A stretch of 64,000 nucleotides of DNA from Nocardioides immobilis (GTDB lineage: Bacteria; Actinomycetota; Actinomycetes; Propionibacteriales; Nocardioidaceae): positions 1 to 64,000 of the forward strand of contig NZ_QXGH01000038.1 in assembly GCF_003515065.1 (NCBI RefSeq). The letters are read 5' to 3'. The notes under the pieces were generated by a model. That model worked only from the letters and a program-made list of their open reading frames with translations, had not been told where the DNA came from and did no database searches. This document shows, in pieces, positions 1 to 64,000 of the stretch (positions are counted from its first letter, which is position 1; every line of letters starts with the position of its first letter). A program made the translations under genes and the position numbers.

Positions 1-449
1 TTCGTCGCCGACCACAATGCAGCCTTCGTGGCGCTGTAGCCATCCCCGACGCCGATCCACGACAGCACGGACAGCACGTTGAGGAGTGCTCCCCCGCCGT
101 TGGAGGCGAGCACCGGCGCAAAGGCATCGGCGACGGCCACGGCACCGAAGAAATTCACCTCGAACAGTTCCCGGAGTCCGTCGCGCGACCCGAGCACGGA
201 AGCACCGTTAGACGCGCCCGCGTTGTTGACCACGAGGGTGACGTCGGCAGCGAGCGCGACCGCAGCCGCCACCGACGCGGGATCGGTGACGTCGAGCGGG
301 AGGGGAACCACTCGGTCGTCGCCCCACTCGCGGGGAGTTCGGGCAGTCGCGTAGACCTTCCGGGCTCCGAGCGCGAGAGCCTGATAGACGAACTCGGTGC
401 CCAGACCCCCATTCGCGCCCGTGACCAGGACGACGTCGGTGACGGTCAT
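1..449 (-). CDS. Short-chain dehydrogenase/reductase (SDR), C-terminal part beyond window edge
   Basis: NAD(P)-dependent oxidoreductase of the classical SDR family; substrate unknown. The frame opens at ATG 449 and runs off the left edge. Near the N-terminus it reads VLVTGANGGLG (the TGxxxGxG cofactor loop), then a DVTD stretch and NNAGASNG (NNAG motif). Close to the edge it reads GDGYSATKAA, which contains the YxxxK catalytic pair. About 150 residues are visible, so roughly the last third is missing. It is codirectional with the thiolase at 617-1834, but a 167-base gap with a hairpin separates them. The family is certain; the role is not. Confidence 0.85.
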   Translation of the reverse strand, partial: MTVTDVVLVTGANGGLGTEFVYQALALGARKVYATARTPREWGDDRVVPLPLDVTDPASVAAAVALAADVTLVVNNAGASNGASVLGSRDGLRELFEVNFFGAVAVADAFAPVLASNGGGALLNVLSVLSWIGVGDGYSATKAALWSAT

Positions 450-506
450 GTCAGATCCTCTCGAATGATGGTGGCGTTGCGAGGCAACCGCCCTCGCACA
501 TGACCT

Positions 507-525
507 GGAGGCCGAATCGGCCTCC
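507..525 (-). terminator. Palindromic hairpin downstream of the thiolase gene
   Basis: GGAGGCCGA-A-TCGGCCTCC is a perfect palindrome with 9-base arms around one central base. It lies between the thiolase stop and the SDR start. There is no T-run, so it may be a rho-independent-like terminator or only a stabilising hairpin; actinobacterial terminators often lack the U-tract. Confidence 0.4.
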
Positions 526-616
526 GCGCCTACGCGTCGCTGAGGCGTGCTTTGCAGATTGCGAGTGCCTCAGGTCGCGTCTTACCGGATAGGCGAGCGT
601 GCTCGGGGCACTCTGG

Positions 617-1834
617 TCAGGACAGCCGCTCGAGAACCATGGCCATCCCCTGGCCGCCTCCTACGCACATGGTCTCGAGGCCGAACTGCTTGTCGTGCCA
701 CTGCAGCGAGTTGATGAGCGTGCTGGTGATCCGGGCGCCGGTCATCCCGAACGGGTGGCCGACCGCGATCGCGCCGCCGTTGACGTTGAGCTTGTCGTGG
801 TCGACACCGAGCTGCCGTGCAGAGGGGATCACCTGGGCTGCAAACGCCTCGTTGATCTCGACGAGGTCGATGTCATCGATCGTCAGCCCGGCACGGGACA
901 GCGCCTGCTTCGAGGCCTCGACCGGGCCAAGGCCCATGATCTCTGGCGAAAGGCCCGAGACTCCGGTGGAGACGATGCGCGCGAGCGGCGTGAGGCCGAG
1001 TGCCTTGGCCTTGGAGTCGGACATGACGACGATGGCGGCGGCGCCGTCGTTGAGCGGACAACAGTTCCCGGCCGTCACTGTTCCGTCGGGCCGGAAGACC
1101 GGCTGCAGCTGCGACAGCGACTCCAGGGTCACACCGGTCCGCGGGCCGTCGTCCTTCGAAACCAGGGTGCCGTCGGGCAGCGTCACGGGAGTGATGTCGC
1201 GCTCCCAGAATCCGTTGGCGACGGCACCCTCGGCCAGGTTCTGGCTCCGGACGCCGAAGGCGTCCTGCTCGGCACGGGTGGTGCCGGTCAGCTGGGCGAC
1301 GTTCTCCGCGGTCTGCCCCATCGAGATGTAGACGTCAGGTAGCTCGGCGGTGGTGCGCGGGTCCACCCAGGTCTGGCCGCCGGCGGCGAGTTTCTCGGTG
1401 CGCCGCTGGGCGAGGTCGAAGAGGGGGTTCTGTGTGTCCGGGAATCCGTCAGCGTTGCCTTTCGTGAATCGGCTCACCGCCTCGACCCCCGCCGAGACGA
1501 ACACGTCGCCCTCCCCCGCCTTGATCGCGTGGAACGCCATCCGGGTGCTCTGCAGGCTGGAGGAGCAGTAGCGGTTGACCGTCGTACCTGGCAGGTGGTC
1601 CATGCCCGCCAGGACAGCGACCACGCGGGCCAGGTTGAAGCCGGACTCTCCCCCTGGCTGGCCACATCCGAGCACCAGATCGTCAATCTCACGCGGGTCG
1701 AGCGCTGGGACCTTGGCCAGTGCTGCGTGCAGCATCTGCAGAGTCAGCTCGTCGGGACGCATGTCTTTCAGCGACCCCTTGGACGCCCGGCCGATGGGCG
1801 AGCGAGCAGTGGCGACGATGACGGCTTCGGGCAT
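617..1834 (-). CDS. Acetyl-CoA C-acyltransferase (thiolase)
   Basis: Thiolase, 405 codons, cleaving 3-ketoacyl-CoA in beta-oxidation. Visible motifs are VNRYCSSSLQS with the nucleophilic Cys near residue 92, NEAFAAQ, GGAIAVGHPFGMTGAR with the catalytic His, and C-terminal CVGGGQGMA with the second Cys. The reading frame extends further upstream, but ATG 1834 is chosen because AAGGAGA lies 8 bases before it and MPEAVIVATARSPIGR is the normal family N-terminus. It closely resembles the thiolase at 30791-32008, with long identical runs such as SLKDMRPD and INSLQWHDKQFG. It lies 70 bases beyond the pntB stop in the same direction, so co-transcription is possible. Confidence 0.93.
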   Translation of the reverse strand: MPEAVIVATARSPIGRASKGSLKDMRPDELTLQMLHAALAKVPALDPREIDDLVLGCGQPGGESGFNLARVVAVLAGMDHLPGTTVNRYCSSSLQSTRMAFHAIKAGEGDVFVSAGVEAVSRFTKGNADGFPDTQNPLFDLAQRRTEKLAAGGQTWVDPRTTAELPDVYISMGQTAENVAQLTGTTRAEQDAFGVRSQNLAEGAVANGFWERDITPVTLPDGTLVSKDDGPRTGVTLESLSQLQPVFRPDGTVTAGNCCPLNDGAAAIVVMSDSKAKALGLTPLARIVSTGVSGLSPEIMGLGPVEASKQALSRAGLTIDDIDLVEINEAFAAQVIPSARQLGVDHDKLNVNGGAIAVGHPFGMTGARITSTLINSLQWHDKQFGLETMCVGGGQGMAMVLERLS

Positions 1835-1904
1835 CGGAGAATCTCCTTGATTGACTAGGTAGGTGGGCGATTGCCTCGACGAACCCGCTGGCGCGTTAGG
1901 CACT

Positions 1905-3329
1905 TCAGAGCGCGTGAAGGATGTCTTCCACGCGGTCCTTGGCGTCGCCGAAGAGCATCGCGGAGTTCTCGCGGAAGAACAGCGGGTTCTGTACGCCGGC
2001 GTACCCCGAGGCCATGGAGCGTTTGAACACGATGACGTCGTCGGCGTTCCACACGGTGAGGACGGGCATGCCAGCGATGGGGCTGAACGGGTCCTCGGTG
2101 GCGGCCGGGTTGACGGTGTCGTTGGCGCCGATCACGAGTACGACGGCGGTGTCGTCGAAGTCCTCGTTGATCTCGTCCATCTCGAGCACGATGTCGTAGG
2201 GCACCTTGGCCTCGGCGAGCAGAACGTTCATGTGGCCGGGGAGGCGCCCAGCGACGGGGTGGATGCCGAAGCGGACGTCGACGCCGCGGTCACGTAGCTT
2301 GCGGGTGAGCTCGGCGACGCCATGCTGGGCTTGGGCGACCGCCATGCCGTAGCCGGGGGTGATGATCACCGAGTCAGCGGCACCGAGCATCTCGGCGACC
2401 TCCTCGGCGGTGACCTCGCGGTGGTCGCCGTAGTCCCTATCGTCCGACGGGCCGGCCTCGATGCCGAAGCCACCGGCGATGACGGAGATGAACGAGCGGT
2501 TCATCGCCTTGCACATGATGTACGACAGGTACGCACCGGACGAGCCGACCAGGGCGCCGGTGATGATCAGCAGGTCGTTCTCGAGCAGGAAGCCCGAGGC
2601 GGCCGCGGCCCAGCCGGAGTAGCTGTTCAGCATCGACACGACGACCGGCATGTCGCCGCCGCCGATCGAGGCGACCAGGTGCCAGCCGAGCAGCAAGGCG
2701 AGGGTCGTAACCACGACCAGCAGCCACAACTGCGGGTCGATGACGAACCACATGGTGAGCGCGAAAAACGCGGCGAGTGCGCCCAGGTTCAGGAAGTTCT
2801 TGCCCGGCAGCATCATCGGGTTGGACTTGATCCGCGCGGACAGCTTGAGGAACGCGACGATCGAGCCGGTGAAGGTCACCGCACCGATGAAGACGCCGAT
2901 GAAGACCTCGGCGGAGTGGATGCCGAGCAGGTCCTCGAAGCGGAGCTCGTCGGCTGCGTGACCGTTGATGTCGTGCTCGACGTGCAGGAAGCCGTTCCAG
3001 CCAACGAGTACCGCAGCCAGACCGACGAAGGAGTGCAGCAGCGCGATCAGCTCGGGCATTCCGGTCATCTCAACCACGCGCGCGCGGTAGAGGCCGATCG
3101 CTGCACCGATGGCAGTCGCACCGATCAGGATCGCGAGCCCGGAGCCTTCGATGTCACGGTCAACCGCGAGCGCGATCGTGGCCGCGAGGGCGGTGGCCAT
3201 GCCGGCCATGCCGAAGTTGTTGCCGACCTTGGCCGTCTCGTGCTTGGAGAGGCCGGCCAGCGCCAGGATGAAGAGAAGGGCAGCGACGATGTACGCCGAC
3301 TGCGCGACGGTTGCGATGTCGAGATCCAT
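1905..3329 (-). CDS. pntB: NAD(P) transhydrogenase subunit beta
   Basis: Membrane beta subunit of the proton-translocating transhydrogenase, which moves hydride between NADH and NADP+ coupled to proton flow. It is 474 residues, the usual length. The N-terminal two thirds are hydrophobic segments (for example [14 protein letters not shown] and SVIAGGFG), and the C-terminal third is the soluble NADP-binding domain III with [33 protein letters not shown] and [12 protein letters not shown]. It starts 3 bases after the pntA stop with GAGGAGC as ribosome site, so the two are co-translated. Supplying NADPH would suit the reductive and F420-linked genes nearby, but that link is inference. Confidence 0.96.
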
Positions 3330-3332
3330 CGT

Positions 3333-4859
3333 TCAGCTCCTCGAGAACATGCTGAGCATGCGACGGGTCACGGCGAAGCCGCCGAAGACGTTGATGGAGG
3401 CCAGCAGGATCGCCGCGCCGGCGACCGCCGTGACCGCGGTGTCGTTCTGGCCGATCTGGAGCAGGGCACCGACCACGATGATCCCGGAGATCGCGTTGGT
3501 GACCGACATCAGCGGGGTGTGCAGCGCGTGGTGCACATGCCCGATCACGTAGTAGCCGATCACGATCGCCAGCGCGAACACCGTCAGATGCACCTGCAGC
3601 GCCGCCGGCGAGATCGCGATCAGCGCAAAGAGCGCAGCCGCAGCTGAGAACACGATGCCCATCCGGCGCCCCGAAGACATGTGCGCCTTCGCCTTCGACT
3701 CCTCCTGCTCCACCGGAACGGCCGGCGCCACGGGAGCCGCGGAGACCTGGACGGGCGGCGGCGGCCACGTCGACTCGCCATCGCGGACCACAGTGATGGA
3801 GCGCTGCACGACGTCGTCGAAGTCGAGGACGAGCTCACCGTCCTTCTCCGGTGTCATCAGCTTCATCAGGTTGACCAGGTTGGTGCCGTAGAGCTGCGAC
3901 GCCTGCGCGGCCAGGCGGCCCGCGAGGTCGGTGTAGCCGATAATCGTCACGCCGTTGGCGGTCACCACCGCCTGGTCCTTGACCGTGCCCTCGACGTTGC
4001 CACCGTTAGCGGCGGCCATGTCCACGATCACGCTGCCCGGCTTCATGGACGCCACCATCTCCGCGGTGATGATCCGCGGCGCCGGACGACCCGGGATCAA
4101 CGCGGTGGTGATGATGATGTCGACATCGGCGGCCTGTTCGGCATACAGCTTCGCCTCCAACGCCTGGTAGTCCTCACCCATCTCCTTGGCATAGCCGGTC
4201 GCCGACACCTCGACCTCCGGCGACTCGATCGACAGGTACTCACCAGCCAGGGACTTGACCTGGTCGGCCACCTCCGGACGCGGGTCGGTCGCGCGCACGA
4301 TCGCGCCCATCGCCCCGGCCGCACCGATCGCGGCCAAACCAGCAACCCCCGCACCGACCACCAACACCTTGGCCGGCGGGACCTTGCCCGCCGCAGTGAC
4401 CTGGCCGGTGAAGAAGCGTCCGAAGACATTCGCGGCCTCCACGACCGCGCGGTAGCCGGCGATGTTGGCCATCGACGACAAAACGTCCAGCGACTGCGCC
4501 CGGCTGATCCGCGGGACCGCGTCCATCGCCAGCGCGGTGATCGGGCGCTTGCCCAGATCCGCGACCAGCTCCTCGTCCAGGCGCGCGTTCAGGATCGCGA
4601 CCAGCGTCGTGCCCGGCTTCAACGCGTCCAGTTGAGCGGGCGCGGGCGCGTTCACACCGAAGACGATGTCGGCCTCGGCGATCGAACCGACCCTCGCCCC
4701 GGCCTCGGCGTACACCTCGTCGGGAAAGCTCGACGCGGCACCCGCACCCGGCTCGACCACCACGTCGTAACCCAGCTTCAAAAGCTGAGCCACGGTCGCA
4801 GGAGTGGCCGACACGCGGCTCTCGCCGGGGCGCGCCTCCTTGAGGACTCCGATCAACAT
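3333..4859 (-). CDS. pntA: NAD(P) transhydrogenase subunit alpha, fused alpha1-alpha2 form
   Basis: Alpha subunit, 508 residues. It carries an N-terminal NAD-binding domain ([45 protein letters not shown]) and a C-terminal membrane domain of about four segments ([39 protein letters not shown]). Some bacteria split these into PntAA and PntAB; here they are one polypeptide joined by a Pro/Val/Ala-rich linker near residues 365-390. It is the first gene of the pntAB pair. An AAAGG ribosome site precedes ATG 4859, and a short CGACCC-TGAT-GGGTCG hairpin sits in the leader at 4882-4897. Confidence 0.96.
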
Positions 4860-5113
4860 GATCGCTGCAGCCTTTCTGTCGCGACCCTGATGGGTCGTTG
4901 AGTGGCCTCTTGCTCCCTCGACGCGGTTACTGGCGTCGTCAGCAAGGGGCGTAGATCAAGTCCGCCGGAACCTCGCCATGCACAGCGGTGGATGCTCAGG
5001 GGTGCGGAGCGGAACCACAACGTCCTGTGTGCCGCCGACGACGAGCCCGGGCGTGTCGGGGATCGCGGCCCTGCGGTGGAAATGGGGCTGGTACTGGGTC
5101 ACGGGAATCGGGC

Positions 5114-6166
5114 TCAGTCGGCAATCTCGTGGACCAGCTCGATGGCGCGGCCCAGGGTGGCGAGCCGGGCGTCGAGCGTGTCCCCGGCCGGGTACATGCG
5201 GACCGTGTCGACGCCGGCGGCGTGCCACACCTTCAACCGATCACGGACCATCGACTCGGTGCCGATGAGCGTGGTGGCGAGGACCATCTCGTCGGTGACC
5301 AGCTCGGCGGCGCCGTCACGATCGCCCCCCTGCCAGCGTTCGTGGACCTCAGCGGCCTTCTCGGCCCAACCCTGACGGCTGTAGGCCTGGTTGTAGAAGT
5401 TCGTCGAGGCCGAGCCCATCCCGCCGAGGCTGAAGGCCAGCTCCTTCTTGCGACTGGCGACGATCTCGTGCAGGGCATCCTCGTCGGGCACGAAGTTCAC
5501 CTCTGCTCCTTGGCAGACGTCCAGGTCCTGTCGCTTGCGGCCGGACATGGCAAGGCCGTTGTCCAGGTGGGAGAAGTACGCCTCGGCGGCACCTTCGGGC
5601 ACGAAGCTCGTGCCCAGCCAGCCGTCGGCGATCTCGCCGGTGAGGGTGAGCATCTTCGGTGACAGAGTGGCGAGGTAGATCGGGATGGGGTGCTCGGCTC
5701 GAGCGGAGAGGCGCATCGGCTTGCCCTCTCCGTCGGGGAGGGGGATCTGATAGACGCTGCCGGAGTAGGAGATCTTCTCCCCGGTGAACGCGCTACGGAC
5801 GACCTCGACGGTCTCCCGCATGCGGGTCAACGGGCGGGCGTGCGGGATGCCGTGCAGGCCCTCGATGACCTGGGGGCCGGAGGCACCCAGGCCGAGCAGG
5901 AACCGGCCTTCGGACAGGTTCGACAGCGTGATGGCTGCCTGGGCGATGGCCACGGGAGTTCGGGTGCCGATCTGGATGATGCCGGAGCCCAGCTGCATCC
6001 GCTCGGTCCGCGCCGCGTAGTAACCGAGCGCCGATGGCGCGTCGGACCCCCACGCCTCGGCAACGAGCAACAGGTCGAGACCGAGCTTCTCGGCCTCGAC
6101 GACGAAGTCCGCCTGGCTCTGCCAGCCGTCCGGGCCCGATGCTTCGATCGAGGTGGCGGTGCGCAT
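5114..6166 (-). CDS. LLM-class F420-dependent oxidoreductase
   Basis: Luciferase-like TIM-barrel flavin/F420 oxidoreductase, 350 residues; substrate unknown. Family signatures include EAWGSDAPSALGYYA, LGSGIIQIGTRTPVA, LSEGRFLLGLGASGPQV and IPIYLATLSPKM. The open frame continues upstream but ATG 6166 is chosen because it overlaps the preceding stop by one base (TGATG) and starts MRTATSIEASGPDG. It is the last gene of the leftward F420 operon. It resembles the second LLM protein at 9959-11029 in layout (both have NFYNQ and a C-terminal TLIGT stretch), so the two are likely diverged paralogues. Cofactor F420 rather than FMN is inferred from the adjacent fbiC and cofC. Confidence 0.9.
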   Translation of the reverse strand: MRTATSIEASGPDGWQSQADFVVEAEKLGLDLLLVAEAWGSDAPSALGYYAARTERMQLGSGIIQIGTRTPVAIAQAAITLSNLSEGRFLLGLGASGPQVIEGLHGIPHARPLTRMRETVEVVRSAFTGEKISYSGSVYQIPLPDGEGKPMRLSARAEHPIPIYLATLSPKMLTLTGEIADGWLGTSFVPEGAAEAYFSHLDNGLAMSGRKRQDLDVCQGAEVNFVPDEDALHEIVASRKKELAFSLGGMGSASTNFYNQAYSRQGWAEKAAEVHERWQGGDRDGAAELVTDEMVLATTLIGTESMVRDRLKVWHAAGVDTVRMYPAGDTLDARLATLGRAIELVHEIAD

Positions 6167-6678
6167 CACTCGCTCGCCTCCAGCCGCTGCTTGATACCTG
6201 CGAGGTTCTGGGTCATGCCCTGCTCGAACTCCTTGAGTCGGACGTACACGATCTTCTGCTCCTTCTCCGGCATCCGGTCGATGGCGAAGGACAGGCCGGA
6301 TCGGCCCGGGCCGAGCTGGGCCCACTGCGACAGCTGCGTGCCCGCGTCCTTCGGCTCGAGCCGGAACCGCCAGATCGCTGTCGGCTGGTCGGGATCCTCA
6401 ACCGCCCAGGCGAACACCCTGCCGGGCTCGTACTCGACGACGTACGAGGTGGTCTGCCACTCCCCCAGCGACTCGTGCTTGCTACGACCGATGAACCGGT
6501 GGCCGACGGCAGGCTCGGTGACCCCGTCGAGCCACTCCACCGACTGGAGCTCCGCGCTCAGGGTCGGCATCATCTCGATGTCGGAGACCAACGCCCACAC
6601 CTTCTCCGGCGGGGCGTCGATCCAGGTCTCCACCTCGACCGTTGGCGTGTCCGCGTAAAGCGCGCCCGTCCACTCCAT
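6166..6678 (-). CDS. SRPBCC (START/PYR-like) family protein
   Basis: Small helix-grip protein of about 170 residues with a polyketide-cyclase/START-like fold, probably binding a hydrophobic ligand. It shows VEVETWIDAPPEKVWALVSDIE at the N-terminus and a mid-protein SKHESLGEWQTTSYVVEYEPG stretch (quoted pieces are typical of the family strand pattern). ATG 6678 is preferred over the longer 6714 start because GGAGGT lies about 8 bases upstream. It overlaps the downstream LLM gene by one base. No catalytic residues can be assigned; a carrier or cyclase role for the pathway intermediate is speculation. Confidence 0.8.
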   Translation of the reverse strand: MEWTGALYADTPTVEVETWIDAPPEKVWALVSDIEMMPTLSAELQSVEWLDGVTEPAVGHRFIGRSKHESLGEWQTTSYVVEYEPGRVFAWAVEDPDQPTAIWRFRLEPKDAGTQLSQWAQLGPGRSGLSFAIDRMPEKEQKIVYVRLKEFEQGMTQNLAGIKQRLEASE

Positions 6679-6731
6679 ACCAGAGACCTCCATGTCGACA
6701 TCGAACCCAGCCACTTTTGTGGTCGTGACCT

Positions 6732-7382
6732 CTAGAGTTGCTTATTAAGACCCACCCTGTCAAGCCCGAAGTCCTCGACGGCGTGCGCCGTAATTGCTCC
6801 CACGCCGATACCGAGCGCGACGCCAAGATCCGCCTGGGTGTCCACGTCGCATCGAGCACGAGGCTCGTCCGCGGCGACCGGCGTGGCACCGGTCGCAACG
6901 TGCTGATGGAAGGACCTCTCTCCGAACCGGGGCCGCGCGCGGCAGCCCGGCGCGGTGGTCAACAGGGTCGATCCGATGCCCTCGCGGTCAGCGACCACCG
7001 CGGCCGGGTGTCGCGCAGCTGCGTCCAACACACGCTGCAGGACGTGGGAGGTCAGGCACGGCAGGTCTGCCATCAACATCGCCGTCCACGTGTCGCCGGA
7101 CCTGCCGGCGCCCATGCCGTGCAGGAAGGCGCTGTTCAGGCCGAGCCCCGGATCACGGAGTACGACGGCGCCCACAGCCCGCGCCAAATGCGCGAGGGAC
7201 GGGTCGTCGCTGACCAGCACCACCTCGCTCACGCCGGGTGCGCCACCGACGGCCTTGAGCACGTCTCGGGCCATCGCCAGCGCCAAGCCTTGACGCGCTT
7301 CCTCGCCCAGCGGCCGGAGCCGAGACTTGGCGACATCGAGCCGGCGCGCACAGATCACCACTCGCCAGGGATGGCCGTTCAC
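6732..7382 (-). CDS. cofC: 2-phospho-L-lactate (or phosphoenolpyruvate) guanylyltransferase, F420 biosynthesis
   Basis: CofC/FbiD-type nucleotidyltransferase that makes the activated precursor for the F420 side chain. The start chosen is GTG 7382, one base after the fbiC stop, giving about 216 residues, the usual size. Motifs: WRVVICARRLDVAKSRL near the N-terminus (the LxxAKSRL signature), LALAMARDVL, VLVSDDPSL, and TAMLMADLPCLT with the metal-binding Asp. The Ser-Gly-Arg-rich upstream extension to 7472 overlaps fbiC and is unlikely to be translated. Sitting directly after fbiC strongly supports the F420 role. Confidence 0.9.
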   Translation of the reverse strand: MNGHPWRVVICARRLDVAKSRLRPLGEEARQGLALAMARDVLKAVGGAPGVSEVVLVSDDPSLAHLARAVGAVVLRDPGLGLNSAFLHGMGAGRSGDTWTAMLMADLPCLTSHVLQRVLDAAARHPAAVVADREGIGSTLLTTAPGCRARPRFGERSFHQHVATGATPVAADEPRARCDVDTQADLGVALGIGVGAITAHAVEDFGLDRVGLNKQL

Positions 7383-7383
7383 G

Positions 7384-9954
7384 TCAGTCCGAGAGGGGGT
7401 CGTGGCCGTCCGCAGCGACGAAGCCGTAGGTCGTCGTCCGCTGGCGGACGGGTCGCCCGACGCCCGCCGCAACGTCGGTGAGCTCGCTGACCGTCTTGGC
7501 CGAGCCGTGCTCGGAGCCGGCCATCCGGGAGATGGTCTCCTCCATCAGCGTGCCGCCGACGTCGTTGGCACCCGCCCGGAGCATGGCTTGGGTGCCCTCG
7601 ACACCGAGCTTGACCCAAGAGGTCTGGATGTTGTCGATGCGCCCGTGCAGCATGATCCGGGCCATGGCATGGACGGCCAGGTTGTCGCGCAGAGTTGGGC
7701 CCGGACGGGCAACGCCAGCCAGATAGATCGGCGAGCTGGTGTGCACGAACGGCAGCGGTACGAACTCGGTGAAGCCGCCCGTCTCGTCCTGGAGCCGACC
7801 GATCACGCGCAGATGGCTGACCCAGTGGCGAGGATCGTCGACGTGGCCGTACATCATCGTGGAGCTCGACCGCAGGCCGACCTTGTGGGCGGTGCTGACG
7901 ACCTCGATCCACGTGGCAGTCGGCAGCTTGCCCTTGGTCAGGATCCAGCGCACCTCGTCGTCGAGGATCTCCGCGGCGGTGCCCGGGATCGTGTCGAGTC
8001 CGGCCTCGCGGGCCCGGATCAGGAAGTCCTCGAAGCTCAGGCCCGTGCGCGACGAGCCGTTCACGATCTCCATCGGCGAGAACGCGTGGACGTGCATCTC
8101 CGGCACGCGTTGTTTCACAGCCGCGGCGAGGTCGAAGTACGCCGTGCCGGGCAGCTCGGGGTCGATGCCGCCCTGCATGCAGACCTCGGTCGCGCCCAGC
8201 CCCCAGGCTTCCTCGGCGCGGTCGGCGACCTGCTCGAGTGAGAGCGAGTACGCGTCTGCATCGGTACGTCGCTGAGCGAACGCGCAGAACCGGCACCCGA
8301 CGTAGCAGACGTTGGTGAAGTTGATGTTGCGGTTGACGACGTACGTCACCTCGTCGCCGACCGTGTCGCGGCGCAGGTCGTCGGCCAGCCGCACCACCTC
8401 GCGCAGCAGGTCGCCCTCGGCCGTCATCAACGTCAGCGCGTGCTCGTCGGACAGGTTGCCGGGGTCCTTCTCGGCCGCGCGCAACGCGGATAGTCCCTGA
8501 CGATCCTGTCGTGAACCGGGCCGACCGACGACAGAATCGTCAGGGACTACCCCGATTTCGGCGGTCGAGCGCGCTGCCGCCTTCACCTCGTCCCAGTCGC
8601 CGTAAACCGTGGTGAAGTCGCTGCGGCGGTCCTCGGTGCGACCCTCGGTGTCGACGGCGGCATGCAGATCGGTCCTTCCAGCGGACTCGAAGCCGCCGTC
8701 GGGCTCCTGCCACGGATGGGGCTGCGGGCGGACGCCAGGCCGGGCCAAGCCGGAGTCGTCGGCGAGGGCGGCGACGTGAGCGGAGATGCGAGGGTCGAGC
8801 CAGGGCTCGCCCTGGACGACGTACTCCGGATGCACGGTCAGCCGTGGGCGCAGCTCGAAGCCGCAGGAGTCGGTGATCGAGCGCAGGCGCTCCAGGGAGG
8901 GCCAGGGCCGCTCGGGGTTCACGTGGTCCGGGGTGAGTGGGGAGACACCGCCCCAGTCGTCGACGCCCGCGGCGAGTAGGGCCGCGCACTCGTTGGGGTC
9001 GACCAGGTTCGGCGGCGCCTGAACCCTCATTCTCGGGCCCATCACAATCCGGGTGACCGCGATGGCTGCACGGTATTCGTCCAGGTCGAGGTCGTCGACG
9101 TGCCGCATCGCGGTGTCGGGCTTGGCTCGGAAGTTCTGGACGATCACCTCCTGCAGCGCGCCGTAGCGGCGGGCGTTGGCACGCAACGCGAAGATCGTCT
9201 CGGCCCGTTCGGCCAGGGTCTCGCCGATGCCGACCAGCAGGCCCGAGGTGAAGGGCACCGACAACCGGCCGGCGTCTTCGAGCACCCGGAGCCGGATCGC
9301 TGGATCCTTGTCCGGTGAGCCGTAGTGGGCCTCGCCCTTGCTCTCGAACAGCCGCCGCGATGTCGTCTCGAGCATCATGCCCATCGACGGCGAGACCGGC
9401 TTGAGCCGGTTGATCTCCTCCCACGACATCACCCCTGGATTGAGGTGCGGCAGCAGCCCGGTCTCCTCCAGGACCCGCACCGCCATCGCCCGCAGGTAGG
9501 CCAGCGTGGAGTCATAGCCCTGTTCGTCAAGCCACGCCCGCGCCTCCGGCCACCGGTCCTCAGGACGGTCGCCGAGGGTGAACAGCGCCTCCAGACAGCC
9601 CAGCTCCGCGCCCTGGCGGGCGATGTTGAGGATCTCGTCGGGAGAAAGGTACGGCGCCCGGCCCTCCCGAGCCCCATGGGCGGGAGTCTCCACAAACGTG
9701 CAGTAGTGGCACCGGTCCCGGCACAGCCGGGTCACCGGGATGAACACCTTCGGCGAGTACGTCACCACCCCTGGACGGCCGGCCGCCACTAGTCCCGCAT
9801 CACGGACGCGGGTCGCCACCGTGCACAGCCGGTCGAGCTCGGGGCCGGTCGCTGCCAGCAGTGCGGTGGCCTCGTTCTCATCGAGCGCGGCACCACGCTC
9901 AGCTCGAGCGAGCGCGCGGCGCACCTCGGCCGGCCTGACCCCAGTGGCTTCCAT
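7384..9954 (-). CDS. fbiC: 7,8-didemethyl-8-hydroxy-5-deazariboflavin (FO) synthase, bifunctional
   Basis: Fused CofG-CofH radical SAM enzyme, 856 residues, forming the F420 chromophore FO from tyrosine and the pyrimidine intermediate of riboflavin synthesis. Two CxxxCxxC iron-sulphur motifs are visible: CRDRCHYC (Cys78, 82, 85) in the CofG half, and CYVGCRFC (about 549-556) in the CofH half. Ordered CofH motifs include [12 protein letters not shown] and HAFSPMEI. The linker between halves carries a 59-base inverted-repeat element in frame (see 8491-8549). It is followed by cofC after one base and preceded by an LLM oxidoreductase with a 4-base gap, so it belongs to a catabolic-looking operon rather than standing alone. 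Confidence 0.96.
8491..8549. repeat. Intragenic inverted-repeat element inside the fbiC linker
   Basis: Left arm 8491-8512 begins TAGTCCCTGACGAT; right arm 8528-8549 ends ATCGTCAGGGACTA. The 22-base arms are complementary at 21 of 22 positions, around a 15-base loop (8513-8527). It is in frame with fbiC and encodes about residues 469-488, between the CofG and CofH halves. No second copy was noticed by eye in this window. It resembles small palindromic elements that insert into tolerant sites of proteins, but its identity as a mobile repeat is inference. Confidence 0.75.
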
Positions 9955-9958
9955 CGGA

Positions 9959-11029
9959 TCAGATGCTGGCCAGCTCGGCGGCCTCGGCGAGCGTTCTCAG
10001 CGTGACCATGCGTTCCTCCAGGGCTGGTCCGGCGCCGCCCGGGGCAGCGCCGCCGTGCGAGGCGATGAGGGTCGTCACCCCGGCCTCCGCATAGGCCTGG
10101 AGCCGGTCGGCCACGCGTTCCTTGGTGCCGATCAGCGTGGTCGCGTCGATCAGGTCGTGCGGCACCGCGGCCAGTGCTCCGGCCGTGTCGCCGGCCAGGT
10201 ACTTCTCCTGGATCTCGGCGGCCGCGTCTTCGTAGCCCATACGGCAGGCGAGCTGGTTGTAGAAGTTCTGGGACCGGCTACCCATTCCGCCGACGTACAG
10301 CGCGGTGTACGCCCGCTGGGCGTCTGCTGCGGCGCGGAGGTCGGACTCGCTGTCAGTCCTGGTGAAGGTGACCGGCACGGTCGGAGCGACGTCGAACCCT
10401 TCGAGGCTGCCGCCGCGCCCTTCGCGGAGCGGGGCGAGCGAGACCTCGGCGTGTTCCGGGGCGAAGAAGATGCCGAGCCAGCCGTCGGCGATCCGGCCGG
10501 TCTGCTCGAGGTTCTTGGGACCGATGGCCGCGATGTAGATCGGGAGCGGGTTCCGGACCGGGCCGATGGTGAGCTTCAGCGCCTTGCCGGGGCCGTCCGG
10601 CAGCGGCAGTGTCCAGTGCTCCCCGGAGTAGGCCAGCCGCTCGCGCGCTAGCGCCTTGCGGACGATTCCGACGAACTCGCGGGTGCGGGCGAGCGGCTTG
10701 TCGAACCGCGCGCCGTACCAGCCCTCGGAGACCTGGGGGCCGGAAACGCCCAGGCCCAGGCGGAAGCGACCTCCGGAGAGCATGTCGAGGGTCGCGGCGG
10801 TCATCGCGGTCATGGCGGGGGTGCGTGCCGGGATCTGGAAGATCGCGGAGCCGATGTCGATGCGCTCTGTCTTGGACGCCACGTAGGCCAGGACGGTGGC
10901 GGCGTCGGAGCCGTATACCTCGGCTGCCCAGCAGGAGGAGTAGCCGAGCCGGTCGGCCTCCTGGGCGATGGCAAACCCGTCGGTGGTGTTTCCGAGGCCG
11001 AAGTAGCCCAGGTTGATGCCGATTTGCAT
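9959..11029 (-). CDS. LLM-class F420-dependent oxidoreductase
   Basis: Second luciferase-like oxidoreductase, 356 residues, N-terminus [14 protein letters not shown]. Signatures are [53 protein letters not shown] (family glycine-rich turn) and [15 protein letters not shown] 11029 has AAGGAGA six bases upstream. It lies four bases before fbiC in the same operon. Reaction and substrate are unknown; the pairing of two LLM enzymes with F420 biosynthesis suggests successive F420-dependent oxidation or reduction steps on the pathway compound. Confidence 0.92.
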
Positions 11030-11053
11030 GGTGTTCTCCTTGAGATCAGGCGG

Positions 11054-12103
11054 TCAGTGCGCTGCGAGGACCTGGTCGGCGAGGGCGTCGAGCTGGGCCG
11101 CGACCGAGCCGAGCAGGGAACGGCGTGCCCGTGCGCGCTTGAGGTAGACGTGCGAGGGGTGCTCCCACGTGAACCCGATGCCGCCGTGCACCTGCAGGGC
11201 ATCACGGGTCGCGCAGTCGGCGGCGTCGACGGCCGCGGCAAGGGCGGTCTGTGCGGCGGCCGTTGCGTCCGGTCGCTCGTCGTCGAGGGCAGCCGCAGCC
11301 CACTCGACGAGGAGTCGTGCGGCGTCCAGCTGGACGTGTCGGTCCGCGAGCAGGTGCTTGATCGCCTGGAAGGATCCGATCGCACGACCGAACTGGTGTC
11401 GCTGCCCGGCGAACTCGACCGCACCATCCAGGGCCCGTTGGCCCGTACCGATCAGCTCCGCAGCGAGCACCGCTCGGATCCGGTCCAGGCTCGCGACCGG
11501 CTCCAGAACCGTGGCCGCCACCCCGGTGAACTCGATGGCCGCGGACGGTTCGGTGACGTCGAAGCTGTCGACGGGGGTACGGCGAACCCCCGGTGCGTCC
11601 AGGTCCACGATCACCGGCACCGAACCTGCGAACGCGAGGAGCCGGTCGGCGTCCATGCCGAACGCCACCGCCCCAAGCTTGCCATCGACCGTGCCGCCGT
11701 TCAGTCGCAGCGCGCTGGTGCGGGCACGCGGGACGACTGCGGTCGGAAGGGTCTCCCAAGCTGGCACCACGACCACCGACCCGTCGACGATGTCGGTCGC
11801 GTCGTGGCGGCTGACGGCGAGAACCGCGGCCGTCCCGACGAACGGGATGCGCGGCACCGCGAACCCGACCTGTTCGGCGAGCAGGCAGAGCTCGCGTACA
11901 CCGCCGCCGGATCCGCCGCGTTCCTCGGGGACGCCGACGCCGAGGAGACCAAGGTCCGCCAGGGATCGCCACAGTTGGCGGTTCAGGCCGGCCGCGCGGT
12001 TCTCCCACGTCGGCGGAACGGGATCGACGCGGGCCGCGGTTTCGAGCACTTGCCGTGCAGTGAGGGCCAGCTGGTGATGTTCCTCGGTCGTGGTTGCGTG
12101 CAT
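11054..12103 (-). CDS. Acyl-CoA dehydrogenase family protein
   Basis: FAD-dependent acyl-CoA dehydrogenase-like protein of about 349 residues, acting in desaturation of an acyl-CoA. It shows GVGVPEERGGSGGGVRELC, an AELIGTGQRALD helix, RHQFGRAIGSFQAIKH (the FAD-binding RxQFGxxI motif) and QVHGGIGFTWEHP. Two starts lie close together (ATG 12109 and ATG 12103): the GAGGAGG site abuts the first and is six bases from the second, so 12103 is preferred. It is slightly short compared with typical FadE proteins, and may partner the dehydrogenase at 12832-14064, since actinobacterial catabolic dehydrogenases often form heterotetramers. That partnering is inference. Confidence 0.88.
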   Translation of the reverse strand: MHATTTEEHHQLALTARQVLETAARVDPVPPTWENRAAGLNRQLWRSLADLGLLGVGVPEERGGSGGGVRELCLLAEQVGFAVPRIPFVGTAAVLAVSRHDATDIVDGSVVVVPAWETLPTAVVPRARTSALRLNGGTVDGKLGAVAFGMDADRLLAFAGSVPVIVDLDAPGVRRTPVDSFDVTEPSAAIEFTGVAATVLEPVASLDRIRAVLAAELIGTGQRALDGAVEFAGQRHQFGRAIGSFQAIKHLLADRHVQLDAARLLVEWAAAALDDERPDATAAAQTALAAAVDAADCATRDALQVHGGIGFTWEHPSHVYLKRARARRSLLGSVAAQLDALADQVLAAH

Positions 12104-12183
12104 CGACATCCTCCTCGGGGGTTACCGCCGGACGCGGAGGACGCCATCATGTCGGAGTGCGTCTTAATATGCAACTATCAATG

Positions 12184-12720
12184 TCAGACGGGCTTTTCTT
12201 CCGACGACCGCGACGCTTCGGCCTGACGCGCGAACCGACGCTGGACGTCGGGTCGTTCCCTGAGGCGCTCCGGATAGCCAGGGCCCATCTGCATCGTGAC
12301 GTCCTCGGAGCGCAGGGCTTCCCGACACTCCGCGCAGACGACCTCGGCGTGGGTGTCGTTGTCGCAGGACTTGTGATGGAAGACCATCGGCGGGCCGGCC
12401 TCTCCCGCCAACCAGGTGTCACCCCAGTGCGACATCGCTGCGATCACGCCGAAGAAGTCGCGGCCTTTCTCGGTGAGCAGGTATTCGTAGCGCTTCGGCT
12501 CGGTGCTGTAGAGCTCCTTTTCCAGCAGCCCTTCGTCGACCAGCCTGCGCAGGCGGTCCGAAAGGGTGTTTCGCGCGATGCCCAGCTCGTGCTGGAACTC
12601 GTCGAACCTGCGGATGCCGTAGTACGCCTCACGCAGCACGAGCGGCGTCCACCAGTCGCCCAGCAGGTCCATCGTGCGCGCGATCGAGCACGGCCAGTTC
12701 GCGAATGATGTTCTCCTCAT
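12184..12720 (-). CDS. HxlR-family winged-helix transcriptional regulator
   Basis: MarR-like HxlR regulator of 178 residues. It has the typical N-terminal Cys in NWPCSIARTMDLLGDWWTPL, then FDEFQHELGIARNTLSDRL (recognition helix) and LTEKGRDFF. A C-terminal half of about 60 residues contains CDNDTHAEVVCAECREAL, three Cys plus His spaced like a small metal site, which is seen in longer family members. The open frame reaches far upstream over the divergent gene, but ATG 12720 is the sensible start: a TACTAT -10 box lies exactly six bases before it, so the mRNA is probably leaderless. It likely controls the divergent catabolic operons, sensing a pathway intermediate. Confidence 0.88.
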   Translation of the reverse strand: MRRTSFANWPCSIARTMDLLGDWWTPLVLREAYYGIRRFDEFQHELGIARNTLSDRLRRLVDEGLLEKELYSTEPKRYEYLLTEKGRDFFGVIAAMSHWGDTWLAGEAGPPMVFHHKSCDNDTHAEVVCAECREALRSEDVTMQMGPGYPERLRERPDVQRRFARQAEASRSSEEKPV

Positions 12721-12726
12721 GGCGCC

Positions 12727-12732
12727 ATAGTA
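12727..12732 (-). promoter_or_regulatory. Leaderless -10 box for the HxlR gene
   Basis: On the minus strand TACTAT is followed by GGCGCC and then the ATG at 12720. A TANNNT box six bases from the start codon is the standard leaderless arrangement of actinobacteria. GGCGCC together with flanking bases makes the 10-base palindrome ATGGCGCCAT that includes the start codon. Confidence 0.55.
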
Positions 12733-12747
12733 GTGGATACCAAAATA

Positions 12748-12774
12748 AGACTGAGCACTTGACAGGGTCAGTCT
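12748..12774. promoter_or_regulatory. Inverted-repeat operator overlapping the divergent promoters
   Basis: AGACTGA (12748-12754) and TCAGTCT (12768-12774) form a perfect inverted repeat with a 13-base spacer. The spacer contains TTGACA (12759-12764), a good -35 box for the rightward operon; a weak -10 candidate AACTCT lies at 12783-12788. The left arm falls where the -35 of the leaderless HxlR promoter should be. The layout fits binding by the HxlR dimer to both promoters. Confidence 0.5.
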
Positions 12775-12831
12775 ATCTACGCAACTCTGTGACCGGCAGC
12801 ACAAGAAGCATGTCGCTAGGAGGACCAAAGC

Positions 12832-14064
12832 GTGGAACCCCAGCCCACCCACCCCCGGCTCGACGCAGACGTCGAGGCGTTTCGCACCGAGGTGCGGGAG
12901 TTCGTCGCCAGCCAGCTGACCGCTGACGCGCGCGGCATCGGCACCCTCGACGGCGCGGAGTACGACGCCTTCCGCGGCCGGATCCGCTCCGAGCTCGCCG
13001 CGCGTGGTTGGCTCGCACCGTCCTGGCCGAAGGAGTACGGCGGCGCGGGGCTCAGCGCCGCCGAGCTCGTCGTACTCGTCGAGGAGCTGACCGGCGCCGG
13101 CATCCCCTTCGGCTCGGACAACGACTCCTTCGGCATCAGCATGCTCGGCAACACGATGCTGCAGTGGTCCGAACCGGCCCTGCTGGAGCGCTTCCTCCCT
13201 CGGATCCTCGCCGGCGAGTACGTCTTCGCCCAGGGCTTCTCCGAGCCCGGCGCCGGCTCGGACCTGGCGTCCCTTGCACTGCGCGCGGAGCTCGACGGCG
13301 ACCGCTGGGTGCTGAACGGACAGAAGCTGTGGTCCTCGGGTGCCCATGTGGCGAACTGGATGTTCGTGCTGGCCCGGACCGACCGCGAGGCGGCTCCGCA
13401 CCGTGGCATCAGCATGCTGCTCGTCCCGCTTGACCAGCCTGGTGTGGAGATCCGGCCGATCCGGAACCTCACCGGCGAAACCGACTTCAACGAGGTCTTC
13501 TTCGACAACGCGACCACAGAGGCCGAGCTCGTCATCGGTCCGGTCAACCAGGGTTGGTCGGTCGCGATGACCCTGCTCGGCTTCGAGCGGGGAGAGACGG
13601 CGCTGCACGCCCCGATCCGGTTCCGCAACGAGCTGAGCCGGCTGGCCGATCTGATCCGCGATCGAGGACTCGTCGGTGACCCCGGCATCCGTCGCGCGTT
13701 CGCGTGGTGTCACGTCCAGGTCGAGCAGCTGCGTTGCCACGGCCGGCGCATCGCGGCGCAGCTGATCCAGGGAGATGAGCCCGGACCCGGGGCTGCCCCC
13801 TTCAAGCTGTTGTGGAGCGAGTACCACCGCGTGGTGACCGAGCTGGCCCTCGACGTCCTGGGCGTCGAAGGCCTGGCACCGAGCGGGCGCCCCTCGCCGA
13901 ACTGGTACCACACCGACGACCCCGGGGCGCCGAACTCCTCGGCCTCGTGGTCGAGCGTCTACCTCAACTCGCGCGCCGGCACGATCTACGCCGGGTCGTC
14001 GCAGGTCCAGCGGAACATCATCGGCGAGATGGTGCTCGGCCTTCCCAAGGAGCCCCGTCGATGA
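12832..14064 (+). CDS. Acyl-CoA dehydrogenase
   Basis: FadE-type acyl-CoA dehydrogenase, 410 residues, first gene of the rightward operon. GTG 12832 follows AGGAGG by eight bases. Motifs: WPKEYGGAGLSAAELVVL, QGFSEPGAGSDLASL (substrate/FAD loop), NGQKLWSSGAHVANWMFVLA, and C-terminal IYAGSSQVQRNIIGEMVLGLP. The C-terminal loop has Ala where classical medium-chain enzymes carry the catalytic Glu; this is common among large-substrate actinobacterial FadE enzymes, whose base lies elsewhere. It overlaps the downstream ligase by four bases (ATGA). Confidence 0.93.
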   Translation: MEPQPTHPRLDADVEAFRTEVREFVASQLTADARGIGTLDGAEYDAFRGRIRSELAARGWLAPSWPKEYGGAGLSAAELVVLVEELTGAGIPFGSDNDSFGISMLGNTMLQWSEPALLERFLPRILAGEYVFAQGFSEPGAGSDLASLALRAELDGDRWVLNGQKLWSSGAHVANWMFVLARTDREAAPHRGISMLLVPLDQPGVEIRPIRNLTGETDFNEVFFDNATTEAELVIGPVNQGWSVAMTLLGFERGETALHAPIRFRNELSRLADLIRDRGLVGDPGIRRAFAWCHVQVEQLRCHGRRIAAQLIQGDEPGPGAAPFKLLWSEYHRVVTELALDVLGVEGLAPSGRPSPNWYHTDDPGAPNSSASWSSVYLNSRAGTIYAGSSQVQRNIIGEMVLGLPKEPRR

Positions 14065-15677
14065 TCCTGCGCAGCCCCTACCCCGACGTGGAGACGCCGC
14101 GGACGTCCCTCCCCGATCTGCTGTTCGGTGGGCTCACCCCCGCCGATAGCGCGAAGACTGCTCTCATCGACGCTGCCACCGGCCACCGGCGCACGTACGG
14201 CGAGCTCGTCTCCGCCGTCGACAGTGTCGCGACAGCCCTCGTCGCGCGCGGCATCAGACCGGGCGAGGTGGCTGCGCTCGTCGCGCCCAACTCCGCGGAC
14301 TACCCGGTTGTCTTCCACGGCGTGCTGCGCGCGGGCGGGGTCCTCACCCCGGCCAATCCCCTCTACAGCGCTGGAGAGCTCGCGCACCAGTTCCGCGACT
14401 CCCGTGCGCGCTTCGTCTTCGTCGCACCGATGGGGCTCGCGGCCGTGCGCGCGGCGGTGACTGAGCCTGATGTGCGTGTCGAGGAGATCATCGTCCTCGG
14501 CCCCGCAGACCTGCACGGCGGGCCCGTCCCCGAGACCGCGTACGACGATCTGCTCGCCACCCCGCGAACCGCCGAGCTCCCGGTGCTCTCGGCCGACGAC
14601 CTCGCCGTCCTGCCGTACTCCTCCGGGACCACCGGAGTGCCCAAGGGCGTCATGCTCACCCACGGCAATCTCGGCGCCAACCTGCTGCAGATGCAGCCGC
14701 TCGCACCGCCCTCTGACCACTCCAACCTGATGGCGGTGATCCCGTTCTTCCACATCGCCGGGCTGAACGGCATCATGAACCTCGGACTGTACGAGCGAGG
14801 GACCCTCGTCACGTTGCCCCGGTTCCAGCTCGCCGCGTTCCTGGGCGCGATCGAGCAGTTCCGGATCACCTACACGGTGATCGTTCCGCCCATCGCAGTG
14901 GCTTTGATGAACAGCCCGCTGGTGGACTCCCACGATCTCGGCAGCCTCGAGCTGGTCGACTGCGTCGCTGCTCCCCTGGACACGAGCCTGGCAGAGCAGC
15001 TCCAGGAGCGCCTTGGCGCCACTGTGATCCAGGGCTACGGGCTCACCGAGTCCAGCCCCTGCACACACGGGATCCCGGTGGAGCGGCCCGATATCGACCG
15101 CGGCACCATCGGCGTGTTGATGCCCAGCGTCGAAGCGCGGATCGTCGACCCAGAAACCGGCAATGACGTCGCCCCAGGCGAACGCGGCGAGCTCTGGTGC
15201 CGCGGGCCCAACATCATGCGTGGCTACCTGAACAACCCGATCGCGACCGCGAACGCCGTGGATCAGGACGGCTTCCTGCACACCGGCGACATCGTGACGG
15301 TCGATGCCGACGGGGTCTTCCGGGTCGTCGACCGGCTCAAGGAGCTCATCAAGTACAAGGGCTACCAGGTCGCGCCCGCCGAGCTGGAGGCTGTGCTCCT
15401 CGTGCACCCGGGCATCGCCGACGTCGCCGTCATCGGCGTCAGCGATGCCGAGAGTGGCGAGTCCCCGAAGGCGTTCGTGGTCCGACACGACTCGCACCCT
15501 GACCTCGATGCCGATGGCGTCAAGCAGTTCGTGGCCGCCCGGGTCGCGCACTACAAGAAGATTCGGCACGTCGAGTTCGTCGAACAGATCCCCAAGTCGG
15601 CCGCGGGAAAGATCCTGCGCAAGGAGCTTCGCAGCCGGGAGGCCGCTTCACTCCAACCCACCAAGGAGCTCACATGA
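14061..15677 (+). CDS. AMP-dependent acyl-CoA ligase (4-coumarate-CoA ligase-like)
   Basis: Adenylate-forming ligase of 538 residues that activates a carboxylic acid with ATP and CoA. The P-loop motif reads YSSGTTGVPKGVMLTHGN, with later QGYGLTESSP, HTGDIVTVDADG, VDRLKELIKYKGYQVAP and the C-terminal catalytic lysine region PKSAAGKILRKEL. An upstream open frame exists, but ATG 14061 overlaps the previous stop (ATGA) and begins MILRSPYPDVETPRTSLPD, a normal family N-terminus. Overall layout is closest to plant-type 4CL/FCS-like ligases, so an aryl or cyclic acid is a plausible substrate, but this cannot be decided from sequence. Confidence 0.92.
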   Translation: MILRSPYPDVETPRTSLPDLLFGGLTPADSAKTALIDAATGHRRTYGELVSAVDSVATALVARGIRPGEVAALVAPNSADYPVVFHGVLRAGGVLTPANPLYSAGELAHQFRDSRARFVFVAPMGLAAVRAAVTEPDVRVEEIIVLGPADLHGGPVPETAYDDLLATPRTAELPVLSADDLAVLPYSSGTTGVPKGVMLTHGNLGANLLQMQPLAPPSDHSNLMAVIPFFHIAGLNGIMNLGLYERGTLVTLPRFQLAAFLGAIEQFRITYTVIVPPIAVALMNSPLVDSHDLGSLELVDCVAAPLDTSLAEQLQERLGATVIQGYGLTESSPCTHGIPVERPDIDRGTIGVLMPSVEARIVDPETGNDVAPGERGELWCRGPNIMRGYLNNPIATANAVDQDGFLHTGDIVTVDADGVFRVVDRLKELIKYKGYQVAPAELEAVLLVHPGIADVAVIGVSDAESGESPKAFVVRHDSHPDLDADGVKQFVAARVAHYKKIRHVEFVEQIPKSAAGKILRKELRSREAASLQPTKELT

Positions 15678-16387
15678 GCGTCATCGCAGTCATCGGCGGC
15701 ACCGGACCCCAGGGCAAGGGCCTGGCCTACCGCTTCGCACGAGGTGGACACGAGATCGTGCTCGGGTCCCGCGACCAGGAGCGGGCCGTCACCGCGGCGG
15801 CGGAGCTCGGCGAGCGGGTCCCTTCGGCAACCGTCCGCGGCGCCCGGAACGATCAGGCCGCCGAGGCGGCTGACCTCGTGCTGCTGGCGGTGCCCTACGA
15901 CGGCCACGACGCCCTGGTCGCCGAGCTCGCGCCTCATCTCGCGGGGAAGGTGGTGATCAGCTGTGTGAACCCCATCGGCTTCGACAAGCGCGGACCGTAC
16001 GGACTCGACCTCGGGCCGACCTCGGCGGCCGAGGATGCACAGCGGCTGCTACCTGAGTCGAGAGTGATCGGCGCGTTTCACCATCTCTCGGCTGTCTCCC
16101 TCAACGGGAGTGCGGACCTGTTGGACCACGAGGACGTGCTCGTGTGCGGGGACGACCCCGACGCGAAGGCCGCGGCGATCGAGCTCGCCGCCACCGTCAC
16201 CGGCCGACCTGGCATCGATGCCGGAGCGTTGCGCATGGCTCGACAGCTCGAGCCGTTGACCGCCGTGCTCATCTCCATCAACAAGCGCTACAAGGTGCGC
16301 TCGGGCATCTTGGTGGCGGGCCTTGACCCCGCCGTCGATGTCACACCGGCGCCTCCGGTCCGGCCGGCGGTTCCCGCGACCACGTAG
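15674..16387 (+). CDS. npdG: NADPH-dependent F420 reductase (F420:NADPH oxidoreductase)
   Basis: Small Rossmann-fold enzyme of 237 residues that interconverts F420/F420H2 and NADP+/NADPH. It shows MSVIAVIGGTGPQGKGLAYR (GGTGxxGxG), EIVLGSRDQERA, VLLAVPYDGHDAL, FHHLSAVSLN and LVCGDDPDAKA, the hallmarks of the NPDG family. It overlaps the ligase stop by four bases. Its presence in the rightward operon, with F420 biosynthesis and LLM enzymes in the leftward one, ties both halves into one F420-using pathway and gives it a route to NADPH. Confidence 0.93.
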   Translation: MSVIAVIGGTGPQGKGLAYRFARGGHEIVLGSRDQERAVTAAAELGERVPSATVRGARNDQAAEAADLVLLAVPYDGHDALVAELAPHLAGKVVISCVNPIGFDKRGPYGLDLGPTSAAEDAQRLLPESRVIGAFHHLSAVSLNGSADLLDHEDVLVCGDDPDAKAAAIELAATVTGRPGIDAGALRMARQLEPLTAVLISINKRYKVRSGILVAGLDPAVDVTPAPPVRPAVPATT

Positions 16388-16485
16388 CCCCCCTTCGCCT
16401 CACTCAGCCACCGGTGCCACGCGCACCAGCGGTAGCTCGGTGCTGCCCTCCCGCAACCGCCCCAGGAAAGCCAGAAGGTCCACGC

Positions 16486-17244
16486 ATGCTGAAGGTCACG
16501 CAACTGCACGTTCGTTATGGGACGTCGGTCACCGCGCTCACCGACGTGTCCCTGGGCGTCGGCGAGGGAGAAGTCGTAGCCGTGCTCGGCGCAAACGGGG
16601 CGGGCAAGAGCACGCTCCTACGGGCGCTCTCCGGCACCCTCCCCCACCACGGCGGTCAAGTCACTCGCGGATCCATCGAGTTCGAGGGACGCGATCTCCT
16701 CGGCGTGAGCCCACGTCGGATCGTCCGCGCGGGATTGATCCAGTCCCCAGAAGGCAGGCGGATCTTCAAAGGGCTGAGCGTAGAGGAGAACCTGCGCGTG
16801 GCCGCCGCCGGAGCCGGGATTCCAACACGTCATGCGGCCACCGTGCGTCGTACGGTGTGGGACCTCTTCCCCCGGCTGGAACAGCGCAGGGAGCAGTCAG
16901 CCGGGCTGCTCTCCGGGGGCGAGCAGCAGATGCTGGCGATCGGCCGGGCTCTCATGGCCCAACCCCGCCTCCTCCTGCTGGACGAGCCTTCGCTGGGGCT
17001 CGCGCCCCAGATGGTCGACAGCGTCGGCGCCATCATCGAGGAGATCCACCGTCGGGGCACCTCGGTCCTCCTCGTCGAGCAGAACGCAGCCATGGCCCTC
17101 GCGGTCTCCGACCGCGCGGTAGTGCTGGCAAGCGGCAGTGTCTGCGCCACCGGGCCCGCGGACCACTTGGCAGCCAGCGACGAGCTTCGAGATCTCTACC
17201 TGGGCGGAACACCGGCGCCGACGCTCGACGGAGCCCCGCAGTGA
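16486..17244 (+). CDS. livF: ABC transporter ATP-binding protein, LivF type
   Basis: Branched-chain-amino-acid-type ABC ATPase, 252 residues. Walker A is GANGAGKST, the signature is LLSGGEQQMLAIGRAL, Walker B is LLLLDEPSLGLAP, and the H-loop region follows. ATG 16486 has AGAAGG upstream and begins MLKVTQLHVRYG; the longer frame from 16414 is not needed. A 98-base gap separates it from npdG with no visible terminator. It overlaps livG (GTGA). HAAT-type importers of this family also carry carboxylates and aromatic acids, so leucine is not implied. Confidence 0.92.
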   Translation: MLKVTQLHVRYGTSVTALTDVSLGVGEGEVVAVLGANGAGKSTLLRALSGTLPHHGGQVTRGSIEFEGRDLLGVSPRRIVRAGLIQSPEGRRIFKGLSVEENLRVAAAGAGIPTRHAATVRRTVWDLFPRLEQRREQSAGLLSGGEQQMLAIGRALMAQPRLLLLDEPSLGLAPQMVDSVGAIIEEIHRRGTSVLLVEQNAAMALAVSDRAVVLASGSVCATGPADHLAASDELRDLYLGGTPAPTLDGAPQ

Positions 17245-18026
17245 ACGCGCAGCTCCGCGCGGAGCAGGTGACCGTCAGCTTCGGCGCCGTCAAAGCGCTC
17301 GATGACGTCAGCATCTCCGTCAGTCCAGGCGGGATCCATGCCGTCATCGGTCCCAACGGCGCCGGGAAGTCGACGCTGTTCAACGTGCTCAGTGGCGTCT
17401 ACCCGGTCACCTCGGGCACCGTCGTCTTCGCCGACCTCGACGTCACCAAGAGCCGCCCGCACAAGCTGGTCCGCGCCGGCCTGGCACGGACCTACCAGAA
17501 CATCGTACTCGGCCATGTGACGGTCGAAGAGGCCATCCTGCTCGGGCGGCACCACCTCACCCGTGCTGGCTTCCTGCGTTGTGCGCTGCGCACGCCTGGC
17601 GCCCGCGCCGAGGCGAAAGCGGCGCGCCAAAGCGTGCACCACCTCGCCGAGATGCTCGGCCTGGCCGACTCCCTCCACCGCATCGCCACCGAGCTGCCCT
17701 ACGGCGACCAGAAGCGGGTCGAGCTCGCGCGGGCCTTGGCCGCCGAGCCGGAAGTACTGCTGCTCGACGAACCCGTCGCCGGCATGAACGGCCACGAGAA
17801 GGACGAGATGACCGAGCTCCTGGCCACCATCCACGCACGAGGAGACACCACCATGGTCCTGGTCGAGCACGACATGCGGATGGTGCTCTCCCTCGCGACG
17901 CACTGCACGGTCCTCGACTTCGGGCGGGTGATCGCCGACGGCTCACCGGCATACGTCGCCTCCCACCCCGAGGTCCTCAGGGCCTACCTCGGCTCTGCTC
18001 ACGCACCGCGCGAGGTGACCCCATGA
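17241..18026 (+). CDS. livG: ABC transporter ATP-binding protein, LivG type
   Basis: Second ABC ATPase, 261 residues, starting GTG 17241 in a 4-base overlap with livF. It shows GPNGAGKSTLFNVLSG (Walker A), ARTYQNI (Q-loop), LPYGDQKRVELARALA, a variant signature with PYGDQKR instead of LSGGQ as usual for LivG, and LLLDEPVAGMN (Walker B). VLVEHDMRMVLSLATH holds the switch His. It should pair with LivF under the LivHM permease. Confidence 0.92.
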   Translation: MNAQLRAEQVTVSFGAVKALDDVSISVSPGGIHAVIGPNGAGKSTLFNVLSGVYPVTSGTVVFADLDVTKSRPHKLVRAGLARTYQNIVLGHVTVEEAILLGRHHLTRAGFLRCALRTPGARAEAKAARQSVHHLAEMLGLADSLHRIATELPYGDQKRVELARALAAEPEVLLLDEPVAGMNGHEKDEMTELLATIHARGDTTMVLVEHDMRMVLSLATHCTVLDFGRVIADGSPAYVASHPEVLRAYLGSAHAPREVTP

Positions 18027-18913
18027 GCCACCTGACGTCCCTACTCCTCAACGGCTTGTCGACCGGAGCCGTGTATGCCCTGATCGCCCTCGGGCTGGTG
18101 CTGATCTACAAGTGCAGCCAGGTCGTGAGCTTCACCCATGGCACGCTCGTGCTGCTCGGTGCGTACCTCGTCGGCACGATGGACGACGCATCGGGCTTCA
18201 TCGTGGCGCTGTTGATCGCCGTCCCGGTGGCAGCGGGCTTCGCGGGCAGCATCAACCTCACCCTGCTCTCGCGACGCGCAGGGGCACCCCCCGTCTCGCT
18301 GGCGATCCTGACGATCGGGATCGACCTCGTGGTCCTGAGCGTGCTGACCCAGCAACTCGGCTCAAACGTCCTCAACATCTCACACCCCTGGGGCGAGACA
18401 CGCTGGGACCTCGGTGTGGCCAGCATGAGCGCCAACCGCGGCATCGCCCTGCTCATGGTCGCGGCCGTCGCGGTCAGCCTCTACCTGATCTTCACCCGAT
18501 CGCCGTGGGGCCTTGCGATGCGTGCAGTGTCGGAGGACACCGAGGCAGCCGCTCTCATGGGCCTCAGCCGGACGACGATCACCACCCTCAGCTGGGCGAC
18601 GGCCGGCGCCCTCGCGTGTATCGCCGGCATGTTCATGGCAGGTCCACCGACGCCCGGGGTGACCACCACTGTCGCAGTTGTCGCGCTCCGCGCCTTCCCG
18701 GCGCTGATCATCGGCGGACTGGACTCCCTCCGCGGGGCCATCGTCGGCGGACTGCTCATCGGGGTTGCCGAGTCTCTCGCCGCGGGCTACCAGCACGAGC
18801 TGCAGTTCATGGGCAGCGGCTTCGCCGAGATCGTCCCGTTCCTCCTCATGCTCGGCGTGCTTGTCGCCCGCCCTTCCGGACTCTTCGGCTCACGAGAAAT
18901 GACCCGCGTGTGA
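18023..18913 (+). CDS. livH: ABC transporter permease, LivH type
   Basis: Inner-membrane permease of 296 residues with about eight hydrophobic segments, for example GLSTGAVYALIALGLVLIYK and GIALLMVAAVAVSLYLIF. The family EAA-like loop reads GLAMRAVSEDTEAAALMG. ATG 18023 overlaps the livG stop by four bases. The C-terminus ends GLFGSREMTRV, close to the usual GLFG ending. Confidence 0.92.
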   Translation: MSHLTSLLLNGLSTGAVYALIALGLVLIYKCSQVVSFTHGTLVLLGAYLVGTMDDASGFIVALLIAVPVAAGFAGSINLTLLSRRAGAPPVSLAILTIGIDLVVLSVLTQQLGSNVLNISHPWGETRWDLGVASMSANRGIALLMVAAVAVSLYLIFTRSPWGLAMRAVSEDTEAAALMGLSRTTITTLSWATAGALACIAGMFMAGPPTPGVTTTVAVVALRAFPALIIGGLDSLRGAIVGGLLIGVAESLAAGYQHELQFMGSGFAEIVPFLLMLGVLVARPSGLFGSREMTRV

Positions 18914-20046
18914 TGACCACCATCGACCAGACAACCAGCCGCCCGACACAAGCCGTGATCCGGGGCGTCGCGCTAGCCTTGATCGGGGTCGCTGTCTGCG
19001 TCGCACCCCTCTACCTCGACACCTTCTGGCTCCGCACCGGCCTCACCGTCGCCAGCGCGGCCGTTGGCGCGATCGGCCTGACCATCCTCGTCGGGACCAC
19101 CGGGCAGCTCTCCTTCGCGCACCCGTTCCTCATGGCCGGCGCGGCGGTGACCTACGTGACCCTGGCCGACAATCCTGTGAACACCGCTCATCTCGGGCTC
19201 GGCCTCCCGCCCGCCGCAGCGGCGGTCCTGGCCATTTTCGCCGCGGGCGCCCTCGGCCTGGCGGCAAGCCCCCTGGCATCCAGACTGAGCGGGATCTATC
19301 TCGGCATCGCCACGCTGTCGCTTGTTTTCATCGGCCAGCACATCCTCGAGAACTGGACCGCCGCGAGCGGTGGCTTCTTCGGCCGACCCGTGCCCCCGAT
19401 GAGCCTCTTCGGCCTGTCACTAGCCGATTCTCCGACGCCGCCGGTGCTGCTGGGCGTCCCGCTCCAGCGCGAGGAGCTGTTGTGGTACTTGTCGGCGGCC
19501 GTGATCGTGGTTGCCTGGATCGCCGGGCGCAACGTCGTACACAGCCGCGTGGGCCGGTCGCTGGCAGCCGTGCGGGACAGCGAGGTTCTTGCGGCGACCA
19601 ATGGAGTCAACGTGAGGTCGGCCAAGCGAGGCGCCTACATCGCATCGTCCATGTTCGCTGGCGCCGCGGGCGTGCTCTTCGCCCTCACCACGGGCTCCGT
19701 CGCCCCGGAGACCTTCAACCTCGGCCTGGCGATCAGCTTCCTCGCCATGGTGGTCGTCGGCGGCCTCGGCAGCGTCGCCGGAGCCTGCATGGGGGCCGCC
19801 TTCATCGCCGGCCTCCCCCTCCTCCTCCAGGAGTTCAGCGACCAGCTACCCCTGATCGTGCAGACCGGCGAGGCCGGGGGCATGCAGGCGTCCACCGCCA
19901 CCTCCTATCTCGCCGGTGCTCTCATCGTCCTCTGCATGCTCTTCGAGCCACGCGGCCTCGTGGGCCTCGCGACCCGCGGCCGCAGCCTCGCTACACGCGC
20001 CCTGAGACGCACCCGAATCCTCACATCCCGCGCCACCCACAACTAG
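18913..20046 (+). CDS. livM: ABC transporter permease, LivM type
   Basis: Second permease, 377 residues, with about ten hydrophobic segments. It carries VGRSLAAVRDSEVLAATNGV, the conserved ATPase-contact loop, and GLGSVAGACMGAAFIAGLPL, typical of LivM. ATG 18913 shares one base with the livH stop (TGATG). The C-terminal tail is Arg-rich (RRTRILTSRATHN), probably cytoplasmic. Confidence 0.92.
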   Translation: MTTIDQTTSRPTQAVIRGVALALIGVAVCVAPLYLDTFWLRTGLTVASAAVGAIGLTILVGTTGQLSFAHPFLMAGAAVTYVTLADNPVNTAHLGLGLPPAAAAVLAIFAAGALGLAASPLASRLSGIYLGIATLSLVFIGQHILENWTAASGGFFGRPVPPMSLFGLSLADSPTPPVLLGVPLQREELLWYLSAAVIVVAWIAGRNVVHSRVGRSLAAVRDSEVLAATNGVNVRSAKRGAYIASSMFAGAAGVLFALTTGSVAPETFNLGLAISFLAMVVVGGLGSVAGACMGAAFIAGLPLLLQEFSDQLPLIVQTGEAGGMQASTATSYLAGALIVLCMLFEPRGLVGLATRGRSLATRALRRTRILTSRATHN

Positions 20047-20055
20047 GAGACAACC

Positions 20056-21285
20056 TTGTCCAGCTCACGAAACCGCATCGCGGCAACGGTGCTTGCATCC
20101 CTCGCTGTCACCGGATGCGCCACCAAGTCCGACAATGCGGACAACGGCAGCGTCGACGGCATCCAGCTCGGGCCCGGCATGAGCGAATCGACGCTCACAC
20201 TCGGGGTGATCACCGACCTCTCCGGCCCGTTCGCAGTCCAAGGCATGCCTGCACTCGACGGCTTGAAGCTGGTCACCGACCAGATCAACGAGGACGGCGG
20301 CATCTGCGGCAGGTTCGCCGTCGACCTGGACGTCCAGGACTCCGGCTCCGACGTACAGAAGGCCACCCAGGCCTACGACTCCATGGAGGAAGACGTCCTC
20401 GCGCTCGTGCAGACTCTCGGCGCACCGGTGAACACCGCCCTCATTCCCCGCTTCACCCAGGACCAGATCGTCAACGTCCCGATGGCCTGGGGCAGAAGCC
20501 TTCTTGACTGGGAAGGCAACGCCGTCCCCGGAGGCTTCTACGACACCGACATGGCCAACGGCCTCAGCTACCTCCTTCAGGAGGACCTCATCGAGGACGG
20601 CGACACAGTGGGGCACATCTACTTCACCGGCGAGTACGGCGAGAACGGACTGGCCGGCGCCGAGCACGTCGCTGACGAACGGAACCTTAACATCACCGGC
20701 GCCGAAGTGAGCCCAACCGATGTGGACATGACCGCGCTCGTCCAACGCTTCGCCGACGAGGGCGTTGACGCAATCGCCTTGTCAGTGGGGCCCAATCAGA
20801 CCGCTTCGGCAGTCAGCGTCGCTGTTGCAGAAGACCTCGACGTCCCGATCGTCATGAACAACCCCGCGTTCGCCCCCGGGCTGTTGGACAGCCCGATCGG
20901 CGAAGCCCTGCGGACCAACGGCCACGTCGCCAACTCGTTCAGTCCGTCGTTCACGGGCACGTCCGATGACCTCGCCGCAGCCTGGTCGCAAGCGAACCCG
21001 GATGACGAGCCGACCAGCACGGTTGTTGCCGGCGCAGGCATGGGGGAGATCATCCGTCAGGTGCTCGAGAAGGCCTGCGCGGACGGAGACATGACTCGTG
21101 AGGGCCTGCTCGCGGCGAAAGCGTCGCTCGACGAGCTCACTACCCTGGGCCTCGTGGTTCCCCTCGACCTGTCGGGCGGAGACACCACCCGCTCCAGCAA
21201 CATCCTGCGACCGGCGGATGTCCCCGGAGGTCTGGAGATCGTGGCCAGCAGCTACACGGGCCCCATCACCGAAGGCCTGGAGTAG
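20056..21285 (+). CDS. livK: ABC transporter substrate-binding lipoprotein, LivK/HAAT type
   Basis: Periplasmic-type binding protein (type I fold), 409 residues, predicted membrane-anchored lipoprotein. It starts at TTG 20056 after AGGAGA. The signal peptide ends in the lipobox LAVTGC with Cys21. Family motifs are GVITDLSGPFAVQG, ALDGLKLVTDQINEDGG and YFTGEYGENGLAGAEHV. It sits between the permeases and a second acyl-CoA ligase, which suggests that the imported ligand is a carboxylic acid activated by these ligases. The ligand itself cannot be read from the sequence. Confidence 0.9.
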   Translation: MSSSRNRIAATVLASLAVTGCATKSDNADNGSVDGIQLGPGMSESTLTLGVITDLSGPFAVQGMPALDGLKLVTDQINEDGGICGRFAVDLDVQDSGSDVQKATQAYDSMEEDVLALVQTLGAPVNTALIPRFTQDQIVNVPMAWGRSLLDWEGNAVPGGFYDTDMANGLSYLLQEDLIEDGDTVGHIYFTGEYGENGLAGAEHVADERNLNITGAEVSPTDVDMTALVQRFADEGVDAIALSVGPNQTASAVSVAVAEDLDVPIVMNNPAFAPGLLDSPIGEALRTNGHVANSFSPSFTGTSDDLAAAWSQANPDDEPTSTVVAGAGMGEIIRQVLEKACADGDMTREGLLAAKASLDELTTLGLVVPLDLSGGDTTRSSNILRPADVPGGLEIVASSYTGPITEGLE

Positions 21286-21291
21286 GACGCT

Positions 21292-22782
21292 GTGACCAAT
21301 CTCGCGACGAACCTGAAGGACGCCGTCGGGCAGTTCGCCGAGCGGCCGGCCATCCGGACCGAGGATAACCTCCTGACCTACGCGGAATTGGACCGGCTGA
21401 CCACTGGGGTCGCCGGTTGGCTACGAGCAAGGGGTCTCGAACCCGGTGACCGGGTAGGCCTCATGATCCCCAACGTCGCGGCATTCCCGGTCTTCTACTA
21501 CGGCGTGCTCCGTGCCGGCGGCATCGTCGTTCCGATGAACCCGCTGCTCAAGGCGCGCGAGGTGGAGCACTGCCTCGGCGACTCCGGAGCAAGGTTGGTC
21601 CTCGCCTGGGAGACGGCGACGGAAGAGGCAGCAGCAGGAGCCAAAGCCGTCGGCACGGACTGCCATGTCGTCACCGGCGCCACGCTCGAGGACGTCGCGG
21701 GCTGGCCGGTCTATGCCGACGTCGCGGCGCGCGACGAAGAAGACACGGCGGTCATCCTGTACACCTCCGGCACTACGGGCACGCCGAAGGGAGCCGAGCT
21801 GACGCACGCGAACATGAGGGCCAACGCGTCGGTCACGGCCTCCCGACTCTTCGCCCTCACCGAGGACGACGTGATCATGGGCTGCCTGCCGCTGTTTCAC
21901 TCGTTCGGTCAGACGTGTGCACTCAACACAGCAATCCTCGTCGGGGCGAGTCTGACGCTGCTGCCGAGGTTCGATCCCACGGCAGCGTTGAAGGTCATCG
22001 AGCGTGACCGGGTGACGATCTTCGAAGGCGTGCCGACCATGTACGTCGCGCTGCTTCAGGCCGGCGGCGGTGTCGCTGACACGTCGTCGCTGAGGCTCTG
22101 CGCCTCGGCGGGTGCCGCTCTCCCGCTCGAGGTGCTCAACGGATTCGCCGAGACGTTCGGCGCCATGATCCTGGAGGGCTACGGGCTGTCCGAGACATCC
22201 CCCGCAGCGTCCTTCAACTTCCCCGAGCGAGCGAAGCCGGGCTCCATCGGATTGCCCATCGACGGGGTTGAGATGCGAGTCGTCGACGAGGCCGGCGACG
22301 ACGTGGCCGCCGGTGAGGTCGGGGAGATCGTGATCCGAGGTCACAACGTGATGCGGGGCTACTGGAACCGCCCGGAGGCGACGGCCGAAGCGATCAAGGG
22401 CGGCTGGTTCTACACCGGTGACATGGCTCGACAGGACGAGGACGGCTTCTTCTTCATCGTCGACCGCAAGAAGGACCTGATCATCCGCGGAGGTTTCAAT
22501 GTGTATCCGCGCGAGATCGAGGAGGTTCTCTACCAGCACCCTGGTGTGCTCGAGGCAGCGGTGATCGGTGTCGGTCATCCGACACTTGGGGAAGAGGTCG
22601 CCGCGGCCGTCGCGCTCAAGCCGGGAACAACACCCGGCCCCGACGAGCTCCGTGACTACGTCAAGGCGCGCGTCGCGCCGTACAAGTACCCGCGACATGT
22701 CTGGCTGGTCCCCGAGCTGCCCAAGGGCCCGACCGGCAAGGTGCAGAAGCGCGACATCGTCGTACCGGAGGACCTGCAGTGA
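21292..22782 (+). CDS. Long-chain/aryl acyl-CoA synthetase (AMP-binding)
   Basis: Adenylate-forming ligase of 496 residues, starting at GTG 21292 six bases after livK. It contains YTSGTTGTPKGAELTHAN (P-loop), LEGYGLSETSPAASFNF, YTGDMARQDEDGFFFIVDRK, and PTGKVQKRDIV with the C-terminal catalytic Lys. It is a second activating enzyme in the operon, so either two substrates or two stages (parent acid and a degraded intermediate) are activated. It overlaps the PHA-synthase-like gene by four bases. Confidence 0.92.
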   Translation: MTNLATNLKDAVGQFAERPAIRTEDNLLTYAELDRLTTGVAGWLRARGLEPGDRVGLMIPNVAAFPVFYYGVLRAGGIVVPMNPLLKAREVEHCLGDSGARLVLAWETATEEAAAGAKAVGTDCHVVTGATLEDVAGWPVYADVAARDEEDTAVILYTSGTTGTPKGAELTHANMRANASVTASRLFALTEDDVIMGCLPLFHSFGQTCALNTAILVGASLTLLPRFDPTAALKVIERDRVTIFEGVPTMYVALLQAGGGVADTSSLRLCASAGAALPLEVLNGFAETFGAMILEGYGLSETSPAASFNFPERAKPGSIGLPIDGVEMRVVDEAGDDVAAGEVGEIVIRGHNVMRGYWNRPEATAEAIKGGWFYTGDMARQDEDGFFFIVDRKKDLIIRGGFNVYPREIEEVLYQHPGVLEAAVIGVGHPTLGEEVAAAVALKPGTTPGPDELRDYVKARVAPYKYPRHVWLVPELPKGPTGKVQKRDIVVPEDLQ

Positions 22783-24458
22783 GCACCCAGTCCGCGGACG
22801 TCGCAGTACCGCTGGACCACTTGCTGACGCAGGCAGCCTCGGGACCGGCGAGCCGCCTGCTTCCCGGCGGATCCGGTCTTCGCTTTGTCGGCGCTCTGGC
22901 TCGGCGCCCCAACCGCGTCGCGACCCGCCTCGGCAATCTGGTCGAAGAGCTCGGCAAGATCGCCATCGGCGTCTCCAACATCGCGCCTGCGGGCGCGGAC
23001 CGGCGATTCGCCGACCCGGCCTGGACAGGCAATGCGGTGCTGAGGCGCATCATGCAGGCCTACCTGGCCACCGGTGCCATGGCCGAGGGCCTTGTCCAGG
23101 ACGTGCCGATGGAATGGCGGGACGCCGAGCGGATGAAATTCGTCGTCTCTAATGTGGTGGAAGCCCTGTCGCCCAGCAACAACCCACTGACCAGTCCGGT
23201 CGCCTGGAAGGCCCTCATCAACAGCGGCGGCGCCAGCGCCGTCCTCGGACCGCGGAACCTGATTCGCGACATGGCCTCGTCTCCCCGAGTGCCATCGATG
23301 GTCGCGCCTGACGCCTTCACGGTCGGGGTGGATCTGGCGACAACCCCCGGGGCGGTCATCTACCGCCATCCGATGTTCGAGCTGATCCACTACACACCGC
23401 AGACCGAAACTGTCCGAGATGTCCCGCTGCTGATCATCCCGCCGACGATCAACAAGTTCTACGCGCTGGACCTCGCACCAGGTCGCAGCCTGATCGAGTA
23501 CCTCCTCCAGCAGGGACAGCAGGTCTTCGTGATGTCCTGGCGCAATCCCGACGCCCGCCACAGCAAGTGGGGCTTCGACGCATACGCCGAGGCGATGATC
23601 AATGCCTTCGACGTCGTCGACCAGGTCACCGGCGCCGGCTCGGCCCACGTGGTGGCCACCTGCTCCGGCGGCCTCCTGGCCTCGCTCGCTGCAGCGCACC
23701 GAGCGGCAATCGGCCAGGTCGACCGCTTGGCCAGCCTGAGTCTTCTGGTCACCATGCTCGACCAGACGCGTGCGGGGACCGCCGGAGCGCTGATCGACGA
23801 ACGCGTCGCCAGCGCCGCGATCGCCAGGTCACGACGCAGGGGCTATCTCGACGGGCGCAACCTAGCCGAGGTCTTCTCGTGGCTGCGCCCTGGCGACCTG
23901 ATCTGGAACTACTGGGTCAACAACTACCTCGAGGGAAAGCCACCGCCCAAGTTCGACCTCCTTTATTGGAATGCCGATTCCACGCGGATGCCTGCCAAGC
24001 TCCACCGCGACTTCGTCGACGCGGCGCTGCACCACAAGTTCGCCAGACCGGGCGCGATCAGCGTTCTCGGTACGCCGATCGATCTCGGCAAGATCACCGT
24101 TGACTCCTACGTCGTCGCGGGCTCAGCGGACCACATTTGCCCGTGGGTCAACTGCTACCGCAGCAGCCAGCTGCTCGGGGGCAAGGTTCGGTTCGTCCTG
24201 TCCACCAACGGTCACATCGCTGCGCTCGTCAATCCGCCCGGGAACCCGAAGAGCAGCTACCAGGTGTCCGACGAGAACGCCCTCGAGCCCGATGACTGGC
24301 GCGCGGCGGCTTCCACTGAGAAGGGGTCGTGGTGGCCCGATTACGCCGCCTGGCTTGCGGCCCGGTCGGGGGCCGGCAGGCCGGCGCCAGCCACCCTGGG
24401 CAACAGCGAGTACCCGTCGCTGGAGAACGCTCCTGGTTCCTACGTCCTGGACAGGTGA
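22779..24458 (+). CDS. Class I PHA synthase-like alpha/beta hydrolase protein
   Basis: Protein of 559 residues with the architecture of PhaC polyhydroxyalkanoate synthases: an N-terminal helical domain (EALSPSNNPLTSPVAWK, the SPSNxxxTNP-like motif) and a catalytic alpha/beta domain (LLIIPPTINKFYALDLAPG; WRNPDARHSKWGFDAY). The triad is visible as Cys295 (ATCSGG), Asp451 (AGSADHICPW) and His479 (TNGHIA). In PhaC the Cys box is usually GxCxGG; the first Gly is Ala here. It could polymerise hydroxyacyl-CoA, or be a repurposed acyltransferase, since its operon is catabolic. No phasin or phaAB genes lie beside it. Confidence 0.85.
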   Translation: MSTQSADVAVPLDHLLTQAASGPASRLLPGGSGLRFVGALARRPNRVATRLGNLVEELGKIAIGVSNIAPAGADRRFADPAWTGNAVLRRIMQAYLATGAMAEGLVQDVPMEWRDAERMKFVVSNVVEALSPSNNPLTSPVAWKALINSGGASAVLGPRNLIRDMASSPRVPSMVAPDAFTVGVDLATTPGAVIYRHPMFELIHYTPQTETVRDVPLLIIPPTINKFYALDLAPGRSLIEYLLQQGQQVFVMSWRNPDARHSKWGFDAYAEAMINAFDVVDQVTGAGSAHVVATCSGGLLASLAAAHRAAIGQVDRLASLSLLVTMLDQTRAGTAGALIDERVASAAIARSRRRGYLDGRNLAEVFSWLRPGDLIWNYWVNNYLEGKPPPKFDLLYWNADSTRMPAKLHRDFVDAALHHKFARPGAISVLGTPIDLGKITVDSYVVAGSADHICPWVNCYRSSQLLGGKVRFVLSTNGHIAALVNPPGNPKSSYQVSDENALEPDDWRAAASTEKGSWWPDYAAWLAARSGAGRPAPATLGNSEYPSLENAPGSYVLDR

Positions 24459-24462
24459 CGAC

Positions 24463-25269
24463 GTGACCGACCTTGTCCGCGATGTACGCATCCGCGGACG
24501 GCGCATCCGCGTCGCCGTACGCCCCGGCGACGGCCGCCCACTCGTGCTGTGCAACGGAATCGGCGCCAGTCTCGACCTGCTCCAACCTTTCGTCGACCGG
24601 CTGGATCCCTCGATTCCCGTCATCAGGTTCGACGTCCCAGGAGTCGGGGGCTCCGAGCTCCCGCGGTTGCCGTACACCTTCGCGTCCCTGGCTTGCACGG
24701 TCGGCCGCATCCTCGACGACCTGGGACACGACGAGGTCGACGTCCTCGGCATCTCATGGGGCGGCGGCCTTGCCCAACAGTTCGCACTCCAGAACCCGCG
24801 TCGATGCCGGCGAGTCGTGCTGGTGAGCACCGCGACCGGGTCGCTCATGGTGCCGGCTCATCCCCGCGTGCTGAGCAAGATGGCTACACCCCGCCGGTAT
24901 CGCGATCCCGCCTATGCGGCCAGCATCGCCGCCAACCTCTATGGCGGACGCTTTCGCGACGAGCCCGCTCTCGCCAAAGAGTTTCTCCAGGGTCATTCGC
25001 GTCCCGCGTCCGGGCGCGGCTACGCGCTCCAGCTGCTTGCCGGGGTGGGCTGGACGAGCCTTCCGTTCTTGCCGATGATCCGTCAGCCGACGCTCATCCT
25101 CGCCGGCGATGACGACCCGCTGATCCCGATCGCCAACCCCAAGCTGATGAACCGCCTGCTTCCCCACTCCTCGCTGCACATCTACCCCGAGGGCCATCTG
25201 GGTCTCGTGACCCATGCACACGACCTGGCTCCGAGAGTTGCGGGGTTCTTGAGACAGAAGGACGGCTGA
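24463..25269 (+). CDS. Alpha/beta hydrolase, PHA depolymerase/esterase-like
   Basis: Alpha/beta hydrolase of 268 residues starting at GTG 24463, four bases after the PHA-synthase-like gene. It shows VLCNGIGASLDLLQPFV, nucleophile elbow GISWGGG, AGDDDPLIPIAN with the acidic residue, and HLGLVTHA with the catalytic His. This resembles intracellular medium-chain PHA depolymerases (PhaZ type) that sit beside phaC in other bacteria, which fits the pair here, but a general esterase is possible. Its stop overlaps the next start (TGATG). Confidence 0.85.
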   Translation: MTDLVRDVRIRGRRIRVAVRPGDGRPLVLCNGIGASLDLLQPFVDRLDPSIPVIRFDVPGVGGSELPRLPYTFASLACTVGRILDDLGHDEVDVLGISWGGGLAQQFALQNPRRCRRVVLVSTATGSLMVPAHPRVLSKMATPRRYRDPAYAASIAANLYGGRFRDEPALAKEFLQGHSRPASGRGYALQLLAGVGWTSLPFLPMIRQPTLILAGDDDPLIPIANPKLMNRLLPHSSLHIYPEGHLGLVTHAHDLAPRVAGFLRQKDG

Positions 25270-25930
25270 TGTCGGTTTGCGACCAGCGCGCCCGAGACGA
25301 GCGCCCCGTCCTCGAGGAGCGGCGGCAGAACCCGCAGAACGACATCGTCTCCAGCTTGGCCACCGCTGAGGTCGACAGCGAGCGGCTGACCGTCGAGGAA
25401 CTCTGCATGTTCTGGCTGCTCCTCACCGTGGCCGCAACGAGACCACTCGAAACTCCCTCGGGCGGCATTATCGCGCTCCTCCAACACGGACTGTGGAAGC
25501 CCCTCGCCGTCGACGTCGCTGCCGGCCGGCGCGAGGTCGACCAGAAGATCACCGGCGAGCTCGCCCGCTACATCAGTCCGGTGATGACGTTCCGACGTAC
25601 GGCGACGCGTGACGTCGAGTCCGACGGCCAGCAGGTCCGCACCGGCGACAAAGTCGTCCTCAGGTACGGCGCGGCCAATCGCGACCCGAAGCACTACGAC
25701 GACCCGCACCGCTTGGACCTGGACCGCGACAACACCTACCACCTCGGGTTCGGGATCGGCCCGCGCTTCTGCCTCGGCACCCGGCTGGCCCGGCTCCAGA
25801 TCTCCACCCTGCTCACCGAGCTGCTGACCCGTTTCCGGACATGCGGCTGGACGGCGAGCCGACCTGGGTCGGATCGACGTTCATCACGGCATCGAGCACC
25901 TGCCCGTGAAGGTGACCGAGCCGACCAGCA
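25269..25930 (+). pseudogene. Cytochrome P450 relic, C-terminal part with scrambled I-helix
   Basis: Decayed P450 (steroid/alkane CYP125/142-like in feel). In frame it retains TVEELCMFWLLLTVA, GELARY (ExxR helix), FRRTATRD and the haem loop FGIGPRFCLGTRLA with Cys168. The oxygen-activation helix is destroyed: the frame reads ATRPLETP where the alternative frame reads NETTRNS, the classical GNETTRN motif, so two compensating indels flank it. After LTELLTRF the true tail continues in other frames (PDMRLDGEPTW, then GIEHLPVKVTEP), implying two more indels. The N-terminal 200 or so residues are missing. It runs on in frame into the ligase relic to give a 602-codon composite. Start overlaps the hydrolase stop. 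Confidence 0.8.
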
Positions 25931-26012
25931 CCATGGACCGGACGAGTGCGCTGCAAATGCTCGCACTGGCTGCGACCGGCCCGCACCGGGTGCTCCGCAC
26001 CGCAACGGGGAC

Positions 26013-27077
26013 CGGCTCGGCTGGACCGCCTACGAGGCGCTGCTCGCGGAGGCGACGCCGCTCGTCCGCGACACCACCCTCGAGGGCGACATCCTGCAGT
26101 ACTCCTCGGGGACGACCGGCCGCGGCGCGACCGGCGAGGCGACGTACCTTTGCCCACCGCTCTACCACTCGGCTCCGTTCATGTGGACGATGTCGATGCT
26201 GCGGATGGGCGCCACTGTGGTGGTCCTGAAGAAGTTCGACCCGGTCCGCTGCCGTGACGCGATCCAGACCCACCGGGTTACCCACGGCCAGTTCGTGCCG
26301 ACGATATTCACGCGAATGCTCAAGCTTCCCGAGGAGCAGTGGCTGTCGTACGACGTGAGCAGCCTGCAGGGCGTGGTGCACGCAGCGGCGTCGTGCCCAG
26401 TCCAGGTCAAGCACCAGATGCTGGAGTGGTGGGGCCCGATCGTCTCTGAGTACTGGTCGTCCTCCGAAGGCGCCGGCTTCACCTTCACCACGGCCGAGGA
26501 GTGGCTCGCACACGAGGGAACGGTCGGCAAGCCCTTGTTCGGTGGTCTGCACATCTGCGACGCGGTCGGCAACGAGCTGCCCGTCGGCGAGGTGGGCCAG
26601 ATCTGGGCGGAGGGCGTTGAATACAGCTTCCTCAACGATCCCGAGAAGGACGCCTCGACGACCAGCCAGGAAGGCAGGCGCAGCGGCGGCGACATCGGAC
26701 GGCTCGACCAGGACGGCTACCTCTACCTCACCGACCGCGCGAACCTCATAATCATCACCGGCGGCGTCAACGTGTACCCGCAGGACGCCGAGAACCGACT
26801 GATCGAGCATCCCCGCGTTTACGACGCAGCGGTGGTCGGCGTACCCGACGACGAACTCGGCGAGATCGCCGTCGCCGTCGTCCATCCGGTCGATCCCGCC
26901 GACGCCGGGGACGAGCTGGCAGCAGCCCTTAGCGCCTCGTGCGAAGAGGCCCTTGCCCGCTACACGTGCCCGCCGCGGATCACCTTCACCCACGAGCTGC
27001 CGCGTTCCGACACCGGCAAGTTGTACGAGCGCAAGGTGCGCGACGAACTCATCGCGAACGGAGAGAACCACGCATGA
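26013..27077 (+). pseudogene. AMP-dependent acyl-CoA ligase relic, N-terminus missing and P-loop damaged
   Basis: C-terminal two thirds of an adenylate-forming ligase, read in the same frame as the P450 relic. It begins near WTAYEALLAEATPLVRD. The P-loop is YSSGTTGRGATGEATYLC: the PKG lysine and about 20-30 residues before the PLYHSAP motif are lost. Later motifs are intact: SEYWSSSEGAGFTF, GDIGRLDQDGYLYL, LIIITGGVNVYPQDAEN, and RSDTGKLYERKV. FadD13/FadD17-like acid:CoA ligases have this layout. Without the N-terminal domain and P-loop Lys it should be inactive for adenylation. Its stop overlaps the enoyl-CoA hydratase start (ATGA), so it still serves translation of the next gene. Confidence 0.78.
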
Positions 27078-27883
27078 CCCAGAATGACACCCAGGTCGAC
27101 ACCAGCAAGGTGCTGATCGAGCGGCGCGACCACATCCTGGTGCTGACGATCAACCGGCCTAAGGCGCGCAACGCCGTCGACGGAGACGTCTGGTTCCTCA
27201 TCGGCGACGCCCTGGAGCAGGCCAAGGACGACCCCGATGTCCGCTGCATTGTGATCACGGGCAGCGGCGACGCCGCGTTCTCCGCCGGCCTCGACCTGAA
27301 GGCACTGGCGAAGGGCACGCTCAACATCCCGCCGCGGATGGCAAAGTACAGCTTCGCAGGATTCGTCCGTCACTTCACGAGCAAGCCCGTGATCGCCGCC
27401 GTCAACGGCAAGGCGCTCGGCGGTGGTTCCGAGCTGGCGCTGGCGTGCGACCTGATCGTCGCGACCGAGAGTGCATCCTTCGGCCTTCCCGAGGTGAAGC
27501 GCGGCCTCATCGCCGGCGGCGGCGGGGTCTTCCGGATCACCGAGGCTGTCCCCCAGAAGATCGCCCTCGAGCTGCTGTTGACCGGCGAGCCGATCTCCTC
27601 CACTGAGGCAGCGCGCTGGGGCCTGGTCAACCGCGTCGTCCCTGACGGCACCGCCCTCGACGCTGCCCTCGAGCTGGCAGCCCAGATCGCCAAGAACGCG
27701 CCGCTGGCCGTCCAGGCGAGCAAGCGGCTCGCCTATCGCATCGTCGACGGAGAGCCGGAGGGCGAGCCGCGCATGTGGGCCGAGAACGACAAGGAGATCG
27801 GCGTCCTCTTCAAGAGCGCCGACGCCCAGGAGGGCCCGCGCGCCTTCGCCGAAAAGCGCGAGCCCCAGTGGCAGGGCAAGTAG
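27074..27883 (+). CDS. Enoyl-CoA hydratase/isomerase family protein
   Basis: Crotonase-fold enzyme of 269 residues. It shows LVLTINRPKARNAVD, ITGSGDAAFSAGLDLKALA, AAVNGKALGGGSELALACD (oxyanion-hole region), FGLPEVKRGLIAGGGG with the catalytic Glu position, and ELLLTGEPISSTEA. ATG 27074 overlaps the ligase relic stop by four bases. It is intact although both neighbours are broken, suggesting continued selection. It would hydrate the enoyl-CoA made by the cluster dehydrogenases. Confidence 0.92.
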   Translation: MTQNDTQVDTSKVLIERRDHILVLTINRPKARNAVDGDVWFLIGDALEQAKDDPDVRCIVITGSGDAAFSAGLDLKALAKGTLNIPPRMAKYSFAGFVRHFTSKPVIAAVNGKALGGGSELALACDLIVATESASFGLPEVKRGLIAGGGGVFRITEAVPQKIALELLLTGEPISSTEAARWGLVNRVVPDGTALDAALELAAQIAKNAPLAVQASKRLAYRIVDGEPEGEPRMWAENDKEIGVLFKSADAQEGPRAFAEKREPQWQGK

Positions 27884-28234
27884 CCGACCGTACGTCGCAG
27901 CGCCACGGGCTCCTGCCCCCGACGCTCGCGGTGATGGGCGGCGCATTCGTCGCGTTCCTGGGGTACGTCTTCTGGGCCCTCGACGGCGGATTGGCCCAGT
28001 TCGAAACGGACGCGACGATTCCCGAGGCTCACGTCACGCCGTGCTGGTCGGCCAGGTCCTCATGCCGCTCTATCTATCGCCTGGGCTCGCCTACGTAGGA
28101 CAGGGCGTCGCCCGCGACCGCATGCTGATCGGACCCCTGGCCCTCACGGCCGTCTGGTGCCTGACCTACTGGCAGGAGTCACTGGCCAACCTCACGGGTC
28201 CGCGGTTCGCCTACAACGCGGCATTGGTCGACCG
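27868..28234 (+). pseudogene. Spirocyclase AveC-family membrane protein relic
   Basis: Begins at GTG 27868, overlapping the enoyl-CoA hydratase end. The first frame gives LAVMGGAFVAFLGYVFWALDG, a membrane segment, as far as about 28040; the frame then shifts (one base lost) to VLMPLYLSPGLAYVGQG and AVWCLTYWQESLANLTGPRF with AYNAALVDR. The YWQ-P-N----F-YNA pattern is that of AveC-like spirocyclase proteins, common beside actinobacterial sterol or terpenoid catabolic genes. It stops abruptly at the IS3-type end starting at 28235. The assignment rests on remembered family patterns. Confidence 0.55.
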
Positions 28235-28386
28235 TGAATCGCCCCGGGTTTCGTGGAGGCTCGATTACTTGGAACCAGCCCCCGGTCAGGACGGTGCTCG
28301 GGCGTGACGCTGGCCCAGTGGTTGGCCTCGAACTCGGCGGGCGGGACGAGCCCGATCTCGCCGTTGTCCGGCAAGGCAATTACCAA
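28235..28386 (-). mobile_element. IS3-family insertion sequence fragment (right end and transposase C-terminus)
   Basis: Bases 28235 onward read TGAATCGCCCCGGGTTTCGT and continue to GGAGGCTC, the typical terminal inverted repeat of IS3-group elements in actinobacteria. Reading inward on the minus strand, the DDE transposase tail is visible: GEIGLVPPAEFEANHWAS, matching the HGEIGxxPPAEFE ending. Only about 150 bases remain; the rest of the element is gone. It cuts off the AveC-family relic at its left side. Confidence 0.7.
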
Positions 28387-28789
28387 GATCGGTGCGTACC
28401 TCGCGATTCAGGTGTTGGCCGGGCACCACCACCCTGCGTCCACTCCGCAGTTGCGCATTCGATCGGTTCTGCGTAGGTGAATAGGTAGTTCCGCGCCTGT
28501 GCATCACGACCCGGAGGCCCATCGTGAAGGGATCACCAATGGTTTCCAGACGGATGGGAAGTGTTCACGATGATCGAGTGGGGATCCGACAGCTGGGCGG
28601 AATCGTCCACTACGCATCGAACGGCTCGTGGGGGGAGTTGAACCCGTAGGACCAGCACGCGTGATCATGTGGACGGCGCTCGAAAGCTGGTCGGTACCGG
28701 CGCTTGAAAAGTGATCGGTTTCGGGGAGTCTAGGACTCCGCCTGGTCGGTGGTGGTGCGGATTCTGGGAAGGCTGTCGATGCCGCGTCC
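28387..28789. other. Non-coding stretch with IS21-like tandem terminal repeats
   Basis: No convincing gene. Two imperfect 23-base direct repeats, 28678-28700 and 28702-28724 (17 of 23 positions equal; second copy contains GAAAAGTGATCGGT), sit in tandem. Multiple repeats of this size and TGATC/GGTC flavour are typical of IS21-family ends. No istA or istB coding remains. Interpretation as an IS21 scar is inference. Confidence 0.4.
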
Positions 28790-28972
28790 GCGGAGTTCAA
28801 CCGGACCCTGCTCGAGGAGTGGGCCTACGCCCGCAGCTACCTCTCAGAAGCCGACCGCGCAGCGTCCTACCCGGCATGGCTCCACCACTACAATCACCAC
28901 CGCGGCCACACCAGCCTCAAGGGCAAGTCACCCATCGACCGCGTGCCCAACCTCCCCGGCCAGAACAACTAG
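28790..28972 (+). mobile_element. IS481-family transposase C-terminal fragment
   Basis: The frame ending at TAG 28972 reads EFNRTLLEEWAYARSYLSEA, then AASYPAWLHHYNHHRGHTSL and SPIDRVPNLPGQNN, the well-known tail of IS481 transposases including the catalytic Glu region and the NHHRGHTxL motif. About 60 codons survive. Upstream in-frame sequence is unrelated, so the fragment is a scar with no functional transposase. Confidence 0.8.
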
Positions 28973-29104
28973 GTCAGCCAGCGCGGCGCGGTGCGCACCC
29001 GCAGCGCCGAGCGCGACCTGGTCGCCCTTGGTCTTCTTGAGATCGAGGTGCGTCCAGGCACCGAGGGCAACGAGGTCGAGGCCGGGCGCCGCGGTCGCGG
29101 CCAT
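28973..29104 (-). pseudogene. Truncated N-terminal fragment of an unidentified gene
   Basis: ATG 29104 overlaps the MaoC stop by one base (TGATG), so a coupled gene once followed. The surviving start is MAATAAPGLDLVALGAWTHL, continuing to a Lys-Thr-Lys-rich turn and then running into the IS481 scar at 28972. I do not recognise the family. The abrupt join suggests that transposon insertion or a deletion removed the remainder. Confidence 0.45.
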
Positions 29105-29556
29105 CAGGGGACCACCACCGAGAGCATGTCGACCACACAGGCCGGCTTGTCGCCGCCCTCGCGCTCGATAGTCACCCGCGTGGCCACCTGGTAGCCAAGC
29201 GCGATCGGCGCGACTTCGAGCAGCTCGACCCCGGCCCGAACCTTCGAGCCGACCGGGACAGGTGAGGGGAAGCGCAGCTTGTTGGCGCCGTAGTTGAGTC
29301 CCGCGCTGACGCCCTCGACCTTGTAGACCTGCCAGGTCAGCATCGGCAGCAGGCTGAGGGTGAGGAACCCGTGGGCGATGGTCGACCCGAAGGGGCCGGC
29401 AGCGGCCTTCTCGGTATCGACGTGGATCCACTGGTGGTCGCCGGTAGTCGCGGCGAAGGCGTCGATCTGGTCCTGGGTAATCGTGTGCCAGTCGGAGTGG
29501 CCGAGGTGGGTGCCGGCCGCCGCCCGGAGTTCATCGACGCCGTGGAAGACCTTCAT
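29104..29556 (-). CDS. MaoC-like (R)-specific enoyl-CoA hydratase
   Basis: Hot-dog-fold hydratase of 150 residues. It shows TITQDQIDAFAATTGDHQWIH with the catalytic Asp and His (D-x5-H type) and GPFGSTIAHGFLTLSLLP, the conserved IAHGxL motif. Length matches single-domain MaoC/PhaJ proteins. It is next to a FabG-like reductase (25-base gap), so the pair could handle (R)-3-hydroxyacyl-CoA, possibly feeding the PHA-synthase-like protein; this is inference. Confidence 0.92.
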   Translation of the reverse strand: MKVFHGVDELRAAAGTHLGHSDWHTITQDQIDAFAATTGDHQWIHVDTEKAAAGPFGSTIAHGFLTLSLLPMLTWQVYKVEGVSAGLNYGANKLRFPSPVPVGSKVRAGVELLEVAPIALGYQVATRVTIEREGGDKPACVVDMLSVVVP

Positions 29557-29581
29557 GTGAGTGTGAGCCTCTCCCGCCCGC

Positions 29582-30355
29582 TCAGAAATGTGACGGCCCG
29601 CCGGCTACGGCCAGGATCTGGCCGTTGACGTAACCGGATCGCTCGTCGGCGAAGAACGAGACCGCCTGGGCGATGTCGTCCGGAGTGCCGACCCGGCCCA
29701 CGGCAATCGTCTCCGCGCCCGCGGCCAGGAAGTCGTCGTAAGCCATGCCGAGCCGGTCGGCCGTCGCCGAGAGCATCGCCGTGTCGATGAAGCCGGGAGC
29801 GATGGCGTTCGTGGTGATGCCGAACTTGCCCAGCTCCAGCGCCAGGGTGCGGGTGAAGCTCTCCAGCCCTCCCTTGGCTGCGGCATAGTTGACCTGACCT
29901 CGGTTGCCCAGCGCCGAGGTGCTGGACATGTTGACGATTCGCCCGTGTCCGGCCTTGGTCATGTAGCCCTGCACGGCGCGAGTCATCAGGAACGAGCCGC
30001 GCAGGTGGACGTTCATCACCTGGTCCCAGTCGGTGGCGCTCATCCTGAAGATCAGGTTGTCGCGGGTGATGCCGGCGTTGTTGACCAGCACGGTCGGCAC
30101 GCCGAGGTCCGCTACGACGCGCTCGACGCCAGTCTGGACGGCGCCCTCGTCGGCCACGTCGACACCGACGGCCAGTGCCCGGCCGCCGGCCGCCTCGATC
30201 TGGACGACGACGTCCTTGCAGGCCGACTCGTCGAGGTCCACGACGGCGACCGCGAGGCCGTCCTCGGCCAGGCGACGGGCCACGGTCGCGCCGATGCCGC
30301 GCGCGGCTCCGGTGACGACGGCGGTCCGGCGAGCGGAGGTCATGTTCTGGGTCAT
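29582..30355 (-). CDS. SDR family 3-oxoacyl-CoA/ACP reductase (FabG-like)
   Basis: NAD(P)-dependent reductase, 257 residues. It shows AVVTGAARGIGATVARRLAE, VLVNNAGITRDNLIFRM, MSSTSALGNRGQVNYAAAKG (Ser-Tyr-Lys catalytic set) and APGFIDTAML. The NNAGITRD phrase is typical of FabG. ATG 30355 is preceded by GAGAGGA, so the longer frame from 30421 is rejected. It lies between the MaoC gene and a broken SDR. Confidence 0.92.
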   Translation of the reverse strand: MTQNMTSARRTAVVTGAARGIGATVARRLAEDGLAVAVVDLDESACKDVVVQIEAAGGRALAVGVDVADEGAVQTGVERVVADLGVPTVLVNNAGITRDNLIFRMSATDWDQVMNVHLRGSFLMTRAVQGYMTKAGHGRIVNMSSTSALGNRGQVNYAAAKGGLESFTRTLALELGKFGITTNAIAPGFIDTAMLSATADRLGMAYDDFLAAGAETIAVGRVGTPDDIAQAVSFFADERSGYVNGQILAVAGGPSHF

Positions 30356-30366
30356 ACGAGTTCCTC

Positions 30367-30777
30367 TCAGGAAGCGGGTGAGAGCGCTGGGATCAGGGCT
30401 GTCATGGCAGCGCGGGTGCACTGCAGGCCAGTGAGTTCACCTCGATGACCTTGCGGGCGACGCCCAGATCGAGGTCGACCAGCTGACCGTAGGCCGGGTT
30501 GATGCCTGTGTTGTTGACGAGCAGGTCGAGACTGCCGAACGCCCAGAGCGCCTGGCGCACGGTGTCGGCCTGGTGCTCGAGGTCGTCGGCCTTCCCGGCG
30601 ATGCCCAAGGCTACCGAGGGGCCGCCGAGGTGGGCGACCGCCTCGTCGAGGGTCTCCTTCTTGCGGGCCGTGATGACGACATGCGCCCTCGGCGACGAGC
30701 CGCTCGGCGATGGCCAGGCCGATGCCGCGGCTGGCTCCAGTCACGATCGCGGTCTTGCCCTCGAATCGCTTGCTCAT
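30367..30777 (-). pseudogene. SDR pseudogene, frameshifted and truncated
   Basis: Starts MSKRFEGKTAIVTGASRGIG and continues to RLVAEGA, then the correct reading moves to another frame: IAGKADDLEHQADTVRQAL, FGSLDLLVNNTGINPAYGQL and KVIEVNSLA. The protein then ends near residue 130 without the YxxxK catalytic motif, where the family has about 250 residues. A frameshift near 30690 plus a 3-prime deletion explain this. It sits between the thiolase and the intact FabG-like reductase and keeps the operon direction. Confidence 0.85.
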
Positions 30778-30790
30778 GTCGGTCAACCCC

Positions 30791-32008
30791 TCAGCTCAGT
30801 CGCTCGAGGACCATGGCCATGCCCATGCCGCCGCCGACACACATGGACTCCACGCCGAACTGCTTGTCGTGCCACTGCAGCGAGTTGATCAGCGTGGCGG
30901 TGATGCGGGCACCGGTCATTCCGAATGGGTGGCCGACGGCGATCGCGCCACCGTTGACGTTGAGCTTGTCCAGCGGAATGCCGAGCTGCTGCGCCGACCC
31001 GAGCGACTGCACCGCGAAGGCTTCGTTGATCTCGAAGAGGTCGATGTCCTCGATGCCCAGGCCCGCCTGCTTCAGCGCTGCAGGAATCGCCTCCACCGGC
31101 CCAAGCCCCATGACCTCCGGCGAGAGGCCGGTGACCGCGGTGGACACGATGCGCGCCAGCGGCTGCAGGCCGAGCTGCCTGGCACGGACGTCGGACATCA
31201 CCACGAGCGCGGCCGCACCGTCGTTCAGCGGACACGCGTTGCCGGCGGTGACGGTGCCGTCGCGGCGGAATACCGGCTTGAGACCGGCGAGCGCCTCGAG
31301 CGTGGTGCCGGGACGCGGGCCGTCGTCGGCAGCGACGACTGTGCCGTCGGGCAGGGTGACCGGAGTGATCTCGCGGACCCAGAAACCTTCCTCGATCCGC
31401 TGGACGGCGAGGTTCTGGCTGCGGACCGCGAACTCGTCCTGCTCCCGGCGACTCATTCCAAGGACCTGTGCGACGTTCTCAGCGGTCTGGCCCATCGCGA
31501 TGTAGAGGTCGGGCAGCTCGCCCGCCGTACTCGGGTCCACCCAGGTCTCGGCGCCGCCGCCCGCGCGCTTCTCGGTGCGCGCCTGCGCATCGGCGAAGGC
31601 CGGATTCTGCCCCTCGGGGTTGTCGGCGAACCCGTTGCCGAAGCGACTCACCGTCTCGACACCGGCCGAGATGTAGACGTCACCCTCGCCCGCCTTGATC
31701 GCGTGAAAGGCCATCCGTGTGGTCTGCAGGCTGCTCGAGCAGTACCGGTTGACCGTGACACCGGGCAGGTGGTCCATGCCCGCCAGTACCGCGACAGCAC
31801 GGCCGAGGTTGTTGCCGGACTCCCCCGCCGGCTGCCCCACGCCCAGGACCAGGTCGACCACGTCGGCCGGGTCGAGCCCGGGCACCTTGGCCAACGCCGC
31901 CCGGACCATCTGGACGGCGAGGTCGTCGGGACGCATGTCCTTCAGCGAGCCCTTGACGGCCCTGCCGATGGGCGAGCGGGCGGCAGAGACGATGACTGCT
32001 TCGGGCAT
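30791..32008 (-). CDS. Acetyl-CoA C-acyltransferase (thiolase), paralogue of the one at 617-1834
   Basis: Thiolase with 405 residues. Catalytic Cys is in VNRYCSSSLQTTRMAF, His in GGAIAVGHPFGMTGAR, and the C-terminal Cys in CVGGGMGMAM. ATG 32008 (MPEAVIVSAARSPIGR) is preferred over the longer frame. It is strikingly similar to the other thiolase of the window across its whole length, by eye around three quarters of positions equal, with the same number of residues. Being first of a leftward group with the broken SDR, FabG-like and MaoC genes, it may lead that operon. Confidence 0.93.
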   Translation of the reverse strand: MPEAVIVSAARSPIGRAVKGSLKDMRPDDLAVQMVRAALAKVPGLDPADVVDLVLGVGQPAGESGNNLGRAVAVLAGMDHLPGVTVNRYCSSSLQTTRMAFHAIKAGEGDVYISAGVETVSRFGNGFADNPEGQNPAFADAQARTEKRAGGGAETWVDPSTAGELPDLYIAMGQTAENVAQVLGMSRREQDEFAVRSQNLAVQRIEEGFWVREITPVTLPDGTVVAADDGPRPGTTLEALAGLKPVFRRDGTVTAGNACPLNDGAAALVVMSDVRARQLGLQPLARIVSTAVTGLSPEVMGLGPVEAIPAALKQAGLGIEDIDLFEINEAFAVQSLGSAQQLGIPLDKLNVNGGAIAVGHPFGMTGARITATLINSLQWHDKQFGVESMCVGGGMGMAMVLERLS

Positions 32009-32125
32009 GGGGGTATCTCCGTAACTAGGCGATTGCGTGTTTGTCTGCACTGCGCGTCCACCGAGGCGCGCCAGGTTCTGGCTGGTGCCCCGGGGTACGG
32101 CGCCGCCGTACCCCGGGGTGCTTGG

Positions 32126-32171
32126 TCACGAGGCAGCGACCTCGTAGGGGATGGGCCAGTTCTCCTTGCCA
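32126..32171 (-). pseudogene. Remnant of the tautomerase gene tail
   Basis: About 45 bases match the 3-prime end of the intact tautomerase at 37832-38272. On the minus strand it encodes KENWPIPYEVAAS and stop, against KENRPIPYEVAAS in the intact gene. Homology ends abruptly beyond this. It is a scar of duplication or rearrangement between the two acyl-CoA gene groups. Confidence 0.7.
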
Positions 32172-32195
32172 TGGGCTGGTCGTCGCGGACGGGTC

Positions 32196-33095
32196 CTACG
32201 CCAGGGCGCGCACGAAGTGCTCGCAGGCAGCCTTTGATGACGTCTCGAAGGCCGCACCGGTGTAGACGTCGAAGTGACCGCAAGACAGCACGACCAGCTC
32301 CTTGGGCTCACGCGCCCGTTCGTAGGCCTCGAACGCGAGGTCTGCATACGCACTGACGTCCTGGTCAGCCACGATCATCAGCAACGGGGACGGCGAGATG
32401 CGATGGATCCCATCGCCGGGCTCGAACTCCGTGATCCGCTCGAGCGAGCGGACCGTCACCTCGTTGCGCCAGGACGGGGCCCTGTCCTGCGCGGTCTTGG
32501 TGAAGAACTCCCAGGCTTCGACGCTGGCCATCAGCGCGGGGCCCATCGGATCCGCGTCGACCGCTGGCATGAGGGTGGGCTCCCCACCGTGGTAGAGGTT
32601 GCGTCGCTCGCCGTCCAGCTGGGCACGCATCGTGGGCAGGAAGTCGGGGCGAACGAGCCGCGTCACCTGGCCGGACCCGCTGATGAAGGGCACCTGGGCG
32701 ACCACGGCTCGTACCCGACGATCGACTGCGGCCACGCTCAGTACGAGGCCGCCGCCATGGCTCGATCCCCAGATGCCGACACGGTCGGGGTCGACGTCCT
32801 CACGCCCCGTCACATACGTGATGGCGTGGCGAAGGTCGCGAGCCTGGGTGATCGGGTCGATGTCCTGGCGCGGAGCGCCGTCGCTCGCCCCGAAGCCTCG
32901 GTGGTCATAGGCCAGAACGTTCAGCCCGGCTCGGGAAAAGACCTCGGCGTAGTCGTCGAGATGCATTTCCTTGACGGCTGACAGCCCGTGCACCATCACG
33001 ATCACCGGAGCCCGGGAAGCCGCCCCTTCCGCAGGGTAGAACCACCCGCGCAGAGTGACATCGTCCGCCGGGAATTCAACATCCACGCGTGGCAT
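32196..33095 (-). CDS. Alpha/beta hydrolase (dienelactone hydrolase/S15-like)
   Basis: Hydrolase of 299 residues, cytoplasmic. It shows PVIVMVHGLSAVKEMHLDDY (oxyanion HG), LAYDHRGFGASDG, nucleophile elbow GIWGSSHGGGLVLS, an acidic residue in LLMIVADQDVSA, and SCGHFDVYTG with the catalytic His. ATG 33095 is preceded by AAAGGAA. The extended lid between residues 150 and 220 is like that of the DUF1100/FrsA-related and S15-type groups. Substrate unknown, presumably an ester, lactone or CoA thioester of the surrounding pathway. Confidence 0.87.
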   Translation of the reverse strand: MPRVDVEFPADDVTLRGWFYPAEGAASRAPVIVMVHGLSAVKEMHLDDYAEVFSRAGLNVLAYDHRGFGASDGAPRQDIDPITQARDLRHAITYVTGREDVDPDRVGIWGSSHGGGLVLSVAAVDRRVRAVVAQVPFISGSGQVTRLVRPDFLPTMRAQLDGERRNLYHGGEPTLMPAVDADPMGPALMASVEAWEFFTKTAQDRAPSWRNEVTVRSLERITEFEPGDGIHRISPSPLLMIVADQDVSAYADLAFEAYERAREPKELVVLSCGHFDVYTGAAFETSSKAACEHFVRALA

Positions 33096-33120
33096 GGCAG
33101 TTCCTTTCACAAAGGGGTGG

Positions 33121-34032
33121 TCAGGGCCGAATGTCTGCCGCAGTCGACCCTGTCTCGCGCAGCTGGATGGCACTCATGGCCGAGAACTGCAGGGTCCAGA
33201 GGTTTCCGTGGCCGGGGTACTTCGCCGACATGATTCGGACCAGGTCCTCCGCATCGACCGCCACCTGGTAGGCGGCCGCGAAGTCCTGGATGTAGGCACG
33301 TGTCTCGGCGATCATTGAACCGACGGCGTGGTCGTCGCCGTCGGGCCTGCGGTGGCCGGCGACGATCACCTTGGGTGCCAGCTTCTCCACCAGCTCGACC
33401 GTCTCCAGCCAGTCCTGCCACTCCTCGGGCGTCGACAGGCCGAGCATCGGATGGATCTCGTTGTAGATGGAGTCGCCGGCCACGACGACATCGATCTCGG
33501 GGACGTGCACGATGCTCGTCGGATGGATGTCGGCCTGCTTCACCTCGATGATGTGGAGCGGCGAGCCGTCGACATGAAGGGTGAGGTCGTCGATCGGGTC
33601 AGGCAGCGCCCCTGCCTCTACGCACGCATCGCCGAAAAGCATCGCCCACTGCTGGCGCTGCAGCTCCATGGATTCCTTCATGGACTCGACGACATGGGGC
33701 AGCGCGACGCACTTGGCGTCCGGGAACCGCTCCATCAGTGGACCGATGCCCAGGTAGTGGTCGGGGTGGTCGTGTGTCACGTAGATCGTCGTGAGCCGCT
33801 TCTCGGTACGCTCGATCAGGTCCCCCAGGTCCCGGACGTCGTCCTTGAGGTACTGCGCGTCAATGAGCACTGCCTCGGTCGGACCGGTGACGAGGGTCGC
33901 GGTGGTGGGCGAGAACTTCCCACTGGGAATGTCGGGCCAGTCTCCCGCGGGGATGGTGGGCCAGCGACCGACGTACACCGTCGCCTTGATCGGCGGGGCT
34001 GCTGTGGCCGGCGGGCGGTTGTCGGTGTTCAC
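33121..34032 (-). CDS. MBL-fold metallo-hydrolase
   Basis: Metallo-beta-lactamase-fold hydrolase of 303 residues. The metal motif is THDHPDHYLG (HxHxDH; here HDHPDH), followed by IDVVVAGDSIYN (Asp ligand) and KVIVAGHRRPDG with the late His. GTG 34032 with GGAGG six bases upstream is chosen; the long frame further upstream is an artefact. It lies 25 bases before the alpha/beta hydrolase gene, so the two are likely co-expressed. The specific substrate is unclear; many such proteins hydrolyse lactones or thioesters. Confidence 0.88.
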   Translation of the reverse strand: MNTDNRPPATAAPPIKATVYVGRWPTIPAGDWPDIPSGKFSPTTATLVTGPTEAVLIDAQYLKDDVRDLGDLIERTEKRLTTIYVTHDHPDHYLGIGPLMERFPDAKCVALPHVVESMKESMELQRQQWAMLFGDACVEAGALPDPIDDLTLHVDGSPLHIIEVKQADIHPTSIVHVPEIDVVVAGDSIYNEIHPMLGLSTPEEWQDWLETVELVEKLAPKVIVAGHRRPDGDDHAVGSMIAETRAYIQDFAAAYQVAVDAEDLVRIMSAKYPGHGNLWTLQFSAMSAIQLRETGSTAADIRP

Positions 34033-34308
34033 GACGTACCTCCAGGTTGGGGTGTGCTGCTGAGCGATGTGCGGTGAGAGGTCGTTTCCCACCGGTACAC
34101 CGACACTAGGAGCGCGCGATCCCCGGGACGTAGGTCGAGAGCGCCGGGCACCGGTACGCAGCCGCCACCTTCGCGCCGAGACAGTCACCTGCCCCGGTCG
34201 CGAACGATCGTGGCGGTCGCGTCCACCCAGAGGGCGGCCACGTCCCTTCGCGGATCCGCTTCGGACTCCTAGCGTGCTGGTGGACCTCGATCTCGCGGAA
34301 GGACGACG
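34033..34308. promoter_or_regulatory. Divergent promoter region between MBL hydrolase and enoyl-CoA hydratase
   Basis: No gene in these 276 bases. Candidate -10 boxes are TAGTGT on the minus strand (34103-34108) for the hydrolase pair and TAGCGT on the plus strand (34270-34275) for the enoyl-CoA hydratase. No clear -35 or operator was recognised. Confidence 0.35.
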
Positions 34309-35070
34309 ATGCAGGACATCTCCTACGTCGAGAACGGCCACGTCGGCCTCCTGACGTTGAACCGGCCCCATGTCCACAACGCACTGCGCCACGAGTCCTA
34401 CGCCGAACTCACCTCGCTCATTCGCACGACGACGGCTCGCGCGCTGGTGATCACCGGCGCGGGTCGATCGTTCTGCTCGGGCGACGATGTCCGGGAGGTG
34501 ATGGGGGGCGGCGAAGGGCCGGCGCCCCGCTTCGCGCCCCAGCTGACCGAGGCCGCCGAGGCGCTGCTGCACACGGACGTCCCGATCATCGCTGCCATCA
34601 ACGGGCCCGCCCTCGGGTGGGGCATGGAGCTGGCACTGATGGCTGACATCCGCGTCGCCGCCAGCCGCGCGTGCTTCGGTGAGCTGTTCGTCAAGCGTGG
34701 GATCTGCAGCGACGTCGCCGGCTTAGGACTGCTCGCGCAGGCCGTCGGCCGCGAACGAGCGGCGGAGCTGCTGTTCACGGGCGAGGTGATCGACGCCGAG
34801 CGCGCCGAGCGGATCGGCCTCGTGAGCCGGGTCGTCGACGACGACCAGCTGTTGCCGACGGCGCTGACGCTGGCCGAGCGGATCGCGGCGAACCCACCAC
34901 TGGCTGTGGCCGCCACCAAGAGTGGGCTACGGCGAGCTCTCGATCCGGACTGGCGTGACCTCGGTGCCTGGGTGGGCACCACGCAGGGCGCGCTCTTCGC
35001 CACGGAGGACCATCGCGAGGGAGTGCGGTCCTTCCTCGAGAAGCGAGACCCCCGATATGTCGGCAGATGA
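34309..35070 (+). CDS. Enoyl-CoA hydratase/isomerase family protein
   Basis: Crotonase-fold protein of 253 residues, with LLTLNRPHVHNALRHESY, VITGAGRSFCSGDDVREVM (note Cys-Ser-Gly-Asp variant of the oxyanion loop), INGPALGWGMELALMAD, and ELLFTGEVIDAERA. The usual GGG before the helix reads GWGMELAL, as in Ech-type feruloyl/isomerase relatives. ATG 34309 follows GGAAGG. It begins a rightward three-gene set with a hydrolase and a reductase. Confidence 0.9.
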   Translation: MQDISYVENGHVGLLTLNRPHVHNALRHESYAELTSLIRTTTARALVITGAGRSFCSGDDVREVMGGGEGPAPRFAPQLTEAAEALLHTDVPIIAAINGPALGWGMELALMADIRVAASRACFGELFVKRGICSDVAGLGLLAQAVGRERAAELLFTGEVIDAERAERIGLVSRVVDDDQLLPTALTLAERIAANPPLAVAATKSGLRRALDPDWRDLGAWVGTTQGALFATEDHREGVRSFLEKRDPRYVGR

Positions 35071-35109
35071 ACTCCCCTGCCACGTCACTCACGAAGAAGG
35101 AGAAGTCTC

Positions 35110-35871
35110 ATGACTACAGTGCTGGTCCACGGAGTTCCAGAGACGGACGTCGTCTGGCGACCGATGCTCGAGGAACTGGGGCGCGATGACGTCGTCCCCT
35201 TGTCTCCCCCGGGCTTCGGCGCACCGGTTCCCGAGCGGTTCGGTGCCAGCTGGATCGAGTACCGCGACTGGTTGATCAGGGAAGTGGAGACGATCGGTCA
35301 TCCGGTCCACGTGGTGGGTCACGACTGGGGCGGCGTACACGCCTTGAACGCAGTTCTGGTCCGGCCGGACCTCTTCCTGTCGTGGACCGTCGACGTCATC
35401 GGTGGCTACGACCCGGCCTACGTCTGGCACGACTTCGCCCAGGAGTGGCGCGCCATCGACAAGGGCGAGGCAGTCGTCCACGCGCTCTTCGGCGGAACGG
35501 TGGAGGAGCGGGTCCAAACGAACGAATTCCTCGGGATCCCGACCGAGACCGCCCAGCGGCTGGCCGAGGGACAGGACCAGACCCTGACCCGCTGCCTCCT
35601 CTCCCTCTACCGTTCCGCCCCCGAGTCGATCCTCAAGCAGATGGCGCAGAGCCTGGCCGACGCGGCGGTGATTCCCGGTCTCGTCGTCATCGCCACCGGC
35701 GACGACTTCGTCGGAGACGTGGAGATGCGACGTCGCACGGCTGCGCGTGTAGGCGCAACGGTCGCCGAGCTTCCCCACGGCCACTGGTGGATGCTCGAGA
35801 ACCCTGCGCTGGCAGCCGCGACCCTCACGAGCTTCTGGAACTCCCTCTCGCCCGTCGACGCCCACGCGTAG
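35110..35871 (+). CDS. Alpha/beta hydrolase with Asp nucleophile (epoxide hydrolase/dehalogenase-like)
   Basis: Hydrolase of 253 residues. The elbow reads HVVGHDWGGVHALN: Asp in place of Ser, as in soluble epoxide hydrolases and haloalkane dehalogenases. A possible acidic partner is in IATGDDFVGD and the catalytic His in LPHGHWWMLENP. The protein is shorter than usual for epoxide hydrolases (around 290-320), mainly in the cap. AGGAGAA precedes ATG 35110. An epoxide or lactone intermediate is possible; not proven. Confidence 0.85.
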   Translation: MTTVLVHGVPETDVVWRPMLEELGRDDVVPLSPPGFGAPVPERFGASWIEYRDWLIREVETIGHPVHVVGHDWGGVHALNAVLVRPDLFLSWTVDVIGGYDPAYVWHDFAQEWRAIDKGEAVVHALFGGTVEERVQTNEFLGIPTETAQRLAEGQDQTLTRCLLSLYRSAPESILKQMAQSLADAAVIPGLVVIATGDDFVGDVEMRRRTAARVGATVAELPHGHWWMLENPALAAATLTSFWNSLSPVDAHA

Positions 35872-35903
35872 ACACCCGACCACCACCCACGAAAGGCACC
35901 ACG

Positions 35904-36890
35904 TTGCGAGCACTACAGATCACCAAGGACGAAGCCGGGCAGCGCGCCTCGCTGACCGAGATCCCGGACGACGACCTGGGCGAGGGAGATGTCACCATCG
36001 CCGTCGACTACTCGACGGTGAACTTCAAGGACGGCCTCGGGATCACCGGTGCTGCTCCTGTCGTCGAGCGATTCCCGATCGTCGCCGGCATCGACCTGGC
36101 GGGCGTCGTCGTCGAGGCAACCGCGGAGTCGGGGTTCGCCCCTGGTGACCAGGTCGTCGTGAACGGATGGGGACTCGCGGTCAACCACAACGGCGGCCTG
36201 GCGACTCGTGCCCGAGTTCCTGCGAGCTGGGTGACCCGGATTCCGGAGCGGTTCACGACCTGGGAGGCCATGGCGATCGGTACCGCCGGATACACCGCTG
36301 CCCTCAGCGTGGTGGCACTTCGACGTCATGACGTGCTGCCCGACCGCGGCCCCGTGATGGTGACCGGCGCTGCGGGAGGTGTCGGGTCCGTGGCCATCGC
36401 GCTGCTGTCAGCCCTCGGCCATGAAGTGCACGCCTCGACCGGACGCCGCTCGGAGGACGCCTACCTGCTCCGCCTCGGCGCTTCCAAGGTGACCGATCGC
36501 AAGGAGCTCTCCGAGCCGGCCCGAGGACTGCTCGGTGCCGAGCAGTGGGCCGGCGCGGTGGACACCGTCGGCAGCCGGACCCTGGTCAACGTCCTGCGGC
36601 AGATCCGCTACGGCGGAGCAGTCGCCAACTGCGGGCTCGCGCAGGGGTTCGACCTTCCGGGTTCGGTCATTCCGTTCATCCAGCGGAGTGTGACGCTGAT
36701 CGGGATCGACTCCGTCCTCGCCCCGGCGCCGAGCCGCAATGAAGCGTGGGAACTCCTTGCTGCGCACCTCGACGGAGGGCTCCTCAAGGAGATGACCACC
36801 ACCGTTCCGCTGGACCAGGCCGTCGAGGTTGCCCAGCGCGTCCTCGAAGGAGCCGTCCGAGGGCGCACCGTCGTCGACGTCAACGCCTGA
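35904..36890 (+). CDS. MDR-family oxidoreductase, acryloyl-CoA reductase (AcuI/YhdH)-like
   Basis: Medium-chain reductase without zinc, 328 residues, NADPH-dependent. It starts at TTG 35904 with GAAAGG upstream and N-terminus RALQITKDEAGQRA. Signatures: YSTVNFKDGLGITG, PIVAGIDLAGVV, VVNGWGLAVNHNGGLATRAR, and VMVTGAAGGVGSVAIALLSA (cofactor loop). The WGLGxxxxGG and NYKD-like phrases are those of the YhdH/AcuI group that reduces acryloyl-CoA to propionyl-CoA. A role in handling short unsaturated acyl-CoA fits the neighbours. Confidence 0.9.
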   Translation: MRALQITKDEAGQRASLTEIPDDDLGEGDVTIAVDYSTVNFKDGLGITGAAPVVERFPIVAGIDLAGVVVEATAESGFAPGDQVVVNGWGLAVNHNGGLATRARVPASWVTRIPERFTTWEAMAIGTAGYTAALSVVALRRHDVLPDRGPVMVTGAAGGVGSVAIALLSALGHEVHASTGRRSEDAYLLRLGASKVTDRKELSEPARGLLGAEQWAGAVDTVGSRTLVNVLRQIRYGGAVANCGLAQGFDLPGSVIPFIQRSVTLIGIDSVLAPAPSRNEAWELLAAHLDGGLLKEMTTTVPLDQAVEVAQRVLEGAVRGRTVVDVNA

Positions 36891-36916
36891 CCCCGGGCCC
36901 GTTGCCCGAGCGGACA

Positions 36917-36962
36917 GATCAAAGGGTGGGCATCCCCGTCGGGGATGCCCACCCTTTTGATC
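36917..36962. terminator. Strong bidirectional terminator between convergent genes
   Basis: A near-perfect hairpin: GATCAAAGGGTGGGCATCCC (plus C) pairs with the right half ending ACCCTTTTGATC around a GTC loop. One extra T breaks symmetry. A-run on one side and T-run on the other make it work in both directions, serving the reductase (stop 36890) and the convergent enoyl-CoA hydratase (stop 36967). Confidence 0.85.
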
Positions 36963-36966
36963 GTTG

Positions 36967-37779
36967 TCAGCGGATCGCGAGCCCGGAGAAGGCCGGCGGC
37001 CGACCGTCGAGGTAGCTGGCGATGCCCTCCTTGAAGTCGGCACCGTTGAGTGCCTCCAGCATCAGCCGGTCGCCGTCCTCGATGGCCTCGGCGAACGTGA
37101 GGTCCTCGGTTCGGAGCAACTGGTCCTTGATCACCCGCATCGCTGCCGGCGAGCAGGACGTGGCCAGCTCCTCGGCGTACGCCACCGCCTCGTCGAGCAG
37201 CAGCTCCGGTGCGACGATCCGGTCGACCAGTCCCAGCCGAAGGGCCTCCTCGCCGAGGATCACCCGGGACGAGAGCAGGATGTCCAAGGCGCGGCTCCTG
37301 CCCACCAGCCGCGGCAACAACCAGGCGACGCCGTACTCGCCGATGAGACCGATGCGGGAGAAGGAGGCGGTGAGCTTCGCCTTCGGGGTGGCGAAGCGGA
37401 TGTCGCAGTACAACGCCTCGACGAGGCCGAGCCCGGCGGCCGCGCCGTTGATGGCAGCGACCAGCGGCTTGCCGAACAGCAGCGGTCGGTGGCGCGGCGG
37501 CTCACGCCCCACCATCGCACCGAAGTCGCCGCTCTCGATGAGGCCCTGCAGGTCGTCCATGTCGGCGCCAGAGCAGAACCCGCGACCGGCACCGGTCACC
37601 ACGACCGCGCGCACCTCCGGATCCGCCTCGGCCTCGTCGAGCAACGCGTAGTAGCGCCGCTCCAGCTCCTCGTTCCAGGAGTTGAACCGGTCCGGACGGT
37701 TCAGGGTGAGGACCAGGACCCCTCCCCGGCGCTCCGTCAGGACGAGATCGGTCTCCGGCGGAGCTGTCGTCTCGGTCAT
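36967..37779 (-). CDS. Enoyl-CoA hydratase/isomerase family protein
   Basis: Crotonase-fold enzyme of 270 residues: VLVLTLNRPDRFNSWNEELE, VVTGAGRGFCSGADMDDLQG (oxyanion loop), AAINGAAAGLGLVEALYCD, FSRIGLIGEYGVAWLLPRLVG. Reading E-Y-G in the last motif resembles PaaG/PaaB-type and other isomerase-like relatives. It starts at ATG 37779 and lies about 50 bases beyond the tautomerase stop in the same direction. Exact reaction is undetermined. Confidence 0.9.
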   Translation of the reverse strand: MTETTAPPETDLVLTERRGGVLVLTLNRPDRFNSWNEELERRYYALLDEAEADPEVRAVVVTGAGRGFCSGADMDDLQGLIESGDFGAMVGREPPRHRPLLFGKPLVAAINGAAAGLGLVEALYCDIRFATPKAKLTASFSRIGLIGEYGVAWLLPRLVGRSRALDILLSSRVILGEEALRLGLVDRIVAPELLLDEAVAYAEELATSCSPAAMRVIKDQLLRTEDLTFAEAIEDGDRLMLEALNGADFKEGIASYLDGRPPAFSGLAIR

Positions 37780-37831
37780 GTGTGTGATCCTCTCGTGGTG
37801 GCTCGGTGCGCTCTGCGTCGTTCGCCGTCGA

Positions 37832-38272
37832 TCACGATGCGGCGACCTCGTACGGGATGGGTCGGTTCTCCTTGGCCCACAGCTTCTCCATGTCGGACAA
37901 GGCCGGCGGCGGGATGAGGCCCTGCGTGCGCCACAGGTCCAAGGGCGTCTCGTCGATGTGGATCTCCCAGTCGCGGCCGCGCTCCTTGATGAACGGGGCG
38001 AGCTTGTCCTCGATGATGCTCATGAACAGCGCACGTTCCTCTGCGGTGCCGCCGTTCCTCGCGATGTGGTCGACCCGGATCCGGACGAAGTTGTCGTTCG
38101 CCTTGCCGCCGACGTACATGCTGCTGGCGGGCATGTCCTTGAACAACACGACCACGTAGAACTTGGGTACGTCGACGATGTCCACGTAGAGCGACGTGAT
38201 GGCCTCCGACAGCTGCTCCCTCTCAGAGGGGGTGAAGGCATTCTCGGGGGCGAAGATCTCCCAGTACGGCAT
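37832..38272 (-). CDS. Tautomerase family protein (oxalocrotonate tautomerase/cis-CaaD-like)
   Basis: Protein of 146 residues with N-terminal Pro after Met removal: MPYWEIFAPENAFTPSEREQ. Later it reads VPKFYVVVLFKDMPASSMYVGG and VRIRVDHIARNGG. Pro1 is the catalytic base of the superfamily; length and layout match the fused-type tautomerases rather than the 62-residue 4-OT. ATG 38272 with AGGAGA nine bases upstream is the right start. Its last 13 codons are duplicated as a scar at 32126-32171. Confidence 0.85.
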   Translation of the reverse strand: MPYWEIFAPENAFTPSEREQLSEAITSLYVDIVDVPKFYVVVLFKDMPASSMYVGGKANDNFVRIRVDHIARNGGTAEERALFMSIIEDKLAPFIKERGRDWEIHIDETPLDLWRTQGLIPPPALSDMEKLWAKENRPIPYEVAAS

Positions 38273-38297
38273 GGCGGTTTCTCCTGAACAGTTGGTG

Positions 38298-38312
38298 ACT
38301 TTCAATCAAAGT
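38298..38312. promoter_or_regulatory. Inverted repeat upstream of the tautomerase
   Basis: ACTTT-CAATC-AAAGT, a 5-base inverted repeat with 5-base spacer about 26 bases before the tautomerase ATG. It could be a regulator site near the promoter. No cognate regulator can be assigned, and a short repeat like this may be chance. Confidence 0.3.
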
Positions 38313-38398
38313 TAGTGACGCGGGCCACAGCTTCGAAGTGACGCTTGCGCCCGTTGTGAGGACACGTCCGCCATCTCCGATTGGCCTGCGGCGTGATG

Positions 38399-40426
38399 TC
38401 ACGCACGCTTCGACCGAGAGGTCGCGGCGCGGGTGGCTGCATAGTCGACGAAGTCCTCCAGCAGGGAGGGGTCGTCGACCGATCGCGCTTCCGCGACCGC
38501 AGCGGCGTCGCCTCCTTGGAGGATGCGCTTCACCGGCACTTCGAGCTTCTTGCCCGTGCGGGTGTGCGGGATCCCCCGCACGGCGACGATGTCGTCCGGC
38601 ACGACCCGCGACGAGACCGCCTCGCGGATCCGCCCGACGATGCGCTCGCGGAGACCCTCGTCGAGGTCGGCCCGGTCGGACAGTACGACGAACAGGGGCA
38701 TCCAGTACTCGCCGTTCCCCTGCTCCGCCCCGATGACCAGTGCTTCCGCGACCTCGGGGAGCTCCTCGACGACGCGGTATATGTCAGCAGTGCCCATGCG
38801 GATCCCGTTGCGGTTCAGCGTGGAGTCGGAGCGTCCATGGACGACCACGGTGTTCCGCCCCGTGATCGTGATCCAGTCACCGTGCCGCCAGACGCCCGGG
38901 TAGGTCTCGAAGTAGGCCTCCCGGTAGCGGGCGCCGTCGGCGTCGTCCCAGAACCGGGTCGGCATGGAAGGCAGCGGCAGGGTGACCACCAGCTCCCCCA
39001 CGGTGTCGCGCAGGCTCCGCCCGTCCTCGTCCCACGACTCCAGGGCCACGCCGAGGTACGGCGCCGTGATCTCCCCGGCCCGGACGGGCAGGATCGGCAC
39101 GAAGCCGGCGAATCCGCTGGCGACATCGGTGCCGCCCGTCACGGAGGCGAGCGGCACATCGCGGCCGACGTGGTCGGCAACCCACGAGTGCAGCTCGGGA
39201 GGGACCACGGAGCCGGTGGCACCGAGGGTCCTCAGCCGACGCAGATCGTGGTCGGCGCCGGGCGAGCGACCCGTTCGGGCGCAGGCCTGCAGGTAGGCCG
39301 GGCTCGTCCCCAGCACGGTGACCTCGTGCCGGGCCGCCAGCGCCCACAGCGCATCGTCGCTCGGATAGGACGGGCTGCCGTCGTAGCAGACGATCGTCGC
39401 GCCCACGAGGAGACCGCTCACAAGGGAGTTCCAGACCATCCAGCTCGGCGAGGTGTACCAGAGGTAGGTGTCGGACGACCCCAGGTCGAGATGGAGCGCG
39501 AGGGCCTTGAGGTGCTCGAGCATCACTCCCCCGTGACCGTGGACGAACCCCTTCGGCTTCCCGGTCGTCCCCGACGAGAACAGCACCCAGAGCGGGTGGT
39601 CGAAGGGCACGTGAGCGGGCGTCATGGCCAGGCCGCCCCCCGTGACTGCCTCTGCCCAAGGGGTCGTGCCTGCGGGAACGCTCCTCCCAGCGTGGAGCCG
39701 GTCGACGACGAGCACCTCACGCAGCGTCGGGATCGCGGCCTGCAGGGCAGGCAGGGTCGCGAGCCGGTCGACCTCACGCCCGCCGAAGCGGTAGCCGTCC
39801 GCCGTCACGAGGACGACCGGTTCCAACTGTCCGAGGCGGTCGACGACCGCCTCGGGTTGATAGTCCTGTCCGCAGCACGACCACGTCGCTCCGACGCTCG
39901 CAGTGGCGAGGAAGGCGATGACGGTCTCGGCGATGTTCGGGAGGTAGCCGACCACGCAGTCTCCCTCCCCGACGCCTCGATCGCGCAGCCAGTTCGAGAG
40001 GGCGGACACCTGGCGACCGAGCTCGGTCCAGGAAATGGTCCGCGGCCCGGGCCCACCCGGTTCGGAGTCGTCGATGATCGCCGGGCGCGATGACGACGTG
40101 TGGCTCAGCACCGTGTCGACGTAGTTCAGCCACCTGCCGGGAAACCACTCGGCGAAGGGCATCTCCCGTGTCGACAGCACGGGACCAGTGCCGCTCATCT
40201 GCACCCCGAAGTAGTCCTTGAGAGATGCCCAGAACTCCTCCGCGCTCGACACCGACCACTCCCACAAGGACTGGTAGGAGGTGGCCTCGAGCCGGCCCGT
40301 GTCCTGGAGCCAGTCGATGAACTCGGTGATCCGAGCGCCCTCCACCCGTTCCGCCGACGGCTCCCACGCGATCTCTCCGGCGGCGCTCGCGCTCACCGCC
40401 GGGATCTCGTCAACTTGGAAATCCAC
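38399..40426 (-). CDS. Acetoacetyl-CoA synthetase (acetoacetate-CoA ligase)
   Basis: Adenylate-forming ligase of 675 residues, activating acetoacetate or a related 3-oxoacid. The N-terminal ACAS-type extension contains FWASLKDYFGVQ and FPGRWLNYVDTVL. P-loop LFSSGTTGKPKGFVHGHGG, then GTSPAYLQACARTG, SVTGGTDVASGFAGF, GDWITITGRNTVVVHGRSD and RTGKKLEVPVKRIL with the catalytic Lys. These features follow AcsA/AACS closely. ATG 40426. It lies next to a divergently unrelated AraC gene in the same direction (25-base gap), which may regulate it. Confidence 0.92.
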   Translation of the reverse strand: MDFQVDEIPAVSASAAGEIAWEPSAERVEGARITEFIDWLQDTGRLEATSYQSLWEWSVSSAEEFWASLKDYFGVQMSGTGPVLSTREMPFAEWFPGRWLNYVDTVLSHTSSSRPAIIDDSEPGGPGPRTISWTELGRQVSALSNWLRDRGVGEGDCVVGYLPNIAETVIAFLATASVGATWSCCGQDYQPEAVVDRLGQLEPVVLVTADGYRFGGREVDRLATLPALQAAIPTLREVLVVDRLHAGRSVPAGTTPWAEAVTGGGLAMTPAHVPFDHPLWVLFSSGTTGKPKGFVHGHGGVMLEHLKALALHLDLGSSDTYLWYTSPSWMVWNSLVSGLLVGATIVCYDGSPSYPSDDALWALAARHEVTVLGTSPAYLQACARTGRSPGADHDLRRLRTLGATGSVVPPELHSWVADHVGRDVPLASVTGGTDVASGFAGFVPILPVRAGEITAPYLGVALESWDEDGRSLRDTVGELVVTLPLPSMPTRFWDDADGARYREAYFETYPGVWRHGDWITITGRNTVVVHGRSDSTLNRNGIRMGTADIYRVVEELPEVAEALVIGAEQGNGEYWMPLFVVLSDRADLDEGLRERIVGRIREAVSSRVVPDDIVAVRGIPHTRTGKKLEVPVKRILQGGDAAAVAEARSVDDPSLLEDFVDYAATRAATSRSKRA

Positions 40427-40450
40427 ATCTCCACCCTTCTGCCATGCCTC

Positions 40451-41260
40451 TCATCGGGCGCCACGACCGCTGGGACAGCAGCCGTGACTCTCTCGGTACT
40501 CACTCGGCGAGACCCCGAAGTGCCGGCGGAACTCGCGGCCGAGGTGACTCGGGTCGTAGTAGGACCAGCGCTGGGCGAGGGCCGCGATGGTCAGGTCCGT
40601 GTGCACGAGGTCGTCACGGACCGCGGTGAGGCGCCGCGCGCGCACGACCGCACTCATGGTCTCGCCGGTCGACGAGAACACCCGGTTGATGGTTCGCGCC
40701 GACACATTGTGGGCGGCCGCGAGGTCCTCGACGTGGATCGGCCCGTTGCGCAGGTTGTCATCGATCCACTCGTCCATCTGCGCGCGAAGGGCCGGCCAGC
40801 CGGACCGAGGTGCCGCCGGGCCACTGCACGCGCGGATGACGCCTGCCGTCAGCGCCACGAGTGCGCCGCGCGCTGCCTCGACCTCTGATGCGTTCAGGGA
40901 AGGAACCCGGCTCCAGACCTCGTCGAGCACCGTGACCAGGACCTCGACGAGCGGTCCGTCCTGCTCGAGCACGAGGTACGACGGCAGGTTCGCCTCGCAC
41001 CCGGCTGCCACCAACACGGCGCGTGGCACAGTCAAGGTGCGCCCGGTCACGACCACCACGACGTCGCGTCCCGTCTCCTGGGGCTCGCCCAGGGACGGGA
41101 CCTCCTCACCGAACGGGAAGGGCGCGCGTGCGAGCCGGAGATCGCCGACAGTAAGCGAGGTGGGTCCGCGAACGTCGCGGACCGCACGCTCCCAGAGAAA
41201 CCGGGATCCTGCCGGCTCGAAGTCGAGGACGTCGATCTCTGTGGCTGCAATCGCGGTCAT
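40451..41260 (-). CDS. AraC-family transcriptional regulator
   Basis: Regulator of about 269 residues. The N-terminal AraC-binding-like domain reads FLWERAVRDVRGPTSLTVG, and the C-terminal double HTH shows LAAAHNVSARTINRVFSSTG and IAALAQRWSYYDPSHLGREF followed by RHFGVSPSEYRES. ATG 41260 is preferred over 41278 because GAAGG lies five bases upstream. The domain order matches the AraC_binding_2 type. It stands 25 bases upstream of acetoacetyl-CoA synthetase and probably controls that gene. Confidence 0.88.
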   Translation of the reverse strand: MTAIAATEIDVLDFEPAGSRFLWERAVRDVRGPTSLTVGDLRLARAPFPFGEEVPSLGEPQETGRDVVVVVTGRTLTVPRAVLVAAGCEANLPSYLVLEQDGPLVEVLVTVLDEVWSRVPSLNASEVEAARGALVALTAGVIRACSGPAAPRSGWPALRAQMDEWIDDNLRNGPIHVEDLAAAHNVSARTINRVFSSTGETMSAVVRARRLTAVRDDLVHTDLTIAALAQRWSYYDPSHLGREFRRHFGVSPSEYRESHGCCPSGRGAR

Positions 41261-41409
41261 CGGCGCCTTCCTGAGCAACAGTCCGGATTTCGGTCGGTCT
41301 GAACAGACTGCTCGCCGACCGCCTCAGGGGCATTGGGTCAATGACGTATCCCGTTACCTATCTCTGTCCGGACCAGGCCTTCCGCGTCGCGGCCGGCATG
41401 GATGCGGAC

Positions 41410-41415
41410 TAGGGT
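41410..41415 (+). promoter_or_regulatory. -10 box of the LuxR/LAL gene
   Basis: TAGGGT nine bases before the ATG at 41425; transcription would start two or three bases before the start codon, so the mRNA is nearly leaderless. No ribosome site is visible, which supports this. Confidence 0.4.
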
Positions 41416-41424
41416 GGCCGGACC

Positions 41425-43755
41425 ATGGCCTCACGGTCGGCGAACCAGCCGGACAACCTGCCCGCGGATCTGACGAGCTTCGTGGGCCGTCGGTCCGAGG
41501 CCCACGCCCTCCGCCAGCTCCTCTCCGCCGACCGGCTGGTCACCCTGACCGGGGTCGGTGGTGTCGGGAAGACCCGCCTGGCGCTGCGGGTGGCCCACGA
41601 CCTACGGCGCGCGTTCCCGGACGGGGTGTTCCTGGTCGAGCTGGCCGACCTCAAGGACCGGGACCTGCTCCCCCACACGCTGATGGATGCGCTCGGAGTC
41701 CGCGAGCAGTCAGCAAGCGCGCCGGTGGCTCTTGCCGACCACCTGCGCTCCCGGCACACCTTGCTCGTCCTCGACAACTGCGAGCACCTGCTCGAGGCCA
41801 CCGCGACCCTTGTGGACCAGCTTCTCCGGGCGGCGCCGAAGCTGCAGATCCTCGCCACGAGCAGACAGGCGCTGATGATCGGCGGGGAGCACGTGTTCCC
41901 GGTGCCGACGCTGCCCGTTCCGGACGCAGACGTTCGTCTCGCTCCCGGCGCGGCCACGCAGTTCGCCGCCGTCAGCCTGTTCGCGGCGCGCGCGGCTGCG
42001 GTGGTACCCGGATTCGAGATCACGCCCGCCAACGAACAGGCCGTCATCCAGCTCTGCCAGCGACTGGAGGGCATCCCGTTGGCGATCGAGCTGGCCGCCG
42101 TACGGCTGCGGGTGCTCACGGTGGACGATCTCGCCCACCGGCTCGGCAGTCGCTTCGAGCTGCTCCGCGAGGGCACGCGCAACCTGCCAGAGCGTCATCA
42201 GACGCTTCGGGCACTCATCGACTGGAGCCACGACCTGTGCACGCCGGCCGAGCAGACCCTGTGGGCGCGCGCCTCCGTCTTCGCTGGCGGGTTCGGCCTG
42301 GACGCGCTCGAGGCCGTCTGCGCGGACGAGCTCCTCGCCGAGGAGTCCCTTCTCGACACGGTGGCCGGGCTCACCGACAAGTCGATCCTGATCCGCGGCG
42401 AGCACGCCGGGCATGTCAGGTTCCGCATGTTGGAGACCCTCCGGGAGTACGGCCAGGCCCGACTGCGGCAGTCCGGCTCGGAAGAGGAGGTGCGACGCAG
42501 GCACCGGGGCTGGTACTGCCGGCTCATCGAGACGGCGTCCGCGAACTGGTTCGGCCCCGGGCAGGAGGACTGGGCGGCCCTGCTCCGCGTGGAGCATCCG
42601 AACGTGCGGGCGGCTCTCGAGTTCTGCCTCGGGCGGACGGACGAGGTGCGCGCCGGCCTGCGCATGGCCGGCCTCCCGTGGTTCCTCTGGATCGCGCTCG
42701 GCTTCATGACCGAGGGCCGCCTCTGGCTCGACCGGGCGTTGGCCATGGATGACGAGCCGAGTCCCGAGCGGGTCTGGGCGCTGGGCACCGCCGCCAATAT
42801 CGCTGTCTTCCAGGGCGACGAGACGGCCGCGGCCGCGCTGATCGACGCCGTCACCCAGCTTGCCGGCCGGTTGGACGACCCGAAGGGCCTGGCCTACGCC
42901 ACCCACATGCGCGGCCTGCGCGAGCTGGGCACCGACCCGAGCGCAGCGATCCCCCTGCTGGTCGAGGCGCTCGAGCGCTATGCGGGCGTCGACGTGTCCG
43001 GGGACTACCCCAACAGCGTGCGGCCCGCACTCACCATGGCGTACCTGCTCTCGGACGACCTGGACCGGGCCGCCGAAGTCGTCGACGAGGTCTGCGCGCA
43101 GTGCGAGCGGGCCGGCGAACGGTGGTTGTTGTCCTACGCCATGTGGACGAAGGGCTTCTTGAACCTCCTCCGCGGCGACCTCGAGCAGGCCGAGGCCACG
43201 CTGTGCGAGGGGCTCCGGCTCAAACGGTTCACGTCGGACAGCCTTGGCCTGGCCTTCCTCCTGGACGCCCTGGCCTGGACCGCCGCCGCACAGGGCGACG
43301 GCGAGCGGACCGCGGTGCTTCTCGGCGCATCGGACCAGGTCTGGAAGACCGTCGGCGTCCCGCTCTTCGGAGCCCAACAGCTCCTCGCCCGGCGCGAGCA
43401 CTTCCAGGGTCTGGCTCGCCAGGCGGTGGGCGACGCCCGCTTCGACACGGCGTTCGCGCGCGGCGGCCAGCTCACACTGGACGAGATGGTGGCCCTCGCG
43501 CTGCGGGAGCACCGCACCACCACGGTCGAGCCCCGGCAGGCCGACAGCCTGCTGACGCCTCGAGAGCGCGAGGTCGCGGAGCTCGTGGCCCAGGGAATGT
43601 CGAGCAAGGACGTAGCGGCCAAGCTCGTCATCTCCCGACGCACCGTCGATGTGCACGTGGAGCACATCTTCGCCAAGCTCGGGTTCAACTCCCGCACCCA
43701 GATCGCGACCTGGGTGGCGCAACAGCACGCGACGGAAGCGCCCGATCGGCGATAG
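41425..43755 (+). CDS. Large LuxR-family regulator with AAA/NB-ARC-type ATPase (LAL-like)
   Basis: Regulator of 776 residues. Near the N-terminus is FVGRRSEAHALRQLL, then Walker A GVGGVGKT (43-50), Walker B HTLLVLDNCEHLLEA (about 112-126) and QILATSRQALMIGGEHVFPV; a central TPR-like helical region follows (about 330-640). The C-terminal LuxR HTH reads LTPREREVAELVAQGMSSKD and SRRTVDVHVEHIFAKLGF. This is the layout of LAL-type ATP-dependent regulators. It is followed by a palindrome and a hairpin. Its targets are unknown; the acetoacetyl-CoA synthetase and the AraC gene lie just across the divergent promoter. Confidence 0.92.
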   Translation: MASRSANQPDNLPADLTSFVGRRSEAHALRQLLSADRLVTLTGVGGVGKTRLALRVAHDLRRAFPDGVFLVELADLKDRDLLPHTLMDALGVREQSASAPVALADHLRSRHTLLVLDNCEHLLEATATLVDQLLRAAPKLQILATSRQALMIGGEHVFPVPTLPVPDADVRLAPGAATQFAAVSLFAARAAAVVPGFEITPANEQAVIQLCQRLEGIPLAIELAAVRLRVLTVDDLAHRLGSRFELLREGTRNLPERHQTLRALIDWSHDLCTPAEQTLWARASVFAGGFGLDALEAVCADELLAEESLLDTVAGLTDKSILIRGEHAGHVRFRMLETLREYGQARLRQSGSEEEVRRRHRGWYCRLIETASANWFGPGQEDWAALLRVEHPNVRAALEFCLGRTDEVRAGLRMAGLPWFLWIALGFMTEGRLWLDRALAMDDEPSPERVWALGTAANIAVFQGDETAAAALIDAVTQLAGRLDDPKGLAYATHMRGLRELGTDPSAAIPLLVEALERYAGVDVSGDYPNSVRPALTMAYLLSDDLDRAAEVVDEVCAQCERAGERWLLSYAMWTKGFLNLLRGDLEQAEATLCEGLRLKRFTSDSLGLAFLLDALAWTAAAQGDGERTAVLLGASDQVWKTVGVPLFGAQQLLARREHFQGLARQAVGDARFDTAFARGGQLTLDEMVALALREHRTTTVEPRQADSLLTPREREVAELVAQGMSSKDVAAKLVISRRTVDVHVEHIFAKLGFNSRTQIATWVAQQHATEAPDRR

Positions 43756-43851
43756 GCGGCGATTGTCACCGACACGGTGACCTCGCGAACTCATGCAGGA
43801 GGACGCTGCCGTACCCCGACTGGTCACGATCGTCCTGCGGGTCACCCCTGC

Positions 43852-43902
43852 TCGAACTCAGAGTTCGACAACGAGGGCTCCGGCTTGCCGGGGCCTTCGT
43901 TG
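43852..43902 (+). terminator. Palindrome plus strong hairpin after the LuxR gene
   Basis: TCGAACTC-A-GAGTTCGA (43852-43868) is a perfect 17-base palindrome. It is followed at once by a hairpin with 16-base arms (43869-43884 and 43887-43902) around a 2-base loop, all pairs Watson-Crick or G-U. It lacks a T-run but is a good terminator candidate. The remainder of 43756-44136 holds nothing I recognise. Confidence 0.6.
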
Positions 43903-44136
43903 GGTCCCATCGGTCGGACGCGCCCGAGGGACCATGCGCTGAGCTCGTCAGGTCCTCATCCGAGAGGCCGAGCGCGGGCGCCGAAGGCCGGGACCATCGG
44001 CAAGATCTCGAACTGGCACCGCCGCAGCGTGGCGCCCCAGTTGCGTACTCGGGCCCGCACCGGAGCCGCTGGCAGGCGAACGCAGGACCTTGCCGCGAAG
44101 GACTGAAGTGAGCCGAGGACTTGGCGGTGACGAGGA

Positions 44137-44739
44137 TCAGGCTTCGTCAGGCGCGCGTGCCGAACCGCGCGGGCCTGCGCCGTGCAGCAGCGTGTCGATC
44201 ACGAGTGTCGCCAGCGCGTCCGGATCCTGTGCATCAGCACCCTGGTCGCGACCTGGCCGATGGAGCGCCTCACTGAGCAGCGCGTAGTACACCTGGCGGG
44301 TCCACTCGAGATCTGCGGCCGGGTCGAGCACGCCCTCCCGCTGGGCGCGCGCCAGGAGCTCGTGGGTCCTGGCGGTGATGTCGGCCCAGATGGCCGTCGC
44401 GGCACTGGTGTCGGCCAGCGGATTGCCGAGGGTGAACCTCCACGCGCTCTTCGTGCGCAAGACGTTCGCTGTCACCCGGTACATGGCAACCAGCGCGGGC
44501 GCGGCGTCTGGACGGGCTTCGTCGATCGCCTCGGCGAGCTGCTGCTTGGCCGACACCGCGAGTGCGTCGACGAGTGCCTGCCGGTTCGCGAACCGTCGGT
44601 GCACGGTCGTTCTGGTCAGCCCTGCCTCCTCGGCGATCTGCTCGAGGGACGCGCCGGGCTCGTCGGCGAGGACCCGCTCGGCCGCCTCCAGGATCGCGCG
44701 CACACTCCGCTCGGCATCGGCGCGCAGTCCTCGGCTCAT
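44137..44739 (-). CDS. TetR-family transcriptional regulator
   Basis: Regulator of about 200 residues: N-terminal HTH AILEAAERVLADEPGASLEQ then IAEEAGLTRTTVHRRFANRQ, and a C-terminal ligand domain. Two ATGs six bases apart occur (44745 and 44739); AGGAAG abuts the first, so 44739 is preferred. It is divergent from the MDR oxidoreductase at 44918, with a palindromic site between, the usual arrangement for a TetR repressor and its target. Confidence 0.9.
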   Translation of the reverse strand: MSRGLRADAERSVRAILEAAERVLADEPGASLEQIAEEAGLTRTTVHRRFANRQALVDALAVSAKQQLAEAIDEARPDAAPALVAMYRVTANVLRTKSAWRFTLGNPLADTSAATAIWADITARTHELLARAQREGVLDPAADLEWTRQVYYALLSEALHRPGRDQGADAQDPDALATLVIDTLLHGAGPRGSARAPDEA

Positions 44740-44796
44740 CGACATCTTCCTTGCTCGATCCACATTCGGCAGATGATACGGCAGCGATACTCATCA

Positions 44797-44812
44797 TGTG
44801 CGATCTTGCACA
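44797..44812. promoter_or_regulatory. Candidate TetR operator
   Basis: TGTGC-GATCTT-GCACA, a perfect 5-base inverted repeat in the 178-base divergent region between the TetR gene and the MDR oxidoreductase. Location fits an operator; binding is inference. Confidence 0.4.
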
Positions 44813-44917
44813 CTGCAGTTGTCATTTCATGCGGATCTGCTACATTGGTGTCACAGTTACTGCCAACGGATTCAGATGAGCGGCGTCAACCACGCCCAAC
44901 AGGAGGAGTCGATCGAG

Positions 44918-45919
44918 ATGAAGGCCTTCGTCGTCACGAAGTACGCCAAGGAAGGGGCCGTGCGCGCCGAGGAGTGGCCCGAGCCGACGCCCGAACGAGG
45001 GGAGGTACTCGTGCGCGTCGAGGCGGCGAGTGTGAACCCGCTGGACTCCAAGCTCGCCGCGGGCGAGTTCAAGGCGCTCCTCCCGTACAAGCCCTCTTTC
45101 GTGCTCGGACACGATGTCGCCGGCGTCGTGATGGGCGTCGGTCCCGGCGTCACCGGCTTTGCCCCGGGTGACCGCGTCTTCGCGCGGGCGGGGGACTTCC
45201 AGATCGGCACGTTCGCCGAGCAGGTCGCCGTCCGCGAGTCCGACCTCGCCCTGGTGCCGGCCTCGCTCTCCTTCGAGGACGCCGCCTCCCTGCCACTGGT
45301 CGCGCTGACGGCGTGGCAGGCGCTCGTGGAGAAGGGTCAGGTGACAGCGGGCCAGAAGGTGCTGATCCACGCCGGCTCCGGTGGTGTCGGCACGATCGCG
45401 ATCCAGCTGGCCAAGCATCTCGGTGCCACGGTCGCGACCACCACGAGCACCGCCAACGTCGAGTGGGTCCGCGAGCTCGGCGCGGACGTGGTGGTCGACT
45501 ACCGGACCGAGCGCTTCGAGGACGTCCTCAGCGACTACGACCTGGTGCTGGACCCGCTCGGGCCCGACAACCTCCTGAGGTCGCTGTCGGTGCTCCGCCC
45601 AGGTGGCCTCGCGATCGGCATCCAAGGTCCTCCGGACCCGGCGTTCGCGCGACGCATCGGCGCAAACCCGGTCGTGCGTCTCGTGATGCGACTGCTCAGC
45701 CGCAAAGTGCGCAAGGCCGCCCGACACCGGGGCGTGACGTACTCGTTCCTGCTGATGCGGGCCGACGGAAGCCAGCTCGCCGAGATCGCCTCCTTGGTCC
45801 AGGACGGGACGATCCGTCCCGTCGTCGACCGGGTGCTCCCCTTCGACGAGACGCTCGAGGCTCTGCGCCTGGTCGACGGCGGACGAGTCAAGGGCAAGGT
45901 CGTCGTGACGATGTCCTGA
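44918..45919 (+). CDS. NADP-dependent MDR oxidoreductase (quinone reductase-like)
   Basis: Medium-chain reductase of 333 residues. It shows VEAASVNPLDSKLAAGEF, FVLGHDVAGVVMGVG, LVALTAWQALVEKG, and KVLIHAGSGGVGTIAIQLAK (cofactor loop). There is no zinc ligand set, as in the quinone reductase/Bi-domain group. ATG 44918 is preceded by AGGAGG. Divergent TetR gene and operator-like site suggest induction by a small molecule, possibly a quinone or reactive carbonyl. A hairpin terminator follows. Confidence 0.9.
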   Translation: MKAFVVTKYAKEGAVRAEEWPEPTPERGEVLVRVEAASVNPLDSKLAAGEFKALLPYKPSFVLGHDVAGVVMGVGPGVTGFAPGDRVFARAGDFQIGTFAEQVAVRESDLALVPASLSFEDAASLPLVALTAWQALVEKGQVTAGQKVLIHAGSGGVGTIAIQLAKHLGATVATTTSTANVEWVRELGADVVVDYRTERFEDVLSDYDLVLDPLGPDNLLRSLSVLRPGGLAIGIQGPPDPAFARRIGANPVVRLVMRLLSRKVRKAARHRGVTYSFLLMRADGSQLAEIASLVQDGTIRPVVDRVLPFDETLEALRLVDGGRVKGKVVVTMS

Positions 45920-45941
45920 CCGCGACCCCCAGCGAGACGAG

Positions 45942-45973
45942 GGCGCCCCCCGATCCTTGGATCGAGGGGCGCC
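45942..45973 (+). terminator. Hairpin terminator after the MDR oxidoreductase
   Basis: Arms 45942-45956 and 45959-45973 of 15 bases pair throughout (one G-U) around TT; the right half ends GAGGGGCGCC, followed by GTT. It lies 22 bases beyond the stop codon. Confidence 0.65.
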
Positions 45974-45989
45974 GTTGCGCGGCGTGACC

Positions 45990-46385
45990 GGTCAGGCGGA
46001 CCGGGGGAGGAAGGTGGCGTAGCGCTCGCCCGATCAGCGAAAGGGTGACGGCGAGCAGGAGCGCTGCGTCCTGGAGATGACGTTCGGTCCCGGGAGTCGG
46101 TCTGGTACGCGGCGGCCTTGAGAACAACCGCAGCGAACGGCGACGGGACGCTCACCGTGGTGGAACGGCCGGCGGCGATCTGGAGCCGTGCGTTGATCGT
46201 TCGGCGCAATGCCTGAGTGCCGCCCTCGACAGCGACCATCGTGCGACCACGAAGCTTCTCGACCACTCGCGGTGCGGCGTGGTCAGGGACGAGGACATCG
46301 ACCAGGTCGGGGCCGCTGGTCACGACGTCGACCGTCGACTCCCCTCGCTCGAACCGATGCGCAGTGTTGTTCCTCTCGTCGATCG
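45990..46385 (-). pseudogene. Nucleotidyltransferase-like (AbiEii-like) gene relic
   Basis: In one frame it reads HRFERGESTVDVV, DLVDVLVPDHAAPRVVEKLR, VAVEGGTQALRRTINARLQI and SPFAAVVLKAAAYQTDSRDR; the sequence then continues in a second frame (ERHLQDAALLLA) and a third (ERYATFLPRSA and stop). The TQAL-RT and ALxxKAAA phrases are typical of nucleotidyltransferase/AbiEii-like proteins of actinobacteria. At least two indels disrupt it, so no intact product is possible. Family naming is from memory and only moderately sure. Confidence 0.5.
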
Positions 46386-47045
46386 ACGGTGCCAGCTGTA
46401 GTCGAGCGATTCGAGAGCCCGTGCGGTCTCCGACGCGATGCCGCGGGTGGTCTCGACGTGGAGGACGATGAAGACGTCGTTGGTCGGCTGGCGGTCAACG
46501 ACCACCACCGGGTTCGCGCCCAGGAGGCGCAGCCGGTCGCGCGTCAGCCCGAGCACCTCGCCTTGGCGCATCCCGGTCCCGGCCGCGAACGTGACGAGTG
46601 CCTGGAGGGCTGCCGGCAGCTCGTTGCGCAGCACGTCGACCTGTTCGGTCGTCATCGGCGCCACCTTGCGCTTCTCGACCGTCGGCAGCTTCGTACCCTC
46701 GCACGGATCGCCATGACCCGTCGGTCTCGGACCGCCGCCTTGAAGATCGACGACACGATCCCGTGGACAACTCCGACCGTTGAGGGCGCGAGCGGCCCGC
46801 GGTCGCCAGCGCCTGCACTCAGGCGCTTGACCCACGCCTGGACCTCGCTCGGCAGGATCGACGATAGCTGTCTCTCCCCCAGCGTCGGATAGGCATGGCG
46901 GCGCAGCATCGTCTCGACATGAGCGGCTGACGACGGCCGGTGCACCTGCGCCGCCCGCCACTGCTCGGCGTAGGCCTTGAAGGCGATCCGACCTGCCTTC
47001 GGGTCGACGTACCGGCCCGTGACGACCGACGCCGTCACCTCATCA
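46386..47045 (-). pseudogene. Tyrosine site-specific integrase relic
   Basis: N-terminal part in one frame: VVTGRYVDPKAGRIAFKAYA, then SSAAHVETMLRRHAYPTLGE and PSTVGVVHGIVSSIFKAAVR (phage integrase SAM-like domain). After a frameshift near 46730 it continues PCEGTKLPTVEKRKVAPMTT and LVTFAAGTGMRQGEVLGLTR (the GTGMRxGE box with catalytic Arg). The C-terminal catalytic HxxR and Tyr region is gone, joined to the nucleotidyltransferase relic. It marks an old integrated element. No attachment repeat or tRNA is visible near it. Confidence 0.8.
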
Positions 47046-47057
47046 AGCCACGCCGTT

Positions 47058-47816
47058 TCAGACGAAAAGGACTGCCGCGGCGAGCACGGTCAGCGCGAGC
47101 GTTGCGCCCTCGAACATCTGCCGGTCGATCCGGCGCGCTACCCAGACCCCTGCTGCGGCGCCTGCGAGGAGGGCGGGCACGAGCGTCAGGTCCAGGAGCA
47201 AGGTGGCACCGTCCATCAGACCCAGGCCCGCGCTGAACGGAAGCTTGGCCAGGTTGACGAGGAGGAAGAACCACGCGGCCGTGCCGAGCAGTCCGAGGAC
47301 GGGCAAGCCGGCGATCAGGAGATAGATAGTCATGAGCGGGCCGGCTGCGTTGGCCGTCATGGTCGCGAAACCGGCGGCTATGCCCACGGCGAAGGGGGCT
47401 GCGCGCCCGCCGATCTCCCGAATCCTTCCGCTGGTATCGGTTGTCCGGTCCGCGTCATGGCGGCTCCAGATCTGGATGAGGGCCATCACCAACAGGACCC
47501 CTCCGATGGCGCGCTGCATGAGCGTCTGGTCGGCAACGGCGACGAACCACGCGCCCAGCGCAAGTCCGGGGACCACCGAGGGCAGCAGTCGCAGCAGCAG
47601 CGCCCAGTCGGCGTGACGCCGATAGAGCCGTACGGCGACGACGTCGCCCACGAGGAGCAAAGCCAGAACTGCACCGGTGGACTCGCGGGCGGGCAGGACG
47701 AGTGCGAAGACGGCGACGGCCAGGCTGGCCACCCCACCGATCGCCGTCTTCGCGAATCCGATCAGGAACGCGGCGCCCGCGAGCGCGACTACCGAGAGCA
47801 GCGTCAGTTCGTCCAT
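47058..47816 (-). CDS. TauE/SafE-family sulfite exporter-like permease
   Basis: Membrane protein of 252 residues with about eight hydrophobic segments, for example LLSVVALAGAAFLIGFAKTA and VGIAAGFATMTANAAGPLMT, the two family repeats (GFAKTA and GFATMTANAAGP). It is 12 bases after iolD and in the same direction, so it is the last gene of the inositol operon. In a sugar-acid pathway it may export an organic anion, but substrates of this family are poorly known. It ends directly at the border of the integrase relic. Confidence 0.9.
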   Translation of the reverse strand: MDELTLLSVVALAGAAFLIGFAKTAIGGVASLAVAVFALVLPARESTGAVLALLLVGDVVAVRLYRRHADWALLLRLLPSVVPGLALGAWFVAVADQTLMQRAIGGVLLVMALIQIWSRHDADRTTDTSGRIREIGGRAAPFAVGIAAGFATMTANAAGPLMTIYLLIAGLPVLGLLGTAAWFFLLVNLAKLPFSAGLGLMDGATLLLDLTLVPALLAGAAAGVWVARRIDRQMFEGATLALTVLAAAVLFV

Positions 47817-47828
47817 CGGATGCGGATC

Positions 47829-49742
47829 TCAGAGCCAACGCAGCTGACGCTGCTTCGCCTCCCGGTAGGCCTCGTGGCCGGAGAGAGTCTCCGGGACGCC
47901 GGTCTCCCACCAAGCGCCCGCCTCGGTCCACGTCGATGGGTGCGTCCGGCACACCACGACGGTCGGACGGCCGGTTGCCTTGGCCGCCGCGCGGGCGTCG
48001 AGGTAGGCCGCCCTCAGCCCGTCGACGCCGGCATCGGCCGGGACGTCCTCCACTGTGCAGCCCAGGGCGCGTGCGTGCGCGGCAAAGTCCACGTGGACGC
48101 TGCCGTCCGCACCCGGGCCGCGGGAGTCGGAGAGCATGTTATTGAAACCGGCGGCACCCTGGTTGGTCTGCAGCCGATGAATCACGGCGTACCCCCCGTT
48201 GTCGCACAACACGGCGACAAATGGGTGTCCGGCGAAGGCGGCGGAGTAGAGCTCGGAGTTGAGCATCAGGTACGAGCCGTCGCCGAAGAGGCCGGTGACC
48301 AGGCCGTCGGGATGGGTCTGTGCCCGCGCCATCGCGGCACCCCAGGGGGCGACCACTTCGTAGCCCATGCAGGAGAACCCGTACTCCAGGTCCATGGTCG
48401 CGCCGGAGGTCGGTGAGGCGTCGGGCTTGACGGGGCCGGTGCGCCAGCCACCGTGGAGCTCTCCGGGCATGCCGCCCGAGGCGGTGAGGACGTAGTCGTC
48501 CGGCCCGCTGGCGTCGTTGACGATGCCGACCACCTGGGCGTAGGTCAGCGATCCGTCGGGTGCCGCGCCGTGGCGCAGCTGGTCGACATGGGTGTCCCAG
48601 ACCGCCCGTTCCTCAGCAGCCCGGCCGGTCCACGACGGGTCAGCCGACCATCCCTCGAGGGTTTCCGTGAGTTCCAGGAGCGTCTCGCGGGCGTCGCCGA
48701 CGACCGCATGCGCCGCACGCTTGACGGCGTCGAACCGGGCCGCGTTGACGGTGACGATCCGCACGCCGGGGGCGAAACCGGTCCACGACGACGTGGTGAA
48801 GTCCTGGAGCCGCGTGCCTACCGCCAGCACGACGTCAGCGGCGGCGGCGAGCTCGTTGGCCGAGGTGGCGCCGATGATGCCGAGCGGTCCGCCGTACAGC
48901 GGATGCTCGTGCGGAACCAGCGTCCGGCCCGCCACCGTCTCCACGACCGGGACGCCATGGGTCTCGGCGAAGGCGAGCGCCTCGCGCGCGGCACCTGAGT
49001 AGCGCACTCCCCCACCGACGACGAGCAGCGGTCGCGCGGCCGTGCGCAGGAGCTCGGCTGCCTCCGCGAGTGCGGCCAGGTCAGGCCGATGCCGCGGCAC
49101 TCGATGCAGCCGCGGCTCGAACATCGCGGCCGGAAAGTCGTACTCCTCGGCCTGCACGTCCTGCGGCAGCGCGAGCACGACCGGGCCCGCATCCGCGGGA
49201 TCGGTCAGGACGCGCGCGACCTGAGGAAGGGTGGACATCAGCTGCTCGGGCCGGGTGATCCGATCGAAGTACCGGGACACCGGCCGGAACGCGTCGTTCA
49301 CCGACGTGGTCGGATCACCGAAGTGCTCAACCTGCTGGAGGACAGGGTCGGGAGCCCGGCTCGTGAACGTGTCACCGGGCAGCAGCAGAACCGGAATCCG
49401 GTTCGCGTGGGCGACGCCCGCAGCAGTGACCATGTTCAGCGCCCCCGGCCCCACTGAGGCGGTGGCGGCCATCACCTGGCGCCGATCGGTTGCCCGCGCG
49501 AAGGCGACGGCTGCGAGCGCCATCCCCTGCTCGTTCTGTCCACGCCAGGTGGGTAGATCGTCCTGCACTTCGTGGAGGGCGGTACCGAGACCGAGGACGT
49601 TGCCGTGCCCGAAGATCCCGAAGACGCCGGCGAACAGCGGCACCTCGGCGCCGCCGAGCAACTCCGAACGCTGCGCGATCATCCAGCGGACCAGCGCCTG
49701 CGCAGTGGTGAGGCGCACTGTTGCTCCGGCGTACGTCGTCAT
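47829..49742 (-). CDS. iolD: 3D-(3,5/4)-trihydroxycyclohexane-1,2-dione acylhydrolase
   Basis: Thiamine-diphosphate enzyme opening the inositol-derived ring, 637 residues. N-terminal MTTYAGATVRLTTAQALVRW, FGIFGHGNVLGLGTAL, QNEQGMALAAVAFA (with the active Glu), ASVGPGALNMVTAAG; C-terminal TPP-binding GDGSYLMLNSELYSAAF and LCDNGGYAVIHRLQ. ATG 49742 is fixed by a 4-base overlap with iolB. The frame extends further upstream over iolB, which is not translated. Part of the myo-inositol catabolic operon. Confidence 0.96.
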   Translation of the reverse strand: MTTYAGATVRLTTAQALVRWMIAQRSELLGGAEVPLFAGVFGIFGHGNVLGLGTALHEVQDDLPTWRGQNEQGMALAAVAFARATDRRQVMAATASVGPGALNMVTAAGVAHANRIPVLLLPGDTFTSRAPDPVLQQVEHFGDPTTSVNDAFRPVSRYFDRITRPEQLMSTLPQVARVLTDPADAGPVVLALPQDVQAEEYDFPAAMFEPRLHRVPRHRPDLAALAEAAELLRTAARPLLVVGGGVRYSGAAREALAFAETHGVPVVETVAGRTLVPHEHPLYGGPLGIIGATSANELAAAADVVLAVGTRLQDFTTSSWTGFAPGVRIVTVNAARFDAVKRAAHAVVGDARETLLELTETLEGWSADPSWTGRAAEERAVWDTHVDQLRHGAAPDGSLTYAQVVGIVNDASGPDDYVLTASGGMPGELHGGWRTGPVKPDASPTSGATMDLEYGFSCMGYEVVAPWGAAMARAQTHPDGLVTGLFGDGSYLMLNSELYSAAFAGHPFVAVLCDNGGYAVIHRLQTNQGAAGFNNMLSDSRGPGADGSVHVDFAAHARALGCTVEDVPADAGVDGLRAAYLDARAAAKATGRPTVVVCRTHPSTWTEAGAWWETGVPETLSGHEAYREAKQRQLRWL

Positions 49743-50680
49743 GGTCGGCCTGCCTCGACTACCGGGCCGGCCGCCGAGGTCACCGGGCAGCGCGGGTCCA
49801 GCGCCGCGCCCTTCCAGCTGTCGCGCACCCAGCCATGCGCAGCGTCGTCGCAGAACGCCATCGCGCGGGACTCGCTCGGGCCGGCCATGACGTTCAGGTA
49901 GTACATGGGATAGCCGGGCGCGGCGACGCAGGGGCCGTGGTAGCCGTGCGGCACGAGTACGACGTCGTGGTCGCGGACCTCGATCGACTCGTCCAGGCGC
50001 TGCAGCCCGGCCTCGACGTGCTCGGGCCCGGTGTAGGTCCGGTGGAGCCCGAAGCCCTCGCGAGACGGGGTGACCTGGTCGGCACCCGCGATCCGGTAGT
50101 AGTAGATCTCCTCGTTGACCACCGGGCACGGCTCGCTCGCGTCGTGCTTGTGCGGCGGGTAGCTCGACCAGTTGCCGGGCGGCGTGATCAGCTCGCAGCA
50201 GATCAGCTTCTCGGCATGGTCCCAGACGCCGGGCACGCCGAAGTTCGCCACCTGTCGCGTCGCCGGCCCGGCGCCTCTGACCTCGACCGGAACGTCCTCG
50301 GCGGGGCCGTACCTCGGCGGGCGGCGCTCGTGGCAGCGAGCGCTCGGCAGCGCCACCTCTGCGCCGTCCGCGCTTTCGATGGCGATCGCGGTCTCCCGCC
50401 CGACGTACAGGAAGTCGGTGACCCGGGTGAATACCGAGTCCCGGCCCTCGAGCTCGCAGCTGCCGAGCGTGTCCCCCGGCTCGTCGAGGATCTCGATCGA
50501 CACGGACCCGGCCAAGGGCAGCACGAAGGCCTCGGAATCACCGGTCGCGACGGCGCGCCGCTCGCCCGGGGCGAGCCGGAGCACCTGGAGGCCGGTGTAG
50601 GACCAGCCGGCATCCTCGGGCGTCAGGTGTACGACGGACCCCGGGCCGCCCGCCTCGTCCCAGGGACGGTGCAGCTTCAC
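49739..50680 (-). CDS. iolB: 5-deoxy-glucuronate isomerase
   Basis: Cupin isomerase of 313 residues converting 5-deoxyglucuronate to 5-dehydro-2-deoxygluconate. It shows SYPPHKHDASEPCPVVNEEI with metal-binding His/Glu and YYYRIAGADQ, then VLVPHGYHGPCVAAPGYPMYYLN. GTG 50680 overlaps the aldolase stop (GTGA), and the stop overlaps iolD. Both cupin halves are present and of normal length. Confidence 0.95.
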   Translation of the reverse strand: MKLHRPWDEAGGPGSVVHLTPEDAGWSYTGLQVLRLAPGERRAVATGDSEAFVLPLAGSVSIEILDEPGDTLGSCELEGRDSVFTRVTDFLYVGRETAIAIESADGAEVALPSARCHERRPPRYGPAEDVPVEVRGAGPATRQVANFGVPGVWDHAEKLICCELITPPGNWSSYPPHKHDASEPCPVVNEEIYYYRIAGADQVTPSREGFGLHRTYTGPEHVEAGLQRLDESIEVRDHDVVLVPHGYHGPCVAAPGYPMYYLNVMAGPSESRAMAFCDDAAHGWVRDSWKGAALDPRCPVTSAAGPVVEAGRP

Positions 50681-51609
50681 GGGACGTCCCCCTCGTGGGC
50701 AGCACGGAGCACCGCGGCCGCGGCCGAGACCGCGCCGGCTACGTCGCCGTCGGGCGGGTACAGCAGTGCCCGGCCGACGACCAGGCCGCGCACGGCCGGT
50801 GAGCGCAGTGCCTGACCCCACGACGCGAGGTCCTTGGCCGGGTCGGGGCCGGGCACTCCGCCCAGGACGACGCAGGGCAGGGTGGTCGCGGCGAACACAG
50901 CCTCCGGCTCGTCGCAGGAGGGCATCTTGAGCCAGGTGTGGGCGCTGGTCACGCCCAGGCCCGAGGCGACGGTGACGGCGCGCGAGAGCGAGGCGACGTC
51001 CTTCAGCAGGGTCAGCTTGCCGTCCGCCTCGCGGCGGTAGGGCAGTGGCTCCACCATCGCCATCAGTCCGTTTTCGGCGAGCTCGGTGACAGCCTCCGCG
51101 CAGGCCTGCAGGGTCGGCAGCGTTCCCGGGTCCTTGTCGTCGATGCGGAGCAGCATCTTGCCGCCATCCAGTCCGTACCGCGCGATGCTCGCCGCGTCGT
51201 AGCCGGTGAACCGGTCGTCCATGGTCCACACCGCGCCGTCGAGGCCGCCGCGGTTCATGGATCCGATCACGACCTTGCCTTCGAGGGCACCCAGCAGGAG
51301 CAGCTCCTCGATAACGTCGGGCGTTCCGAGCACGCCGTCCACGTCGGGGTGTGCGAGCGCCTCGACCAGTCGGGCCAGCAGCGACCGGCGGTCGGCCATC
51401 GCCAGGCGGTCACCACCGGTCGCCAGGGCACCGCGGGCCGGGTGGTCGGCTGCGACCAGGAACAGCGTGTCCTTCTTCGACAGCAGCCGCGGGGGCCGGC
51501 GCCTGGTGCGATAGGCCGACGCGACCGCATGGGGCTGCGTGGCGCGGACGCGAAGCAGCTCGCTCCATTGTTCGTCGGTGATTGCTGGACGGGTCGGCGC
51601 GATGGTCAT
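50677..51609 (-). CDS. (beta/alpha)8-barrel aldolase of the iol operon (Cgl0158 family)
   Basis: TIM-barrel protein of 310 residues: LFLVAADHPARGALATGGDR, VIGSMNRGGLDGAVWTMDDR, GLDGGKMLLRIDDKDPGT, MVEPLPYRREADGKL, TSAHTWLKMPS with a plausible Schiff-base Lys. In actinobacterial iol clusters this type stands beside iolC and probably cleaves 2-deoxy-5-keto-gluconate 6-phosphate in place of IolJ. It overlaps iolC (ATGA) and iolB. Function is by context; the family assignment is firm. Confidence 0.85.
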   Translation of the reverse strand: MTIAPTRPAITDEQWSELLRVRATQPHAVASAYRTRRRPPRLLSKKDTLFLVAADHPARGALATGGDRLAMADRRSLLARLVEALAHPDVDGVLGTPDVIEELLLLGALEGKVVIGSMNRGGLDGAVWTMDDRFTGYDAASIARYGLDGGKMLLRIDDKDPGTLPTLQACAEAVTELAENGLMAMVEPLPYRREADGKLTLLKDVASLSRAVTVASGLGVTSAHTWLKMPSCDEPEAVFAATTLPCVVLGGVPGPDPAKDLASWGQALRSPAVRGLVVGRALLYPPDGDVAGAVSAAAAVLRAAHEGDVP

Positions 51610-52583
51610 GGGTGGGCTCCTTGGCTGGTGACGAGCTCCTCGAGCTCGGTGAGGGTGGGCATCGCGTCGGCGCAAGCCAGGCGCGAGGCGACGATGGCCC
51701 CGGCCGCGTTCGCGTACTCGGCGCATCGGACGGGGTCCCATCCGGACAGCAGGCCGTGGACCAGGGCGCCGCCGAAGGCGTCGCCGGCGCCGAGGCCGCA
51801 CACGACCTCGACGGGATGGGGCCGCACGACCGTGGACCCCTCGCGGGTCGCGACCAGGACGCCGTCGCCGCCCATCTTCACCAGCGCCAGCTCGACCCCG
51901 CGGTCGAGCAGGCGCGTCGCGGCCTCGGCCGGGTCCGCCGTACCGACCGCGACCTCGACCTCGGCGCGGTTGCCGACGGTGACGGTGACGTGGTCGAGCA
52001 TGGCGTCGTACTCGGCGCGCGCGTCGTCGGGCGAGGGCCAGAACATCGGCCGCCAATCAAGGTCCAGGATCGTGTGCCGGCCACTCCCGGGAGTGGGCCG
52101 GCCGCGGTGCTCGAGCATGGTGAGCTGTGTGGTTCGTGCGGGCTCGACGCTGACACCGGTGCCGGTCACCCAGAACACCGGGACGTCGCGAACCAGGTCG
52201 AGGGGAATCTCGTCGGGGGTCAGCGTCAGGTCCGGCGCGACCGGTGTCCGGTAGAACAGCAAGGGCGGGTCGTCCGGAGGGTTCAGCTCGCAGAAGACAA
52301 CGGGTGTCAGCAGGTCTTCCGACGTGCCGACGTACGACGCGTCCACGCCGAATCCGGCCAGTGCCTCTTTGACGTAGTCGCCGAAGCCGTCGCGCCCGAC
52401 CTTGGTGAGTACGGCGGTCCGGCGGCCGAGCCTCGCAGCCCCGACGGCGACGTTGGTGGCCGTGCCGCCGAGGAACTTCTGGAACGTCGTGACGTCCTTC
52501 AACGGCCCGGTCTGGAGCGGGTAGAGGTCGACGCCCACTCGGCCGACGGTGAGAAGTTCGGTCTGGGATCCAGGGAGTGTCAC
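51606..52583 (-). CDS. iolC: 5-dehydro-2-deoxygluconokinase (PfkB family)
   Basis: Sugar kinase of about 325 residues phosphorylating 5-dehydro-2-deoxygluconate. PfkB motifs: VGRVGVDLYPLQTGPL, GGTATNVAVGAARLG, VKMGGDGVLVATREG and CGLGAGDAFGGALVHGLL with the catalytic Asp. GTG 52583 overlaps the preceding stop (GTGA) with GGGGGA upstream; GTG 52595 is the alternative, adding four residues. The YPLQTGPL phrase is typical of IolC. Confidence 0.93.
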   Translation of the reverse strand: MTLPGSQTELLTVGRVGVDLYPLQTGPLKDVTTFQKFLGGTATNVAVGAARLGRRTAVLTKVGRDGFGDYVKEALAGFGVDASYVGTSEDLLTPVVFCELNPPDDPPLLFYRTPVAPDLTLTPDEIPLDLVRDVPVFWVTGTGVSVEPARTTQLTMLEHRGRPTPGSGRHTILDLDWRPMFWPSPDDARAEYDAMLDHVTVTVGNRAEVEVAVGTADPAEAATRLLDRGVELALVKMGGDGVLVATREGSTVVRPHPVEVVCGLGAGDAFGGALVHGLLSGWDPVRCAEYANAAGAIVASRLACADAMPTLTELEELVTSQGAHP

Positions 52584-53467
52584 TGCGTCCCCCACGAGCT
52601 GGTGTACTTGTCGATCGTCTCGCGCATGTAGAGGCTGGACTCGCGGGCGCGGTCCTCCCAGGCGAACACGCAGGACGTCATGATCGTGTCGTCGCGATCG
52701 CCGAAGCCGAGCCGGCCGAGCGTCTCGAAGAACAGGTCCCAGTCCACCTCGCCCTGGCCGATATCGAGGTGCTGGTGCACCCGTGCGGTGGAGCCCGGCG
52801 GGTTGACGATGTAGCGCAGGCCCGAGGAGCCGGTGTGGTCGAAGGAGTCGGCCAGATGCAGCTGGGTCATCAGGTCCCCGGCGTACTCCATGATCTCGAC
52901 CATCTTCTGGGGGGTGGTGCCGCCCATGTGGAAGGTGTGTGGCGCGCAGTAGAGGAAGGAGACCAGGGGTGAGTTGATGCCCCGGATCATGTCGACCGCG
53001 ACCAGGCCGTCCTCTACGAAGTCGTCCGGATGGGGCTCGAGCCGGAGGTGGACGCCTTCTCGTTCGAAGACGGGGAGCAGCTCCTCCATGGACCGCCAGA
53101 ACTGTGCCTCGCTGCGGCTCGCCGTCTCGGGTCGGCCGTTGAACTCGGAGTTCATGACGTTGCAGTCGAGCTGGACGGTGATCTCGATGGCGCGCTTCCA
53201 GTACCGCACGGCCGCCTGACGCTCGTCCTCATCGGGGCCGGACCAGCGGTACAAGGGAAGGTTCGCCGCAACCTTCACACCGGCATCGTCGAGGGCCTTC
53301 TTGAACGCCTTGACGGTGGCGTCGTCTGCCCGCGGGTGCAGGAAGAACGGCATGAAGTCTTCACGCGGGGAGAGCTCGATGTGCTCGTAGCCGAGGTCGG
53401 CCACCAGCGCCGGGAGCTCCAGAAGGGGCGTGCTGCGGAACATGTACGGGTCGATCGCGATCCTCAT
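52580..53467 (-). CDS. Sugar phosphate isomerase/epimerase, TIM barrel (IolH/IolE-like)
   Basis: Xylose-isomerase-like barrel of 295 residues: MRIAIDPYMFRSTPLLELPA, LGYEHIELSPREDFMPFF, VHLRLEPHPDDFVEDG (Glu metal ligand), YCAPHTFHMGG, LHLADSFDHTGSSG. Residues for a divalent metal (Glu, Asp, His, Glu) are in place. Such proteins accompany actinobacterial iol genes; it may act as inosose isomerase or dehydratase, or as IolH. It overlaps iolC by four bases and starts seven bases after the iolA stop. Confidence 0.87.
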   Translation of the reverse strand: MRIAIDPYMFRSTPLLELPALVADLGYEHIELSPREDFMPFFLHPRADDATVKAFKKALDDAGVKVAANLPLYRWSGPDEDERQAAVRYWKRAIEITVQLDCNVMNSEFNGRPETASRSEAQFWRSMEELLPVFEREGVHLRLEPHPDDFVEDGLVAVDMIRGINSPLVSFLYCAPHTFHMGGTTPQKMVEIMEYAGDLMTQLHLADSFDHTGSSGLRYIVNPPGSTARVHQHLDIGQGEVDWDLFFETLGRLGFGDRDDTIMTSCVFAWEDRARESSLYMRETIDKYTSSWGTQ

Positions 53468-53474
53468 GTCAGCC

Positions 53475-54971
53475 TCACTGTGCGGTCGGGAAGTGGAAGC
53501 TGGAGTCGATGGCCTGCTCGACGTGCGGCCAGCGGGAGGTGACCACCTTTGCCCGCGTGTAGAACGCGACGCCCTCTGGTCCGTGGATGTGGGACTGGCC
53601 GAACAGGGAGTCCTTCCACCCGCCGAACGAGAAGTAGGCCATCGGGACGGGGACCGGGACGTTGATCCCGATCATCCCGACCTTGACCCCGCGCTGGAAC
53701 CGGCGGGCTGCCTCACCGCTCGACGTGAAGATTGCTGTGCCGTTGCCATACGGGTTGGCGTTGATCAGGGCGATCGCCGCGTCCACGGTGTCGGCGCGCA
53801 TCACCGACAGCACCGGGCCGAAGATCTCCTCCCGGTAGACATCCATCTCCGGCGTCACGCCGTCCACCACGGTCGGCCCCACGAAGAAGCCCTGCTCGTG
53901 ACCCGGCACGACCAGCCCGCGACCGTCCACGGTGACCTTGCCGCCTTGCCTCTCGCCGGCGTCGATCAGTCGCACGATCCGATCCACGGCTTCGGGGCTG
54001 ATCACCGGCCCCATCTCGCTCTTCTCGTCGCGCCCCGGGCCCACCACTACTTCGTGTGCCTTGGCATTGACCGCCTCGACGAGTGCATCCCCGGCGGTTC
54101 CGACGGCCACCGCGGCGGAGATCGCCATGCACCGCTCTCCCGCAGAGCCGAAGGCTGCAGCGACCAGGTGATCGGACGCGAAGTCCAGGTCGGCGTCGGG
54201 CAACACGATTGCGTGATTCTTCGCGCCACCCAGGGCCTGGACCCGCTTGCCGTTCGCCGTGCCCCGCTCGTGGATGTACTTCGCGATGGGTGTGGAGCCG
54301 ACGAACGAGATCGCCTCGACGTCCGGGTGATCCAACAGGGCGTCCACGGTCTCCTTGTCGCCGTGCACGACGTTGAACACACCGGGCGGAAGGCCTGCTT
54401 CGGCCCACAATTCGGCGATCCGCAGCGAGGCAGAGGGGTCCCGCTCGCTGGGCTTGAGCACGAAGGTGTTGCCGCAGGCGATGGCGACCGGGTGCATCCA
54501 CATCGGAACCATCACCGGGAAGTTGAACGGCGTGATGCCGGCGACCACGCCGAGCGGCTCCCTGAAAGAGAATGCGTCGATGCCGCGCGAGACCTGGTCG
54601 GAGTAGTCGCCCTTGAGGAGCTGTGGGATCCCGCACGCGAACTCCACGACCTCGAGGCCGCGTTGCACCTCACCGGCTGCGTCGGACACCACCTTGCCGT
54701 GCTCGTCGCTGATGATCTCGGCAAGCTCCTGGGTGTGGTCGTTGACTAGCTGCCGGAAGGCGAACAACACCTTGGTGCGCTGTGACAGCGAGGACTGCGA
54801 CCAGGACTCGAACGCCCGCTTCGCCGCTTGTACGGCGGTGTCGACGTCCGCGGGCGCGGCCAGCATCACCTCGGCCTGTCGCTCGCCCGTCGCCGGGTTC
54901 CACACGTCGCTCCGGCGGGTCGACGTGCCGCCGGCCAGCGCGCCGTCGATCCAGTGGTCGATCGTCCTCAT
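53475..54971 (-). CDS. iolA: Methylmalonate-semialdehyde dehydrogenase (CoA-acylating)
   Basis: ALDH-superfamily enzyme of 498 residues; the last step of inositol breakdown, malonate semialdehyde to acetyl-CoA (also called MmsA). N-terminal MRTIDHWIDGALAGGTSTRR, TPFNFPVMVPMWMHPVAIAC, QALGGAKNHAIVLPDADLDF, and GSAGERCMAISAAVAVG with the catalytic Cys. NFPVMVPMWM and GERCMA mark the CoA-dependent group. ATG 54971 overlaps the upstream barrel gene (ATGA). Confidence 0.95.
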   Translation of the reverse strand: MRTIDHWIDGALAGGTSTRRSDVWNPATGERQAEVMLAAPADVDTAVQAAKRAFESWSQSSLSQRTKVLFAFRQLVNDHTQELAEIISDEHGKVVSDAAGEVQRGLEVVEFACGIPQLLKGDYSDQVSRGIDAFSFREPLGVVAGITPFNFPVMVPMWMHPVAIACGNTFVLKPSERDPSASLRIAELWAEAGLPPGVFNVVHGDKETVDALLDHPDVEAISFVGSTPIAKYIHERGTANGKRVQALGGAKNHAIVLPDADLDFASDHLVAAAFGSAGERCMAISAAVAVGTAGDALVEAVNAKAHEVVVGPGRDEKSEMGPVISPEAVDRIVRLIDAGERQGGKVTVDGRGLVVPGHEQGFFVGPTVVDGVTPEMDVYREEIFGPVLSVMRADTVDAAIALINANPYGNGTAIFTSSGEAARRFQRGVKVGMIGINVPVPVPMAYFSFGGWKDSLFGQSHIHGPEGVAFYTRAKVVTSRWPHVEQAIDSSFHFPTAQ

Positions 54972-55984
54972 GACGAGGCCTCGACGCCGGCGAGCTTCGC
55001 GGCCGCGATGAGGTTGTCGGTGGCGAACTTGAGACCTTCCACCTGGCCGAACGAGGCGTCCTCGTGCTCGATGTTCACTGCGCGGACAGCGGTGTGCTCC
55101 CGGAGCGCTGCTAGGAACCGGGCCCAGAAGTCGACGTCGTGGCCGCGGCCGACGGCGACGAACGACCAGCCCGGGACGGCCGGCCACCGGGTGACGGTGT
55201 GGCGACCACCGAGGCCGAGCGGGTTCTCCTCGGCAGGGATCCATTCGAACCGGTCGTCGAGCACCCCGTTCACGGCTGCGGTCTGATGGATCAAGGTGTC
55301 CTTGGCGGCGGCGAAGAAGACCAGGTCGCCCAGGTCCTCGACGGCCGCGATGGGGTCGATGTGCTGCCAGAACAGATGGCTGGGGTCCATCTCGGCGCCG
55401 ACGTGGTTGACACCGCCGGCCGGGGTGGTGAGCTCAACCAGGCGCTTGAGGGTGGCCGGGTTGAACACCAGGTTGTGCGGGTGCATCTCGATCGCCACCC
55501 GTACGTCGTTCTCGGCGGCGAGCTCCTGGATCTCCTTCCAGAACGGGACCGCGACCTCGTCCCACTGGTAGTCCAAGGTCTCCTTGTAGACCGAGTCCCA
55601 CGGGATCACGGTCCACGACGGCCGTGTGCCGCCGGCCTCGGCCGCAGGCAGGCCCGACATCGTGATCACGGTCTTGATGCCGAGCAGCCCGGCCAGCTTG
55701 ATCGTGCGCTTCAGGTCCTCACCGTGGGTGACCTCCGGGTCCGGGTGCAGCGGGTTGCCGTTGCAGTTCAGCGCGGTGAGCTCGATGCCGTAGTCGTCGA
55801 AGACCGCGAGGTACTTCTCGCGGGCGGTGGCGCTCTCGAGCAGCTCATCGACGGGCAGGTGCGGGGTGCCGATGAATCCGCCGGCGTTTATCTCGACACT
55901 GGTCAGGCCGAGTCCGCGGAGCGTGTCCAGCGTCTCCTCGAGGGTCTTGTCGTGCAGGCAGGCGGTGTACGCGCCGAGCTTCAT
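54968..55984 (-). CDS. Sugar phosphate isomerase/epimerase, TIM barrel
   Basis: Second xylose-isomerase-like barrel, 338 residues: MKLGAYTACLHDKTLEETLD, VEINAGGFIGTPHLPVDELL, TALNCNGNPLHPDPEVTHGE, VRVAIEMHPHNLVFNPATL, GAEMDPSHLFWQHIDP (metal ligands Glu, Asp, His). It is longer than the IolH/IolE type and usually pairs with a Gfo/Idh/MocA dehydrogenase, which is the upstream neighbour here (63-base gap). Likely handles a keto-inositol or rare inositol isomer. Confidence 0.88.
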   Translation of the reverse strand: MKLGAYTACLHDKTLEETLDTLRGLGLTSVEINAGGFIGTPHLPVDELLESATAREKYLAVFDDYGIELTALNCNGNPLHPDPEVTHGEDLKRTIKLAGLLGIKTVITMSGLPAAEAGGTRPSWTVIPWDSVYKETLDYQWDEVAVPFWKEIQELAAENDVRVAIEMHPHNLVFNPATLKRLVELTTPAGGVNHVGAEMDPSHLFWQHIDPIAAVEDLGDLVFFAAAKDTLIHQTAAVNGVLDDRFEWIPAEENPLGLGGRHTVTRWPAVPGWSFVAVGRGHDVDFWARFLAALREHTAVRAVNIEHEDASFGQVEGLKFATDNLIAAAKLAGVEASS

Positions 55985-56047
55985 GATGTGTTCCTTTGAT
56001 GCTGGTGGGGGTGATGTCGTCGGCCACGAACGGTGGGCGACGAAGGG

Positions 56048-57226
56048 TCAGGCGAGGGCTACGGATTGGCCGCCGTTGAGCGCGGACTGGGTCACCGCGG
56101 CCTGGATCTCCATGTTGTGAAGGCCGTCGGCCAGCGACGGGAGGGGCGCGAGCTTGCCCAGCCCGGCAACCTGGTCGAGGAAGGCGCGGGCCTGCCACGC
56201 GAACAGGTCGTTCTGGCCGTGGCCGACGGAGGGGAAGTCCATCGCGATCCCCCGCTCGATGCCGGGGTGCTGGGGACCGATGAGGACGGTGCGAGATCCG
56301 TTGGTCCTTCCGTCGGGGCCTTTGTCTGCGAAGGTGAACTCGCCGGGCCGGTTGAGATCGAACGCTGCGGAGCCGTTGGCGGTGAACACCTCAAATCCCA
56401 GTCCGTTGGGAAGTCCATGCGAGATTCGGCTGATGGAGAAGGTGCCGACCGCACCGTTGCCGAAGGTGGCCGTGAAGGTGGCGATGTCCTCGTTCTCCAC
56501 GGGTTCGGTGGTATCACCGACCGCACCGGCGGCGTGTCCGACCGTTGCGCCGAGGGGCACGGGGCGCTCGGTGGTGAAGGTCTGGAACACCGCGCCAGTG
56601 ACGCTTGCGATCGGGCCGCAGAGATATTCGCCCAGGTCGATCATGTGGCTGCCGATGTCCGCGAGCGCGCCGGTGCCCGGCCCGCCCTTGTAGCGCCAGC
56701 TCATGGGATTGTGCGGGTCCTGGGCGTAGTCGCACCAGTAGTGGCCGTTGAAGTGCCGGACCGGTCCGATCGCACCGTTCTGGATCTGCTCGCGAATGGC
56801 GTTGATCGCCGGCGTACGCCGGAAGGAGAACCCGACGCCCGAGTGGCTTGTCGCGGCCTCGGCGGCAGCCACCATCGCCCTCGCGTCCTCGACGGTGGGG
56901 GCCAACGGCTTTTCGCACAGCACGTGCTTGCCGGCTGCAAGGAGCGCTTCCACGACCGGCCGGTGCAGCTCGTTGGCGATCGCCACCGAGACGACGTCGA
57001 TGTCAGGGGCATCCACGATCGCCTCCCAGCTCTTCTCGGCTCGCTGGTAGCCGAAGCGCTCGGCGCCGTCGAGTGCGAAGGGTTCGTGCGCGTCGGCGAT
57101 CGCGACGAGGCGTACGTCGGGCAGGTCCAGGTCGTAGAGCTGGCTCGCGACGCGGTAGCCGGCGGCATGGGCGCGCCCGACCATGCCGGCGCCGATCACG
57201 GCGACGCCGAGAGACGTGTCTGTCAT
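56048..57226 (-). CDS. Gfo/Idh/MocA-family dehydrogenase (inositol dehydrogenase-like)
   Basis: NAD(P)-dependent dehydrogenase of 392 residues: GVAVIGAGMVGRAHAAGYR (Rossmann), VSVAIANELHRPVVEALLAA, HVLCEKPLAPTVEDARAMV with the EKP catalytic Lys, GTGALADIGSHMIDLGEYL with Asp/His of the active site. It probably oxidises an inositol or derivative to the keto form that enters the pathway. It is longer than IolG of Bacillus (344), by insertions in the C-terminal sheet domain. Start ATG 57226. Confidence 0.9.
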   Translation of the reverse strand: MTDTSLGVAVIGAGMVGRAHAAGYRVASQLYDLDLPDVRLVAIADAHEPFALDGAERFGYQRAEKSWEAIVDAPDIDVVSVAIANELHRPVVEALLAAGKHVLCEKPLAPTVEDARAMVAAAEAATSHSGVGFSFRRTPAINAIREQIQNGAIGPVRHFNGHYWCDYAQDPHNPMSWRYKGGPGTGALADIGSHMIDLGEYLCGPIASVTGAVFQTFTTERPVPLGATVGHAAGAVGDTTEPVENEDIATFTATFGNGAVGTFSISRISHGLPNGLGFEVFTANGSAAFDLNRPGEFTFADKGPDGRTNGSRTVLIGPQHPGIERGIAMDFPSVGHGQNDLFAWQARAFLDQVAGLGKLAPLPSLADGLHNMEIQAAVTQSALNGGQSVALA

Positions 57227-57270
57227 GGAACGTTCTTCCTCGCTAGTGGGGTCGGATGTCGCGGCAGGCT

Positions 57271-58122
57271 TCAGGGGCCCGACGGGTCGTGGGTAAGGCG
57301 TTCGAGCTCGGCCGGCTCGGGGGTGTGCCCGTGGTGGGCGAGCTGGTAGGCCTCGATCTCTGCCTCGAGCTCGGCCATGGCCTCGCCTCCGGCCATCAGG
57401 TCGGTGATCTCTTCACGGGTCCGCTCGCCCTTGTGGAAGTCGGCGGCGAGGGCGCCGCGGATGAGGACGGCGAAGTGGTCGCCGACCGTCATCGCGTGGG
57501 TGACGTTGTGGGTCACCAGGACGACGGCGATGCCCTTTTGTCGTGCCTGCATGATCAGGCGGAGCACGTGTGCAGCCTCCTTGACGCCGAGCGCCGCAGT
57601 CGGCTCGTCGAGGATCAGAACGTTCGCGCCGAAGTGGACCGCGCGACCAATGGCCAGGGCCTGGCGTTCTCCGCCGGAGAGGCCACCGACGAGCCGGTCA
57701 CCGTCGGTGATGCGTGTGATTCCGAGAGCCTGCATCTCGCGGACGGCGATGCTGTTGGCGAGCTTGCGATCGAAACGACGCAGCGGCCACAGGCCCTTGA
57801 GGGGCTCAGCGCCGACGAAGAACGATCGCCCGATGCTCATCAAGGGGAAGGTTCCGCCGAACTGATGCACCGTGGCGATGCCGTGGCTGCTGGCGTCGCG
57901 GGGGCTCTTGAAGCACACCTTCTTCCCGCCGGCCTCCATCGTGCCGGAGCTGGGCTCGTGGAATCCGGACAGGATCTTGATCAGCGTGGACTTTCCGGCT
58001 CCGTTGTCTCCGAGCAGGCAAAGCACCTCGCCGGCTCTGACCTCCAGCGAGACGTCGCTGAGCACGTCGGTGGTGCCGAAGGACTTGCAAACGGCATTCA
58101 ACTTGAGGAGAGGCTCGGTCAT
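57271..58122 (-). CDS. Sugar ABC transporter ATP-binding protein, single-domain
   Basis: ABC ATPase of 283 residues: GDNGAGKSTLIKILSGF (Walker A), VHQFGGTFPLMSIG (Q-loop), VGGLSGGERQALAIGRAV (signature), VLILDEPTAALGVKEA (Walker B), VLVTHNVTHAM (switch His). Only one nucleotide domain, as in fructose-type (FrcA) importers, whereas ribose-type RbsA has two. ATG 58122 with GAAGG seven bases upstream is preferred over GTG 58128, which overlaps the permease stop. Confidence 0.92.
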   Translation of the reverse strand: MTEPLLKLNAVCKSFGTTDVLSDVSLEVRAGEVLCLLGDNGAGKSTLIKILSGFHEPSSGTMEAGGKKVCFKSPRDASSHGIATVHQFGGTFPLMSIGRSFFVGAEPLKGLWPLRRFDRKLANSIAVREMQALGITRITDGDRLVGGLSGGERQALAIGRAVHFGANVLILDEPTAALGVKEAAHVLRLIMQARQKGIAVVLVTHNVTHAMTVGDHFAVLIRGALAADFHKGERTREEITDLMAGGEAMAELEAEIEAYQLAHHGHTPEPAELERLTHDPSGP

Positions 58123-58124
58123 GG

Positions 58125-59168
58125 TCACGCCTTCTTCTTGGTTGAGGACGAGAGCGCCATACGACGGAAGGTGTTGTTCATCAGGACCGCGGCCAAGAGG
58201 AGGATGCCGAGAATGAAGCTGGCCCAGTCGGACTCCCAGCCGGTGTAGTAGATGCCCTGCTGCACGATCGCGAAGGTCAGCGTGCCGAGGACCACCCCGA
58301 CGACGGAGCCGTAGCCACCGGTGAGCAGAACGCCGCCGATGACCACCGCGATGATGGAGTTGAAGACGAAGGACTGGCCGTTGGCGACCTGTGCGCTGTT
58401 GTAGAGGATCGTCTGGATCACACCGACCAGGGCGGCCCCGAGCGCGCTTCCCATGAACAAGCCGATCTTGACGTTGCGCACCGAGATTCCAGTGGCCCGG
58501 GCGCTGACGGTGTCACCGCCAACGGCGAAGATCCAGTTGCCGAAGCGGCTGACGTGCAACATCCAGCCCACCACCACGGCGACGCCGATCCACCAGAAGA
58601 CCGCCACCTCGAACTTGTCTGCCAACAGGGTGCCGAACAGCTCCTTGTCCGGAGATCCGGGCTCGATGGCGACGCTGGTGGTGCCGGTGATGACCCGGGA
58701 GAAGCCCAGCGTCAGTCCGGCGAGGCCGAAGTTGGTGGCCAGGGTGACGACGAAGGACGGGACGTTGGTCGCGGTGACCAGTACGCCGTTGAGGAATCCT
58801 GTCAAAAGGCCCAGGGCGATCGCGGCTCCGATGCCGATGATCATCGGTGCGCCGTAATGACCGGAGACGATGGCCAGCGTCATCGAGCTTGACGCGAGGA
58901 CCGATCCGACGGACAGGTCCAGCTCGCCTGCGATCATGAGCAGGCCGACCGGGATGGCGATGATGCCCAGTTCGGCGGCGACGTTGAGCCAGCTGGCGGT
59001 GCCGCCGCTGGACAGGAACTGCTGGCCTCCGAAGATGGCGAAGAAGACGAAGACGCTGACCGTGCCGATAAGGGCTCCGGTCTCGGGCCGGCGGATCAGG
59101 TTCCGCACGCTCGCGCCGGAGACGAGCGGGCGCGCCGGAGCCGGCGCTGCTGGTGCTTGCACTGCCAT
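58125..59168 (-). CDS. Sugar ABC transporter permease
   Basis: Membrane permease of 347 residues of the RbsC/FrcC type, with about nine hydrophobic segments: GTVSVFVFFAIFGGQQFL, AELGIIAIPVGLLMIAGELD, VGSVLASSSMTLAIVSG, VVGVVLGTLTFAIVQQG. The GELDLSVGS phrase is a family hallmark. The N-terminus is Ala/Pro rich (MAVQAPAAPAPARPL). Co-transcribed with the ATPase by overlap; separated from the binding-protein gene by a hairpin. Confidence 0.93.
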   Translation of the reverse strand: MAVQAPAAPAPARPLVSGASVRNLIRRPETGALIGTVSVFVFFAIFGGQQFLSSGGTASWLNVAAELGIIAIPVGLLMIAGELDLSVGSVLASSSMTLAIVSGHYGAPMIIGIGAAIALGLLTGFLNGVLVTATNVPSFVVTLATNFGLAGLTLGFSRVITGTTSVAIEPGSPDKELFGTLLADKFEVAVFWWIGVAVVVGWMLHVSRFGNWIFAVGGDTVSARATGISVRNVKIGLFMGSALGAALVGVIQTILYNSAQVANGQSFVFNSIIAVVIGGVLLTGGYGSVVGVVLGTLTFAIVQQGIYYTGWESDWASFILGILLLAAVLMNNTFRRMALSSSTKKKA

Positions 59169-59226
59169 TTCTGAATCCCTTTTCGGTGGAGTCGAGGCCG
59201 ACGAATAGTGCGCTGTCGACCGGGTC

Positions 59227-59265
59227 GCGGTGCTGGGTCGCGGAAGATGCGCGACCCAGCACCGC
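59227..59265 (-). promoter_or_regulatory. Intercistronic hairpin between binding-protein and permease genes
   Basis: Perfect 16-base arms, GCGGTGCTGGGTCGCG (59227-59242) and its complement (59250-59265), around a 7-base loop. It starts four bases beyond the binding-protein stop. No T-run. It likely protects the upstream transcript or partly terminates it, giving more binding protein than permease. Confidence 0.65.
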
Positions 59266-59269
59266 CGGG

Positions 59270-60322
59270 TCAGCGGACGCCGGCCTTCGCGCCGTCGATG
59301 GCGAAGTCGACGTTGGACTGGTCGATGATCGCCGGGCCGGTCAGCAGCGGCCGCTGCGGAAGGTTGATGCCGTATCGCACGTAGCTGTTAGCCAACGAGA
59401 CCGCGAGGAAGCCCTGCATGTAGGGCTGCTGGTCGATGCAGAACAGCTCCTTGCCGTCCTTGATTCGCTCGAGCTGCGTCGGGTCCATGTCGAACGTGCC
59501 GAGGTCGACGTCGTCGCCCAAGCCGGCCTGTTCGATGGCACTTGCGGCGGCGTCAGCGTCTCCGGTGCTGATGGTGACAACGGCGTCGATCGAGTCGTCC
59601 TGGAGCAGCGCTGCCTTGATGCCCTGGGTGACTGCGGTCGGGTTGCCGAAACTCGATGAGGGCATCGGAAGCTGCTCAGATTCGCCTCCGCTTTCCTCGA
59701 TGCCCTCGGCAAGGCCGTCGCAACGGGCCTCGCTGTTCGCAGCGCCCGGCAGGGTGTTGACACACAGCACGTGCTCGTTGCCGTTCTCGCCGAGGTACTC
59801 CCCGCCGGCAACTCCGGCCTCATGGTCGTCGCTGCCGATGTAGTTGAGGGCACCGAGCTTGTCGGCGGCCTCCAGGCCGCCGGAGTTGTAGATCCACAGC
59901 GGGATGCCCTTGTCGACCACGCGCTGGAACGAGGCGTCCTGCGCCTCCGGCACCCAGTCGGGACCGATGATGGCGGTTGCACCGTTGCTCACGGCCGTGT
60001 CGATCAGCTTGGCCGCGTCGGGGCCGAGGTTGTCGTAGTTCTGAGGGCCGAGCCAGGTGACGCTGCCGCCGTCGGCCTCTACCAACTTGCCCGCGTCCTC
60101 GGCGCCGCGCTTCACGCGGGACCAGAACGGGTCGTCCGACTTGCCGCCGATGACGTAGATGTCGGCCTTGCCCGAGGGTCGGGGCCCAGTCCCCGAGTTG
60201 CCGCTGCCTCCGTCGTCGTCGTCGGAGTTCGGCTTGCCACTACCGCAGGCGCTGAGCAGCACGAGTGCCGCTGCGGCGGTCGTGGCCAGGACCACCTGGG
60301 TCCGTGTGCGCGTCGTGCTCAC
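59270..60322 (-). CDS. Sugar ABC transporter substrate-binding lipoprotein
   Basis: Periplasmic binding protein type I of 350 residues, anchored as a lipoprotein: signal LATTAAAALVLLSAC with Cys26, then an Asp/Ser/Gly-rich linker. Family motifs IYVIGGKSDDPFWSRVKRG, NGATAIIGPDWVPEAQDASF, YIGSDDHEAGVAGGEYLG and QQPYMQGFLAVSLANSYVRY match inositol/ribose-type proteins. First gene of the minus-strand iol operon, starting at GTG 60322. myo-Inositol is the likely ligand given the operon. Confidence 0.92.
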   Translation of the reverse strand: MSTTRTRTQVVLATTAAAALVLLSACGSGKPNSDDDDGGSGNSGTGPRPSGKADIYVIGGKSDDPFWSRVKRGAEDAGKLVEADGGSVTWLGPQNYDNLGPDAAKLIDTAVSNGATAIIGPDWVPEAQDASFQRVVDKGIPLWIYNSGGLEAADKLGALNYIGSDDHEAGVAGGEYLGENGNEHVLCVNTLPGAANSEARCDGLAEGIEESGGESEQLPMPSSSFGNPTAVTQGIKAALLQDDSIDAVVTISTGDADAAASAIEQAGLGDDVDLGTFDMDPTQLERIKDGKELFCIDQQPYMQGFLAVSLANSYVRYGINLPQRPLLTGPAIIDQSNVDFAIDGAKAGVR

Positions 60323-60464
60323 AAGACATCTTCCCCTTCGTCGACCGGGCTGCGCGGGCCGTGAACCTGTCCGAGTCCCCGGAAGCCAACGGCTGTTCTT
60401 GTTGTGTGAGGTGGATGACGCCGCGTGTGGCGTCGGTCACAAGAGAACCCGTCTGCAATGCCTT

Positions 60465-60531
60465 TGTCAACATATTCGCGCCACATTTTTAGAACGCTTT
60501 AGTTTCTGTCGCCTAGAACGCTATAGTTCTC
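60465..60531. promoter_or_regulatory. iol operon promoter and two LacI-type operator repeats
   Basis: TAGAACGCTTTAGTTTCT (60490-60507) and TAGAACGCTATAGTTCTC (60514-60531) are direct copies 24 bases apart, each with AGAAC/GTTCT-like dyad symmetry. The second contains TATAGT (60522-60527), a possible -10 for lacI with a weak -35 TTAGTT at 60499-60504. On the minus strand TTGACA (60465-60470) is a good -35 for the iol operon. The two repeats sit just upstream of it, so the adjacent LacI protein may bind both and repress both directions. Confidence 0.6.
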
Positions 60532-60629
60532 TTGCGGAGAAGGTTCGAGCGGTTATCCGGCAAGCCTGCGCATCGGCGGCTGGCCGCGCCGCTAGGGTGA
60601 GCCCACGTCCGCTCGGAGAGGGGTGACCA

Positions 60630-61649
60630 ATGACCGACCAACACGCCGGACAGCATCGGCGCGTCACCCTCGCAGACGTAGCCAGCCGGGCAGGGGTCTC
60701 CACGGCGCTGGTGTCGATCGTGATGCGGGATGCTCCAGGCGCGAGTGCCGCCAGCAGGGAGCGCATCCTCGGGGTAGCGCGAGAAATGGGCTATAGGCCC
60801 GACGTACGGGCTCGCTCGCTCGCGAGTCTCAAGGCTCACCTGATCGGGGTGCTGTTCGGACGCGCAGGGCGCTTCCACTTCGAGCTGATCGACGGCCTGT
60901 ACACCGCCGCGGAGGACCGCGGGTGGGACCTGGTCCTCAGCGCCCTGACGAGCAGCCGCGACGAGAAGCGCGCCCTCGGTTCGCTTCAGGACTTCCGGTT
61001 CGACGCCCTCATCATGCTCGGGCCAGAGATCCCGGAGCCACAGCTGGCAGGCCAGATCCCGCTGGTGGTGGTCGGTTGGCACGTGGACCACCCCGGTGTC
61101 GACATCGTGCGCACCTCCGACGACCACGCGATGGCTTTGTCCGTCAAGCACCTCGTGGACCTCGGACACCGCCGGATCGCGCACCTCCAGGGTGGCCGCG
61201 GACTGATCGCTCTCGCGAGGCGCGATGCCTACAAGCAGGCGATGCGGGCCAACGGGCTGAGGTCGGAGATCCACGTTGTGGAGTGCGACGGCGAGGACCA
61301 GCTCGACGGTCAGCGCGCTACGCGAACGATGCTCGAGACCGGGCGCGACCTGCCGTCCGCACTGATCGCCTTCAACGACGACATCGCCGCCGCCGCCATG
61401 AGCGTCCTTGGTCAGCAGGGAATCAGTGTCCCCGGCGACATCTCGGTCATCGGCTTCGACGACAGCGCCCTGGCGGGAAGCCCCGGCCTCGATCTCACGA
61501 CCATCCGCCAAGTCCCCCAAGAGATGGCCCGCCTCGCCGTAGAGCGCATCGTGGCACGGACCTCCGGCGCCAAGGTGGACGGCCGCGAGATCATCCTCGA
61601 GCCCGAACTGGTCGTCCGCGCAACCACGGGACCCGCCAACGACCGCTGA
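60630..61649 (+). CDS. LacI-family transcriptional repressor of the iol operon
   Basis: Regulator of 339 residues: N-terminal HTH VTLADVASRAGVSTALVSIV then REMGYRPDVRARSLAS (hinge), and a sugar-binding domain with LIGVLFGRAGRFHFELIDGL, DLGHRRIAHLQGG and SVIGFDDSALAGSPGLDLTT (the GFDD-S-A motif). Start ATG 60630 with GAGGGG upstream. It is divergent from the binding-protein gene with the operator repeats between them. An inositol-derived inducer is likely. Confidence 0.93.
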   Translation: MTDQHAGQHRRVTLADVASRAGVSTALVSIVMRDAPGASAASRERILGVAREMGYRPDVRARSLASLKAHLIGVLFGRAGRFHFELIDGLYTAAEDRGWDLVLSALTSSRDEKRALGSLQDFRFDALIMLGPEIPEPQLAGQIPLVVVGWHVDHPGVDIVRTSDDHAMALSVKHLVDLGHRRIAHLQGGRGLIALARRDAYKQAMRANGLRSEIHVVECDGEDQLDGQRATRTMLETGRDLPSALIAFNDDIAAAAMSVLGQQGISVPGDISVIGFDDSALAGSPGLDLTTIRQVPQEMARLAVERIVARTSGAKVDGREIILEPELVVRATTGPANDR

Positions 61650-61790
61650 CCACCCTGGCATCGGCGAGCCAGCGCCCCACGGATGCAATCCACGCCGCCA
61701 CAGCTGTCAGCCGCGCGTTCTCACGTCGCGTCAAATGGCACCAGCCTCAGGGTCTTCTTCCTTGCCTCGGCTGTGAATCGGTGCCGTGGG

Positions 61791-62200
61791 TCAGAGGTCG
61801 CCTTCGAGGAACTGGGCCCGTCCGAGGCCGAAGGACCAGTCCTGACGCCCGTTGGACACGATCGAAACGATGAGGTCGGTCGGCGAGATGTCGCAGCGTT
61901 CCTGGAGCCCGTCCGCCAACTCGCGGTAGACCGCCCTCTTCTGGTCCTCGGACCTGCCCTGCTGGAAGATCTGGATTACGGCCACGCCGGCGCTCCGTTC
62001 GAAGCCGAGTCCGGTGTCCTCCGCAATGATCTGCCCGACGGGGTGCTGGGTGATGACCTGGTAGCGATCTCGCGGGGGGCCGCGAACACGTCAAGCATGA
62101 CGTCCTGCACCGTGTCTGCGATGAGCCGCAACGCCTCTGGGGACGGCCCTCGTGGCCCGCGACCCCCGCCGCCTCTACCGCTCGCTCGGCCTCGGAGGGG
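61791..62200 (-). pseudogene. Tautomerase-family pseudogene with two single-base deletions
   Basis: The protein can be followed across three frames: EGRP, then ALRLIADTVQDVMLDVFAAP, then DRYQVITQHPVGQIIAEDTG, GLGFERSAGVAVIQIFQQGR, RAVYRELADGLQERCDISPT and QDWSFGLGRAQFLEGDL at the end. Joining them gives a MIF/PptA-like tautomerase of about 130-140 residues. One base is missing in a C-run (near 62145) and one near 62075. The N-terminal catalytic Pro segment is not clear. An AUG at 61985 could still give a 64-residue C-terminal piece. Confidence 0.7.
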
Positions 62201-62503
62201 GCCTCCAACGCCAGCTCGACGTCAACGGTGGCCTCATCGATCCGCTGCTCCCGGGCCAGCTGTCCGGATCCAGTTGACGCCGGCGGTCCCGCGCCGCCTC
62301 TTGCCGGCTTTCCCGGGCGCGGTCACTTCTGGCCTGTGCCTGTGCCGCGGTGCTCACTGGCGACCACCTCTTCCTTGATCCGAGGTCGCGGCCAAGATCA
62401 CCGCGACGCCTTCACACGACAGAAGCAACGCCGTCCCCGATCGATCGGACATACCGCGCCCGACTTTCGGACCCACCGCCGAGGCGAGCACCGCGGCGGC
62501 CGC
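62201..62503. other. No recognisable gene
   Basis: About 300 bases without a convincing coding region. A minus-strand frame encodes an Ala/Arg-rich stretch (STAAQAQARSDRARESRQEA) that could be a helical relic, but it has no stop-to-start logic or neighbour coupling. Confidence 0.3.
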
Positions 62504-63186
62504 TCACCACCGCACCGCAGACCCCCTTACCAACCTCGCACCCCATGCACTTTTGGGTCGAGCGCGCATTATTGCGACAGAAGCGCCAGTCATGACGGCA
62601 GCACCACGAGCAACCTCCGAGCGCCAATATCGCGAGCCCTCGCCACAGGCCCGCGGCGTCGTCCCCCACGGGCCGAGTCGTGCGGGTGCGTCGAGGAGGT
62701 CCTCGGCGAGCTCAAGGGCTTCGAGGAGGCGGCTTGGCGCAGCAGTCGTGCAGACGCGGATGACGAAGGCGCGGGCGTCGGCGTACTCGATGACTTCAAC
62801 GAGGCGTCGTCGAGATTCATGTCGTCGACTGAGAGTGCTTTGACGATGGTCGCTCCCTCCGCGGAGAGAGCGTCCAGCCGCCGCCTGATCCGACGGCGAT
62901 GACGGTCGGCGGTGCGATCGTGTCGTTCTCTGTCGCACCCGTCGCGACCCCACGTGTCCGCCAAGGCGTCGACGATCACAGCATGGACTGTGCTCACTCT
63001 GCAGTGGGCGCACCGCAGCCAGGTGCACCACGGACCGGCCACTTCGCCTGCCGCAGCGCCTTCCGGTGGCCTAACTCGATAGGACTGCGCCACGGTTCGC
63101 AGTTCTCCGCATTCGCAGCACAACGCGCGGTTCCTGCGCCGCGGAAGCGACGGGCGCGCGGCCCGTCCGGGCCGACCTGCGGTCAC
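62504..63186 (-). pseudogene. Conserved actinobacterial protein (DUF6315-like) with a frameshift
   Basis: GTG 63186 overlaps the upstream stop (GTGA). The protein starts with a basic stretch, then NRALCCECGELRTVAQSYRV and GPWCTWLRCAHCRVSTVHAV, a zinc-ribbon-like pair of CxxC motifs, then DGCDRERHDRTADRHRRRIR. After DDMNLDDAS the reading moves to another frame: VEVIEYADARAFVIRVCTTA and LLEALELAEDLLDAPARLGP. One base is missing near 62800. The family name is from memory; the function is unknown. With the frame restored it would be about 190 residues. Confidence 0.6.
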
Positions 63187-63473
63187 AGACGCACCAACCG
63201 ACGCTGGCGCCAGACGTCGACGCACGTGATGCAGTCCTCGACTCCGGGCTCGGTCGCCTCCACGACGACAGCAGCATCGCCTCGCAGCAGATTAACTTCG
63301 ATCCCGCAGAAGGAAGTGACGGTGCTGCCGATCGCGAGGGCCTCCTGGTAGTCCTCCAGCGGATAGAGGTGCTCTCGGTCGCGGCGGTACTCCCGCACTT
63401 CACCCGGGTTCGCATCCTCGCGATGGGTGACCCGCTGACCGGACACGCGGCGGACGGTAGAAGATAGATCCAT
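63183..63473 (-). CDS. Small conserved hypothetical protein with Cys motif
   Basis: Protein of 96 residues, basic N-terminus, then LYPLEDYQEALAIGSTVTSF, CGIEV (Cys56) and DCITCVDVWRQRR (Cys81, Cys84). Three Cys suggest a small metal-binding site, reminiscent of small actinobacterial zinc-ribbon proteins. Function unknown. It starts at ATG 63473 and its stop overlaps the next gene, so the two are translationally coupled. It faces the leaderless HTH gene across a 139-base divergent region. Confidence 0.65.
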   Translation of the reverse strand: MDLSSTVRRVSGQRVTHREDANPGEVREYRRDREHLYPLEDYQEALAIGSTVTSFCGIEVNLLRGDAAVVVEATEPGVEDCITCVDVWRQRRLVRL

Positions 63474-63600
63474 GGTCTGGGTGCCTCCGTTGCACTCGGT
63501 CCTAGGTCCCGGCCTGGTGTTCCCGCACCGGCCGGGGCCGCCCCTCGGTCTGTTGGGCTCCCATCGAGTGTCATACGCCAGCCCTTGCGCGTGTCAAGGC

Positions 63601-63606
63601 TAGGGT
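63601..63606 (+). promoter_or_regulatory. Leaderless -10 box for the small HTH gene
   Basis: TAGGGT followed by six bases and GTG 63613, the spacing of leaderless actinobacterial genes. This decides the GTG start over the ATG at 63628. Confidence 0.55.
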
Positions 63607-63612
63607 CTTCCT

Positions 63613-63795
63613 GTGGATAACCACCTGATGGGCACAACTGAGATCGCAAAGCTCCTCGGCGTCAGTCGCCAGCGCGTGGGCCAACTGGCGCAGAGCGAGA
63701 GCTTTCCGGAGCCCGTGGCTCGACTTGCCGCCGGGCCGATCTGGGAGTCAGCCGACGTCAAGCGGTGGGCGCGGGAAGCGGGGCGTATCGACTGA
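63613..63795 (+). CDS. Small AlpA/excisionase-like helix-turn-helix protein
   Basis: Protein of 60 residues: MGTTEIAKLLGVSRQRVGQL, then SFPEPVARLAAGPIWESADV and KRWAREAGRID. This is the winged-helix/MerR-like fold of AlpA and excisionase-type DNA-binding proteins (sequence ending in xxWxxxDVxxW). GTG 63613 is six bases after a TAGGGT box, hence leaderless. It may be a regulator of a nearby mobile or accessory module; the adjacent genes are poorly known. Confidence 0.7.
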   Translation: MDNHLMGTTEIAKLLGVSRQRVGQLAQSESFPEPVARLAAGPIWESADVKRWAREAGRID

Positions 63796-64000
63796 AGGAC
63801 CCAAGCGTTCGGTCGAGCTAGACAGAAATCGGGTCGAAGGTCGGTATGGGCGTACGGGGTCGTGAGTCACGATCGTCGTTCGCCCGACCTTGCACACGCC
63901 TGCTGCCCACCGCTGCATGTCGCCAGCCTAATCGCACATTCGTCGCACGGCGCCGAAACCGATGGCGCCTCTGAACAGCGTATTCGCAGGTCAGAGGCCA

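Follow-up and report, generated by a model that had tools for sequence, protein, structure and literature searches.

The fbiC gene of Nocardioides immobilis, which encodes a bifunctional CofGH protein, contains within its reading frame a long and nearly perfect inverted repeat, raising the question of where such an element comes from and how it can sit inside a protein. The stretch of DNA analysed here, 64,000 nucleotides in length and referred to as the window, had been described in an earlier note as carrying a 59-base repeat with 22-base arms and 21 of 22 pairs at 8491-8549, for which it suggested either a small palindrome able to move into permissive linkers of proteins or a transcript hairpin that slows ribosomes between the two domains. 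Our analysis reproduced the coordinates, the arm length and the pairing: the arms lie at 8491-8512 and 8528-8549 on either side of a 15-nt loop, and the single mismatch becomes a G-U pair in RNA (Table 1). The placement between the domains was also borne out, because the CofG domain ends at residue 394 and the CofH domain begins at residue 502 in the NCBIfam matches, which puts the approximately 20 inserted residues (469-488) in the linker. As described below, this copy belongs to a scattered palindrome that a nuclease-like protein dedicated to it appears to disperse and to keep uniform, and which would then be a kind of genetic parasite.

Table 1. Features of the palindrome and of its host gene in the window.
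Feature	Coordinates	Strand	Source
59-bp palindrome (22-bp arms, 15-bp loop; in-frame FbiC residues 469-488)	8491..8549	-	
Palindrome including extended ends (25-nt arms, 92% complementary)	8488..8552	.	
One-sided extension, loosely common to the 19 host copies, consensus approximately CGCTGACGGGCCGAAATCGCGA ahead of TAGTC	8550..8573	-	by eye
fbiC (bifunctional CofGH), gene hosting the insertion, 856 aa	7384..9954	-	
CofG domain, residues 65-394	8773..9762	-	TIGR03550 (NCBIfam)
CofH domain, residues 502-844	7423..8451	-	TIGR03551 (NCBIfam)

The palindrome in fbiC and its copies in the host genome

Under the search rule used, the fbiC palindrome is the top hairpin of the window: it scores 19, while the best score in 20 first-order Markov simulations was 14; other real hairpins, with scores of 17 and 16, occur as well. 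Folding of the mRNA, one of the checks suggested at the outset, gave a strong hairpin (-48.6 kcal/mol, z = -8.6). The one-sided extension at 8550-8573 may be part of the element as well. Besides the fbiC palindrome, the window has two strong short hairpins with a terminator-like shape at 36921-36957 and 59227-59265 (loops of 3 and 7 nt), and two stretches of about 1.1 kb, 617-1747 and 30791-31921, offset by 30,174 bases, match each other at 75-83% identity over several blocks and are probably paralogous genes. No tRNA was found in the window.

A search of the whole host genome with the palindrome arm returned 38 occurrences (up to three mismatches), which make up 19 pairs, each spanning 59 bp, while the reversed pattern gave no copies. 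At this tolerance every arm belongs to a pair whose members are 37 bases apart, and there are no unpaired arms. Between 18 and 22 of the 22 arm positions are paired in the 19 copies and the loops vary, so that the family consists of dispersed doublets of inverted repeats with an unconserved spacer. Because 18 more copies are present in the genome, a chance origin of the fbiC palindrome, already judged very unlikely in the earlier note, is excluded.

Six of the 19 copies lie in frame within genes of five protein kinds, namely fbiC (two copies), cobN, pxpB (carboxyltransferase C/D), xdhC, and pcmt. The 59-bp unit together with one preceding base corresponds to 20 codons, and the in-frame copies begin at the second codon position. 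Two further copies bracket a single gene, which is the subject of the next section, and many of the other eleven are found at gene ends or between genes in a rough reading of the ORFs. The host carries four fbiC-like genes (on contigs C24, C1, C2, and C26), with identities to the window copy of 86, 83, and 70%, and the palindrome is present in just two of them, the one in the window and the one on C1. The 19 pairs and the in-frame copies in several kinds of protein support the earlier note's first proposal, a small palindrome that moves into tolerant linkers, movement being what this distribution suggests.

Several other origins were considered and rejected. Collections of plasmids and phages contained no match to the palindrome, and four pattern matches on viral contigs do not read as this family. 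In the 6 loci searched, the sole Rfam matches on the palindromes were to mir-548, lay far below the gathering score of that family, and were taken as chance. Near the palindrome-carrying cobN gene, a Cobalamin riboswitch is located at L080:5534-5663 on the minus strand.

The gene bracketed by palindromes

The gene between two of the host palindromes is located at G000:C31:30843-31835 and has about 330 codons (365 from the first ATG of the host). Palindrome pairs about 1.2 kb apart are found not only in the host but also in the genomes G084, G076, G002, and G111 and in a MAG (L143); the gene inside the pair is homologous in all six, the frames are open, and the five homologues are 45-61% identical to the host protein. 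The gene occupies the host position in G111 and lies elsewhere in G084. Homologues at E ≤ 1e-15 are present in 183 of the 215 genomes of the genus, and we collected 100 family loci, 91 after deduplication, from two sets of 30 returned loci and 40 rows picked by hand from a list in which others were skipped. Hairpins sharing a common 9-mer flank the gene on both sides at 67 of these 91 loci; among the remaining 24, 18 have a hairpin on one side, one has two unlike hairpins, and five have none. The same test found bracketing at none of 29 fbiC loci, none of 30 other loci, and none of 200 intervals of the window. Outside the genus, 13 loci were inspected, and bracketing was present in five of the eight that come from two other genera of the host's taxonomic family and in none of the five from other families. 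At L383-L388, which belong to another genus of the host's taxonomic family, the gene is accompanied by palindromes with a different consensus, CGCTGAGTGTGACGTTT or similar, that lacks TAGTC.

The arms of the bracketing palindromes covary. In the 57 loci with a 59-bp palindrome of the form TA[CG]T...A[CG]TA, positions 1-11 are paired in 55-57 loci, and a single position can show as many as four kinds of Watson-Crick pair; since loci were admitted only when 14 of 20 positions paired, the paired share is partly built in, but this does not apply to the diversity of the pairs. Similarity between proteins also follows similarity between arms (Mantel r 0.376, with 0 of 2000 permutations as high). In addition, among the 73 genomes from which family genes were fetched, further copies of the palindrome were found in 19 of 19 genomes whose gene carries TAGTCCCTGAC palindromes, and any copies at all in 9 of 54 genomes whose fetched genes carry other palindromes or none. 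Five of these genomes (G141, G086, G229, G191, and G226, the last of them again) had been fetched for their many copies, and without the first four the counts become 17 of 17 and 7 of 52; both the Mantel test and the Fisher test ignore phylogeny. In G025 and G142 palindromes are present and the family gene is absent at E ≤ 1e-15, and therefore the palindromes can persist without the gene. G025 holds five palindromes, several of them degenerate, which may reflect decay following the loss of the partner.

If each member of the family drives its own palindrome, other members should have dispersed palindromes of their own, and this prediction held for a second paralogue in the host. The gene at C1:522237-523250 (L433) is bracketed by a palindrome unrelated to the first, and a search of the host genome with the arm of this second palindrome gave 43 occurrences, which form 20 pairs (one at each end of the gene and 18 in other places) and leave three single arms, with the reversed pattern absent. 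A reading-frame pattern, which proved too strict, matched one of the 20 loci of this second set. A third match in the host, at C1:209607-210521 (L454), has no long palindrome pair.

The host partner protein gave no match at E ≤ 1 in Pfam, NCBIfam, or PADLOC and nothing significant in PHROGs, and its only match among PDB sequences was at E 1.8. When six members were compared with Pfam, one member each pointed to REase_MTES_1575 (E 0.18) and DUF2726 (E 0.16), both non-significant, which we take to be families of the PD-(D/E)XK type. The G084 member was modelled with AlphaFold2 (pLDDT 87.8). In this model, residues 3-187 resemble AbiEi (6y8q; Z 8.9, rmsd 5.2 over 166 residues), and the structures similar to residues 190-295 include Vsr (1cw0; Z 8.4, rmsd 2.8 over 97 residues) and TnsA (Z 5.5); Z values near 8 are borderline according to the note of the tool itself, and unrelated ribosomal chains reach Z 8.6. 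Foldseek found no match between the model and PDB entries at E ≤ 0.001, and the best matches among viral models were Vsr and DUF559 proteins. From the model we infer an AbiEi-like N-terminal part followed by a Vsr-like PD-(D/E)XK nuclease domain, which would make the partner a putative nuclease. All 30 members compared have Asp229, His246, Glu188, Glu195, and Asp255, and at residue 240 there is Glu in 25 and Asp in five; judged by this conservation, Asp229, His246, and the acidic residues are candidates for catalysis. A Y1 transposase (RAYT) was rejected as the partner, as PF01797 had no matches in the host genome while the control was detected in 5 of 14 genomes.

Palindromes of related genomes and the sites they occupy

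With the outer arm fixed by the search pattern, exact palindromes were found in 45 of the 215 Nocardioides genomes, the host included, at 1 to 37 copies each, and in the same 215 genomes the reversed pattern was never found. A scan of GTDB genomes gave at least 102 matching stretches; among the matches listed, the titled ones that bear the palindrome are Nocardioides, and the other stretches look like chance, both by eye. G078, in the same genus, and N. alkalitolerans have one identical palindrome in common. In the copies listed the outer arm TAGTCCCTGAC is constant, as the pattern demands, and the inner arm is variable between species yet largely self-complementary. With regard to the unpaired GTAG tag that REPIN/RAYT repeats have at one end, many palindromes read GGTAGTC and others GATAGTC, letters that fall in the paired part. 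Several inner-arm types coexist in G111, and in a stricter search the host-type arm was absent from the other 57 genomes searched. In Nocardioides Root140, Soil797, and jensenii, at L101, L106, L130, L141, L148, L171, and other loci, left arms are repeated in tandem ahead of a run of right arms, and the loop is shorter (a 48-bp unit).

The linker of FbiC could be read in 39 genes, two of them from the host, four further loci being unreadable by the rule used, and an intact 59-bp palindrome of the family is present in four (both host copies, G111, and G084) and not in the other 35. The pairing in G111 extends to 18 of 22 positions, and by eye two of the 35 linkers without an intact palindrome (L203 and L221) resemble degenerate remnants. 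The earlier note had set against a mobile repeat the case in which all relatives have the same residues and the arms occur nowhere else, and this is not what we found. Of the 18 relatives aligned for XdhC, three (G084, G111, and G125) carry a palindrome-like insert where the host does, one carries an insert of another kind, and 14 lack any. For PCMT, the host-like site is occupied in both of the aligned relatives, G025 and G084. Among the compared FbiC and XdhC/PCMT loci there was no closely matched empty site, and the exact insertion boundary and any target-site duplication cannot be fixed because the linkers vary too much.

The fbiC linkers of other Nocardioides (L208, L217, L218, L205, L220, L235, and L236) contain, by eye, unrelated in-frame palindrome-like inserts, such as CCGAGCCTGTCGAGG...CCTCGACAGGCTCGG in L208, and the FbiC linker looks like an insertion hotspot. 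At the cobN loci L255, L268, and L269 we observed peptides like GLDTPPPSGSGGSTSG and ETGASAPSSTT, similar forms of which occur in the FbiC linkers of congeners; the resemblance suggests that the same other palindrome families occur in CobN and in the FbiC linkers.

We then compared insertion sites, using the element loci of the host as the only database. Ten of the 13 dispersed copies in G084 have as neighbours the genes found next to a host copy, although for one of the ten the match is limited to a single side, and three do not, and all five copies found by the pattern in G025 are at host sites. At these common sites the arms are unlike, being GAAAAGCACC in G084 and of the CTGTCG type in the host. 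The similarity of the loops between G084 and host sites is 0.49, against 0.43 for unrelated pairs (10 sites), values with which replacement and saturation are indistinguishable, and between G025 and host sites it is 0.61 against 0.39 (5 sites). Most of the compared insertion sites are thus common between species while the inner arms differ genome-wide, and therefore the palindromes have either been inserted again at the same spots or been rewritten in concert where they reside.

Such common locations would also be expected if the palindromes were not mobile at all but served as binding sites, with the protein acting as a host factor (in nucleoid organisation, in regulation, or as a defence mark) at about 20 fixed places in the genome that co-evolve with its specificity. 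The uniformity of the arms within a genome fits this explanation too: G084 has 15 palindromes, in which 28 of the 30 arms are identical over 18 letters and the other two differ by one base each, and their loops are dissimilar. We nevertheless regard binding sites as an unlikely explanation, because a set of fixed sites is at odds with the wide range of copy number among the 45 carriers and with the 170 genomes that have none by the exact pattern. It is also at odds with the presence in one genome of two unrelated palindrome sets for two paralogues and with the three G084 sites that have no match among the host element loci, and the middle of cobN, pxpB, xdhC, or pcmt would be an odd place for a housekeeping site.

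A MITE-like derivative of a DNA transposon, with the gene merely captured between two copies and the transposase encoded elsewhere, seems far less probable. The inverted-repeat ends do carry TA at both termini (TAG...CTA), and some TA-targeting insertion sequences have ends of this kind. However, chance capture is unlike the recurrent bracketing of one gene family by palindromes that are specific to each locus, and transposon ends would appear as distant single arms, whereas all host arms are paired at a fixed distance. The bracketed gene lies between two whole palindromes and has no transposase match, and the host genome lacks a Y1 transposase, the one type covered by the transposase search. 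The least probable explanation, that a transcript hairpin acting as a bidirectional terminator or a ribosome-pausing device was multiplied for its usefulness at gene ends, has in its favour the strong RNA fold and the several host copies near ORF ends, but it leaves unexplained the mid-frame copies, the species-specific inner arms, and the bracketed gene family. By eye, none of the 19 host copies has a T run directly after the hairpin. Slowing of ribosomes may still occur on the mRNA, but it would not account for the copies outside genes.

A proposed mechanism and its relation to known systems

We therefore favour, with a probability of about 0.72, the reading that the fbiC palindrome is a non-autonomous copy of a dispersed family that depends on the dedicated protein encoded at C31:30843-31835. 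In this mechanism, the AbiEi-like N-terminal part would bind DNA by recognising both inverted arms, and the nuclease domain would cut or nick at the palindromes. Repair might then place further palindromes where they do little harm, as at the ends of genes, in the gaps between them, and in protein linkers, or, alternatively, rewrite resident palindromes to the current arm sequence. Hairpin-templated correction is one form that a repair step can take. If one arm were copied and the hairpin then templated its own second arm, the arms would spread and the loop would not, which matches the observation that arms are alike and loops differ. The fbiC copy would survive because the 60-nt span has an open frame and sits in a linker. 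Going further, and only tentatively, we consider that the palindromes might constitute a self-rewriting drive, in which a shift in the specificity of the nuclease would be followed by conversion of the arms of all resident palindromes with no exchange of loops, so that sites would be inherited for long periods while the recognition sequence is replaced in concert.

The closest parallel is the REPIN/RAYT system. As described in the passages of the cited papers drawn on here, hairpin-forming inverted repeats are dispersed in the genome in several sets, each with a single-copy partner gene beside the same repeats (PMC3116915, PMC3733652), and in this 'REPtron' the repeats and the partner are thought to co-evolve (PMC3116915, PMC3733652, PMC8266576). 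The palindromes of Nocardioides share with that system, as far as those passages describe it, the dispersed inverted-repeat doublets, the several sets, and the partner gene flanked by its own repeats. They differ in the partner, which is predicted to be AbiEi-like and Vsr-like and is not a Y1 HuH enzyme, and in the inner arms, which differ genome-wide at common sites. They also differ in location: REPs are mainly extragenic in these accounts, though PMC3733652 reports intragenic ones, whereas about a third of the host copies (6 of 19) are in frame within genes. In the latter respect they are like the Rickettsia palindromic elements (RPE), which according to the part of PMC10969869 consulted are inserted in frame in unrelated genes and translated as an extra peptide. 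However, RPEs are about 150 bp long, in contrast to 59 bp here, and the same part of that paper names no partner enzyme for them (PMC10969869); CGTC-tagged repeats, including some RPEs, seem to be without a dedicated transposase in the cited passage of PMC3733652.

The protein itself has likenesses elsewhere. Vsr, DUF559 proteins, and phage homing endonucleases are among the best fold matches of the predicted C-terminal domain, but the partner has no significant sequence match in the libraries searched and has in addition the AbiEi-like part and the bracketing palindromes. The predicted fold of the N-terminal part resembles that of the AbiEi antitoxin of the AbiE toxin-antitoxin system, from which the partner differs by its fusion to a nuclease-like domain. 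Among the top-ranked papers under open licences, preprints excluded, we found no palindromes paired with an AbiEi/Vsr-like protein. We assign the system to neither REPIN/RAYT nor RPE, and it is placed outside the former because the defining Y1 enzyme is absent. In our reading it is a mobile system that works like REPIN/RAYT but with a partner of unrelated kind, a presumed nuclease that would account for a presumed movement.

Bacterial genomes commonly contain short dispersed palindromes, and to our knowledge many families of them have no known enzyme. Through bracketing, co-variation, and a prediction that held, the protein family described here is tied to such palindromes as a second type of partner, apparently unrelated to the first. 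Because it has members across Nocardioides, and palindrome-bracketed ones in two more genera of the host's taxonomic family, it provides numerous natural combinations of a protein with its recognition sequence. If the protein cuts its own palindrome, these combinations would represent a large set of nucleases that recognise long DNA sites, and the same activity would explain why palindromes are found in frame in enzymes of the F420, B12, and other pathways.
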